Assembly: GCA_025201365.1 (NCBI GenBank)
Contig: JAIXMF010000013.1
Span: forward strand, 434,001-498,000
Origin: Syncephalis plumigaleata
Taxonomy: Eukaryota; Zoopagomycota; Zoopagomycetes; Zoopagales; Piptocephalidaceae
Direction: 5' to 3'
DNA length: 64,000 bases
How positions within the stretch are numbered: the stretch's first letter is position 1; each line of letters opens with the position of its first letter. The notes under the pieces are model-generated. The model saw only the letters and a program-made list of their open reading frames with translations, made no database searches and was not told the DNA's origin. Below, piece after piece: positions 1 to 64,000 of this stretch. A program made the position numbers and the translations under genes.

Positions 1-374
1 TATATACAACACGCACACCTATCGATATATACATATACATAATAACATTGACATCATTGTTCTAGGTGGATTATATGTAACATGCATACATGAATTATCA
101 TTATCACTATTATCATTGTCGTAGTCGTTGTCATTTCATTTCCTTTTGTTTCCAAATTATGTGAATTATATTTTATCCTAATGATAATTACTGAAATAAA
201 GATTAAAGCAGTTGCGTCAGTCATCATTACATATGGAAAAGCAACTCAAGAGTCATTGCATACCCATGTCGTTTGTAATAAATGATAACGTATAAATAGA
301 AAATGAAAACGAAAGTTTACTACTATCAATGTCATGTTAGCAATGTGTAACTTTACTAGAGATTGCTACGTTAA
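1..374. other. AT-rich 3' flank of the acyl-CoA oxidase gene
   Basis: No coding signal is seen here. The stretch is AT-rich with short TA and CAT/ATT runs and lies downstream of the minus-strand acyl-CoA oxidase stop codon at 375-377. It presumably holds that gene's 3' UTR and polyadenylation signals. Confidence 0.5.
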
Positions 375-3300
375 TCAGAGTTTGGCTTGTTGTTTCTCCA
401 ACGTGGATAATGGTCGCTTCAACAAAGGACGAATTGATTCCTGTATTGTGTAGGAGGAAGAATGCATAGGATATAGTTTGTATAGATTTGTTAGAACTAT
501 TTGAATGAATGAATGGATGTACATCAATCCGCGCTACACTTACCGTGTAGCCAAATGGTATGGGATCGTGTTGTGCGCGTGGCGTACCATCACGCATTGC
601 ATTGACAGGTGGCGCGCTAATCGCCTTATCCCAAAGTGCTCGGTAGACTCGACCATCCTGACGTCCTAGCGCACTATCCAAGACATAGTCAGGGAAATCG
701 AAGGCATCCACGAGACGAACTGCTTCCGGCAATAATTGAGCAAGTGTGTCGCTTTGTTGCTCACGAAGAAGTGCCACCTGCGTGGACTGATTGAGCCATC
801 TTCCATGAAATCACCAAGATGTGATTCAAGCGTATTTAGGAAGAACTATAGGAAAGTATGAGTGTTATTATTTCATTTACTCGTTGTCTATATGCATATA
901 CTCACCAAATCGGCTAGTTGTTTCATAATAGATGCCAATGGACTATTCGCCTGAGCTAGTTGGCTGCATCCTGTGACAACGAGTAGAAAAGATAAAGTTG
1001 TCCATGAGCCACGGATAAACGCCAGCAAGCAACGTTGAATGATGACCAGTCAACTCGACCGTGTTTCTCCTGCTGCGCCATGATTGATTGCGCCAATTCA
1101 ACGGCAAGTCGAACGGACCTTCTAGCCATGACTTGCTGTTGGACATCCACCGCTAGCCAATCGATTTTTTCCACTACACTACACTTGGTGGTCAGTAGAC
1201 TATCCAGCTGACTAAAGTAGCTAGTCGAGGCTGGTAATGGTCGAGTTGGATCTGTACGCTGTTGCTGCAAGACCTTTAGTAAGAATCGAGCTATTATAAT
1301 TTGTACAGATTAGCATTGTTATTACCACATAAAATATCATTGGAAACATTACCAGTTTGTTGTGTAATCAGATAGTTGTCACCCTCTACAGTATTAGTAG
1401 ATACAAAATGTCCGTAGCGTACGCCAAACCCTGAGAATGCAGAGTAGCCGTGTCCTACACGTGAATTGAGGAATGTTAGCGATAAACGAGTGTATCCTAG
1501 AAATGCACCGGTGTAATATTACCTCCCAACGCGCGACGAGCAGTCTCAATGCCATCGGCACCAATCTTGGTACATGTACTCTTTAGACAGCAACTTAAAG
1601 CATGCGACTCCGGGAGTAGATGCACATCGTTATCAATAAGATCTTTGTTCAACTGCTCGAATAATCTATCCATTTGTTTTCCTGCTGCTATAATTGCATG
1701 AGCCTGAGCAACAAGCGGGAGTAATCGACTGTACACCATTGGATATTGAAGTACCGGCACCTCTTCATTTCTATCATTTACGAATTGTCGACGTACTGCA
1801 CTGTAGCGAATGGCAATGGTGGCTGCGCTACAATAAGAGAAAGATACGTAAAGTAAATAACCTCAAGAGAGAGAGAGAGAGAAACTTGTCTAGCTAGAAT
1901 AAATTACCTTGCTAATGCCCATCCTGACTCTTGAGATAGAGAAATACGTAATAGCATCATACCGGCATATCCTACCTGTTTTGCATGATAGCAGGCTTAG
2001 CATAACTAGTACAAACAGCGTAGCATTGGAGTAATTTACCTTGGCATGCGGCGGTTTCACATAAGTACCATCTCTCTCGACACGAGCAAATCGTGCCAGC
2101 ATGTAATCACGAGGGATGCGATGACGATTAAAATGCACGAATCCATTATTAACAAAGTTAGTGCCAACGAATGCTTTTGGGCCGATATTGCCTAGCTAAA
2201 GTAACAACGCGTTAGATGTCATCCAATGGTAGATGTGAGTGACAAGTGTTGATTACCGTGATATTAGGCGACAATGGCTTATGATCCTCTAATGATTGTA
2301 CACGGTGTAGATTAGTACAACTAGTCGGATGGCGACATACACTGCCAAATACCTACCTAATGATCGAATCGGTACCATGAACATGTGAGGACCATAATCT
2401 TTTCCCTTAATAATGAGACGTGCCTGTAGTATGGTATGAGTAGCGATGGCACCTAATCCACCGATCCACCATTTGGAACCCTATAACAATGGCAACTATA
2501 GTTAGCGAGAGAGAAACAATGCATGTATAACATCAATGATGATGATGATGATTGTTCAGTAATAAGTACCGTGAAGCCATTCGAGTCGATTTCAAATTCA
2601 TCGGTTTCCTCGATGAATGTGGCTGTCGTTTCAAGACTACTTAAATCACTACCATGTCCAAGTTCCGTTTGTGCATAACAGCCAATTATACGCCAATTCT
2701 CTGCGTCTCTTAGCCAACGTTGTTGTTGTTCGGGGGTACATTGAAGACGTAGCAATGGTTGAATTACTGCTCAATAGGTTAGTGACTAGTTTCCTATTGG
2801 TCATGCGCGAATACGTACATGTTTGATGCAATGTAATCTAGTATAACAACAAGTAATATCGTTAGTTTCATCTAGTTGCTTGTCAGGCATTTTAGCATTG
2901 ATCAAACTGCTTACCGGTAGGAATTCATCAAGTTGAACCATCGCCAATTCTAGTTCCTTATCATTCCATTGATACTCGTCGCGTAGCTCAATGATACGAC
3001 GCGACCAAGCAAGTCCGGCTGCCACTTGCTATTAGTTATATAGTTCACGTTGGTTTAATGCACAAGCTATTGTATCATGTAACTCGTTCAATTTCTATTA
3101 TTACCTCTTCTACAGAACGAAAATAACTGAATTGAGATATACGGTTAGTAATAATGTATATATGGATAGTCGACAACCCAGTTATCTAAATATTTACCGT
3201 GGTGCTTTACTAAATAAAGGTTCCTTCTCCAGTATGGCTACAATACGGTTTCGCAATAGTCGTCTTCACGACCTCCGTACAAGTAGTCGGCCAACTGGTC

Positions 3301-3402
3301 AACATTACAAGTTCCTTGAGCACGTGTAGTTGCAATATCCACGACATTTCTGTCGCCAGTCACTGAAGGAAACCGATCTGGAAGTGAGTGTAAATTCGAC
3401 AT
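375..3402 (-). CDS. POX1: Peroxisomal acyl-CoA oxidase, 14 exons
   Basis: Acyl-CoA oxidase (FAD enzyme, first step of peroxisomal beta-oxidation: acyl-CoA plus O2 to trans-2-enoyl-CoA plus H2O2). Exons, from the start: about 3198-3402, 3105-3126, 2915-3028, 2819-2837, 2570-2766, 2357-2480, 2257-2288, 2040-2195, 1908-1975, 1523-1827, 1353-1454, 906-1290, 544-845, 375-440. Family landmarks seen are [50 protein letters not shown] and GHGYSAFSG. The last exon ends in Ala-Lys-Leu, a canonical PTS1 peroxisomal import signal. Two exons are only 22 and 19 nt long. Three places (near 3262, 970 and 790) need one extra base to keep conserved frame, which I read as single-base losses in the assembly. The ATG at 3402 is chosen because it opens the normal acyl-CoA oxidase N-terminal region; a longer in-frame start at 3444 is less likely. 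Confidence 0.93.
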
Positions 3403-3671
3403 TGTAACGACTAGAAATGAGAATAAACTAGAAATAGCTAACAATAATGCTGGCGTAGACTATTGATATACGCACATATATATATATATAGCCGGTAACT
3501 TTGATACGCATACGTATACGTGTGTATGGGGTAGGTTCGGAGTATCTATTGCCGACTGACATTTTGAAGAGGCCAATGCCTGAATTGCCAAATTAGTCAC
3601 GCGTAATCCAAATAATGTAGCAGCGTTACATAAAAACGTTATAGGGTTTTCCAATCAGCTAGCATAACAAG

Positions 3672-3890
3672 CCTTTAACTTTTAATTTTATTAATAAATA
3701 GATTTGCATCTTTGTCGTTGTCATTGCGTGAGTATAGAAGCTTCCATTAGAAGATGCTTTATTCTTTGTTTAGCATTCGCCCCATGTTATTTACCACAAT
3801 GCGAATGCCATTAAGACTGCATCAAACAATGCTCTGCATAACTAGAATTTACCTTGCACTGAGAATGTATCTGCCAAATAATAATAATGG
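3672..3890. repeat. Dispersed repeat, copy A
   Basis: About 215 bp that recur at 19924-20157, at roughly 85 percent identity by eye. Shared landmarks are a TTTAGCATTCG block, a TTATTTACCACAAT block, the string CAATGCTCTGCATAACTAGA and a terminal AATAATAATGG run. I see no terminal inverted repeats, target duplication or coding capacity. It could be a SINE- or MITE-derived fragment, or a segmental duplicate. Confidence 0.7.
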
Positions 3891-4211
3891 CGCTAATGGA
3901 TGCGCAAGATTATTTATTAACAAGAACAAAAGTTAACGGCTAACAGTGTCAATAGGTTGGAAACATCAGTAATACCATGCTAATGATCAATAAATGGATG
4001 TACTAATGCCGTTATTACCCTCTATTAGTGTCATGTTAGCTATTGATATATACTATGCAAATAAAGATATAGCCATCATAGAGGATTTCCTCGACACATT
4101 TACAATATGCAGTACAATGTCAGACAGTACCACTACAAATACAAAGTGCTAAGCGACGCAATGGGTAGTAGTTAGTGCGGATATTATGTATGTACGCGTA
4201 CTTTCACAACA

Positions 4212-4531
4212 CACGAGTAGAAGGTGTAGTGTTTGTTACGTATACATGTCGCAATTGGATGAACAAAAGCACTGGCTAGTGATTAACACGAGTACCGCGT
4301 ACTTGCATATATTTATAAAGCACGAGTAAGTAGTGCAAAGCAGCGAGTGGAGACGTTGTATGCTGGCAAGCAAGCGTGGTGCCTAATGAATAGCACGAGT
4401 GTTACGTATGTGTACGTGTCTCCACATACTACGAGCAATGATCAGCAAGTCAACGCGAATAAAGTGGTACAACGCGGTAAGCAAACGTCGTGAATAAAGA
4501 GCACGGTATGAAATAATAGAAATACACGAGT
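4212..4531. promoter_or_regulatory. Cluster of CACGAGT heptamers
   Basis: The exact heptamer CACGAGT occurs five times in 320 bp, at 4212, 4287, 4321, 4394 and 4525, all on the plus strand, with variants (ATACGAGT near 4742). It lies about 0.8 kb upstream of the acyl-CoA oxidase start. It may be a transcription-factor site cluster or the remains of a degenerate tandem repeat. Confidence 0.25.
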
Positions 4532-6160
4532 GAGGGCAAGGGAGTGTCGCAAGCAAGTAGACAAGGGAGCGAGAAAGAATGAACTGAATAGAGGATAGAC
4601 CAGTATGAAAGACCCAGCGGGGTATATGCCACGTTGATCGACAACAAATAAAGAGCCAACCACTACACAGCGTGAAGAGCAAAGTGTGCTTATGACAGAG
4701 TATACAGATTGGAGTGAGGCTGCCGACGAGTAGCGATACAAGATACGAGTACGCGACATACAATCAACATAATCGACAAGTAGTCAGTGGCAAAGCGGCA
4801 GACTAGACGGGAATAAGACGACCAACCGAGAACAACACAAAGACAAGTAGTATACGTTTGCAGCTAAGCGTAGTCTGTATATGACTGTAAACGAAGGTGG
4901 AGTAAGAGGAAAAGCATGAGTTGTGGTGGTGTATGTGTGGTCAGAGGACGAATAAAAGAATAAAAAGCAATAGACGAGTGTGTGTATTAACGAGCATTGC
5001 TATCGTCTATGAGTGTCACGGTAATAGTTACGTGATTATTGAATGAGTGAATAAACGAACGAACGAAGGGGAGATGAGATAGTGGGTAAAGTAAAAGGTA
5101 AGAGGAAATTATAAGGAATGGCATTAGTAAAAGTCAATAGATTTATTAATTTTTCATTACAATTGATCATTACATTGATAATAAGTCACTCTACGATATA
5201 ATCCACAGCCCCTCAAAGCAAGTATTACTAACCATATTGCAGTCGTTAGCGCACTCTGGGCAATCCACCGTATACGAATAGCGAGTATATATGGCGACAA
5301 GCCAACTGATCATACAACCATCTTATATATATGGCAATCCATACTTAAAGACATCATATACGCTAAACCCCGTACGGCAATTGTACAATCCTCTCTTCAA
5401 TCCTTCCATCAAAATGGCAATGGTTTCGTCAACATCTTTATTGATTAACATTGTATTTTGTTATCTTTATTCACATTAATCAATAAACACTTTACAAAAA
5501 TAGCGGCGTTACAAAAGAACCTCGATAACATGTTAATAATTTAATCGTTTAGTACGATTGCAATACGTATATTAGTGAAATATGTTTAATCGCAATAGTG
5601 TTTGCTATCGTGAATTCGTAGCAAATCATACTGGAGATTCTTTCGAGATCGACAGATGGCGCAATAATCGATTAAACCATTGCACGCATCGAGGGCAGGG
5701 CTATGGAATGATGCGTGCATAACCACTCATTAGTTAGCTGATATGCATGCAAGGTTGCCGCGTGGGAGACACAAAACGTCGTAATACCAGTTATGGTATT
5801 GTTATAACGGTTCATGTACGTGTGGATGTATGTATGTATGCATGTGGGTATATTTGTATAAATGTATGTACGAATGAACGAACGAGCAAGCAAGCAAGCA
5901 AACAAACTACCAGATGCCAAACACATGTGTCATTGGTTTGCATGACCATGTAATGCTTTAAAAGCTTCTATCCTGTTCCAATGACCAATGGTACAATTGC
6001 AATTGTTATCCTTTTAGCATATTTATCCTTTTTGCTGCTGCTTTCGCTATAATATTCATTGCTTATGCTGCTTAATTTTGGTTAATACTCTATTGATTTT
6101 AAACTGTTTTATATCATACCGTATATTATATCGTATATTATATATCAATTCTGTATTGAA

Positions 6161-7192
6161 ATGCCCATCTACTATGATAATAGCGAGCTAGGTGATGATT
6201 GGGAAAAAAACGCCACTACATTGTTTGGCATTCCGTTGCATCCGCTAGGTGAGATGGAAGTCATCTATTATGCTCAACATAATCTCGATATGGGTCTACC
6301 CATCCGGGCCATGGTCGGTATGGAGCGTCAAATCTTCGTTGTAGTTGTTGTCACTTGTTTATTTTCGATTAATATGGTTACCGCTTTGCGTATGCTAATA
6401 CAAAAGCCTCGCGCCATGTCTTCATGGATCTGTGTGTTTCCTCATGCTCTCGGCGCTAGCTGGGGCTATATGTGTTACGTTGCCTTGATATTTGGACATC
6501 TCAATTGCCGCATGATTGTCTGGTATATGGCCGTCGGTGCTAGCCTTTCCGCCGCGAGCAATGGAGGTATAATACTGCAAAAGGCCTACTTGGTATTACT
6601 TCGGCGGCGCTGGGTACTTATCGTCGGTATTGTTCTCACTCTACCTCAGCTGGCCATCTTTGTAATTACATGGTTCTTTTGCCCCGCCGTCCTCCATCCC
6701 GACTACGGCTGTACCTTTTACTACCCTGCCTATCTCCCCTGGATTTGGATGGGTGTCGAGGCACCAAGCTACATTATGTTCTCGTCAATATTCTCCTATG
6801 TAGCCTATAAACAGTATAAAGCGTTCAAGACAGATGTTTGGAAAAGGTTGGCACGGGACGGCATCCTAGTCATGTGCCTAGCGATACTGTGTAAACTTGT
6901 ATGCGGCACCATTGTCGTGGCCAACCTACTGGGTCCTGCATCGCAAATGTTCGTACTCGTCGATTGGTGAGTGGAAAGCACAAATGCTGCTGTTTAACGT
7001 ATACCATCATTAATTGCTAACATCACTGAGTGCAGGTTCATATTGTCGACCATTCTACTCTTGCATTGTTATGATATGCGTAACTCTACCCACATACCAG
7101 ATGCTCCCAAATCAGAGTGTACAGCGCATATTGCCACCAATCATGACATTAATAGTGAATGCGACTTGGTGGTGGCATTTCCAATCGTATGA
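6161..7192 (+). CDS. Seven-transmembrane receptor-like protein A (320 aa)
   Basis: Two exons, 6161-6966 and 7036-7192, with the intron splitting the Trp codon of a conserved Asp-Trp in TM7. Hydrophobic segments lie near residues 58-79, 89-111, 118-145, 151-172, 191-216, 234-256 and 262-283, giving an N-out/C-in GPCR-like topology. An Asn-Ala-Thr glycosylation sequon sits before TM1. The block GCTFYYP..LPWIW.GVEAPS and the motif FSYVAYKQYK after TM5 are shared with the paralogues at 8193 and 15261. I do not recognise a named receptor family; topology suggests a sensor, and the ligand is unknown. Spacing to the next paralogue (1.0 kb, same strand) implies tandem duplication. Confidence 0.85.
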
Positions 7193-8192
7193 ACTGGCAC
7201 AGCATTAGATAACGGCAAATATTATATAGAATACAAAACGATTAAACTGGATTTTAATTAAATAATCATAACACATCAATAATAATAATAATAATGCTGT
7301 TATGAATAAAATACTTTTGAAAAGAAATCGTCATTAATTTGTGATCCTTTCCTAGTGGCTGTCACATGATTCATGGCCAATATGCACGAAGCAAATAGCC
7401 ACATGTGTATGCTTATCTACCATCTCATTAGTCTATCCATCATGCCGTTTTCCTTGGCCAAATGGGAGTGCAGATTGAACCTGAACTCGAGTCGTCTCCA
7501 GTGCGGGTACACACACACAAACTCTGCTTGTCCTACAATAGTTGAGGGATGCATGGATATGCGAGATATCGTGAATGTCATAATTCACCGAGTGACATAT
7601 AAACACGCCAATGCTATGAAATAGAAATACAAAGCTAGCACACTACTACTAATGACAATGGTGATGGTGATAATGGCTTTGAACAACATAGCCCATAGTC
7701 TAATGCGTATAACTATGTACATGTATAAACTTGTGCCTAATGATAGCCTAATGATCTTGAAGGTACTCGATGTTTTATGGAAAGCTATGCACAGAGAGAA
7801 TGACTACGAATGGACTTCGCTGCTGCATGTCTGATAGGCAATTGGCTACACGCAGACACACACGCACGCACGCATTTTACTGGATAGATGATTTTGTACC
7901 ATGCCACGCTTCTAGCTATATAGCCGAATTCCGCCTTAACACCTTGATTAGTTGCGTGAACACATGTCGACACGTAGACTACCATATAAATACCGTCTAC
8001 TAACCTGTATCTTTCGTTAATACTAAATAAAAGCTCAATATCATATCATTATTATAGGTTTCTTCTTTCAGTTTAATTGCTATTCTTAATCTTTTCTTTT
8101 CTTTTCTCTACATAAACACTCAATAACTTCATGTTTGTACAATTATCTATAAGGTAGTGCGGCCTTACCAAAAAAACATTTATCAAGCATCC
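7193..8192 (+). other. Spacer between the tandem 7TM genes
   Basis: No conserved coding region is seen. Small open frames (for example 7373-7624) have no recognisable motif and no paralogue beside the third copy. The left part has AATAAT/AATAAA-rich sequence fitting the 3' end of gene A, and the pyrimidine-rich 8055-8110 stretch precedes gene B. Confidence 0.4.
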
Positions 8193-9264
8193 ATGCCGAT
8201 CAACTATAGCAATGGCGAGTTGGAGGCGGGTTGGGAAAGAAACGCTACGCGGCTGTTCGGTATTCCATTGCATCCGTTAGGCGAGATGGATATGCCTAGT
8301 TTCATGGAGAAAAATGTGAAAGCGAACGATCCGCATCATCCGATTGCAGGAATCGAGCGTCAATTCTTTATTATTATCGTAGTTGGATGGCTGTTCGCCA
8401 CTAACATGCGTATTGCATTCTGGATGATACTCCGTCTACCGCATAACATTACCGGTTGGCTTTGCATGATTCCACCCTTCTTTGGTATCACTTGGGTGTT
8501 ATGCGGAATTATAACGTTACTCTATGATTTTACAAATTGTCGAATTGTCGTTTGGTACTTAGCCATTAGTCTAACGGTATCAACAATTAGTAATAGCGCT
8601 ATTATCTTGCAAAAAGCATATCTAGTGCTGTTCCGACAGCAATGGATTCTAATTGTTGGCATTATCTTCATTATTCCACAGTTAACTATTTTCATTTTTA
8701 CATGGCGCTTCTGTCCCGTCATTTCACATGTGGACTACGGTTGCACCTTCTACTACCCGCCATACTTACCATGGATTTGGGTGGGTGTCGAGGCACCGAG
8801 TTACATCATGTTCTCGTCGATATTCTCCTATGTCGCTTATAAGCAGTACAAATTGTTCGGTTCCGATGTTTGGAGGCGACTTGCGCGTGATGGCATTCTC
8901 GTCATGTGCTCGGCGATATTGTGTAAACTTGTATGCGGCACCATTGTCATCTTTAATCTATTCGATGCATTCTCGGAAATGTTCGTAATAATCGACTGGT
9001 AAGTAAATGACGATTATGGCGACGATAATTATCGCTTTCGCATACTTGGTTAGTTTGTCAAATTTCTAACGAGACTCAAATAGGTTGCTGTCATCCATGA
9101 TCCTGGTGAGGCATTGTAATAATATTCGACATGCAACCGCTTTGTCAAATCGACCTAAAACATCGCACGTACTGCGTCTTACGCATATCACCACCGCTGC
9201 GGATTATCCTATGCGAGAGTATAACCAACTGCAAACAATCAAACAATACGAATCGAGACAATAA
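8193..9264 (+). CDS. Seven-transmembrane receptor-like protein B (328 aa)
   Basis: Paralogue of the 6161 gene. Exons are 8193-8998 and 9084-9264; the first exon is again exactly 806 nt and the intron again splits the TM7 Trp codon. The start at 8193 aligns with the paralogues (Met-Pro-Ile-Asn-Tyr); an in-frame ATG 12 codons upstream is not shared. Seven hydrophobic segments, the Asn-Ala-Thr sequon and the LFGIPLHPLGEMD and GCTFYYPPYLPWIW blocks are conserved. The C-terminal cytoplasmic tail differs from A and C in length and sequence, as expected if coupling or turnover has diverged. Function unknown. Confidence 0.85.
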
Positions 9265-9417
9265 ACTAAATATATTTTTACAAATATTAACTACTATCTG
9301 ATGCTATTGTTTGCTATTCGATCTATCTATATGTATACATTGAATAAATAGTGCTAATATCGACCTCGTGATACTTGAAATTATTCCATTGTTTATTTTC
9401 TCTTGTTCCCTTTAATA

Positions 9418-10833
9418 ATGAGTGCAACTATGGCAAAAACAGCACGCGTTGTAGTATCAACCTCACTGCCACCAGCTGGTAAAGTTCTACTCGACGAGAA
9501 AGCAGCGTAATTACTATACTACACGTTTTATATTTACAATATATTAACTGACATGTAGGAAATATAACTGGGAAGTAATCTATCGAGAAGATGGTGCAAC
9601 AATGCCTAGAAATGAAATATTTGAAGCAATCTCTTCAGGTAATTTATTATTGAGGCGTTATACTGTAAACTATTGACATATAGTGTTTCTTTGAATAGGT
9701 ATAGACGGATTACTATGCGGAAGCGCAAATGTCGTGGATAGTGAACTGTTGGAACGTGCGAGTAAGTGTATACGTCATTGATACGATATTCCTTTAACTA
9801 AAAAGTGATTCTACTTTAGGTAAACAATTAAAGGTAACTGGCAAACTTACAAGGTTATAGCTATCATCATCATTACCATTACTAAGGATATGCCTATTGT
9901 ATAATTAGATAATATCTACGAATAGTGTCGGTTACGATCATATCGATACTGCTTATGCGAAGGAGCATGGCATTCAAGTTGGACACACGCCAGATGTACT
10001 CACCGATGCATGTGCCGATGTCACGGCGGGATTAGCAGTGGCAGCATGTCGTCGATTTGGCGAGGTAACTAGTTAATGAAATGTATATGTGCTATTGTAT
10101 TCATTGCTTTTATTGTGAAATAGGCGATGAAAGCTGTAAAGAATGGTCAAGTAAGTGAATAAGGAATGATACAAGGATTGACATTGCTGACGTATAACTT
10201 CATTGATTAGTGGAATGCTAAGAGTGTAACATGGATGCTAGGTAATTACTAATGAACAATCATTTACACGTCTAACTAATCGATTTGATAGGAATGGATC
10301 TTCGTGGCAAGACACTAGGTGTATTGGGTATGGGACGTATTGGACTAGCAACTGCGAAACGACTAAAAGCATTTGGAATGAATCGTGTCATTTATCATGG
10401 ACGTGCACCACGCCCGAATGCCAGCGAAGTTAATGGCGAGTTTGTCAGTCTTGATCAATTGTTGGAACAATCGGATGTCCTTTGTATCTGTTGTAGTCTA
10501 AACGACAATACGCGGCACATGTTAGGCTACGAGCAATTCTGTCGTATGAAGCCGACATCGGTTGTCGTAAATACGGCACGCGGTGGAATCATCGAACAGG
10601 ATGGTTTGGTGCGTGCACTACAAGAAGGAAAGATTAGTGCGGCTGGTCTCGATGTCACTACACCAGAACCATTGCCTATCGACCATCCATTGCTAAGTCT
10701 TGATAATTGCATTGTATTACCGCATATTGCGAGTGATTCACGGGAGACAGTAGATGCCATGGCGATACTAGCCGTAGAGAATCTTTGTGCTGGACTCTTA
10801 GGGGAATCACTTCCTAAATCAGTACCATTATAA
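9418..10833 (+). CDS. D-2-hydroxyacid dehydrogenase, glyoxylate/hydroxypyruvate reductase type
   Basis: Eight exons: 9418-9506, 9559-9638, 9699-9761, 9820-9853, 9926-10064, 10124-10150, 10211-10241, 10292-10833. NAD(P)-dependent reduction of glyoxylate or hydroxypyruvate is the likely reaction. Visible family marks are SVGYDHID, TPDVLTDACADVTAG, the nucleotide-binding GMGRIG, NTARGGIIEQDGL (substrate Arg), TTPEPLP (catalytic Glu) and LPHIASDS (catalytic His). The fourth exon uses a weak GTTATA donor to keep the SVGYDHID frame, so that junction is less certain. No targeting peptide is obvious. It lies 153 bp downstream of the 7TM gene B. Confidence 0.9.
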
Positions 10834-12718
10834 AATAAATTGCAACATGATTGACAACTGAAATGAAGTGTTCAACCACACGTCAACTAGCTACATTATA
10901 GTAGCACAAATGTTTACCGTTTCATCAAATGACATGTAATAAGAAGTAGTACAGATTAAGAAGGATCGATTCATGTTTATTTGCCATCATTGTTGCATCA
11001 ATAATAGTATAGTGATCATACTGATGTCATTTATTATTATGACATCTACATGACATGTTCATTTGTATGTCATCTATCATTGCTCATTCCATTGTCAATT
11101 GACGTGATCGATACTAATTGCAATCAATCACGACATATCATCGAATGATCCCACAATCATATGGACGTGTCAATGGAGCATGAACATACTCGATGGTACC
11201 AATAGCGTGATACGATGCGCATATCCAATCAATATGATCTATTATCATTATTGATTACGCTGTATAAACCAGCATACTTACGATCTAATAAATCCATTCA
11301 TTCATTTACATACACATGCAATTTACTCTGAATGTTATTCAGATTATTTTCAGTCTTTGCAATGGAAAGGTGTTCCAGCACAACTACATCAAAGTGCCAT
11401 TGCTTCTAAAGGTTAAGAAATGGTGGACAACGAAAAACAACTTATCCGTGATGGTTATCGCTTTTACGTCTAAATACGTATTAACATAACTATTATTTAC
11501 TCATAAAAACAAAAATGCTAATAGCGATAATCGGAAGGAAACCTTGTATAACAACTATGAACTCAGTTAATCCAACTTGTGAAATCGTATTATACTCAGC
11601 GAACATTTATAACGATATACATACATGCGCAAATGTACGAACGAAGAGATGGAAAGGAATAGATTGCAAGTGTAGAACGAGTATTGCTGGATCTATAATG
11701 TAATGCATAATGATAGTATTCTAATGGATCATCCAGTTGTGTTGTGCGTGGTTTAGTCTGGATCGTGAACTTGCTACGTTTGTCGTGGAACAGTTCCACT
11801 TTTGTATTGTCGCCTTCCTTAATTGCGATAAACTCCATAGTAACAGTATTGCTGATTGGTCAGACCAATTAGTTGTGCGATACTGCCAGGCTGAATGATA
11901 CCAGACCGTTTAAAGTCGACACAGGTGACGATCCTATTTTTTATTGTACAAAGTGAATAAATAGAAGCAACTGCAGGATCATCGTTCCCACCATCTCCAT
12001 TGTCGCTATGCAACTACTCTCAGAATTATTCCGCTTTTTTCATTCTCATTCTTTTATTCTTCTTATCGTTTTACGCCTTACGCCTTACGCTTTACAAATA
12101 GTCAGCAATATATATATCAATTAGAAGAACATCGTCATTAAACGTTGTTATTATTGCTATTGCTATTACTGCCACACCAGTTTGCTACAAGTTTATAAAG
12201 AGTAGGTTATCATTGATATTGCGTTACACTGCACATTTACCCGGTATACCCCCTTTTATTTTCTCAAGTCCAATCATCAAAACTATGCAATGTCTGATTT
12301 CTCGTTATCTACGGAGGAGTCCCGTAGTAGTTGTAAGGTTTGGCAATTGATCTGCATCGTAAGAATCAGTGCAAACAAAATGTCGTGCTCTGTTGCCCGT
12401 CTCCTTTTCGTTGTGCATTCTCTTGGTTGGCATTGGAGTTTTGCTGAGTGAATTTTCGGCTACATTGTATTGTTTACATATACCTGTACCTATACGTATA
12501 TATATATATTGTGTATGGTTGTTCGTTCCTCATTCGTATCGTTACCCGTTCTTTTTCTTTGCAATACTTGTCCATAGTAAACAACAGTCACGATTTACGT
12601 GTCAATCATATCATTGTCGCGTTCCTTTGCACGCTTCTCCATAGTATTTCTTTATCACATTTACTGATCTATTTGTTTGAAATTATCAGTAGCAGTAGTA
12701 GTAGTAGTCTCGCTTATC
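10834..12718. other. Intergenic region with only weak small open frames
   Basis: No supported gene. Two overlapping minus-strand open frames (11596-11838 and 11819-12013) have somewhat protein-like composition but no motif, no shared frame and no sensible splice junction. AT-rich spacer fills 10840-11340. The 12640-12718 stretch is the pyrimidine- and CAGTAG-rich leader of the next gene. Confidence 0.4.
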
Positions 12719-13779
12719 ATGCCTGCACCTATAGCTGTTGCTGCCATTGCAGCCGCTGTTATTCTATGTGTTGCCGCTGCCGGTCATTACGCGTATAATC
12801 GATGGATTCGTCCCATTTACTTTAGCGATACTGAACTGGACAAGTATCGACGATCACCCATAGCAAGTAGTCCTCATGAGCAAACGGAAGAAACATCGAA
12901 TGTTGCTGAAACACAAGGAAGCAACATTAATCATTCCTCTCGTGATAGCAATCATAGCGAGAATCGTCCATTATTGATTGCGGAACCAACGACATCAGTT
13001 GATTTGGTGGATTCTTCCGCGGTCAATACAATCCCGGCACGCTATTGAACCCGATTGTAACTCGAATAAGAAATTATATGAATAGACGTGAACCAGAGGA
13101 ACAGCCAGCAGCATTGCCACCACGAACACCGACCGATGCACGAAGAATTACCGTGGTAAGCTATTTATTAAGCTAATACGTAATAATTAGATATACACAT
13201 CTAACAATCACCTGTTTATTTTAATAATAATAATAATAATAATAGCAATCTACTATCGATGGCAATCACAACAATAATGATGATCCCATCTATAGTTCGG
13301 ATACTTCATCATTCAGTTCGGATCATTCATTAGCTGGTTCATCTCCCGCAGGTGCTCAATCCATCTTTAATGTTTCGGAAGGCATGGAAATCATAAATTC
13401 CGGGATTATTTCCATAGAGGAGTTGAACGAGGAACGACTACAAAGGGCCATAGAAGAGTCTGTTTTACTGGATAGTATAGAACAGCAATTGGCAGATCGA
13501 CGTCGTTCCCTTCTTATGCAATCACTGCAAACTGAAGCTATATCGAGCGATGCCATTATTGACAATGCAAATACGCCACACACGCATGCATCGAATGATG
13601 ATGGTGAAGGAGAAGAATTAGAATCTGCTTTTGAAGGTGCATTTTTCAACAATGAGCATCCATCATCATCCTCATCTAGTGCCGATGAAGTTGTAGTCGA
13701 TTCAACTAGTGTTATCGAGGAACAAGCAGAGAGTGCTGGTGTGGCATCCGATGATAGCTGGTCGGATCTTGATGGATAA
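12719..13779 (+). CDS. Single-pass membrane protein with a UIM-like helix
   Basis: Exons about 12719-13155 and 13246-13779. The ATG at 12719 opens an Ala/Val-rich transmembrane segment (residues about 3-24), followed by a Ser/Asn/Glu-rich soluble region of about 300 residues. In the second exon, NEERLQRAIEESVLLDSIEQ resembles a ubiquitin-interacting motif (acidic patch, central Ala, later Ser), followed by a basic QQLADRRRSLL stretch. The C-terminus is very acidic and ends SWSDLDG. One base seems to be missing near 13020, since the reading frame must slip there to continue into the Arg/Pro-rich end of exon 1. Family not recognised; a membrane-tethered ubiquitin-binding adaptor is an inference. 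Confidence 0.6.
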
Positions 13780-15260
13780 GGAAAGCAGCAATATTTACTA
13801 TAAACACTCGTTTTCTTTTCCGCTTTATCACTCCCTCCCTCTTGATTGTTGCTGCATACTATAAATAAATTTTCATGAAAGTAATAGATTGGATCAATTG
13901 TAGAATTGTCGTGTTTAACATGATTGATCGAGTAGATGGGATAAGTCTTTATTAGCGATTGTTAGTGTTTATCTTGATGATCCATATTATCGCTGCTCGT
14001 AAGGGTAAACAAATAAGACAGCATTTGTGAGGACAGTCTTGCACGGGATTAAACATGCATTGCCTATTCAGTTAGTACAGGCCTGTTCACCATTGTCGTA
14101 TAAAACGTAAAGCGATAACAATAGTAGCCAAAACTATCAATTATTGTTTTATACGTATACGCTATATTACTAGTCATTCATATGCTTATTTTATTCATAT
14201 TTGTTAGTGCCAGATATTTGGCTACTGTAGAATAAAGAGTTTACAATAAATGACTAGGAATCAATGGAAGCTAGAAAGAAATGCATCATTATGTTTTGAT
14301 GCTGCATTATTCGAGAGTGATAACAGTAGCGTGCGCTCATACCTTCCTTTCCCCTTTTGTCATGCAGTGATATTGCTTCGTTCATCCCTTCTTGTTTGAT
14401 GTTGCATGTTTGTTTGTCACCAATAGCATTCCTCCAGTGTGCGCGCGTGTGTGTGTATTACTCTCTCAAGCCTGTACAATATTCGGAACGGTCCTCCGTT
14501 GATATCTATTTATCTATTTACTTATCTATCTGTTTGATATTCATAGGATTTAAGAATGACAACAACAATGGAATGAGCTATGTCTACCTTGCTCGTTTAT
14601 CAATATGATGACATTAACGAATGCTAGTATTTCATGCTATTCGTCTAGTCAATTACTCAACTATCATCATCATCATCATCAAATACCGGTTTACCTCAAT
14701 GTGGTTGGCACCTTTAGGAACTTGTGCCTACCATTTGTTTGTGTGCTCCCTTTTTACTACCATTTAGTACAAATTCATGTTTGTGCACATATAGTACACA
14801 GTGGATTAGTTTGTACGCACTTGTTGCCACCACAGGCATTTACGTGTAATGCAATAAAACTAGATTTGTACAGAATACCGGTGAAATAACCGGATTTCCT
14901 CACACGATACAAGTATATCCATTGCATTGGACGACAGTATTCAAAATAGCGAGTATTTATGACGACGAAACGATCCTAACTTTCATCCGTTCGTTCATCC
15001 GTTCGTTCTTTTCTCCTTACCTTCTATATTTTCCGTAACATTTGTTGTAGTTTATCATTAGCACAGCTGGTGCGTGTGTGTCTATCTGTATGTGTGCGCA
15101 TGTTTCGCCGTTCTAGCTTATTGTTCCCTCTTCGATAGCGTTATTTGCTCGCATTATATTACTATTAGTATACTGCCACCTGATAGAGTATAGTTTATTG
15201 CCTATTTACACGGCTTACATACATAGATAAATATAAACACCTCGATTGTACTTTTCATTG
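13780..15260. other. Intergenic region upstream of the third 7TM gene
   Basis: Nothing convincing is encoded. It contains AATAAA-rich 3' flank sequence near 13860, short TATC and CAT runs (near 14505 and 14665) and a GTGCGCGCGTGTGTGTG stretch near 14440. Open frames here are low-complexity. Confidence 0.4.
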
Positions 15261-16256
15261 ATGCCGCTCAATTATGGTGAAAGTGCATTGAAGGACGGGT
15301 GGCAGGTAAATGCGACGCAACTATTCGGCATTTTACTACATCCCGATGGTGAGGTGGATACGTTCAAATTCATGGTCGAGAATGTAAAAATCGACGATCC
15401 AAATCATCCGGTACTCGGGACATGGCGCCAGCTTTTATTTGTCATGATTGTCGTCACGCTATTCGCCTCTAATCTTCCGATTGCACTCCGTATGGTGTTC
15501 AAGCGACCTAAACAGCTGGTCGGCTGGTTCTGTCTGACACCGCCGGTGTTCGCCCTTATATGGGGCTTCTTCTCATCGATAGGTTTGCTATATGAAATGG
15601 CCAACTGTCGTCAGATTGTCTGGCTATTGGCGTTCAGTCTTACCTTGTCATCCATCAGTAATAGCGGTATTATGTTGCAAAAAGCGTACTTGATTATGTT
15701 TCGTCAACGATGGGTGTTAATCGTCGGTATTATTTTCATACTACCACAAATATCCATCTTCATTCTTACCTGGGAGATTTGCCCGGTCACCTACGATGTC
15801 AATCGCGGCTGCACCTTTTACTACCCATACTACTTGCCACTCATCTGGATGGCCGTCGAGGCACCCAGTTGTGTGATGTTCTCGCTGATCTTCTCCTATG
15901 TCGCGTATAAGCAGTACAAATTGTTCGGCTCTGATGTCTGGAAACGGCTGGCCCGTGACGGAATCCTGTTGATGTGCACGGCAATATTGTGTAAACTGTA
16001 TGCGGTACCATTGTCATCTTCAATATATTCGGCGTATCCTCCGAGATGTTTGTCACCGCTGACTGGTAAGTGAAAATACAATTATTTTGACGTTGCAATG
16101 ACTAACAATGTCTATCGCATCTACCATTCAATTGTTAGGCTTATTTCATCGACGATCCTCTATACAATTGTAACAACATGCAGAAGACGACCAGCATGTC
16201 GACTCAGCCGAAAACCTCACATGTGCTTAATCTTTCTCAAATCGCTACCTTCCTAA
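15261..16256 (+). CDS. Seven-transmembrane receptor-like protein C
   Basis: Third paralogue, with exons 15261-16065 and 16139-16256. Exon 1 is 805 nt, exactly one base shorter than the 806 nt of both sisters. The frame slips near 15992, where the sisters read a T more in the segment coding CKLVCGT. The rest of the protein, the splice position inside the Asp-Trp codon and TM7 are intact, so this looks like an assembly deletion or a very recent lesion. Seven hydrophobic segments and the conserved GCTFYYP and FSYVAYKQYK blocks are present. It sits 6 kb from the tandem pair with two unrelated genes between. Ligand unknown. Confidence 0.8.
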
Positions 16257-16426
16257 TTACAGTTACAGCGACTATGATCCATATCATACAAATATCATTG
16301 TTCGTCCCTAGTTTACTATTAAAAACCATTTAGAATTACATATCAAATATCTTATAGCTTGCAGTACAATCATTAAAGTTTATTATTATTCATTAACTTA
16401 ATTATTAGTAAACATCAGTTATTCTA

Positions 16427-19061
16427 TTACCACAAAGCGGTAGCGATCTTTGTGTTGCTGGCACGCTTGAATGTAACGGTAGGTGAACGCCAGATGTCGT
16501 AATCGGCATCGCGATGTTCCTTGCCATATGGTCGGAGCGCCATCATTTCCACATAGTAGCTGCCATCTGGAAGATCCGATGTACGCTTCTTAGCATCTAG
16601 CGTGACCACGGTGCCTGGCCATTGAACAACGCTAGCAGTGTTATCGGCGCTGTTGTCATTGCGACCGGCCCATTCGATGAGAGAACCAGGAATCAGGCCA
16701 AGTACCTTCTTCGTAGTGGCATCGTAGATGCGTGCCTGCACCTTTCGTGTTGGATACTCGATACGGTACACCAATTCGGGGAAATCGTTATTGGCCACGG
16801 TATAAGTGGTGGTCTCTTCAGGACGGGAGATGGTCTTGTTGGTACGGATGTTCTGGAATAGCGGCAGTTCACCCGATGTCTTCATAACGTGTAGATCACG
16901 TAGATTACCCTTCATACCGAGGTATGGCACGTGGATGGCATCATTCGTGACGGCGGCATCGGCGGTAGTGCCGGATTGATGATAATGTAGCCGGAATAGA
17001 CCCAGTGCTGACTAGCTGGTAGATTGGTGGGTTCCGAGATACGTACGGTAATCTTGCTGGTCTTACCGGCAGCAATACGAAGTCGAGTGAGCGAGAAGTT
17101 AACGGTAGCGGCGGCATCGTTCATTTCTGGTACAGGTAAGGCGACACCCGAATCATCGAGACCACGAACAGATACTGAAGCACGATGTGTGATATAGTAG
17201 TCGCGGGCACGATTGCCATTATTGGTGATGCTCAACGTCTGTGGATGCGAGTTGGCGTGTTCCGTGTCATTGAGAGCGATACGCGATGGATTGACCACGG
17301 TAGTGCCAAAGATGCCCTCTCGACATTCAATAGACCGGCACCTTGACGTGCGATCGAACTGGTACGTTTATCGGCCTTCACTTCCGTGGTGGGACGCGCG
17401 GTGTTCTGGAAGATACGATGTAGAACGGCCATATTGGGCTTGGCCTTCTTGTTGGCCTCCAGGTAAAGAGCAATGGATCCCGCCATGTATGGTGTGGCCA
17501 TGGAAGTACCACTGAGTGTCGCGTATTTGCCCTTCGTCAATGGGTAGGTGGAGTAGATCATACCGCCTGGGCACCAATATCGGGCTTCATCTCCACGCGA
17601 GGACCTGGACCCCATGAGGAGAAGTCGGACAAACGACCACCGGTTGGATTCTCGAAGCTAACCTGCTCAGGGCTGAACACGATTTGTGCCTGTAATCGGC
17701 TTGCACGCCCGACACCAATGTCTCGCCGTCAGCTTGCGTAAGACCCAGTACCGGGATGGTGATGGCTGGATCGTCGGCACCAGGTGTAATACTGCCGAAC
17801 ACGTTGTTATACACGATTACACCGACGGCGCCGGCCTTCTGAGCATTGAGTGCTTTCTCGGTAAAGGTACATGTGCCACGCTTGATCAAGACCACCTTAT
17901 CCTTCAAATCGATCGTAGCCGGTTTACAGGCATCGTTGTTGTTGCCGCATCGTACACGGTAACATTGGCCCTGGTAAGATTAACTATACCATCCTTGGAG
18001 TTGGTGTACGGGAATTGCTTGGTGGGAGCGGATGCTAATGAGATCGTATACGCCAGATACTTGATATTGTCCAACGAGGCTACCGAGAAGGCGCTTGGAG
18101 CAATGGCTGGAGATGAAGCCTCCCACAATCCCTTGGTGGCAGAGTTGCCCATGGCGGCTACAACGATCAATCCACGACGAGCGAGACGCTCGGCAACAAT
18201 GGCATCCGAACTCTCGCCCCATGAGCTGTCGCCACCTAGCGATAAGTTGACAATGTCCATCTTGTCCTTTAGAGCACGCTCCAATGAGGCAATGATAATA
18301 TCGTTTTCGGTGGAGCCCTTGCAACCGAATACACGATAGGCGCCAAAGGAAACGCTAGGTGCCACGCCCACGAATGTTGCATCGTTAGCGCCGATAATAC
18401 CGGCAACATGAGTGCCATGGCCAGCACAAGTGTCACGCGGATCACCATCGGGAACAGGTAAGGATTTACCGCCTGTATAGTCATCACCGACGAAATCCCA
18501 GCCTGCAAATACACGACAATTAGGACCGAAACAGCCACCTAGGCCTGGATGCAAATAGTCGATGCCAGTGTCGATTACACCGACGTTCAAGCCATGCCCG
18601 GTGAGATTGTGCTTAGTGTGCAATACATCCACGCCTGTCATGGTATGTGAGAAGGGAAGTCCTTTGTCTTGTACGAAATTGGATGTCTCGACACGAGGGG
18701 CCAACACCTTGCGAAGTGGCCACACTTGCTTTACATCCGTCATGTTTGCCACCAAATCGATATTTGTGCTATCCAGTTCCAAACTGATAGCGTTTAACGT
18801 GACGCTAAAGGAGAAGCGTTCATCGAAGGGGATGTTACGTCGCCGTAACTCTTGACGAAATCTGTCCTGTTGCGGTGATACGGCATCGGTGTCCGGCTCC
18901 TGACTAAGCTCGACCATGTAGGCATTCTTCACAATGCTGGTGCCAGGATGATTCGTGGGCGGGGCAAGGAATCGACTTGGCGCACCTTGACGCAATTGCT
19001 GAGCGAGACCGCTACTAGCAGCCGATACCAGCAGTAAAGTGGTAAGTAGGGATGATTTCAT
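16427..19061 (-). CDS. Secreted subtilisin-like serine protease (S8, Vpr/minor extracellular protease type)
   Basis: Intronless, about 879 residues. The N-terminus is a signal peptide (residues 1-20), then an I9-type propeptide (about 46-120). The S8 catalytic core has Asp164 in GVIDTGIDYLHP, His216 in CAGHGTHVAG and Ser in LSGTSMATPYMAG (Ser codon at 17502-17504). A protease-associated (PA) insert with DKVVLIKRGTCTFTEKA and a C-terminal Fn3-like region follow. This arrangement fits large extracellular subtilases used for nutrition or host attack. The frame slips at five places, each fitted by one missing base; 2635 nt plus 5 is divisible by 3. All domains, catalytic residues and the stop are otherwise conserved, so I treat the gene as probably intact. 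Confidence 0.88.
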
Positions 19062-20721
19062 CGTGAGATCGTCAAATAAAAGTCAATAGCAAGAAATAGA
19101 ATATAGTAATTAAACGTCAATTAACAACAATAGAATAGAGAGAGAGAGGGAGAGAGAGGAAGATCGTAAATATCAATAGAAGCGTATTGTTAGTCGAGAC
19201 TACTGGACGTTAACGGGTAAGAGATAAGTAGATGGAATGGCTAGTTTTTGTTATAACGACGATAGAAACAGTGACTGATGAATAATAGATAAGCGACGAG
19301 TGCTTCTATTAAAACGCGATAATATTTATACAATGCTTAGCTAGTTGGTCGGAGATAGTTGAAAGTACAGGCGAACCATGTCGTACCATCACATGCAACA
19401 TCATTGGGGCCTATAGATTCCTCAAATGGCACCACGTAATATAGAATAGGCCAATTGCAAAAACAACGGCAAATGCACAACGTGCTATCGATAGGTCAGG
19501 CGTGTAACATGATTAGGCACCGGTTTATTCTCATTAATTCACTCTTTTATTTTCTTAGGAAATACAGCAAATTACATAGCTTGGGCCTTAGTATTCAATG
19601 TGAAAACGAGCACCATTCTTTGTGCAACAAGGGAATGGCATCATTTCATGTGTCCCTTGAATGTACACGTTAGCGCGTAGAAATAAGGCGAGTATAATGA
19701 CATGACTGCTACTATTATTATTATTATTATTAGTATAATTTCACGTGTTATTAATGGGATGACAAAGAAAATGCCGAACCTTTACTAACGACATATCCAA
19801 TTATACAAAGATGAATAGTGATTGGATTGAATTGGCATGCCAAGAACATTGCTTATACTTACAAGTTCATATAGATAGAGGATGTATTAATACATGGTTT
19901 TTTCAACTAATTAGCATTGTTAACCGTTAACTTTTATATTTATTAGCAAACACTTTTGCATATTAGTTAGCATCACTGTCGTTGTCATTATGTGAGTATG
20001 GAATCTTCCATTAGCAGATGTATTGTTCTTTGTTTAGCATTCGCATCATGTTATTTACCACAATTCGAATGCCATTGAGGCTGCACCAAACAATGCTCTG
20101 CATAACTAGAATTTACCTTGCACTAGGAATGTATCTACCAAATAATAATAATAATGGTACACCTAGCTTATTTTAATGCATATGTGTCTAGTGTATTCTG
20201 TATTCTGGCTACTTGAATTAGCATATGATGTTTAAGCATTTGCAAAGCAACATCTACAATTAGTGAAATGTTACTACGATTGACTACGTTGCACACATTA
20301 ATAGATACGATACAATATAGAATACAGTCAATGGATATAATGTTTTATCTAGAATGCTAATAAGATATCATATTTATAAGCATACAATGTTCGATGTATA
20401 GCACTAAGATACTGTATACGCAATCAAATAATAGTATGTATTAAATATTTATTGGAAGTATACTGAAGGAACTAGTGACATTTGGAGCAAGGTGTACGGT
20501 CATTATCATTCATATGTACTAGTAAATGTTAATAGAAATACATAAATTTATTAATAAGTTCATTCAAATTGTCTTATTGTTTTTTAGTGCTATGCATAAT
20601 CATTATTTGTCAATAAGAATTAACAAACATACTAATGGCGGTTAATAAAATGTTAATAAATAAATCACTTTCTATTTCATTATCCTGTTATTTATCCCGT
20701 TTCCTCGACGCATATATCGCC
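19062..20721. other. Intergenic region with second copy of a dispersed repeat
   Basis: Divergent promoter region between the subtilisin (minus) and the ABC transporter (plus). A GA-rich stretch at 19135-19165 lies just upstream of the subtilisin start. The only other structure seen is the repeat copy at 19924-20157; the remainder is AT-rich without coding signal. Confidence 0.45.
19924..20157. repeat. Dispersed repeat, copy B
   Basis: Second copy of the sequence at 3672-3890, same orientation, about 85 percent identical by eye with small indels. It ends in a longer AATAATAATAATAATGG run than copy A. Flanks of the two copies are unrelated. Confidence 0.7.
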
Positions 20722-23700
20722 ATGAGTTTCGTGGCGCGTCTTTGTTCCGCAAGGAGTGGCGCCACAACACTTGCACGGCCCACTAATAGCTTGCTAAAAC
20801 GACCAACACCACGAGTAATTACACAACAAGTATCGTGTAAATGGTCGAATAGTCGTGCTTTTAGTAGTAATTACAATAGCGGTTATCGTCAACGGTAAGC
20901 AAAAGCGTATTCGTCTAGGCGAACTTCTAGCATTAAGTATTAGTCTATTGCTTAATTTGCGTATTTCACGAGTAGAACACGTTCCTATTATCGTCTATCA
21001 TGGCAGGCGCAAGGTATGTAACTACAGCTTGTCCGCTATACATAGAGCAGCTCTAAGGACATTATTATTGCTATTAACGCGTGCCCAGATCTCATGAGTA
21101 GTTGTTGGCACTTGTGTCGCTATCCTGCCATGGCTGGCTTCGTCTGGCTAGGCATGGGTACGATACGTAGTGTGCACTGTGAAGCGCTTACCATGAGCGG
21201 TATCTACTCGTCGCCCTCTAATATTGCAACATCACAAATACCATCACGCTATCTAGAGCGTCTTCTAGGACCGGATGCGTCACTTGTCACCAAGTATCAC
21301 GGTGACATATCTGCTTCCGCGTTGGCCAATGTCAATAACAGTCGTGGCTTCTGGGGTCAACTATTTAAGTTGCTCTACCCAGACATGCCGTTACTATTGG
21401 CCGTGGCATTAAGTGCATTGGCCGCGGCTGCCGTTGGCTTAATTTCACCGGGGGTTACAGGTGAGCTTGTAAATGTCATTGCTGGTCATTTAACTACTAC
21501 CGCTGCAAGTGGTACTGCACAAGCTAGCGGTAATACATTGGCCGTAATAGGTTTAAGTGCTCTTAAGGCGCCGGCACTTAAGTTATTGCAACTATTCGCG
21601 CTGCAAGGTCTATGCACCTGGTTGCACATATCACTCGTGGGATTGCTTGGAGAACGAGTGGCATGGCGACTTAGGAAGCAAGCCTATGCCAGTGTGCTCG
21701 CTCAGGATATGGTTTGGTTTGACGCGCAGCGTTCCGGCGAGGTTGCCGCGCGTGTCATGCAAGATGTAGCCGAGTTTAAGGTAAGTGCAAAAAATGACAC
21801 TTATTATATATACACATCATTAATAATAATCTCATCGTGTTCATGTTCAATGCATGTATAGCATCATTCAAACAATGCGTTACTCAGGTAAGATGAAATG
21901 TTTATTAATTATCACAAGTATCTGTATAGTAATGAACAATTGACATGTATGAATACTCGTTAGGGATTGAAATCGATTACAACGTCAGTTGGTGGCATTG
22001 CACATCTATTCCGGTTGAATGCACCACTGACACTTACATTGGCCGGTTCATTACCAGTCATTTATTTATTGCTAAACGCATACGGTGCATATCTACGTAA
22101 ATTGTCATCTCGTACGCGTTTAGTGGAAAATGAAGCATCAGCGGTAGTTGGCGAGGTAAGAAGTAAACGAAATAGCTAGATTTCATTCATTCATTCATTC
22201 ATTCATTGCTTAATCATTCCTCATCGATTAGGTTATTAACAATGTACGTACCGTACGTTCGTTTGCCGCCGAACCAACGGAAATGGAGCGATTCGCCAAA
22301 GTAGGCGATCGAGCATCCAGTGCCAATGCGAAACTAGCCTTTCATATTGGCATCTTCCAAGGCAAGTGTGTAGTATTTATTCACCTATTTACTATTTACA
22401 TACTTATTTATTTATATCAAACTAGGTTTAACCAACGTCTCTATTGGATCCATGGTATTAATGGTGCTCTACTACGGTGGTTCACTAGTAGTACGAGGTG
22501 ATATGACAGGCGGTGATCTCATGACGTAAGTTATACATATACATATATTTTATACGATAATGCAAGACAATCATTAATACTTATTACATGTAATCAAGTT
22601 ATTTATTATCTGTACAAAGTACTCAGAAATCATTAGGTAAGCGTAGTAAATAGATAGATAGATAGATAATAACAAGCCATTAATCGGGCGTCTATCATTA
22701 GTGTCATTGGGCGCATTGGCCGGTCAATCGATTAAGGCTGGAGGTGCGGCGTCACGTTGCTTTGAATGCTTGAATCTACGTTCGACTATTCCCATTCAAG
22801 GCGGTGAATCGTTGGATTACGTGAGAGGCAAGTGTAAACTAACATGATTATATAAGTTATGCGATACACTCGTGTTATTTCATTAATGATGCTATTTATT
22901 ATTAGGTGATATTCAATTCGATAATGTACATTTCACCTATCCAACACGATCACAACATCCAGTACTGACTGGATTCAATTTAACGATACCTGCGGGTAAA
23001 ACAGTGGCATTATGCGGTCTATCGGGCGGTGGTAAATCAACTGTGGCCGCTCTCCTCGAACGATTCTACGATCCGGATGAAGGTGAAGTAAGGCTGGATG
23101 GTCGTGATATTCGTGTATTGGATCCCGCGGCACTACGTCAGCGTATCGGCTATATTCATCAGGAGCCCACTCTATTCGCGGGTAGTATTGCGGATAATAT
23201 CCGTTACGGAAGACCCGATGCAAGTGACGCGCAAGTAGAAGAAGCGGCACGTATGGCTCATGCCGACACGTTTATTCGACGATTCCCGCATGGATATGCG
23301 ACACAAATTGGTGAACGTGGCGTCACACTATCTGGTGGTAAGTAGCGAGCAACACATGAATACAATCATTATTCACTATTAATAATAGGTCAGAAACAAC
23401 GTATTGCTATTGCACGAGCATTGCTTAAAGATCCAGAGGCAAGTTATCTTAATTATATGATGTAATTACTTTTTATTTATATTAACGAGTACACTTGTAG
23501 ATTCTTATACTCGATGAAGCAACCAGCGCATTAGGTAAGTAATAAGTTGACAATAATAATGATAATAGTCATTTATTTACTGACTATTATTCATTTATTC
23601 ATTTGTAGATGGTAAGATTCTATAATGCGTACATTGATAATAATAATACTGATGGATGATATGTCTAGCTCAATCGGAACAAGCAGTTCAAGCAGCACTT

Positions 23701-24110
23701 ACTCAAGTGATGAAAGGAAGAACTGTACTAGTTATTGCTCATCGATTATCTACCATTGAACATGCAGGCAAGTAAAGAGATATAATCGATGTTTTAGTAT
23801 ATTACATTGTGTTAATCATTCATGTTGTTACTCTATTTATAATTTAGATCAAATTATTGTTATGGGCAATGTTCCTGGTAATATTCTGGAACGAGGTAAG
23901 GCTACCTCTCTAATTAGAATTGTATAAACGATAACCAAATCTACAATAATAATAATAGGAACACATAATGAGTTACTAGCTCAAAGGCATAGTACTTATG
24001 CTAATCTATACGGTCAAGCACAATATAATTATTATAATGATAATGATAATAATCAATCAATCAATCCTATCAATGAAAGTACATTCATTATTATTTTAAA
24101 TCGCATTTAA
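20722..24110 (+). CDS. Mitochondrial ABC half-transporter (ABCB8-like), 16 exons including a 3-nt exon
   Basis: The best start (20722) opens an Arg/Ser/Thr-rich mitochondrial presequence. A six-helix ABC membrane domain follows, then one nucleotide-binding domain: Walker [11 protein letters not shown]-loop GYIHQE, signature LSGGQKQR, Walker [13 protein letters not shown] and switch His in VIAHRLS. It probably exports a peptide or metabolite across the inner membrane as a homodimer. Exons: 20722-20894, 20976-21013, 21089-21780 (junctions among these three are tentative), 21862-21887, 21964-22155, 22232-22361, 22426-22525, 22609-22636, 22702-22827, 22916-23337, 23389-23438, 23501-23534, 23609-23611, 23669-23767, 23848-23895, 23959-24110. 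Four introns (22362-22425, 22828-22915, 23439-23500, 23768-23847) begin with GCAAGT instead of GT. One base seems lost at the start of the 21862 exon. Confidence 0.9.
23609..23611 (+). other. Three-nucleotide micro-exon in the ABC transporter
   Basis: The trinucleotide ATG is flanked by a TTTGTAG acceptor and a GTAAGA donor. It supplies the last two bases of the Asp codon and the first base of the Ala codon in the D-loop (SALDAQSE). Joining the neighbouring exons without it keeps the frame but deletes the Asp, which is nearly invariant in ABC ATPases. Inclusion is therefore required by protein conservation. Confidence 0.85.
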
Positions 24111-24142
24111 AATAAACAAATAAGCTAATGATAATGATGTGT

Positions 24143-24182
<40 letters not shown>

Positions 24183-24611
24183 ATGTATCTAGGTGATATA
24201 CGCGCGGTGAATATGTATGTGAATGCATATAAATGTATGAATGGTGTGGTAGTAAAGAGAGAAGCGAGAGAAGAGAAGCAAGCATGTAAATGTATGAATA
24301 AATGAATGGTGAGTGTCTTCTTATTTAATATTAACGTCGATAATACCAACCAAATCAAATAGTAAGGAACATCACATAAAGACATGCGTAAACAACAAAT
24401 AACAGCAGCGAGAGTAACAACCATCAACAAAATGAAATATAAAATATAGAATAGAAGAAACGACGATAAAATGACGATAATGACAAGTTAGCAATAGCGT
24501 GTATAAAACAACAAATAAGCAAGCAAGCAGGTAAACAATAATGAAAAGAATCAATAACTAGCTAGTTAGATAGCTAATTAACTTTCTCTCATTCCTTCTT
24601 CATCTTCTTCT
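24111..24611. other. Convergent 3' intergenic region with a GA microsatellite
   Basis: Lies between the ends of two convergent genes. It contains a GA dinucleotide run at about 24146-24176 and AATAAA-like strings on both strands. Open frames here are products of the repeat. Confidence 0.5.
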
Positions 24612-27600
24612 TTATGTTACCATACGTTCAACTGTACGACTTGCCAAATCGGCTGCTGCTTTCTTTTGTGCACGCGTCACATGCTGGAAGGAACCGCTTT
24701 CGGCTAGACCACCAAAACCAAGTTCATCCAATGGTGCTCGTTGTCCTCGTTGACCCTTGAGATAAGGCGACGACACCATTGTGAATAGAATCGATTGAAT
24801 CGACTCGATAATCGGTACCACTTGACTGTTGCATAGCATTTGATTCATCTTCGGTAGTAGACTATCGTAGAACATGGCGAACACCTGTGGCATAGCAGTG
24901 GCTGCTTCAGCCAAGAATCCATACAGGAACAGTTGTTCCGCTTCGTATTCCGCACTATTCAGCATGGTAATCATGAGAGCGATGAGTAGCATGGCCGTCG
25001 TTTGATCCGGTATATCCAACTTGTCGAATATGCAATGATAGGTTTGTTCGCCTTCATGATTGTCGAAATCGCTCTCACGGCAATTACCCAGAATAGATCT
25101 TTAAGTGCCGAGTTACGAGCTGCACCGGGTAGTAATGGCGCGAGGTAGCCGAGTAGGTTAGGATCGACCGTTTTACTCGGTTCCTGAGCACTAATCTCCA
25201 GGAAAGTGGTTAACGCATTAGTGGTAGCGGTGATCGTTTGCGAGTGCTTAAGACCCTTCAATACTGTCGTGGCAACGGCGAATGGGAAGTTAGTGGTGAA
25301 CATGTCGTTGATCATGGGTTGACGTTCCGTTGAATGCGTGCTATTAAGCGTATCGGCATCATCTGGAGTATGCTCGTAACCGGCAGCAGTGATGCTGGCA
25401 GTAGCGGTAGTTGTAGTATTAGCAGCGGAGGAGTAGGCGAATAATGTCTCGCGTGCTCGTAATAAAAAGTCGGCCGGTAGTTCATCCTGGAAGAATCCGT
25501 TATCCTCGAGGGTTTGCAGTACGACCTCCATTAGATTCAACGCACTAGGGAATAGTGGTACGTGTCCGATCTGAATGAGCGCAATGGCTAACCAGAAGAG
25601 TTGTCGTAGATACTTTGAGCTGGCGTCGAGATTCTCCGCGATACTCGTCAGACACATGACAATACTGACGATGAGACTGCAGTCGCCCTCCTCGAATAGT
25701 GAGAGTGCACCCTTGAGTGCTACAAGAATCTGGTAGAGCAGATCGTCGTCACAGCATCACGCGCCAGACAACCTAGTACGACAAATGCACGCGGTTGAAT
25801 CGCCGGATTAAATTGGAAAGCGGTACTAGCCACCAGGCTCATCCATCGTGCCCGCCATGCATTAGCGTATTCTATTGGTTATACATCACGACACATTATA
25901 GTTAGTAATGCTTTCTTAGTATACTATGCTACTACTGCAGTAGCAGTAATAGTCAATGTGATCCAGATGATTCCTCTTACCTGTATTGGGAGCACCCGAT
26001 GTCATTACATCAAGTAACATTCTAACGATCGTCTCTAGCGAGGTGAGTGGCATCGCCTCCTTCGTATCCGTGGTGGCTTCCATACTACGCATGAATGCGT
26101 TCACACTCGAACGATTTAGACCAAATAGTAAGAGTGATTTTGGTTCAGACAACTCGCTTAGTAGGAACTTGACCGTACGTAGATTGTCGTCGTCCAGTTG
26201 CAACGACGTGCACAACGACTGAACGATGTTAATGACAATGCCATGCACCGATGCACGTATCATGCCAGGACCAATGGCGGCCACCAATGACACGATATGG
26301 AATAACTCTGGTAGATACTGTAGAACGTGTAGACGATTATCGAACGACATCATTAAAAGGAAACGAATCAGTACCGCGATATGATCCCATGATTCATGCT
26401 CGGTTAACGCTCGTTTCGGTTGTACCGAGGTATTTGCAATCACCTATATGTAAGTGATACGATTAGTACAAATGTAACAACAATAAGAATAGTAGTATGG
26501 GTAGTAACACTTACTTTACGTAGTCGAGCTATTAGTTTACCACGTACACTGTACGATGACAGTGTTACCGTTGTATTAGCCATCACCTCTGCTTGTTGCG
26601 AGCTGAATCCACGTTCTACCGCATAGAATACGAATGCATCTAGAATTAAAGGAATCATATCATCCATACGTCCCAAGGGTGTCCACACGTAAGTCTTTAC
26701 CACGGGATACATTTCGGTTTCCTTGACCGTTAGCTCGATGAGCTGATGCAACAATTCCTTGACTTTAGCGAGATTCTGTTGACCATCATCGTTGCCCGCA
26801 TGGATAAATCGATCGAGATTGGCGAGCCACGGTGTCATGTACTCGAGGCAGAAGCTCTTCAACGGTTTACTCGACTTGTTAAGACCGACGAAACATTCCG
26901 TCAAGAATTCAAGGGTCAATTGAGGTGCGGTACTAGCTAGTTTCTCGCTAATTGCTCGTACAAACGATACACTATTGGCCGGAATACACATGCCTGTTAC
27001 ATAGTAGTAATAATACAATGATTGTTACTACAATACTATCAATGACTACTATGTTGATTGTTAATGACCTACCTTTAACACTTAGTAGTTCACTCTCAGT
27101 ACTAAAGTTAAATGTAACACTAAGCGAGTATAGTAGATTGTACGAGGCAGAACGTAGATTGGCATCACCACTGCCTAAATTCAACAATGCCATGTTGAGC
27201 AATGTACCAGGAACGTCATTCGGTCGAATAACACGTTCCGAGATGTTTGTAGGCTTAATGAGTTCTTGACGTTGACGTGCACTACGAATACTCTATAATA
27301 ATAGCAATAATAATTAATATCATGGTCGTTGCAATATAGATGCATCATCACTTACCTGGAAAATGGCATCGGCCTTTGAACTACAAAATGTAAGTGATGC
27401 ATTACCACGATCGTATTTAATAACGACAGCGCTGTCATCACTACGATGTACCATTAGTAAGACATCATCGATATCCGCTATACGATAGACATCATTGAAG
27501 AATGCGCTAACACCAAAGATTTCTTGTTTACGCAACTATAAAGACAATTAATTGATCGTAATCTGGTGCTTTTTTGTTTAACACTTACCGAGGTGACCTG

Positions 27601-30600
27601 TACATGATCCTGAGTAATCTTCATTACCGTAGGCATCGGTAATTTGTAATGAGCAATCTTGGTTACAGGCGAGAAGATCTTGGCTGGTTCCGCGTCCAAT
27701 GAGACTAGTTCATTGTGTATATAGAACAATAATGGTTAGAATTACTACTATTTTCATTTCTATTAATATGCATGCTTACTTGTAGCCTTTGGTAATCGAA
27801 CCTCTGATGGACCAATATATTCGTGCAATTCATTCATGGATGATATAAATACGCCCTTCTTCGACAGTCGATTGCTAACAGAACGTGGTAGTCGTTTGGA
27901 GAACTTTTTGAATTTAGTACACACGTTATACAAGTAGACGGTAGTCAAATTCTGTTCCATATTAAATGGTAGAATTTGTAGGAATTGAGTGATCCATTGC
28001 TCTTGTATCTCATTCTGTTGTCCAAAATGCGTTAAATCGACAATAACCTCGAATGGTTTGCCTAATCTTGGTTCCAATGACTAGACAAACAAAACAAAAT
28101 GGTTACTATTGTCCTTGTTACATTATCTAATAGAACTTACATGTAGAACGAAATAAATAAATAATTCCATATCAGTCATTTCAATGACAAGTCTACGAGC
28201 GATAAAGTAGAAGACAGGATTCTTAGCCTATAGTAATAATAGTGTTAATAGTTGTCATTATTGCTTTTCTTCGTATATTCTCATCATACCTTGGAAACAC
28301 CGCCTTCATAGAATATACGCTTAGATCGAATGCTATCAACGTTACGATGTGCATTACGTTGCATGAATTCACGGAAGAATTCGTTGGCTGCACCGAAACG
28401 TGAACCACTGGGCAGCACAGGTTCCGCTTGTGGTACATCGGGCGGTGGACCCAATTGTGCCAGTATTGTCGATAATTTCTCATAGGCTCGTTTGGCTGCC
28501 GCTTGATAAACCTCCTGATCTGCTGCATTGCCATCGGAAGAACGTCCGATTAATGAACGGGGACCAGGTCGACGTGCTGCCACCTCACGACTAATTCTCT
28601 CCTGATTATCGTAGAGTGCTTTGTGCAGCTGAATTAGATCAGTATCGCTTAGTCGATGATTAGGCGTGGTCGGTGTAGTGACACTGGTCGGTGATAATGC
28701 ACCATTTGAAATGGTGTGACCGGCATTAGCACTACCACTAGCACTACCACCACTATTAATGGCACTAATCTTTCCGGGTTCATTATGGTAGTTGGCGGTG
28801 GTGTCAGTCGTATCGACCGGCTCTGAGATATCGTGTAGGAATTTCCGAACAACTGCCATATTCTTGTCGAGGAAATCGTTTAGCGAAGTCATAAATGTCT
28901 CCTTCGTGCCGAACAATACTTGATTGGCTAGATTCTGAATAACCTTGGTGATCAAGAGAAGACCACGTCGTACCTCCTTACTACGCAATGGCTGGGAGAT
29001 GTTATGCGTCTCCGGTGACACGATAGCCGGACAGAAGAAGCGTAAAAATATAAAACCACCAACGGCCGTTAACTTGGCTTTGGGGAATCGTTCGCCCACC
29101 ACCGTACTTAAGAAGTGACAAATCTCCCGCAGTTGTCGTGGCATTTTATCAAGGAAGCCACAATAACATCAAGGAAACGTTGCGACATTTCACGCAAGTT
29201 GGCCAAGTTTCGCTTTGTATCGGTGCCGGTGGCAATTTCGATGGATCCAATTCAAGCGACCAACGCTGTTGATTATTAATCAATTCTTGGATCAAATCTT
29301 GAAGCGTAATGCGTAAATACTCGGATCCGTACATTCGTGCGTAAAAGGCCATCAGTTTAGTAGCCATACAATTACGTCGAAATACTTCAGCGGCCGTTTC
29401 TAATTAATTTATTATTTAGCATACAATCTATTAGATGGTCATGAAAAGAAGAAGAAGGTTGTTCTCTTACCTGTACGTGCTAATTCACGTTCAATGACAT
29501 ACTGTAGCAATCGTATAGTTTCACCACGAGTCTCGACTGCATTCAGTAATAGGTGACCGACTGTCTCGATATCTGCCACTGGACACACTTCACAGAGCGA
29601 TAATGCGATACATAATTCGGATTCCGTAAGTAACTAGCATATGTAAGAGAAGGAGCAAGATGTGGAAATGATTAGATGTGGACCAGAAATCGATCAATTA
29701 CACTCACTTCGACTAGCTTATTATAACGTTCATTCTTGACGTTTTCATCCAATCCTTTGAATTCCGCGCCTTGATAGAGGATATTAGTTAATACTTGCAT
29801 AAATGCCGTACGAGTCTTGGGATCATCGTGGTAGCCCATGGAAAGTGAATACTTGAGACCGGATTCAATATTGGCACTGAGTAAGTTTGATAATGCCAAA
29901 ATCGTATAATCCTTCAACGGGGCAAGATCCCTAACCGCTTCTCGCGACTAAGTAAAATCATGTACGATTAGTATATGTATACTTTAGTTGTTATTGATCA
30001 TTCGCTATGACTAGTTATAACTTACTTGTTGCAGCAATATTTGTAAATCGTGACTATTTTTAGTGGTATGTGCACCAGCATCAATCGTCTAATGGCAATG
30101 CATCAAATGAGTTTTGTATTAGTATATCAATATGCTATCCTTGATCGTATACTCACCTCAAGAACACGGCATCGACTAAGTACTTTAAGGAAGAAGAAAA
30201 GTACTTGTAGAAGAGACGTGATTTGATTTGACTGACATCGGCCTCGTGTTCCATATCAGATGGCTGGAGAGGGAGTTGAGCCAGCAAGCTAACGATTGAT
30301 TTCATGCAAGCTTGATCAAGATCACGTTGCAACTTCTCGGTACGATGGAATGCCACTTGATCCTCACCGATGGCTGTCCACTATCAGTTTTACTTGTGAA
30401 ATCCGAGGTCCATTCAATGGTGAATTCCAACAATTGGTTACGGAATTTAATCTCTTGACGTAGCGATAAAAAGTCCTTCTTTGCCATTAGAATCTCGCAT
30501 AATTGACACATCTTAATCTTGATGCGCAACACCACGGCATTCATATTGATACGGTTAAGGTATTGGGCAAAGCTTAAGATGAGCTTGCCCAAATCCACTG

Positions 30601-33600
30601 CCAGTAGACTTTGATTCGTTGTTTCCATACGTTCGAGAATCAATTTAATGACGGAGATTGCCTGCTCCACGAATAGTGTATTCCGATCGCTACAATACGC
30701 TTCGTTATCCATGGTGAGGAATCGGTCAACTTCATGCTCCAAATGAGCAAATAAAATGCCATATAAAGCGGGACTCAAATCGGCACCCAAAGTTTGTTGG
30801 ACCACCTCGCGTACGACGACATTCTCGCATACGAGTAACTCGACCATTTCATGAATGAAACGACTAATCATCTGATTGGAATCGTTGGATTTCCTCGCCG
30901 ATGACGAATTGGCAGCGGTGTTATTCGTGCCAGTACCGCTACCCTCGCTTAAGCAGCAACCACCGAGTGCACAAAGAAAACCGGTATAATTATGCCATTC
31001 TCCTCGATCCTAGATAATAATAATAATAGTAGCAGCGTTAATCATTGATGTATATGATAACATACATAACTCCCATCTGCCATCACTACATACCTCTAGG
31101 AAATCACTCATGGGCGGATTGCCGATGGTGGAGCGTGCAACACTTGAGGCAGCGCTACTATTGCTACCCGGTAGCTTATCCTGGAATATACCCTTACGAC
31201 GGGTCGTCTCCTCTACGACTGGTTCGTCAATAGGTCGTGCAACCGCTTGCATAAGCATACGCCATCGTTTGTAGGCCTCCTCCCAGGCTGCTTGATTGCC
31301 CGGGTTTGCTTGTCCATCATACGTAGCATTCGACGAATTCGCTTTTGTTGCGCTACCCGACCGGTAACCACGCCACCGGATGATGCCAACTCCACGTATA
31401 CACGAAGATTCTCCACAATGGTTAATTGCGCGTGTTGCGGATCTTCCGCTTCTTCCGTGTAATACGCCTCGGTAACTAAATGGTTGAAACACGCCACGGC
31501 ATTACTGCAGATTTCCGTTTCAGCTGAGCAAAGCAACACGAGCAGTACAATTTCCAATGCCACCGAGGCATTGAGTCGATCCGGTGTTTCCATGCCCATC
31601 GTACAATGATCCTGATGCTCGCGTAGAAACTCGTTACGACGAACTAGCAATTGCTGTAGCAATTCAAGCGCATAACGCGTACCATCCTCGCGTTCTTTAA
31701 AGTTGAGTATGTGTCGCGCCACAGCTAGCATCACCTGTGAACTGATGCTCCAGAATGATTTCATGATCAAATTCGGTGGCCCCATTGATTAATATATGCC
31801 GGCTTGTGCAGTTCGAGTAGTGCCTCCGCGGCATTCGTACGAATCAACGGATCCGGATCGTGTAGCCAGCTGGTGATCGCCGTGATAAGGTTGCAATTCT
31901 CCTCGAATTGTGTATGCGGGTTCTCGTTATACACGGCCAGTTGCGGATCTGTCCGGTACAGTTTGAGTATATTGAGGACGATCTCGTGACGTTCGCTGGC
32001 CTCCTCCGCTAGAATTGCCGCTGCTTGTGCACGTCGACCGAATCGTCTTTCAAAGGACCTCGATTGTTGTTCACACCGCGTGCACCCGTCGTCATCATAC
32101 CATCCTGACCACGGGGTACATTCGATTGCAGTAGTAGTAAGCGAAGCGGTGTAGCTAACACCGAGTACATGCTGGATATGGTGGGATTCCACGCTAACTG
32201 TTTCTCGGAAGCAATCAAGTAGCAACTCTTGACTAGAACTAGGCGGAAAGCCGTATGAGCCGTATCGTTTAACAAATGGGAATCAACGAGACGAGCGTGT
32301 TACGTGGACCCAATCGGAATAATGCGGTTAAACACTCGGTCATTAACGTTGATCGATACCGCCGTCAATGGTGAGGAATGGTCGTTGTGGATCAAATAGT
32401 TTTTCCTATTGAATAGCAAGTAAATTGTATGAGTAAGCGTTTAATAATGCATTACCACTACAACTAATACTTACTCGTAGATCATTCTCGATATCTGGTA
32501 CAATCATCCAGAGTGCCGATCCTTCCTCTCGAACGGTATAGGTGGCCGCTTTGCATAAATCGACACAAGCAATGGCTGCAACTTCCGCTAACTTATTGCT
32601 TTTCAGAGATTTACGCAGCGACTCTAGGAACACGGTCTTCTTGGTCGTTTTAACCATGTCCGAGTTGACGATATTCATTAGAATATCGGGACAAAGCACG
32701 AGTAGCATGGCTTGTAGCGGCCAAAACACCATCTTTCGTCGATGACTATCAGCCACGGAGTTGCACTGATCGAATAGAATTTCAGGACCACCTTCAAGTC
32801 GTTTTTGCGATCGACATAATTGGGCAAAATCCATCGGATATACCTCGATCCAATTCCAAATGGATCGTCTTAGTACTACGGCGGTCACTTGTTGAGCGGA
32901 ACGTTTCATTTGTAGGAATACAGTTCCAAGTTCTATAACATATTAAATAATAAGAACAATAATAATAATAAATATACCATCATCATAATCATAATCATTG
33001 TTCATTGCAACCTACCTTGTAATACCATTGAAAGACGACGTGAATTCAGGTTACACCATTCGAGTAGTCGTACTTCACCTGTATCGGCATTCTCCTCGAC
33101 AGTTTGCGCCAATACTGCGATACGTGCCTTGAGACGAGCAAATACTACATTCCAATTGGAGGCACTAACGTAAAATAGTACACGACCCGCTGCACGATGA
33201 ATTTCGTAGGCTAGATCGGCCGGTGCATCTGCCAATGCGGCATAGGTGGATGTGAGGAAATCACGACTAGTACCTGCACCCGCACCGCCTGCACCACCAC
33301 CACCACCATGCGTAGAAGCAATGGGTGAAGTAACGCCACCATTTGCATTTGTCGATGAAGAGGCATTCGCATGATGATTGGGATGTCCGTAGACGTTCGG
33401 ACTGTCCACCATGGCAGCTGCCAGTGCAGCTCCTCCTGCAGCCGCGTGAGCATCGTACACGTCAGGCGATGTATTCTGTAGGAAGCTAGAAACTACATGG
33501 AATATGTATTTGGCCAATGGATCCTCTAGCGGTGGTGGATCCTCATAGGAACTATGAGCCTGCGCGGCAATCGTTTCACTACTTTGTCGAGATGGATTGC

Positions 33601-34317
33601 CACGTGTCGAATCGAATGCATCTAGTCCAACAGGGGTTCACCGCTCATCATTGTGTACGATCTTGCGGAATGCGTATGACTACCATGACTACTAGTACCG
33701 ATATTGTTGACCGAGCTACTTGAATTGGATGTTGGCACCATGGCAGAATGCATCGCTACGTCGGACTCACTACGCTTTCGATAAGATTGCGTACTCGATG
33801 CGGAATGTGGTGGCATTGGTGTTCCATTATTATTGTTGTTGTGATTATTATTGTTGTGATTATTATTATTAGTTGTATCAATCGTATTACCGGTTGCCGA
33901 TGCTGATGCTGCTCGATTTCGTTCACGTTGTGCTTCACGATGACAACGCCAATGATGCGACATGCAAGCACCCAATACTTTTAAATTAACAGTTGCGATT
34001 GTAAAATATCAATTGATGGGCCATCATCATTTATAAGAGATATTGACTGGATAGCATGTAATGTAACAGCAATAAATAATGATCACTTAATTAATTAATC
34101 GGTCGATTATAAAATGGAAGCATTTCTATCCTTTACCTTATTAACATTTTCTAGTAATGTCATCAAGCTATGCGCTGCCGTAGTTAAACGATACTGCGAC
34201 AAGTCAACCAATGAACGGATAGTAAGTTGTACCATTGGATCTGCTTCAACCGCTTCCAATCGCCGTCGAGTATTAGAGGAAGCTATCGATAGTAACGAAT
34301 AGTGTGAATCATCATTG

Positions 34318-34350
<33 letters not shown>

Positions 34351-34670
34351 ATATTCGTATAGTTTAAGCTTACCTTTGCGCCTAGTCGATTAATCAAGGA
34401 GAGAATAAGAATGGTGTCTCCATTAATATCTTTTGGTGTTCCTCGCACGACAGTTGTCGTCGTACGATGACGTGCATTACTTTGCACTCCCGCTCGCATA
34501 TAATTATGTTGCTGTAAGCTAGAAGTGGCCGTTGGATTTGACACCAAGGTTGTCATGGAGTTTTGCGAGTTGGAATGCTGTAGACGATCCGTGGTTGGCA
34601 AGTTGGTGGCAGCGTTGCCATTACCGCCACCGATCGTAGAGGCATTATTGTTGCCCGGAGGCAAACTCAT
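24612..34670 (-). CDS. Neurofibromin/IRA-type Ras GTPase-activating protein
   Basis: Very large multi-exon gene. The N-terminus (34137-34670) is Asn/Ser/Thr-rich; a long helical-repeat region follows. The RasGAP domain lies at about 30.9-28.3 kb, with the arginine finger in EVFRRNCMATK (Arg codons 29374-29379) and the FLRFFCPAIVSP and RGLLLITKVIQNLANQ motifs. After an acidic/Thr linker comes a Sec14/CRAL-TRIO plus PH-like module (about 28.1-27.3 kb, EVIVDLTHFG), then ARM/HEAT-like sequence to the stop at 24612. It turns off Ras by stimulating GTP hydrolysis and in fungi restrains the cAMP/PKA branch. Several one-base frame slips occur (for example near 25.0, 29.2, 31.3 and 33.6 kb). A CAT/GAT run at 34318-34350 encodes poly-Asp or lies in an intron; phases do not decide it. 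Exon-level boundaries are approximate. Confidence 0.88.
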
Positions 34671-36355
34671 GATGACAACTTATATAGCAAGTCGTGCTAT
34701 ATGCGTAATAACACAATTAGATTGCCAGATATAACTAGAATAACTGCGCTATAAGTGAGTGTGTGTATATAATAAAGAATACAGGTTAGTAAGGTAAACA
34801 AACTATTAAAATCATGATATGCAGACATAACAAATATTCTACGTGGTATTATTATTGACACGATCGTACGCTCGACGTACTACTACTACTACTACTAGTA
34901 GTACTAGCCACGCTGACGTACGAACGTGGCAAGCATCGACGGTTTTAACGGTCTAGACGTAATGTTGCGCGCAAGCACACTAACCGGCTATATGCATATG
35001 CATACAAGTCAATTTGCCTGACCAGCCGTATTTCAAGGCTGAAATGCGTGTATTTTGTACAACTACTATCCACTCCCTATTACTTACGTCAATGGTAGAC
35101 AGGCTTATAGGCTCTGATGTGAAATCGCCAGAGAACGTCGTCAACGACAAACCAACAGGCTTGAGCGGTATAATCTATACACGTTACAAGGTCAAATTGG
35201 CTCCAAGAGAGAGTGAGAGAGTCAAGATTGTCCTTCACGGTAGGAATAGACACACGCTATCCAAGGAATATTCGGCGATGACTAAAAGAAAAGGTATTAG
35301 GCACGCTTTGATGAAAGAGAGAGAGAAAGGAACAGTGAAAGGGATAAACAATAGAGATGACAAATGAACAACTTTTACAACGACAGCCAACGCAGAAAAC
35401 GTTGCTAATAGTATATGGCAATGTGGGCGAGTGAGAGAGAGAGAGTGAGAGAGGGAATGAGTTTGTGCGTGTGCGTGTGCGTGTGTGTATTGGTACAACT
35501 TTCACTTTTTCACACCCACTTGAACACATACACACATACACAGAAAGAGAGAGCGAGATATTACAGTGTTTTTCCATCCAATTTGCGCATTTATCCTTTA
35601 ACATTTGCAGTTTATTAATAAATAGATTCACACAATTGTTAACATCATTATTGCATTGCTATTATTATTGAGTAGTTGTTATGGCACTAGCAGTTGAGGG
35701 ATATGTTAGTGATGGCGATATCATATATTACAATTAGTGATAACTATTATTTATTCGTAATAACAGAAGGCTAACTGCGCAAATTGGATGGAAAAAACCT
35801 GATTACGCTTAGATTCACATAGCTTTAATTCGAAGCAATTAATAAAATGTGCCAACCAGAGAATAATAACTAGGAGTGATCATGCTTGTATGACAGTAGT
35901 AAAGAAAACAATAGGTATACACAGGGAGACACATTACTTGTACAATTTGCACGCGGTCATGCTTGCTCCACCAATTAGGAGCAATCAACAAGGATGAATG
36001 TGGATTTATGAGATCAGGATCATGTTGAAATAATCTACGAATCATTGGATTACTAAATTAATCATGTGCGGCAATCGTGTGCATGATCACGATGCTTATA
36101 GACACGATTAGTTTACCGATGCATGACTACATGGACATTCCGCTAACTTGATCGATCAGTCAAATAGTAGGAAGACAACATCTTTACTATTTCATATGAA
36201 ATACTTGATGATGATCATTCGGAACAATTTTACTTAAAATAGTTGTATTTCACTTTATTAACACTAACACTTTTGTGATTATTATAATCTTATAAATGTG
36301 CAAATTGCTATGTACAATTATCTACTACAAACGACATAGAATGAACAATAGTTAT
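34671..36355. other. Intergenic region with MITE-like hairpin and simple repeats
   Basis: Promoter side of the RasGAP gene and 3' side of the F-BAR gene. Noted are a CTA palindromic stretch near 34883-34908, GA/GT dinucleotide-rich sequence at 35210-35550 and a 21-bp perfect inverted repeat bounding 35569-35796. No coding region is supported. Confidence 0.5.
35569..35796. mobile_element. MITE-like element with 21-bp terminal inverted repeats
   Basis: The 21 bases at 35569-35589 (five T, then CCATCCAATTTGCGCA) are the exact reverse complement of 35776-35796. Similarity continues inward imperfectly for about ten more bases. The 228-bp interior is AT-rich and non-coding, which fits a non-autonomous DNA transposon (MITE). 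No clear target-site duplication is visible, so family assignment is open. Confidence 0.5.
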
Positions 36356-39300
36356 TTATCGTTGCATGCCCGATCGATTTCGGGATGGTCTCGACATCGG
36401 TTGATTACTATTAGTAGTAGTAGTAGGAACCTCGGGAATAGTCCACTTATCGCGGATGACATGTCAGTAGAGAATCGTTTCGTCCTTCGAATGTCGTTAG
36501 AGTAGCTCGGTGGTTGTCCCATCAACTTTGTCTGTTCATCTCGATTGCTTCCTAGTAAGCTTTGTCGTTGAGACTGCCAATTGTCACCCCATACATCACG
36601 ACTACTATTGACGCTACTACGCAGTGATGTTCTTGTTCCACTTGGATTGGCGCCGACATTAATGCTACCGTTGGAACTGCGTGACTTTCGAACAGTGTTC
36701 ATTCCTTGCGGATAGTCGGTGACACTTGGAAGCGTTGCACGTCGCTGCTTGTTTGTCGACGAGATTGTCGGTTGCAAGTAAGTCTTGGGCGACCAACTAC
36801 TACGCTGCTGCTGCTGCTGCTGCAACCTGCCGGGTGATCCTGTGTAGTCAAGATTCGATGGCGGTGAATCACGACGATAACGATAACGACGAGTGTCAAC
36901 ATCGGCATTACCATTGAGGCTCATCGATCTTGTGGGACGACGTTGATATCCTTCTTGTTTTACTAGTATTTATCGTTACTATCCCGACTGACTGACTGAC
37001 TAACTACTATATGTGATATAGATATTATCACTTACCATTTCTACCTGCTGGATTCTCCGTAGCATGAATCTGTCGTGCAGCATCCTTACCGATACGTGCT
37101 AGCATTCTATCCAATTGCGTATAGTAATTCTGTTGATGTTTAGTTAGTGTTCCATAGGGAATAGGTGTTGCTGGCAAGAGTTGGTGGAATGGAAGTTCAC
37201 GCTCTAATCTCGCATTACTGAGCTGTGTCACCGGCTGCTTGGCACGAATGCTACGTCTTTCCATGGCCTCAGCACGGCGTAATCTACCAACTGAATTGCG
37301 TGGTCGTATCAAAGTCACGAATGAACCCCATGGCTTTTCATGATCCAAATCCACGTCATAGAACGGCAATTGTTGCATCAATTCACCGGATGTCAATGGC
37401 ACAATTTTATGCTGCTTTGCGATACGATGCTGTTTATGCTGTGAATCAAGCGTGCCCCATGGTTTTTCGCGATTCAGATTTACATCATAGAACGGCAACT
37501 GATGCATCAATTCACCAGATGCTAACGGAATCATCTTATGTTGCTTATGGCGGAAATCGAATGTACCCCATGGCTTTTCACGATTCAGATTGACATCGTA
37601 GAACGGTAGTTGTTTCATTAGCTGACCAGATGCCGATGGTACTAGTTTGTGTCGTCTAGTACGGCGCTTGTCGTGTGGATCGAGTGTACCCCATGGCTTT
37701 TCATGATCTAAATCCACATCATAGAACGGTAGCTGATGCATCAATTCACTAGATGCTAATGGCATCATCTTATGTTGCTTATGACGGAAATCGAATGTAC
37801 CCCATGGCTTTTCACGATTCAGATTGACATCGTAGAACGGTAGTTGTTTCATTAGCTGACCAGATGCCGATGGTACAAGTTTATGTCGTCTAGTACGCGC
37901 TTGTCGTGTGGATCGAGTGTACCCCAGGTTTTCATGATCCAAATCCACATCATAGAACGGCAGCTGATGCATCAGTTCACCAGATACCAATAAACCCAAT
38001 TCATGCCATTTAGGATACTTTCGATAGTGTTTCTCGCGAGGTATAAATGTACCCCATGGATGTTCCTTCTTCAAATCCACATTATAGAATGGTAAGCCAT
38101 CATTCTGGAATTGTTCGAGTTGACTAAATGTACCCCATGGATGCTCCTCCTCCAAATTGACATCGTAGAATGGCAAGGCATGTTGTAATCGTTCGAATTG
38201 ACCTAGCGTACCCCATGGTTGCTCTTTTCTCAGATCCACATTGCTAAACGGTATTCTTCCGCCAATTGTTTGTTAATCATCTGGTCCGACATCCCCTTTA
38301 ACTCGTGGCGTCTCGCACTCGTCTCCTTCCTAGGCATCGAGTCCTTCGTCGTCGCCCTCAACGCTTGATGTGGACGTCGAATAGATCCAAGTGTACCCCA
38401 TGGCTGCTCCTTTTGTAGGTCCACGTCGTAAAATGGCAATGGATCTTGATATGGTGCCTCATCTTCAATAATATCCGCAGGAATGGAAACTCGCTTAGCT
38501 GCTGATCTTTGTTTGGCCAACATATCAGGTTTGGACCGCCTATGCTTGTGTAAATGACCAAGCAATGCGGTATTTCTCATCGCCAGCTTATGCGTCATGG
38601 CATCAAGCGTGCCATACGGTATTTCCAATGAATCGAAGAATGGTAGTTCATCCCATCCGAACGTTTCCATCCCTTGTATTAGATCCAGGCTAGCATGCAT
38701 CGCGGCATCCTTGGTTGTTTCATGGTTGACCAATCGTCGTTTTCCCGCGTTAGCCGCGAACACGCCTATACCAAAGGAGCAAGCCGAACTGATGGCGGCA
38801 CTTTGACCCTGCGACACAAGCACATCACCTACGTGTTGCTTTTGCGTAAACGTCAATCCTCGCGTATAATTGGGGAAATCCGGATCGATGGCGGCCAACT
38901 GGCTCAATGACCGATTAGGAACTGATGTCAAGTGATGATCGATAACGGGAGCGGCAAGTGGATTCTCGTCCGATACACCGAATGGACTTGGCGAGGATGG
39001 ACTGTCGCTTGCAAGTGATATTGGTACACCAGCACTTGAGGTTGTACTAGGCTGTGCTATCACTCGATTCGGATATCGTACCACCGGGCCTTCCATGACC
39101 TTTGTCGGCGTAGTTAACGAACTACCAGTAGATGCACCAACGTCACTCGGTGTACTCGCTGTCCTTCCTTTGTTAGGTGGTGCAATAAACGGCGAATCTT
39201 CCGGTAAGGTGGGTGACTCCTTGTACGGTGCTTCCGTTCGAACACCGGACATAGCATCTTTTGTCGGTGTTACCACTGGATGTTGCTGCTGCTGTTGTGC

Positions 39301-41323
39301 TTGTTGTTGCCGTGATGGTGATAATGATGAGGATGGTGGTGCTGGTGGTGGTGCTGATTGGGCACTTGCCGTTCCATTTGTAGCTGATGCATGTTCATTA
39401 TGATTCACAGGTGGTATCGTTAACGGTGACTCTTTATGTGATATACGCGACATCACATTCCACCAGTCGATCATTAATGGTTCATTATCAGCGCGGAAGC
39501 ATACGATACGATTTGTGGAGGCACTACCACCGCCACCACTACTACCACCGCCCACACCACCAATGCTGTGCCTGTGGAAGAAGCCTCCCCTCTCATTCTC
39601 GGCAACCGTCCAGGAGAATGGACCCTTTTGCGACATGCCATGCTGTCCAACGAGACACTGATCGAGACGTAGCGAGTATAGCAAGTCGCTATCCGAGTAC
39701 TTGTTCGTCGCAACTGAGGCTGGGAAGCAGTGCAAATAGCCAATGGCCGTAATGACGAGTTGTCCCCTCTTCCAGGTATCGTCGTCGCCCATTTTATACA
39801 TGAGCATTCCTTGTCGTATGGGTTGCACGTGGGCCGAGTCGCGATTCTTGTAATAGACCTGGTCGTTAGCCAATGGCGACGAGGTTGGATCGAATAGACT
39901 GCCGCGTCTATTTTGAATAAACGCCGTCTGGTCATCTTGCTCGCTAATCTCGCTAATAGGTCGACGTATATCAGTGAGACGCGCGCTAGTCTCCGCGCAA
40001 TGTTCACCGTCCCATTGTAGTACACCGATGATCGTTTGCTTTAAGCGATCCACGATATCCGATTCGAATTGGAATAGTGCTTGTTCGCGTTCACGCGTAA
40101 TTTGCTGGAAGAGTGACTCGGTATTTAACTGTCTATCCAATTGCGACAATATACCTAAATAGATATATGGACAGATAAGTAAGCATTATTAATAATAAGC
40201 ATTAGAAGAAGGTAAACTAACCTTGATTAATGATATATGGATCATCCTTTGATGCGGCTACCGACGTATTCTTATTCAGTGTCCTTGACATAATGGAACT
40301 CAATCGACTGACACGTCGACGCGTTTCACGACGCTGCTTGTTCACCGACTTGGCCGAGTCGCCGTGTGATCGTTTCAACTCGTCACGCTTCGTCTCGATC
40401 TCGCCCAGTAGTTGGCGTAGTGTCGGTTGCACTTGATCATTCAAGTAGGCAGCCCGTGCCGAATGATACTCCTCGTGGTAAAGCATGGGTTCGCGTGCCT
40501 TCGTGTATAATTCCTCGATACCACCATGATGCGCAAAATCACTATTGAATGAAATGGTCTTCTTTAGTAGTTTACGACTTTGCGACGCCATATTTTGATC
40601 GGCTGACGCCACAGACGCATACTGCGCGCTAAGTGATTTGATCACCCTTGCGATAAGCGCGAAACGTTCACCGAATAGTTTATGCGGACTAACCACATTG
40701 GGTTCTATGTACACGGTTTGTGAACGCTCCGTCGCACCACTACCATTAGTAATGATGCTATTGTTGTTACCGCTCTTCATCGAGGCCAGCGATGCATTAG
40801 ATGCTAATGGTGTAGTGGTAGCCGTAGTGGTAGCTGTAGTAGCTTGTCGATTTGCCATATTGATAGGTATGGCTGGTGATGGATCGGTGCCTTGCGAGGC
40901 AATCGACATTGTCGATGCATTATCGATGGTACGCTCATGGATTGGCACGGCAGTCGGTAATGTATCACGAGAAAAGGGTGTTCCCCTATTACTACTATTA
41001 TTACTACTATTATTATTGTTTAAGGGACGACGATCATCGTCATCGGCGGTCGCGTCCTCTTCGGCAGTTTCCGGTAGATTTCCCATGGACATGCCCGTAC
41101 CATTCGTGTATTTGTCGTTGCCACCGCCCTTTATTGGTTTGCCAGCTGCCTCGAATGCACCGGCCGCCTTGGCAGCGGCAGTAGTATGCGACTCATTAAC
41201 GCTTACTGCCGAGTCACGCTGACGTTTCAGTGAATTAGCAGTAGCATTGGCCACCACTTCATTAGGATCAATGGTAAAATTTCGTATTTCCGTTTGATTA
41301 GATGATGGTAATGTATCCGTCAT
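36356..41323 (-). CDS. F-BAR plus PH domain protein with a 12-unit LPFYDVDL/PWGTL repeat region
   Basis: Exons about 40222-41323, 37036-40154 and 36356-36967. Residues 1-210 are Asn/Thr/Ser-rich. An F-BAR-like helical region follows (from LFGERFALIARVIKSLSAQYASV to the Arg-rich KQRRETRRRVSRL) and continues after the first intron. A PH domain (about 39.45-39.85 kb) reads RQGMLMYKMGDDDTWKRG and ends in IDWWNVMSR. This order matches Slm1/Slm2-type plasma-membrane adaptors that bind PI(4,5)P2 downstream of TORC2, which is an inference by architecture. The C-terminal third holds about twelve LPFYDVDL-x2-E-x-PWGTL units, then a basic Ser/Arg-rich tail. One-base slips near 38253 (a TT probably read as T, restoring EELPFSNVDL) and near 36500 split the frame. 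Confidence 0.8.
37145..38655 (-). repeat. Coding repeat: LPFYDVDLxxExPWGTL units
   Basis: About twelve units, spaced roughly 20 to 60 residues apart. The core is Leu-Pro-Phe-Tyr-Asp-Val-(Asp/Asn)-Leu, two variable residues, Glu-x-Pro-Trp-Gly-Thr-(Leu/Phe). Linkers are basic and His/Lys-rich; some repeat as longer blocks (RRTRRHKLVPSASGQLMKQ, HKQHKM.PLASGELMHQ). Outer units are diverged (LPFFDSLEIPYGTL, LPFHQLLPATPIPYGTL), while central ones are nearly identical at DNA level, showing recent internal duplication. Confidence 0.9.
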
Positions 41324-41733
41324 AATGACAAATATATGTACACATAAGTGTATGACAAGAGGCTCGAATAGAGTTGTAAAAGAAAAGTCTAATGACCATG
41401 CTCGATGCCACCTGTGAATGACCAGTCATTTTTAATAGTCCAAGAATGTAAACTCAGTTGAATTCTTATTTGTTAAACGACGTGAAATTTGCTAGACATC
41501 ATTAATGCGAAACTTAATGTTTTACCCATTATAAAATAAAATAAAAATGTTTCGCCTATCAGTCAATAGTAATGATTACAGTGCAAGCTGAGAAACACGT
41601 AACATGATTGATCTTTATTACAACAATCAAATGAAGAAGAAATGAATAAATGGTTTCATTATCTAGTCAATCTTTATCATTATTACCATTATTGGTAGTA
41701 GTATTTTCATTTATTACATTGGTTATTCCATTG
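41324..41733. other. Intergenic region
   Basis: Upstream region of the F-BAR/PH gene and 3' flank of the small gene beginning at 42414. It is AT-rich, with AATAAA-type strings around 41535-41547. Nothing else is seen. Confidence 0.4.
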
Positions 41734-42414
41734 CTACTTCGACAAGTCAAGGGATGCCTTCATTGCCTCAATATCATGCTCTTGTTGCTTTGTAAATTCT
41801 AACGGTTACAATAAATAAATGATCATTATTACCAGTAATACTAATAGTAATGCATTGCAAACGAGCTTACCTTTCAATGCATGAACAATTGTCCGAGTTC
41901 TTTCGTGCGCTGACATTGATGCTAGTGTGCCGGATCTTTTTGCAATAAAATCCCGCTTTTGATGATTACCTTTGTCCGTACTCGGTGCAATGGAACTCTT
42001 ATTCTTCCTAATACGCTGACGCTGCTTATACGCTAGATAGGTAACCGAATGAAATGGTTGTGATGGCTTAACCACATCAACCGGTGGTGTAGCAAACCAT
42101 GCCAACATACCCTGACCAACTTGTGGAAATTGACGAACTATCATAATCATAATCATAATCACAAGTTAAACCACATTGTTATAGAATAAGCCATAGGATC
42201 GTTTACCTATTTCCTCGGGTACTGTAGGAATATTAGGCGTGTTTACTTGTACATTAGTTGGTGTAGCCGGCATAGTTAACTGTACAGCATCTGCGTTAAT
42301 TATGTTAGGTGTAGCAGTGGTAGACGGAGTCATCGGAACAGATCCGTGTACTGAAGAACTAGGCGTTGCCATAGTAGTGCCCGTGTTTTGTACGGTTTGC
42401 GAGCGTCGTTGCAT
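41734..42414 (-). CDS. Small Pro/Thr-rich protein of unknown function (3 exons)
   Basis: Exons 42207-42414, 41871-42137 and 41734-41798 join cleanly in frame: 540 nt, 179 residues. The N-terminus is low-complexity Thr/Pro/Ser/Val. The middle holds FPQVGQGMLAWFATPP and a Lys/Arg-rich segment (YKQRQRIRKNK), and the C-terminus is a charged helix (ERTRTIVHALKEFTKQQEHD). The basic patch and helix would suit a nuclear complex subunit, but I recognise no family. It shares a 375-bp divergent promoter region with the THO1/SARNP gene. Confidence 0.65.
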
Positions 42415-42789
42415 TGTATACTGGAGAAGAGAGCACGCACACGTACATACGCACACTTCGTTGAACGACGAAAACAAATAGAGAAAGGAGAGGATAATGG
42501 TGCAGTTCTTAATTACTACGATCATCATCATCATTATCATTATTAGTTGGCACAGTAATGATTAGAAAAATCATGGAAATTAGCTCTATGCATTTCCATA
42601 GTTTACTCCTTTATTGAATTTATCTTATATCCTCTTTCTCTCTCTCTCTTTCTCTCTCGCGTGCAAGTATTGCAAGCGTATGTCCCATAACAATATTATC
42701 TATTATCTATATATTGGATTTGTATCCTGGTGATAATACTAGTTTCTATTCAACACTTGAGTTAGTAAAGGACGTGATATCGCGACACA
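42415..42789. promoter_or_regulatory. Bidirectional promoter region
   Basis: Divergent spacer between the small minus-strand gene and THO1/SARNP. It carries a strong CT-rich tract at 42628-42660, typical of fungal core promoters lying upstream of transcription starts on the plus strand. Confidence 0.45.
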
Positions 42790-43896
42790 ATGGACGTGAA
42801 TGCACTGAAGAAGCTTAAAGTAACCGAGCTTAAGGAATTACTCGGTAATCACGGATTAAGTCAGGTTGGCAAGAAGGACGAACTCGTGGCGCGCTTGGTG
42901 GAAGCGGGTATAGCTGCTCCAGAAGGAGTAGAAGATGAGTTGAGCCATTTGGCTCCTCCACCTCAGGACGATGATGGGTTTTCTTGGGATGCACCAGGTG
43001 GCGCAAGTAACAACATCGATACAAGGTTAGTTGTTAGAGGAGTTATCCACATCTCACATTCATTCAATCGAGTACTCATCGTAGTTGAATGTCGTTGATA
43101 TTAGTGCGGCACAAGTAGCACAGCCTGCACCTGCAGTACCTTCACCAGTAACAGCACCTACGAATAATCCTGTAGTAGCACCGGTAGCACCGGTAGCAGC
43201 AGCAGCAGCACCGATTGCAACCACTACATCAACAACATCTGTTCCTGCATCAACATCCGCACCTGTAGCCTCAGCAACGACCAGTACACCAAGTAAGCCT
43301 ATTGGCACTGATGAAGAGGCGGAACGTCGCAAACAACGTGCACAACGATTTGGTCTACCAGTATCCGAAGATGATAAGAAGGCCGAAAGAGCAAAGCGCT
43401 TTGGTGAAGCATTATCGACGAAATCCACCGAGCAAACAGGTAACAACAATGATAATCGAAAGCGTAAGTCTTTATCATTATTATCATTTACTATTTGACA
43501 TTCGTATATGTTGGATAATTAACGCGTTAATTGTACAGGTGCACCGGATATGGCCACTTATGTACCGCCAGCTGCACGGGCAAACCATGCCAATAAACGT
43601 CAGGACAAACCTGGTAAATTGTCTACGACACCGATGACCAAAGATGAAGAGGCGATTAAGCGTCGACAAGAACGATTCGGTATAGTGAGCGGTACGAATA
43701 CTAGTCAGGCCGTACAGAAACCTGCCGTTGATTCAGAGGAGGCCGAAAGACGACGACGACGTGCAGAGCGTTTTGGTGCAGTAAGTAGAGTTAGCAATAA
43801 TGTAGTTAGCTATCAGTTGTAATGATAATACTAACACTGCATGTACTCGTATAGTCTGAAGACGATAGTGCATCCAAGAAATTAAAGACCAACTAA
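42790..43896 (+). CDS. THO1: SAP-domain mRNA-export protein, Tho1/SARNP
   Basis: Four exons: 42790-43025, 43105-43463, 43539-43780, 43855-43896. Residues 3-37 form a SAP domain (LKVTELKELLGNHGL, KKDELVARL), followed by an acidic then Ala/Pro/Thr-rich linker. The C-terminal half has the family's short basic motifs, here four: KQRAQRFGLP, ERAKRFGEAL, KRRQERFGIV and RRRAERFGAV. In Tho1/SARNP such motifs bind copies of the DEAD-box helicase Sub2/DDX39B during mRNP assembly and export. The C-terminus is Lys-rich (KKLKTN), suiting nuclear import. All splice phases agree with no frame slip. Confidence 0.92.
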
Positions 43897-44193
43897 TATG
43901 ACTGCATACTTCGTATTTACAACATCATTGTGTTTGTATTCATCCTCATATATAGTCGATAATGATGATGATGATGATCGAATACAGCAGAGATGTTATA
44001 AAGAGGTTATTACGCGAAAACTGTTAAATGAAAAAACATATAGTTTTTGTATTTGCTCACTTTTTATTGTTCACAAGTGTTGTTAGTGCCGTCGTAATTG
44101 CTTCAATCTTTTCTGCACTTGGTTGAAATCTATTATACATCTACGCGTCAGAGCGGTAATTGTTACTATTACTATTACTACTACTACTACGAG

Positions 44194-46753
44194 ATGAGTC
44201 AGTATAATCACCAACACGAGCAGTTCGATGTCGATGAAAGCACCGCGCAAGCCGTGTATATGGCTGCCACCTATGCTGGCGCTGAGGAATACGACGAAGG
44301 CATCTATGGCGAATATGGTTAGTATAGAAAACAAAAAACGCATATAGCTACATCTCATCTACTATAGTAGTAGTAGTAGTAGTGGATCATACTGTATTTA
44401 GTATTTATTGATTACTTGCTACTTGTTATTCTTGCTCTTTATTTCGCTAACATGATATAATCCGTCGTTTGTTACTATTACTATTACTATTCAGATGCCG
44501 AATATCTTGAACAGCACCAATTGCAGATTCAACAGCAGCTAGAGATTCAACAGCAATTGTTGGAGCAAGTACCCGATGTAGTGCGTAACTTTGTGGTTCT
44601 TTTCCACCAGGCTCTTACCCAGCATTCAGGTCGAGATGTCCACCAGTTCTACGAGCAAACGTTCAATAAGCTTAGCGAGCGATTCTATCAGCATGAAGCC
44701 TGGCCAGAGGCAGCTTGCGTTGCTCCATTGGTAGATCATGGTAAGTTAGGCTTATCTCACTGAATTAACATTGCCTACTCACGATGATAACTAGACGAGA
44801 TCTTCCTTGCCCTCTATGACGAATTATGCTTCCGTCATGTGTATGCTCGTTTGCAACCAACACTCGAGCAACGTTACCGCTCTTTCAGCAACTACTGCAC
44901 GCTATTCAACCACATCCTAAGTAAGTCTATTTCAATGCCAAATGTATATAACTATAAATATTGGGATTTCATGTTGATAATCATGTATTTCCTCTAAATT
45001 GTAGATGTTGAAACACCAATTGGTCTTGAATTGCCAAATCAATGGCTATGGGATATTATCGACGAGTTCATCTATCAGTACGAATCATTCTGTCGTTATC
45101 GTAATCGTGTTGAACGCTTAACCGAAGAAGAACGCGCTTTCTTGGCTGAGAAGCCGATGTAAGTAGTAGTAACAATAATACTGCTGTAATTATTTATTAA
45201 TATTGTATGTTATTAGGTGTGGAACACATTCTCCGTACTCAATGTTCTTTACTCGCTAATTCAAAAATCCAATATTAATGCACAATTGGATGCCATTAAA
45301 GCAGGTACCGATCCAAAGTACGTATGACTACTACTACTACTACTACTATCATCAGCGTAATAGGATAGCCGTACTAATCAATGTAATATTACGTATAATT
45401 AGTGAGGTTGCAGGTCCATTCGGTGAATTACCCCTTTATAAGATGTTGGGCTATTTCAGTTTAATCGGCTTGTTGCGTGTACACTGCATGATCGGCGATT
45501 ACACCCTTGCCTTGCAAATGCTCGATCACGTCGATATGTCAAAGAAGGCCATGTTCACCAAGGTGATTGCTTGTCACGTCAGCTCGTTCTACTACATCGG
45601 TTTCGCGTACATGATGATGGGTCGCTACACGGATGCCATCAAGAACTTTGCGCATATTCTCGTCTTTATCTCACGTGCTCGTCAATTCAACGCGCGTTCC
45701 TATCAATACGATCAGGTAGGCTATACACTACTCCTCTATTATCATTATGTTAGCAATGATGATGTGATCATAGTTCACTTACACACCTATCGCATTATAC
45801 ATGATTAGATTAATAAGAAGACGGAACAATTGTATGCGCTATTGGCCATCTGCATCTCATTGTGTCCCACTCGTCTTGATGACACGGTACATAATGCACT
45901 ACGCGATAAACAGGGCGATCATCTCAATCGTATGCAGAAAGGGTAAGAATAATGATCCTTTGCTGGTCATTTAGACAAGTTATGCTTACTATTTATATAT
46001 TTATATATATATTTATTGATTAATAGTGAAAATATCATGGAATCATTCCAAGAGCTATTCTTGTACGCTTGCCCCAAGTTCATCTCTCCCATCCCACCCG
46101 ATTACACTGCTACTGCTGCTGCTACATCGGATGAGGCCACTAAAAAGTCGGATGATCCAGAGGTGGCATCCACTACCGATGCCGCTAGCGAAACTAAAAC
46201 GGAAGCAGGAACTGAGACACAACAGACGCGTGCACCAGAAGTATGCTTACCAATAGGATGATCATACTAGCATATGACTAACCTTGCATGTATACATGCA
46301 TTGTGATTATAGGTACCATCGGCCTATCAATGTAAAATCTTTTTAGGCCAGATTAAGCAACATATTGTATCAACTAAGGTGCGCTCCTTCCTCAAGATTT
46401 GCAGCACATTGCCCGTCACCAAACTAGCCTCTTTCCTTGATATCACACCCGAGGAATTGACGTAAGTAATTGGTATAACAGATTGCTCCTAGTATAATAG
46501 CAATAATAACCGCTTTTATTTCAGTACACAATTGATGGTGCTCAAGGCATGCAGTCGACAAACACGCTGGGTCGATGGTGTACTCACCTCAGGTGAACGA
46601 GTACCCGTTGCCGATGTTGATTTCTGCATCAAGCAAGATGCTATCCAAGTGGCCGAACACAAGATTGGACGTCGCTACGGTGACTGGTTCGTGCGTAACA
46701 TTGGTAAAGTCGAGGATTTACTAGCAAAATTCGAGGAAAAGCCATCATCTTAA
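44194..46753 (+). CDS. EIF3L: Translation initiation factor eIF3 subunit L
   Basis: Ten exons: 44194-44317, 44495-44740, 44795-44920, 45005-45158, 45217-45317, 45402-45715, 45809-45942, 46027-46240, 46313-46461, 46525-46753. Family landmarks are VPDVVRNFVVLFHQAL, PLYKMLGYFSLIGLLRVHCMIGDY, the TPR-like FAYMMMGRYTDAIKNFAHIL, ALLAICISLCPTRLDDTVH and the C-terminal PCI segment (ICSTLPVTKLASFLDITPEEL). It is a subunit of the octameric eIF3 core on the 40S ribosome. An acidic Thr/Ala insert (in 46100-46240) is lineage-specific. One base appears missing at the start of the 45217 exon (PMVWNTFSVLN needs ATG-GTG). Confidence 0.95.
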
Positions 46754-47127
46754 GAAAAGACCATTGAACACGAACAACAATCATATGAATACAGTAAATG
46801 AATGACTCGTATTAAATAATTGTTATGAAATGATTGTATAATTGTATTATGTTTACATGTTTTCTTGAATGCAATATTTATAAGAAGCAGCAATGGTGAG
46901 CATTTCAATCTAGAGAAATCGGTATTAAGCCAAGAAAAATTTGCTTTACAAAAATGACATTTCAAATCATAATTATAATGGTCAAAATACGACATATTTA
47001 TTCAATAAATGATTGAATGATCTTGTAGATATACTTGTTGTTGTTGTACCAAGGAATAATGACTTGAATGGCATGGACACTAAAGGGTCTTGCATCAATC
47101 CATTCTTGACTTGAATACCTATAATAT
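46754..47127. other. Convergent 3' region between eIF3L and the micro-exon gene
   Basis: AT-rich spacer with no gene. On the minus strand an AATAAA signal lies at 46997-47002, about 130 nt beyond the micro-exon gene stop. On the plus strand ATTAAATAA-type sequence near 46810 fits the eIF3L 3' end. Confidence 0.5.
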
Positions 47128-48440
47128 CTACTTGATGATGTCCTTGTCTTGTCCTGTAATCATAATGGATTAGTATGGGTATGGTTATTGTGGATTATTA
47201 CTTACTGCTTAGAACTATCATTCAATTAATGTAAATTGTATTGTGATTAGTGTATCATAGATGACGGTTGGAATAATTACTTACGTCCTGTCATACACAA
47301 GCATATGTGAATCATGTGTCGTATTGTGATTAGTATCACGTTCATTACAGTCAGCGACATTCACTTACTCTCTATCGTACGAGAATATACGTGCATCGTG
47401 TGCCGTATTAATATCAATGCATCTATACGTTATCATTGGGAATAGTACTTACGCACTGTTATCCACAAATATATGGACATCATGTGCAGTATTATCATTA
47501 GTGCATCGCATATTATTATCGTACATATCGACTTACTTCCTATTATACGCAAACATATGTTGGCCATGTGCCATATTAGCACCTCGGTCATTACGATTGG
47601 AATGATAACTTACTTGCTATTATAGGGGAACACAAGGAAATTATATGTTATAATGTGGTCAGTACCTCGTTCATTACGGTTAGAATAATGACTTACAAAC
47701 TATCATACAGAAACAGACGTGGACCATACGCCATACCATAATTAGTAACCATGTATTACAATCGTTATGATAACTTACGCCCTATCGTATGCAAACATAT
47801 ATTGATCGTGTGCCATACTGTGATTAGTACACTCATTCATCACAACCAGAGTGATAACTTACGCCCTAGCATACAGGATCATTTACCAGAATGTAATTAA
47901 TACACATTTCATTACAGCTAGAGCAATTACTCACTTTCTATTATACGGAAATATAGTGGATCATGTGCCGTATCATAGTTAGTACGCCATTTATTGTCAT
48001 TGGAGTGGTAACTTACACACTGTGGTAGACAGGTATATAGATTGTGTGACAGATTGTGATTAGTACTTGTACACTATGATCAAAATGATACTTACATTCT
48101 TGAAATAGTAGTCACACATATTATTTTGATTTACACTACAGTTAGTATAGTACTTGTTATGGTTAATAAACCAGCTTACGAGCTATTATTAACAAACCAA
48201 TATGTGGAATAAACATTATGGTGTGATTAGCAGTCAAAACAACCATTTAATATACATGAACTTACGAGCTATCGGTAATCATCGGTGACAATGAAACAAT
48301 AGACTACAATTAGTACATCAATTGATAGGATCACGGCCAGACATACCACGACGTTCCAGGACGGGACTAGCTTCAACGGCGACCAGACTGGTGAGAGCGA
48401 CAACGACGACGGCAATAGCGATAACGGCAGAGAACTTCAT
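47128..48440 (-). CDS. Secreted peptide gene built from an array of fourteen micro-exons
   Basis: Exon 1 (48347-48440, 94 nt) encodes a signal peptide (Met-Lys-Phe, then an Ala/Val-rich core), followed by SPVLERR, a Kex2-type dibasic site. Micro-exons follow at 48266-48268, 48180-48182, 48096-48098, 48017-48019, 47935-47937, 47863-47865, 47779-47781, 47697-47699, 47614-47616, 47537-47539, 47453-47455, 47369-47371, 47285-47287 (3 nt each) and 47206-47214 (9 nt). The terminal exon is 47128-47153. Each is bounded by AG and GTAAGT-like sites (GTGAGT once, GTAAGC once), with a CTAAT/CTAAC-like branch site in most introns. Exons total 168 nt, divisible by three. Joining exon 1 straight to the last exon gives ERR-G-QDKDIIK-stop. 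Full inclusion meets a TAA across the fourth and fifth micro-exons, so either the fifth is skipped, that isoform is short, or a base is wrong. Expression is not shown by sequence. Confidence 0.65.
47154..48346 (-). repeat. Tandem array of related introns separated by 3-nt exons
   Basis: Fifteen introns of 78, 83, 81, 76, 79, 69, 81, 79, 80, 74, 81, 81, 81, 70 and 52 nt. Most share a diverged common sequence: GTAAGTTATCATTC-like start, GTAATGAA in the first third, a TACTAATCACA branch region, then GGCACATGATCCACATATGT and a GTATAATAG-like end. Similarity extends through the intron while the exon trinucleotides between copies differ. This suggests duplication of an intron unit followed by constraint on splice sites and free variation of the exons. 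Confidence 0.85.
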
Positions 48441-49414
48441 GTTGATATTGCCTAGTGGAATGGATAAACAGATAAGCTAAGTAGAACGAGAGTAGATAGT
48501 AGAGTAGAGAGGTAGAATAGAGTAGAAGAGCGAGTATGAAGATGACAAGTTGAATATGTCAAAAAGTGCTCGATTTATAGCCAAGATGATGGCGCGAATT
48601 GGACAATACTGCCAACAATACCATCATGGATGCGTATTCCGCCTAATGAACATCATCAACCTGTATTCGTACCATGCCATACAAGTGAGTATAGGATAGT
48701 AGATTCATTCTTTGGCTGATAGTACAAGTCTATTCTAACCGGTATACACGTGGCAATGGCAGATATCAGTATAGTCGAACTATCAATCTACAAGCAGTAG
48801 ACGGTACACGAAGTGAATTAGTACCAATTAGATGGAGGAATACACGGTAACCTGTTTATGTCAACCGGTAATGCATTCCAATAGATATAGGAAAGCAACA
48901 TTGACGTAATTTGCCAGTGTCAACTATCGCATGACTACATTGTCACCTTTGCCTAGAATGTATCGTGTATCATTCCTATCCCACATGAATGTACATCGTA
49001 TGAGCTATTTCTGTTGAATTAGACATGCAACTGGTAAGTGGCATGGTCATTCCATTATCATCGATGTAATGATCAACCGTACTTTGGCATGCTAGTCAAT
49101 ACAGATTAATCATAGATGTATTAGCAATGATAGACATGTAATGAGTATTACATATTTATACTAAATACAAATACAGGGTTTACTCTATACTGAATATGTA
49201 ATACCAATAATTTTGTACCAATGATTGATTAATTAACTCGGACCATTCTATGTTTTCAGGTTAGTATACAGTTTCTTCCTCATCCCGTCTGCTACTCATT
49301 ACAGCTACTACTTATCTATTTATCTACCTATTTATCTATTTATTTATTACTCGTTAACCTATCCTAATATTTGATATTTATTAAACATACGTGCTATTCG
49401 GAATTGATGATAGA
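48441..49414. other. Divergent upstream region of the micro-exon gene and the C1-finger gene
   Basis: Holds the promoter of the micro-exon gene, including a TATA element at 48574-48579. It also holds an AT-rich stretch leading to the giant gene. An upstream exon for the latter cannot be excluded, but none is evident. Confidence 0.4.
48574..48579 (-). promoter_or_regulatory. TATA element of the micro-exon gene
   Basis: TATAAA on the minus strand, 134 nt upstream of the ATG, within an otherwise mixed-composition region. Distance fits a leader of roughly 100 nt. Confidence 0.45.
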
Positions 49415-52400
49415 ATGGTAGCAGGCGACAAGCAGTCAAAGCGATTTTCAGGCGTTGGCTTAGTGCCCGCACGACATATGAAACGCTCCACTCGTTTACG
49501 GGTTAAAGTATCGAATTCCTCGTTGAAAAACAGTATTAAAGCCAAGATACAAGAGGTGACCAGTCCTAGTAATGGACACAATCGTACTAGTTTCAGCGGC
49601 AGTAGTAAATACAGTAATCGTCGTAGCCAGGACTACACCGCTTCTAGTCATGGTGAACTGGTAGAGTTGACACGTCTCATGCTTACACGTCCCTCGCCGT
49701 ATCCTGCCTCGCCACTACCATTATTCAGTTTTACACGGCAGGAATCGTTGAACAAGACACGCGGTCAGAAAATGAAAATGCTAGTGAGTAAACTTGGAGC
49801 GGCTTCATCCCTAGCTGGATACAATACAAGTAGTGGTGCAAGTGGTAGTAATGGTACAAGTGGTGGTATAAGTGGTGGACATGGACAAGCACCTAAAGGC
49901 ATATCGGAAATAGCTCAGTGTGCCTTGAGATTATTAGAATTACTAAGGACTACCGATGTAGATGGACATGAAATGGATCTAAAGCCATGGTAAGTAAACA
50001 ATTATAGAGAGTATTATTCATACAAAAACTGATTTAGTTATTTAGGCGACGATCATCTAATAATACAGCTGATCATCCCGATGATGATGATGATGATGGT
50101 AATGGTAGATCGATATCTACTATGCCCAACCCACCAGCACCAGCAACACTGCCACTACCGCTACTACTACTACTACTACTGCTAGACCACGTCGTCCTTC
50201 ATTGACACCATTACCGAATTTCTTACCAACAATACCATCTGGCAACAATCTATCCGCCAATACTAGTACGAGTGATATTACGAAACTGGCCATTTCAATG
50301 GATTTACTATTGGATATACAGCGTATTATTGAAGGATTAGTCATAGGAGAGTGTTTATACCCATTGCCTGGTTCTACGAGTGCAGCACCAACTGCCCTAG
50401 AGAAACGATTATCACGAATTGGTGGTAAAAATGCAATTGGACGCTGCAACCATGGCGATTACAACGAGCAGTCATTGAAATGGCGCGTGAATTGTCACTT
50501 CGTAATACACCAAATGTGCTAGATGCCATTCTACCAGGATTATTAATGTTTGAAGAGGAAAACAAGTATTACCTATTCGATTATATTGAATATCTATTGG
50601 ATGAAGCACAACAGGAAACACAGCATTACGCCACTAATTGTGGTAAGTAATCATTTATATACAATTTATACATTAACTTTACAATGGTAATAGTATTACA
50701 GCAATCGTATGATGATCCAAATGAAACTGGTATCACTATTCGTTTAGAAGATACAACAATATCATCGCCGTCATCATCATCATCATCATTATCAACGACC
50801 AATGTACCAAATAATACACTATCAGTCAATGTATTGAATATGGCCTTATTACATGATTATACACATTCATTATTCCAACCCTTACTATCGGCCATACTCA
50901 ATGCCATTTATCAAACGGGAATCAATATGGGCAGCATCGGTTAACGGATAATGCTTACTTGTCGGACGCGTTCATTCAACGTTGTCGTGAATACTAGCAC
51001 GACTAAGTCATCAATGGTCTGGTATGCCATTGGGTCTCTTGCAAGTGGCGGCACAATCCACGGATCCTCAAGTAACATATGGTAGTCTCGACTACTACAA
51101 CGCAGTTGGCCATGGGCTATTGGTCATTTTAGTGTAACTGCACCACTTTCAGCAAATCTAACCATGCCTATCACGAATGTAATCGAGGCAAATAAGCGTC
51201 GAACGGATGGGGTAACCACGAATAATGAGCATCATTATATGCCATGGTGGTTCGGTACGGGAACTAAGAAGATCAACCACTACACGCTTGTAATCATTGT
51301 GAAGATCAAGTCACAGGTATGGGTGCTTGGTGTACGGGCTGCCTAACCGCCGTACATATCGAGTGTCTATCCTACGTTGGATTGGCGTCAAGATCCTACT
51401 CGTACAAGAATAGTCAAGGGAAACTGCAAACATCGCAGATTATCGTATGTCCACTACCATCAACGGATCAACTTTATAATAACAACAACAGCAGCAACAA
51501 TAACAATAATAGACTAGATATGACTCGATCCGATGATACATTCACCTCGAAGCACAATTGGACACCATGTCATTTATTTACACTAGTCGTGTGTATCGAT
51601 TGTCATCGACCATTATGGGGTACATCACAGCAAGGCTACTATTGTCGACGATGTGGTCGGTGTATTCACGCGGATTGCCATAAACACGGACAATCATCGG
51701 ATATAGAAGCGTGTAATGCATCGATTACTATGCACACATTTACCTTAGAGTCGGGACGAGCAACATTACAAGAGGAGTTACTGCAACAATACGCATTAAG
51801 CATGTCGAAACAACGTAATAATCCAACTGAAATGGCTATTCAATATGACCAACTAAAGATACAGCAAAGCATACTAGAAATAGGTCTTGATATGACATCG
51901 ATTATTGTTGTTGATTCGAATCAAGAAGACAGCGATGATGATAATAATTTCACGACATTATTAGATCGTTTAATTGCAAATGTAACAGCTGAGACAAATA
52001 CTGAACTCGATGAAGATGAAGATGAAGATAATAGTAGTAGTAGTGGTACAAGTATTCTGTACAATCATCAACTGCTATGCTCGATAACCGATCAGCTAAA
52101 GCGACGATTAATGGTGGAGGATATCAGTTCAGGTCTCGTGACACCGATGGAGGCCGACTTTCCCGTTACTAGTTATCATTGGCTTATTCACGCTATAATG
52201 CGTGTAGTATCCGTTTCAACGGCAATTGCTCATCGATTACTTGAGCAAATGGTATTGTTAGGTAAATTAGATGCAAAACATTTGTATTTGGTGAAAGAAG
52301 CGGAAAAAGACACGGATTCCGTTTATTATTTTCCATTACCATCACAAAGTGAACATAATATGTACGCCGAATCACTGGTATACACGATAGAAACATGTCT

Positions 52401-55400
52401 AAGTGACATTAATCTATCAGTTAACGAAATGGGTCTATTACTACTGGTGCACACCGATAATCATTATTATGGTCAGCATCCGCATTACAATAGCCATACT
52501 GCACCACAGTCATACAATAGTGAATTTACTCGTCGATTAATGTCAGCAGTACTTGGTTGGGTATGCGATGAATCTAATCGATTGGAACAATTACACATGG
52601 AGTTAACCACCATTGGACAACGTAAAAGAAGTGACTATGGTATGCCACAACATTGCAACAACAACAACAACAACAACAACAACAGTCAACGAGTACAACG
52701 GGACAATTGTCACCTGATGCATCCATGGGTGCCAGCAATTATGTAAGATGTAGACGACAATTATGTAAGCAATATGTAGCACGTTGGATGTATACAAACT
52801 ATCAGCGAGATGCTAAACAATTCAGTAAACAAGTAATGGATTGTATTAATGTATGGTGTCAACAATCGGAAAATGCACAAGCGACCTTACCATCTCAGCA
52901 TCACATCAACAATCACCACATCAGCCACATCAACAGCGAAATGGACAAGCATTGGCTAGAACGCTACTTTCCTACGGACAACGCTTGGAGATACTGATTC
53001 GAATGAGATCGAACGAACTATTATTCGAGTCATTTGAAACTATTTTCACGCAATGGATTGATCATTCGGTGGCACAATTAAATGCCATCGATGGTATTGG
53101 ATGGGTAGTAAGTATTAATGAGTAGCTGTATATGAGACGTGCTTGCATCTGTTATTAACGTGCACTATCACTAGAATCATACGGCAGCTAGTGTAGTGCC
53201 ATTACAACGGCTATTTGGCGAGGGTCGCTACCGTCGTATGAGTAATCCATTAATGATCAACACTAGTAATGGACAGACGAGTTTTCTTTCATTAGAAGAC
53301 TGGGAATTGCCGTTGTACAAGGGACACATTAATGATATTGTCACAAGATTGGCATTCCTACAAATGGCCGGGTAAGCAATTGCAGTAGTAGTAATTGTAA
53401 TAGTGTTATTCATTATTCATCTATTCATTAGATTAACCCTACCTATATCAGTATATGAATGGCTTGGTAAACAGTTAACGGAACAGCAACATATACTCTC
53501 ACCTGATAATGCCGTTCATTGTATACTGTTCTTATGGCGTAGTCTATTGGCATCGGGTGATAAATACGTGGTATTTCAAGAGAAAATACTACCAACATAC
53601 GTGACTGCATTACACGCAGGACAGATTGCTTACTTGCGCAGTATTAATGAACAAGCGAGAACACCCATTAAACCAGAGTAAGTGCTAATATCGAATAGAA
53701 TAATAATGTATGCTAAAACAGTATCATGTTCTCTCTTTTATCCTCATACAATGCAGGCATCGACTATTATTCCATGGTATGCTTACCTTAATGCTATGTA
53801 CATGTGGATGTGTACCAGAAGAAATCGATGCACTTGAACTGTTACCACCCGTTCAATCGCAGTGTGTGTAAGTGTTTTATTTATTTATACATTACAAATT
53901 ATATTGATCATTGTATATACGCATCTTTATTTTAGTATGCCAGAAATACGTCTACCCGAGGATTATGGATTAATCCAGCTTACCGATAGAACACCGGTTG
54001 TACAACCACTTCTAGATTCAATTCATTTAACACGACTCGATGACTCGTTTGTAACTATACAAGCAATGGATGCACTCATTAAGCATGGTAGACGTATTGC
54101 ACAGTTGTCGACATTTATGCGTAGCGTACAACCTAAACTATTATTACGGTAAGCTATGATCAATACGCGTATTAACACAAGCTTACTTTTATTACTTTTA
54201 CACTAGTACTTGGACAGCAATGCAAACCACCAATCCATCTTTGATTGAATTTATACTTCCCGTATTCTTTGCCTTGATCAATGCTGAACACGCGTACTTT
54301 TACGAGTTTATTAAACAATCATTTTGGAAAGATTGGGAATCAAGGTAATTATAATTATCATTACCGACTTCTTATATATATATATAAGCTATTATGATAT
54401 TAATGTATATTGTATAGATATCAAACATTAGATTCTGCTTATGGTCTATTCATTAAATTATCGCCCAATTACGTCGAGAAGTTTAATAATGACTTGTATC
54501 ATCTTGGGTTCATTGTCTCGCAAATGATACAATGTCTATGGGATACTGAGGTTAGTAGAATAATACTGGAAATGAATGAATGACGATTCTAATCTATTCA
54601 TTATAGATTGTCATAGCCACCAAGACGTATCAATTACTTGATACCATGCCTGAATCTATTCGATTAATGACATTCCAATGCTGGAATGATTACTTTATCA
54701 AAACAGATATAACAGAGCAAAGTGCCATTTGTCAATTAATGATACGTGTGGTGACATCATTCTCTAATTGGCCAGGTAACACTATAGGTATTCGCATCTA
54801 CTATACTCTAATACATGAATAACTAGTGCTCAAATGGTCGATACTCTTGGATGGACTAGCCACTCATTTGCCACCCATAAGGATTGGTGTAAGTAGACAC
54901 GATGACGAGTGTGTTATTCATGTTTAACACGATTTATATCTGCTAGAATGTATCACCGCAACAAGCGACAACTAATCCGAATGAGAAAATAGCCGATCAA
55001 TGGACACCATCCGATGAGGAGAATATTACGGTAATGTCAAGCGATATCATCATAGTGTAAATAGAAAATGCTAATATTAGTGTATCATTCAGGTATTCTT
55101 GTTAACCCTAGCCTACCGTATGTTAGCGCGTAGAATACCCATACCTGCCGCGGATCTGTACACCTTCAAGTATCTTACTCTATTACAGATGGGATTTCGT
55201 GATTGTTTCGTACGACGACGCACTCAAGATGTGCAATTTGGTCAATTAGAATTTGATCCACGTAATTTACGACAACGAGCGGTCATTCAAGTATGCATCG
55301 CTGGTATCAATCAACTACTCGATATCTATTACATTTCACGTAATGGCATGGAACTACGCGAGAATGGTGATGTCAATGATGAAGAAGTTATTGGCACATG

Positions 55401-58016
55401 CTTTATTGATGTCCTATTGCAATTGTATAATTCACAAGTGGATCTGACACAATTGGAGGATGCCATGCTACGCAGCTGGATAGAATCTATCGCTCTCATT
55501 GTACGCAAGGTAATTCATACAGTTAATTTATACACTTATGAGGTGATTGATAATTATCCTGTTATCTATAGTGTAATATCAAGGATGCTAGTAGAGTGGA
55601 GGAATTGGCTAGTATTGTAAAACAATTGGCGCTTTTACTTAACGGGCCCATTGCAGCCGATAATCAAATATTAATCATATCAACCTTCACCCTAGTGCTA
55701 CAACAATCGCCTAACATTATCGCTTCCGCGTTATGGCGTGTTGTCCAGGGTGTAGGCGCATTGTTGACGCAACTTCGTAATCATCCACGCAGTATACTAT
55801 TTACAAAGGCGCGCTACTTTCTAGTACGAGCCATTGCTAAATTCAACGATAGCGGTATTTTCTTCTTGATCTTCAAGGTAATATGCATAGATGATTATAC
55901 GCTTATAACATCTTAACAATTCATTATTACTAGAATTCACCATCACCTGGTCATATGGTAGAGACTGAACAAATACAACCAGAGATGGATATGCTATTTG
56001 TACTTAAAACCGTTATTACCGACATTGAACGACATCCACCGGAGGATTATGAGAAGACCATTGCTTTACGAGAGAAACCGGTTCACGACGTGTTGGGTAG
56101 GATTTTCGCGTTGAAAACCCTAGAGAAATCCGGTGTATCACGCGTATTGTACAATATGAGTCGTTACATCAAGGTCACCTATCCACTACCATTCTGCGAT
56201 GAGTTGGCATCAGGTAAGTAACTGCTAGAATGATCAATTGATTGCTTATTAGTACATTATTAGACTATATCAATTTTCTTAATCGATTGGCACGACACAC
56301 GACCAATTGGGATGCAAATGAATTCAATATTATTCCTGTACTTGCATCGACTGCAGTTATCTTACAAGAGCAACTCTATCATTACGAGGTGAGTATTTCA
56401 ATTCTAATCTGTATTATTATTAATACTATATTCTATAGGCAATGGTAAATGCAGCCATGACTATATTCCGACATGCATTACAACGATTTGAACTGTCACG
56501 TAGTGTCATTATTAGTATGATTCATGCATTCAATCAATTGTTAAAGAATCTACCCGATTATCTTGCACAAATGCCTGATAATCCATTCTCGCGTTGTGTT
56601 CTCGTCGAAGTTGAAGCGCGTCTCAATGGACGATCACGTATGCTCGCCTCGACTGCCACCAATTGTATCGAGGTAATTGTGATATTGCTGTATAATTATC
56701 CCAATTGAATGACTAACAACTTATTACCATTATAGCTTATCATGCTAGATATGCAAGGATTGGCTAAACGAGGCGATGAACTGCTAAGTAAAAAGTACCT
56801 GTTCAACTTTCCATTGACCGAACTTTGTCGTTGTGCCGCCCATTATCTGCGTCAACCGCTTTTACTAAGTGAGAATGAAAGTAATCTACGCTTGGCCGTG
56901 ACACAACTGCTCGTATTCAACATGGAAGATCATGGTATGGAAGTCACGGAATTCCTACAAGAGAATGTAAGTTATTCGTTGACATACTAGGAGATAGAGT
57001 GTAATGGTGTATTGATGTCAAATGATACTAGAATAATGTTCGAGGTGCCCTACAAGCATTATGCTGGTTATGTGTGGCCACACTAGCCAGTGAATCAGTC
57101 ACGATGTATCGTACTCTACTGGGAGCACAACGTGTTGTCTCGCTACTAACACTGGCGTTCTCTGCGGGTCATGGACCGGAATTTGATAGTATATCGAAAT
57201 TGGCATTTATCGCCATGAAGACGCTATCTCTTTTATACCGACGTATCACTGTTGTACCGCATCTACGCGACTCTAATCTTGAAGCATTTGCCGAGGGCGA
57301 GGAAACACTATGGCAGGAAGTGTGGCCGGTACTTAAAGACCAGCTTATCATTCTATTCAATCCTATGTTCCAACATGGTGCTATCGATAGTGTAAGTTTA
57401 CATATGGCTAAATTGCTTATTTACCTGTTGTCACTACTAATACCACACTATTTAGAATGTTGAAATGATATGGCATGACTTTATCGATATGATAGTATTC
57501 CTTCAACGAGCGAATGCTCATGGTCTACACCTTCACGCCGAGCAATGGCCAATGCTACTCGACAAGTTTATGGAACGTGTAAGTGACAATAATACATATT
57601 ATAGTTGTTAGTATAGTGCCTTTATCTCTCTCTCTTACTCATGATAATGATAGCAACGGGAACAGATGGGTGCCGTAGATGCCAAAGTCTCTAATGCACG
57701 ACGTGGTATGGATGAACCACCATCGGAACAACGGTTGGACGTGCTACTTGAACGACTACTAACTGAATTGATTCGAGTATCAGTGCTCACGGCACAACCT
57801 CTAGGCAAGAGTGCCACGTCATCCACGACAACATTTGCTGCCGGTAGCAGTAGTAGTACGGCGTTAAGTGGTGTCGCAGGTATGCCATCCATCATGAGGG
57901 CTCGTAGTCTCAGTAATCCGAGTAACTCGAGCGATAGACTGGCAACGAGTGTATTCACCAATTTAACCGCACCACGTAGCACGCAAAGTCGTAATGGTAT
58001 TAAAAAGCCCACATAA
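49415..58016 (+). CDS. Giant multi-exon protein with two C1-type zinc fingers and a long helical body
   Basis: About 8.6 kb with many introns of 50-80 nt. The start at 49415 is tentative. A basic, Ser/Gly-rich N-terminus leads to a helical region (ALRLLELLRTTDVDG, DAILPGLLMFEEENKYYLFD). Near 51270-51370 is a Cys-x2-Cys...Cys-x2-Cys...His-x2-Cys finger (HACNHC, WCTGC, HIEC). At 51555-51720 there is a near-canonical C1 domain (His-x12-Cys-x2-Cys-x13-Cys-x2-Cys-x4-His-x2-Cys). The remaining 6 kb encodes alpha-helical repeat-like sequence, such as VSLLTLAFSAGHGPEFDSISKLAFIAMKTL split across helices, and ends in a Ser/Thr-rich tail. A fungal UNC80-like protein is possible but unproven. One-base frame slips are apparent near 50170 and 50440. 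Confidence 0.6.
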
Positions 58017-58062
58017 TCATTTGCCATATTAGTAGTCATACAAATAAATAAATAGATAAGCC

Positions 58063-58097
<35 letters not shown>

Positions 58098-58223
58098 TAC
58101 GTATATTGAATTGTGTAATCAATGTTGAGATAACAGAAGGGAAAGGACGAGTAGAAGCATGTTGTTACTCGTCATACTGGCACTATCGCATGATACCACG
58201 AATATATCAATGAATTGGATTCA
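58017..58223. repeat. Convergent 3' region with an ATAG microsatellite
   Basis: Short spacer between convergent genes holding a GATA/ATAG tetranucleotide run at about 58062-58100 (roughly nine to ten units). Confidence 0.7.
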
Positions 58224-60072
58224 TTAATAGTTATCGCGTGAATCCGCTACATGCCAATCAATCGTGTAGCAAACGTATGGGCGATAATTCTTATCGTATA
58301 AACTGAGATGCTGCATCTCCTCTAAATCATCGCCTGTACTTGTATGATCCTTTGTCTCTCGGTATTTACCCTCGAGATGACCGTATAGACCATCGAGTGT
58401 CTTTTCCAACTTGTCAAGGAATTTAGGATTAGGCTATTGATACAAAGAAGAAGCAGAAGAGGACATACATGATTAATACATTACTACTACTATTATCATT
58501 GCTATTGTTTACCTTGATAACACCAGCCATATAATCAGATGCTAGACCATAACGAAGTACCGATTCAACATAGGTACGAATGAATTTGATGTGTACCCAT
58601 GAGGCGAATACCTCACCAAAGTTAATGGTACACCATTCCATTAGGGAAGCCTAAATGACCACGATAATTAGCAATGAAAAGGATAGATCAATGAATATGT
58701 ATATGTATATATAGTGCATTACATGAAGAGCTCGCTTGGTGGCTTCAAGTTCGGCCAACTCTTGACGATCACGCTGCATTTGTGTCTCGTCGAATTGGAA
58801 TTCGCGTGTAATGAATCTAAGCACGTTTGTTATCACATCAATGATTGCAAGTTAATCGGACGGTCACTTACTTTTCTTCGCGACATTTATTATTGAATTC
58901 AGGTACAGACTTTTTCAGCAATGCTACACTGTACAGACCGTATTCGGCATCCTCATGGATTAATCTATATAATCATCAATTAGCACCTTCTTCTTCTTCA
59001 ACTATTTAACCTACGTAGATGTTCGTGGCACAATACCAAATACAAGTGTCTCATATTTGGCTAGCCAGTCTTTGTATAGATTACTGGTGGAAGTAATAAT
59101 AACAATAGGTAGCATTAGCATATATTAGATAGTGTCACATCATTATTGACCAGAATGATGAAAGTGTGACCTACCGTGGAACTGCTACAAATACCGTTTG
59201 CAAATACTCGGAATCACTGATGCAATCCGACTGTTTAACAATACCGACAAGACTGCGTACAGCTAGATTGCCACTACAATCATGATATACACACATATAC
59301 ATACATTAATAAATAGATATAAATAGATAGATAGATAGTATACTAATACTTACGTCTGCTTTCTCTCCAAGTTCTGTACCGATCCTTTCACATTATTATA
59401 CTGAGTTATTTTGGTTTTCAATGCAGTTTCAACGTTGCCAACCGACTTTTGTATCATATAGCAGTATTAGCATCTAGCACATTGATGGTATTATAGCCGT
59501 TGATTTACACAGCTAAATACTCACCTCTGATATCATGCTCACTATATCCTTTAGCGATCGATCCGGTCGATATTTATTCGTATTCCATTGGAAAGTTTTA
59601 ACATAATGATCGACAGATTCTATTTAATAAATCCACGATAAGCGAGTGCTATTTACGTGACAAAGATAGCGAGTTCCCACTTACTGTCGTAGACGGTCAA
59701 GTGCAAATTCAAGTGTTCTCGCTCTCCGTCCAGTAGGTTGCCCAATGTATCCGCTAACTTATTGGCAGCCGCCTCGAGTGACTGGTCGTATTTGACGAGT
59801 TCGTCGGATAGCGTCATTAGCCCGTCGAGTGAGCCCGTCTATAAGTACGTGATTTATTACTTTACGTGTCTACTGTTAGTGACAACTCTCTTCGCAGTTA
59901 CCTTGAATTGCGGGAAACGAAGTGCACATGTTTCCGCATACTCTGAGGGTTCTTCCGCAATACTACGACGTAGCTGATGCCACGCTTGTACACGCTCGGG
60001 TTCTGTCTGACCAGTGCTGCTGCTACCGCTGCTAGCGCTTACAGGCACGGAAATAAGCCAGTACTGTGGCAT
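58224..60072 (-). CDS. VMA5: V-type proton ATPase subunit C
   Basis: Begins MPQYWLISVPVS, the family's typical N-terminus (xxFWLISxP). Further marks are GSLDGLMTLSDELVKYDQSLE, HYVKTFQWNTNKYRPDRSL, AVRSLVGIVKQSDCISDSEYLQTV, the NLYKDW exon, REFQFDET, FGEVFASWVHIKFIRTYVESVLRYGL and the C-terminal YRPYVCYTIDWH. The first exon is 59902-60072 and the stop is at 58224-58226; introns are short and their phases agree where checked. Subunit C bridges the peripheral stator and the V1/Vo junction and leaves on reversible disassembly. The subunit has its normal domain order and length (about 390 residues). Confidence 0.93.
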
Positions 60073-60559
60073 GATGATAACACCAGCGTGGAATTATGCA
60101 ATTTTTATAGGAAGGAAACAACCGATATAGCGCAGTGTCAAGGTAACGAGTCAGCTTCTTATTTCGATAGACTATAAGAACAAATGTAAGTTGAGAATAG
60201 AAAAGAAGAGCGGAAGGACGGACAAACGAATGAAGTGACGGACAAAAGTAAGGAAGGCAGGGAAGAAGGGTGGAAAGCGAGCAGTCGATGTCGTCACCTG
60301 TTCAGTTGTGTTGTGGTCACCTGAATGAATAAATGAATGAATGACATTTTATCAGTCCGATTATTATTACAACGTAAGAAGAGACGAAATGCATTCAATA
60401 TAACGTATTATACACTGGTCATTCTATATAATTATAATACTACTACTAGATTCTATTATAACGATTTAATAATAGTTTATATCTGTTACTAATTATTAGT
60501 GAGCAGTTTAATATAAATGTGGTACAGCTTCCTAATTTACCATAGTAAAAGATGGAGGA
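60073..60559. other. Intergenic region
   Basis: Upstream flank of the V-ATPase gene and 3' flank of the repeat-peptide gene. It includes a purine-rich GGAAGG stretch near 60210-60280 and AT-rich sequence at 60350-60540. Nothing else is seen. Confidence 0.4.
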
Positions 60560-61326
60560 TTACAAATGCTGGTCAAGTTTACCCTTCTCAGCATTTGTTA
60601 GAGCATTGATATTGTTGGCGGCAGCTAGATGGCTCAGGTTAACAACCACAGCACCATTTCGTCGTACTTTCTGAGTGAGTTTACCCTTCTCAATAGTTGT
60701 CAGAGCATTGACATTGTTGGCGGCACTCAAGTGACTAGCATCTACAACGACGGCACCATTTCGTCGTACTTTCTGAGTGAGTTTACCCTTCTCAATAGTT
60801 GTCAGATGCATTGACTATTGTTGGCGGCACTCAAGTGACTGGCGTCAACAACGACGGCACCATTTCGTCGTACCTTCTGAGTGAGATGCCATTATCAACA
60901 TTGGTTGCTGCATTGACATTGTTGAGAGATTTAGATGACTGGCGTCAACAACGACGGCACCATTTCGTCGTACCTTCTGGTTGATAGAGCTATTCTTAGC
61001 AAATGTCGCAGTATTACTATTGTTACGAGCATTTCGACGGCTCATATCAACATTGACTAGACCATCTCGTCGTACCTTCTGAGTGAGATGGCCATTATCG
61101 ACATTTGTCACTGCATTGACATTGTTGAGAAGACTTAGATGACTGGCGTCTACAACAACAGCACCGTTACGACGAACATGCTAGGATAGAATCTTGGTTA
61201 ATTTACTACTATTAATATTATTACATTTGCTACTATTTACCTTGGGTTTGCTGGAAGTGACAATGGAGCGGCACTGGTCATACCCACCATTAGGAGGGTG
61301 GCAACGAGGACGAGGTTAAGTTGCAT
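60560..61326 (-). CDS. Secreted Kex2-type tandem-repeat peptide precursor
   Basis: Exon 1 (61241-61326) encodes a signal peptide (MQLNLVLVATLLMVGMTSA). After one intron, exon 2 (60560-61180) encodes about six repeats of roughly 34 residues. Each carries VRRNGAVVVDASHL, an Asn-rich stretch (NNVNAL) and GKLTQK leading to the next VRR. The repeated Lys-Val-Arg-Arg sites are good Kex2 cleavage points, so the precursor would release similar peptides, as in fungal Kex2-processed repeat proteins and alpha-type pheromone precursors. One unit (VRRDGLVNVDMSRRNARNN) is diverged. The splice phase and two repeat units (near 60815 and 60930) each need a one-base correction. Downstream receptor unknown. Confidence 0.75.
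60570..61180 (-). repeat. Six tandem ~102-bp coding repeats
   Basis: DNA-level tandem repeat underlying the secreted precursor. Plus-strand landmarks ACGGCACCATTTCGTCGTAC and CAAGTGACT recur at about 100-bp spacing. The three units nearest the 3' end are most alike, the fifth from the end (61000-61080) most diverged. Confidence 0.85.
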
Positions 61327-62298
61327 GATGTTTTACGTGTTAGAGAACGATAGAGTAAGGTAATGATATTAGAGTAAAATGACTGGATTGTCTAAAATGG
61401 TAGAATAGGATTTGTTGTCGATAATGTTAGCCTGGGATGGGAAAGAAGACGCTCAATGGATACGACGAGACGAGTAAATAAAAAAAGCAGTCAACGAGCT
61501 AGTAAACTAATACTGCCTAGTAGATCAGGATAGTTGCAATGATTATTAGGCCGAATCACCTTAATGACACTCGCTCTTTATACTCGAGAGCAAGAGAAAG
61601 GGATGGCGTACCCTAATACACGCGTATAGGGATGTAGCTACGAGGCCACACACCTGCGCGTACACTTGTGCATCACCATTGTTGAATATCAAAACTAATT
61701 CTATGTTTGCGTATTGTCATTAGCTAAGAAGAAAACTAAGCGCATCATTCATTCTGCCAATCCGAAATTACGATGGCGGAGTTTTCATGCACTGTAAATC
61801 GCACCTTCATAGTCAACAATGCATTTATTGAATGTAATGTCGTGCCTCCTTATTTTCATTTAACAGTTAGCATACAAGCTACTGCGTAACTTGACATTAA
61901 TACACTTGCTACCAGGGGCAAAAAAGCACTACCACGTATCAATAAATGATCTTCATGCGGTTGCTCACTCCAAAAGGGGCAACTTCAGCAGCAACAGTAG
62001 CAGCAATACGAATTGGATCATAATAATTATGTCATTATTATACTGAGCGATCAGTATACGTGTTATTCGCAAGGAATTATACAGCCCGTGTTTAAATCTT
62101 GTTTACAATTACTTGATACTCCTTGATGGATAATACAATAACAATTAACCTTGTATGTTATTTCTCAAAGGAATTCATGTGTTTATTTTTATTATTATTA
62201 TTATTAGTTAGTTGGTCAATTAATTGGTTAATTGAGAATACATGCTCGTATACAATAAAGAGAATGTTTGTTATTAATGTGCAGTCATTGTCATCAAT
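61327..62298. other. Intergenic region upstream of the repeat-peptide gene
   Basis: Holds a TATAAA on the minus strand at 61577-61582, about 250 nt from the repeat-peptide ATG. The rest (61700-62290) is AT-rich and carries no supported gene; the right end is the 3' flank of the next minus-strand gene. Confidence 0.4.
61577..61582 (-). promoter_or_regulatory. TATA element of the repeat-peptide gene
   Basis: TATAAA on the minus strand inside a GCTCTCGAGTATAAAGAGC context, upstream of the secreted precursor. The long distance to the ATG makes it a moderate candidate. Confidence 0.35.
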
Positions 62299-64000
62299 CT
62301 AGTAGGCCGATGTCTCATCTTCGAAAGCCTGCTCCAATGACGTAGGCTTTGTTAATCCCTCATTACCATTGGGTTCGATCTGAATTCCGGGAAAACTGGT
62401 TTGCTGCGCGTTATTACCTTCCGCCGCGTACGAACTTGAAATTGGATTGGAAGGGGGATTTTCAGCACTCGTGCTCGGAGATCTTTGACTTGTATTTTGC
62501 GCATTTACTGGGACATCAGTGGCATGTGGGTTGATCTAGCCTTGCCATCTGGTATGAATTCGGGTGTAGCAGGCAGATGATTGGAAGCTCTATCCGAATG
62601 AGCGGATGCAACATTTCGAGTAGCATCGTTGCTATGTGTCAACGCATCACCTTGATGATTGTCAATTTGATATGCTGCTGGCGCAGATTGTAGAGTGGAA
62701 GGGCTTGACTGCTGTTGCTGTTCTGTTTCTGTTCAGTGTCCAAGTGACCCTTGTTATCATTGCTAGCAGATGCGGAATGAGTATCCATTGGATGGGTAGG
62801 TGTGGTTGTATGATGCGATCTAGTAAGGGATTGTGGCTTTTCCCGCGTCTCATCGGATGTTTTAACAGATGCCGACACTGATGATGCTATTGGCTGACCA
62901 GCTTTGCAATACTGTTTGCTGGTGTATTAACAATTGGCTTCTGGGTAGATTGTCGCAGTTGTTGAATGTTATTATTGGCATGATAACCATTTTGTTCATT
63001 AGCAAGAATATCAGTATCTGATGGATGGATTTCCCTGATGATTGTACGTTTAAGGAAGTGTTAGCAAGCTTGTTGTTCTTTCGTGCGATACAGCGGCAAT
63101 CGCGTTCACGTCATGTGTATCGTAAGCATCGCCATCCTCGAGTGCATCTATCTCGTTGGAAGGTATCACTTCAATAACCCTGCACCTTTGTTATTGTCCA
63201 TGTGGTGCTATCGGAATTCATCGAGTAGGTTGCTTGTTTTGCCTCGATATCATCTCTGCTAGCATCGCTATTCTCGGGTGCAAGTGTCGTTGTTGCCGTT
63301 GTTGAGGAAGCATCAACATTACTTGCGGCTTTCTGCTTCTTTACTGTTTCCGAAGATATATACTGGCTTTATCGATGCTAATTGGCGATGATCCCAAAGG
63401 AGTACGATCAACTTCTGCTACCGTATCGACATTAGAGTTGTCATTTTCCGTTCTTGCATCGTAGTTTGAACCATTCTGATGGTTGATTTGCTGGCATTGG
63501 CGTAGGAGTGGATGCTAAAGCGGAATTGCTCATTGAAGTTGGTGGTATACTGGAGTATGCGCTGGCTGTATCGGAATTCTTTTCCTTATCTTGTAAAGAG
63601 AAGTCTTCATTGGTGATGGTAATGATTCCATTAGTGTTTTCACTATTCTCGGAATCACGACTAGCATTATTTTCCGGTAGTACACTTGCAATGGGATTGT
63701 TCTTATCTTGCTTTTAGCGGAATCACCGAATGAGTCGTATTCCCCACGGCGCTTTTGAGAATGTTTGCTGTGAAGCAAGCTTAATCCATTAAGGCCATTT
63801 AGTGAATTGAGATCGATCAACGATGAAAGACTCGCATTGCGTCGTTTTAAACGATAAGTACGTCGTGGTATCATTTGAGATGATAATGATGATGACCGTA
63901 TCGCTGTTTTCCAATAAAAATCAAGTAATTCCCCTAGCGAGATACGATGCTTCCTAGCTAGCTGCGAGAGTAACACGTTGACACTGATATCCCGAGTGTT
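62299..64000 (-). CDS. Low-complexity Ser/Thr/Asn-rich protein, 3' part (5' end beyond the window)
   Basis: Open minus-strand coding composition runs from the right edge to a TAG at 62299-62301, ending NEGLTKPTSLEQAFEDETSAY. The N-proximal part seen here reads LSQLARKHRISLGELLDFYWK, then basic (RRTYRLKRRN) and Leu/Asn/Gly-rich stretches. After that it is Ser/Thr/Asn/Gln-rich with no domain. No convincing introns are seen, but the frame changes several times, each compatible with a missing base. Unrecognised; disordered regulatory protein is the most that can be said. Confidence 0.5.

Follow-up and report, generated by a model that had tools for sequence, protein, structure and literature searches.

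Several described systems come close to the gene architecture reported here. The micro-exon genes (MEG) of Schistosoma have, according to the accessible part of the source, exons of 6-81 bp (3-81 in its abstract), mostly 15 bp long and 10-20 per gene, and introns of 0.1-5 kb (PMC10526429). In the bicycle genes of aphids the internal exons are mostly in phase 2 and a gene has about 17 exons on average, as far as the accessible sections go (PMC9168663). The available portion of a report on Fusarium CYP621A describes a one-nucleotide exon, which is needed for the reading frame of a conserved enzyme and has RNA support (PMC12940212). Recursive splicing and stwintrons involve consecutive splicing reactions, and sequence-similar introns propagate within fungi, as stated in the accessible parts of the respective papers (PMC5126111, PMC9024468, PMC12403724). 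Serial one-codon exons in fungi were not reported in the literature searched, most subscription papers and all preprints lying outside its scope.

The array described here was found in Syncephalis plumigaleata, a fungus of the Zoopagales which parasitises other moulds, in a stretch of 64,000 nucleotides (referred to as the window). The genome of this species has been used for sequence binning, according to a published work available in part. Besides the array, the window contains two adjoining ORFs with LPFYDV...PWGT motif repeats on the minus strand (37028-40149; the DNA at 37440-38224 is tandemly repeated), three ORFs on the plus strand (6161-16073) which resemble one another and have several hydrophobic stretches, perhaps a tandem membrane-receptor family, and a 102-base unit repeated in tandem about four times (60576-60979).

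The one-codon exon array and its splicing signals

On the minus strand of the window thirteen exons of three nucleotides and one of nine nucleotides are situated between a first and a last exon. Each of these 14 micro-exons is preceded by AG and followed by GTAAGT, GTAAGC or GTGAGT, and the introns of this copy are 52-83 nt long. Upstream of the array, also on the minus strand, there is a TATA box (TATAAAT, 48573..48579), which was kept in 20 of 20 upstream regions examined, the window copy among them. Exon 1 (48347..48440, 94 nt) encodes the signal-peptide-like sequence MKFSAVIAIAVVVVALTSLVAVEASPVLERR plus one nucleotide and therefore ends in phase 1; by inspection it carries a signal peptide with an RR site. 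The micro-exons follow in transcript order. The first two are both CTC (48266..48268 and 48180..48182), the second being 3-12 nt long in the paralogs. The third is AAT (48096..48098); in most paralogs it is 5 nt long and restores phase 0, while in the window copy phase 1 persists. It is followed by TGT (48017..48019), a Cys position in the family frame, AAA (47935..47937), GGC (47863..47865), GGC (47779..47781) and TTT (47697..47699). The ninth and tenth, CAA (47614..47616) and GAA (47537..47539), belong to units which the closest paralog, L032, does not have. The eleventh, TGC (47453..47455), is again a Cys position in the family frame, and AGA (47369..47371) and GAC (47285..47287) come after it. 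Micro-exon 14, TTCTAAGCA (47206..47214, 9 nt), contains the phase-0 stop of the family (TTC TAA). The last exon starts with 47128..47153, and an AATAAA polyadenylation-like signal was found at 46997..47002. The 3' region contained TTGAATAAA in all seven copies examined there.

The regular chain in the window is far beyond chance. The longest chain of the form [ACT]AG-N3-GT[AG]AG[TC], with a spacing of 55-110 nt, had 13 links. Of 100 dinucleotide shuffles of the whole window, 99 had a longest chain of 0 or 1 and a single one reached 2; shuffling the array region 1000 times never gave more than 1. These results agree with the first-pass annotation of the window in the exon coordinates and trinucleotides, in the chain of AG-exon-donor units (13 links against a maximum of 2 in the 100 whole-window shuffles), in the exon-length sum of 168 nt, which is arithmetically correct, and, by inspection, in the signal-peptide exon with its RR site. 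Its observation that the triplets vary while the splice sites are constant was upheld, as were the spliceosomal signals.

The splicing signals were counted in 20 genes, the window copy included, which contain 547 modelled micro-exons; 490 of these are exactly 3 nt long and 443 are followed by the donor GTAAGT. The acceptors were TAG (370), CAG (154) and AAG (23), and the 20 commonest intron lengths were 61-86 nt. A branch motif, mostly TACTAAY, was present in 414 of the 418 introns examined, and in 248 of these 414 it was located 43 nt before the intron end, the search range covering only 32-58 nt. Between 34 and 3 nt ahead of the acceptor only 7 stray AGs were seen. The search for U1 gave one match, with a canonical 5' end (41 of 334 candidates scored). 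With GT..AG ends, the branch motif and a matching U1, the modelled introns would belong to the U2 type. The U12 search was without a match, but its control was equally silent, so it is uninformative on the minor spliceosome. A hairpin bridging the branch site and the acceptor appeared plausible by eye and was rejected, its folding energies being equal to those of shuffled sequences (paired t = 0.6, 414 introns). Alignment folding of the first 200 of 239 same-length introns gave no structure and no clear paired covariation.

Extent of the family and its reading frame

What the first-pass annotation had described as a gene proved to be one member of a large family, with at least 66 array clusters in the genome, haplotype copies included. 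These clusters were obtained by uniting, by hand, the loci of the DNA search and the listed pattern matches; the grouping covered all DNA-search matches and about 100 of the 751 pattern matches. The DNA search with the window locus gave at least 134 matches (the best 40 of 259 candidates scored), which were grouped into 39 loci, and 28 of these were retrieved whole. A pattern combining a one-codon exon with an intron start had 751 matches in the genome and none in the reversed control. Since this pattern caught 159 of the 492 modelled three-nucleotide exons, the assembly may contain about 2,300 one-codon exons by extrapolation, haplotype copies included. A single gene has up to 47 three-nucleotide exons (30 gene models). 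Many of the listed array clusters adjoin exon-1 sites of the family, as judged by eye and uncounted. Introner-type elements are similar introns scattered over many unrelated genes, with an insertion signature.

With no more than 3 mismatches allowed, 182 sites related to the signal-peptide exon were found in the genome, and none in the reversed control; some of these sites belong to members without arrays. In L059 (C1:23500-25900) and in one gene of L061 the same signal peptide precedes an intron-free coding part, and the mature peptides are quite different; the shared leader appears to serve unlike secreted products. In the intron-free L059, TAAGCA runs straight into a 3' sequence similar to the last exon of the window copy.

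Gene models were made for 30 copies, with an exon scoring blind to the frame itself; once 5-nt exons had been seen, they were penalised as mildly as multiples of three. After exon 1, which ends in phase 1, the usual order is a first micro-exon of 3 nt, a second of 3-12 nt and a next one of 5 nt; the phase-restoring exon is 2 nt instead of 5 nt in L048 and L052, and an extra 6-nt exon is present in L053 and L056. Phase 0 was reached by micro-exon 2-4 in 26 of the 27 models with a 94-nt exon 1, the sole exception being the window copy. An in-frame stop was found in the last micro-exon of 21 of the 30 models (for example TTC TAA GCA, GAA TAA GCA or CCA CGA GAT TAA GCA). In one of these, L038, two bases are missing from exon 1 and the signal peptide is out of frame, so that 20 of the 30 both close and have an intact exon 1.

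This frame differs from the one assumed in the first-pass annotation, which had carried phase 1 through to a terminal QDKDIIK. Full inclusion of the window micro-exons in phase 1 gives a TAA at the junction of micro-exons 4 and 5 (APQL, then stop), therefore the QDKDIIK frame is never reached. Since in the family frame the stop lies already in the last micro-exon, the terminal exon, earlier taken as coding, belongs to the 3' UTR. As assembled, the window copy does not keep the frame, because its micro-exon 3 has 3 nt where most paralogs have 5. Its broken frame is either a true degeneration or the result of an assembly error.

The nine models which do not close in frame were counted against the coding reading. 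In the window copy (L031), L046 and L060 the frame is off from exon 1 or a neighbouring exon, in L037, L042 and L061 the model ends early, and in L039, L054 and L056 a 2-nt exon was called within the array. Failure to close in the window copy and in as many as eight further models would be expected if a burst of introns had shattered old peptide genes and most copies were now pseudogenes, and the existence of intron-free members with the same signal peptide (L059, L061) would fit such a decay as well. We consider this very improbable, since two thirds of the models, 20 of 30, have an intact exon 1 and end in frame, the single bases missing here and there in L038 and L046, compared with their relatives, resemble assembly error, and the paralogs differ by multi-nucleotide, non-synonymous changes, which are described below.

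The coding reading was examined further by triplet statistics on 19 genes, with the window copy shown apart. The presumed haplotype or near copies L033, L039, L040, L050, L055 and L037 were left out, as were L038, L060 and L061, having frame problems or being partial, and L057, for which there was a first-script model only. Among the 449 core triplets of these genes there was not a single stop in phase 0, a count which is partly tied to the odd third-base rule of the one-codon exons (see below). The position composition predicts 18 stops and the overall composition 22; a fairer expectation, with the C-first codons as guide, is about 13, since a final A is rare in T-first codons on other grounds. 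When the joined triplets were read in shifted frames, the +1 frame contained 7 stops in 444 triplets and the +2 frame 33. These values bear on the possibility that the array is a non-coding repeat, the triplets of which are never joined, so that the array leaves as one composite intron and the micro-exons are relics of recursive splice sites. Exon 1 spliced directly to the last exon does keep the frame, and the regular short introns could serve as steps of recursive splicing. Nevertheless, the absence of stops, the phase-restoring exon and the in-frame stop which 21 models have in their last micro-exon speak against a non-coding repeat, and we regard it as most improbable.

Predicted peptide products and divergence of the codons

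The products predicted in the family frame look like small secreted peptides. Thirteen of the 21 closing products have the pattern C...CC...C, which is a further argument against a non-coding repeat; L036 ends in ...RRAKDLPACEWDYNGYCCHSTPGGGFSCWDPRD and L049 in ...VPCEDGFVRMPEFRNKCCKIMEGHNARSTVCAAEE, for example. The remaining eight products have 0, 2 or 3 cysteines. Pfam gave nothing significant, the best value being E = 0.017 in one of 15 members.

The codon set of the one-codon exons is odd: Phe is TTT in 12 of 12 cases, Tyr is TAT in 14 of 14 and Pro is CCT in 38 of 45, and this set differs from that of five ORFs of the window. The third base tracks the first one, T:C being 88:11 in pyrimidine-first codons and C:T 114:46 in purine-first codons, TG-starting codons excluded; after dereplication the values were 64:10 and 89:37, respectively. 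The rule is absent from the five window ORFs. The acceptor base at -3 covaries with the first base of the codon, CAG being commoner before pyrimidines and TAG before purines. The third-base rule could reflect a joint splice-site constraint across three bases, or a templated replacement of codons. Cassette copying was also considered as the source of the codon set; the introns upstream of same-codon exons from different genes were 0.70 alike and those of different-codon exons 0.68, so it is unsupported in its simple form.

The one-codon exons and the introns diverge differently. In four aligned paralog pairs taken together, 47 of 209 one-codon sites differ against 462 of 6691 intron sites (p = 2e-12). 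A triplet excess was found in three of the four pairs: L041/L048 (26/91 one-codon sites, 155/2628 intron sites), L034/L035 (12/30, 97/1080) and L036/L043 (9/64, 134/2046). The window's own and closest pair, L031/L032, is without such an excess (0/24, 76/937). This was counted against the coding reading and would suit a non-coding repeat, while the different divergence of triplets and introns in the pooled pairs opposes it.

In 55 reciprocal unit pairs with similar flanks, 35 of which come from L041/L048 and L036/L043, the triplet was unchanged in 36 and had one change in 6, two in 8 and three in 5. The flanking introns of these pairs were 5.5% apart, a figure lowered by their choice by intron similarity. 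Thus 13 of the 19 changed triplets changed by 2-3 nt, and 16 were non-synonymous. Swaps such as TAT to ATC, GGC to AAT and AAA to GAT were seen between flanks more than 92% identical, while the Cys codon was retained in 8 of 8 unit pairs. Gain or loss of whole units was seen as well; the window copy and L032 differ in this way by two codons, L041 and L048 by at least three.

Several contigs of about 20 kb resemble second haplotypes of larger ones (C164/C362, C186/C362, C129/C223), which suggests a diploid or heterokaryotic strain. Haplotype status is presumed from similarity and contig size. Among the 384 one-codon sites of five presumed haplotype pairs one differs, against 181 of 11,810 intron sites (p = 0.049, weak on its own); the contrast in divergence between these pairs and the four paralog pairs has p = 9e-6. 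In exon 1 the five pairs differ at 16 of 469 sites. L037/L049 is as divergent as the paralogs (3/24 one-codon sites, 64/981 intron sites), and if it is taken as a sixth haplotype pair, the contrast within haplotypes is gone (p = 0.26) and that between haplotypes and paralogs stays (p = 2e-5).

Some annotated proteins contain the one-codon exons. The last 40 residues of P0126 correspond to one-codon exons of L051 in order, with 5 exons omitted; the stretch before them comes only partly from these exons, which was counted against the coding reading. In P0125 the first 72 of 92 residues match L042, with 5 of its 45 exons omitted. Both models string many of the array exons in the family frame, and they may be RNA-based or predictor-based. 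Two further comparisons were counted against the coding reading: of the 71 residues of P0124 only 39 match L048, and intron 1 is read into in P0121 and P0127, which then stop.

The omitted exons might be taken to mean that the array is combinatorial, with each one-codon exon optional and many secreted variants formed per gene. Three-nucleotide exons are frame-neutral by construction, 8 of the 10 exons skipped in P0125 and P0126 have donors other than GTAAGT (GTAGGT, GTGAGT, GTAAAT or GTAAGC), and GTAGG donors follow 23 of 58 Cys codons but only 9 of 403 others. On the other hand, the skipped exons carry donors which a gene predictor would score poorly, and the frame in which free skipping had been proposed was wrong. 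Moreover, most of the codons seem needed, as the unit pairs keep their Cys and the codons are near-identical between the presumed haplotypes. We therefore hold a combinatorial array to be unlikely. The conserved Cys codons, the stop kept in the last micro-exon and the few codon differences between presumed haplotypes suggest that the one-codon exons are mainly included constitutively.

Relatives were searched beyond the array loci. An intron-free retrocopy of the L049 product, this being the one gene tested, was looked for and not found, which was counted against the coding reading; the 150 matches (150 of 170 candidates scored) all lay within the exon-1 end, and among the matches listed none went past residue 47 of 70. 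A profile search (E <= 1) gave 27 proteins from 595 candidates, 17 from Syncephalis, 1 other from NCBI and 9 environmental ones; none of the 27 is named MEG, only names having been compared. In nine JGI or ENA proteins the signal peptide recurs with 42-66% identity, and six of these nine (P0138, P0139, P0141, P0142, P0144 and P0145) read RRG(T/M)S... and then end. The unspliced intron 1 of S. plumigaleata reads RRGMSGRDPIN, like these six protein ends. These environmental proteins, whose signal peptide resembles that of the arrays and six of which are read as if into intron 1, suggest that the family extends beyond this genome.

Proposed model and comparison with known systems

We propose, with a probability of about 0.83, that the arrays are a large family of secreted-peptide genes, whose one-codon exons are normally all joined in phase 0 by the ordinary spliceosome. 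According to this model, exon 1 would provide the signal peptide and the RR cleavage site, and a series of two to four short exons ending with one of 5 or 2 nt would shift phase 1 to phase 0. The 8 to 45 core exons, nearly all of one codon, would then spell the mature peptide, often C...CC...C, and the last micro-exon would give the stop. The introns between one codon and the next, about 60-86 nt long, would be removed by the spliceosome, most likely one by one in order, because a 3-nt exon gives both neighbouring splice sites little space to be bound together. Since each codon sits between similar introns, codons could be gained, lost or replaced whole without a frameshift, and the peptides would diversify under selection. 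The product is most likely a hypervariable secreted peptide acting against the host or competing fungi. A more far-reaching idea, which we put forward only tentatively and rather doubt, is that the spliceosome builds the mature peptide one codon at a time, that one exon per amino acid makes the codon the unit of mutation, and that replacement (perhaps templated from other units), gain and loss of whole codons within a framework of conserved introns drive a hypervariable repertoire. Weak donors after the Cys codons might then allow splicing to choose between disulfide patterns.

If RNA confirms the model, the architecture is extreme: nearly every amino acid of the mature peptide would have its own three-letter exon, and dozens of genes in a single fungus would carry the practical limit of gene fragmentation as far as one exon for each amino acid of an entire mature peptide. 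The family would offer a natural test of the spliceosome on dozens of serial 3-nt exons, which exon-definition models do not predict, and of exon structure as a device of diversification, since the introns stay similar and the codons change by 2-3 bases. Gene finders seem to miss such genes easily, and comparable families have possibly been overlooked in other early-diverging fungi.

The fungal origin of the array and its parallel with schistosome MEGs, both noted in the first-pass annotation, stand. The likeness seen is one of architecture. The exons of the aphid bicycle genes are longer than one codon and their products carry paired CYC motifs; the CYC motif was found in none of 21 array products. 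As far as the accessible text goes, bicycle genes and arrays both have many same-phase micro-exons in fast-evolving putative effectors (PMC9168663), and they differ in that the core exons of the arrays are in phase 0 (26 of 27 models) and consist of one codon each. Like the Schistosoma MEGs, as described in the available sections, the arrays as modelled string together very short exons whose lengths are mostly multiples of three, belong to a parasite and are difficult to annotate automatically; MEG products are secreted, as those predicted here would be (PMC10526429). The modelled exons, 490 of 547 being 3 nt long, would be serial short exons of the MEG type. In contrast to the genes in that partial account, the arrays are fungal, have mostly 3-nt internal exons, up to 47 per gene, and introns of about 60-86 nt; the commonest lengths of 61-86 nt fall short of the 0.1-5 kb of MEG introns. 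Fusarium CYP621A also has an ultra-small exon in a fungal gene, but, in the part of the report available, it is a single micro-exon and no serial array (PMC12940212). In the modelled array introns there is no inner intron interrupting an outer donor, branch site or acceptor. Unlike a stwintron, as described in the accessible parts of its sources, each modelled array intron has its own donor and acceptor, and would leave a codon behind.
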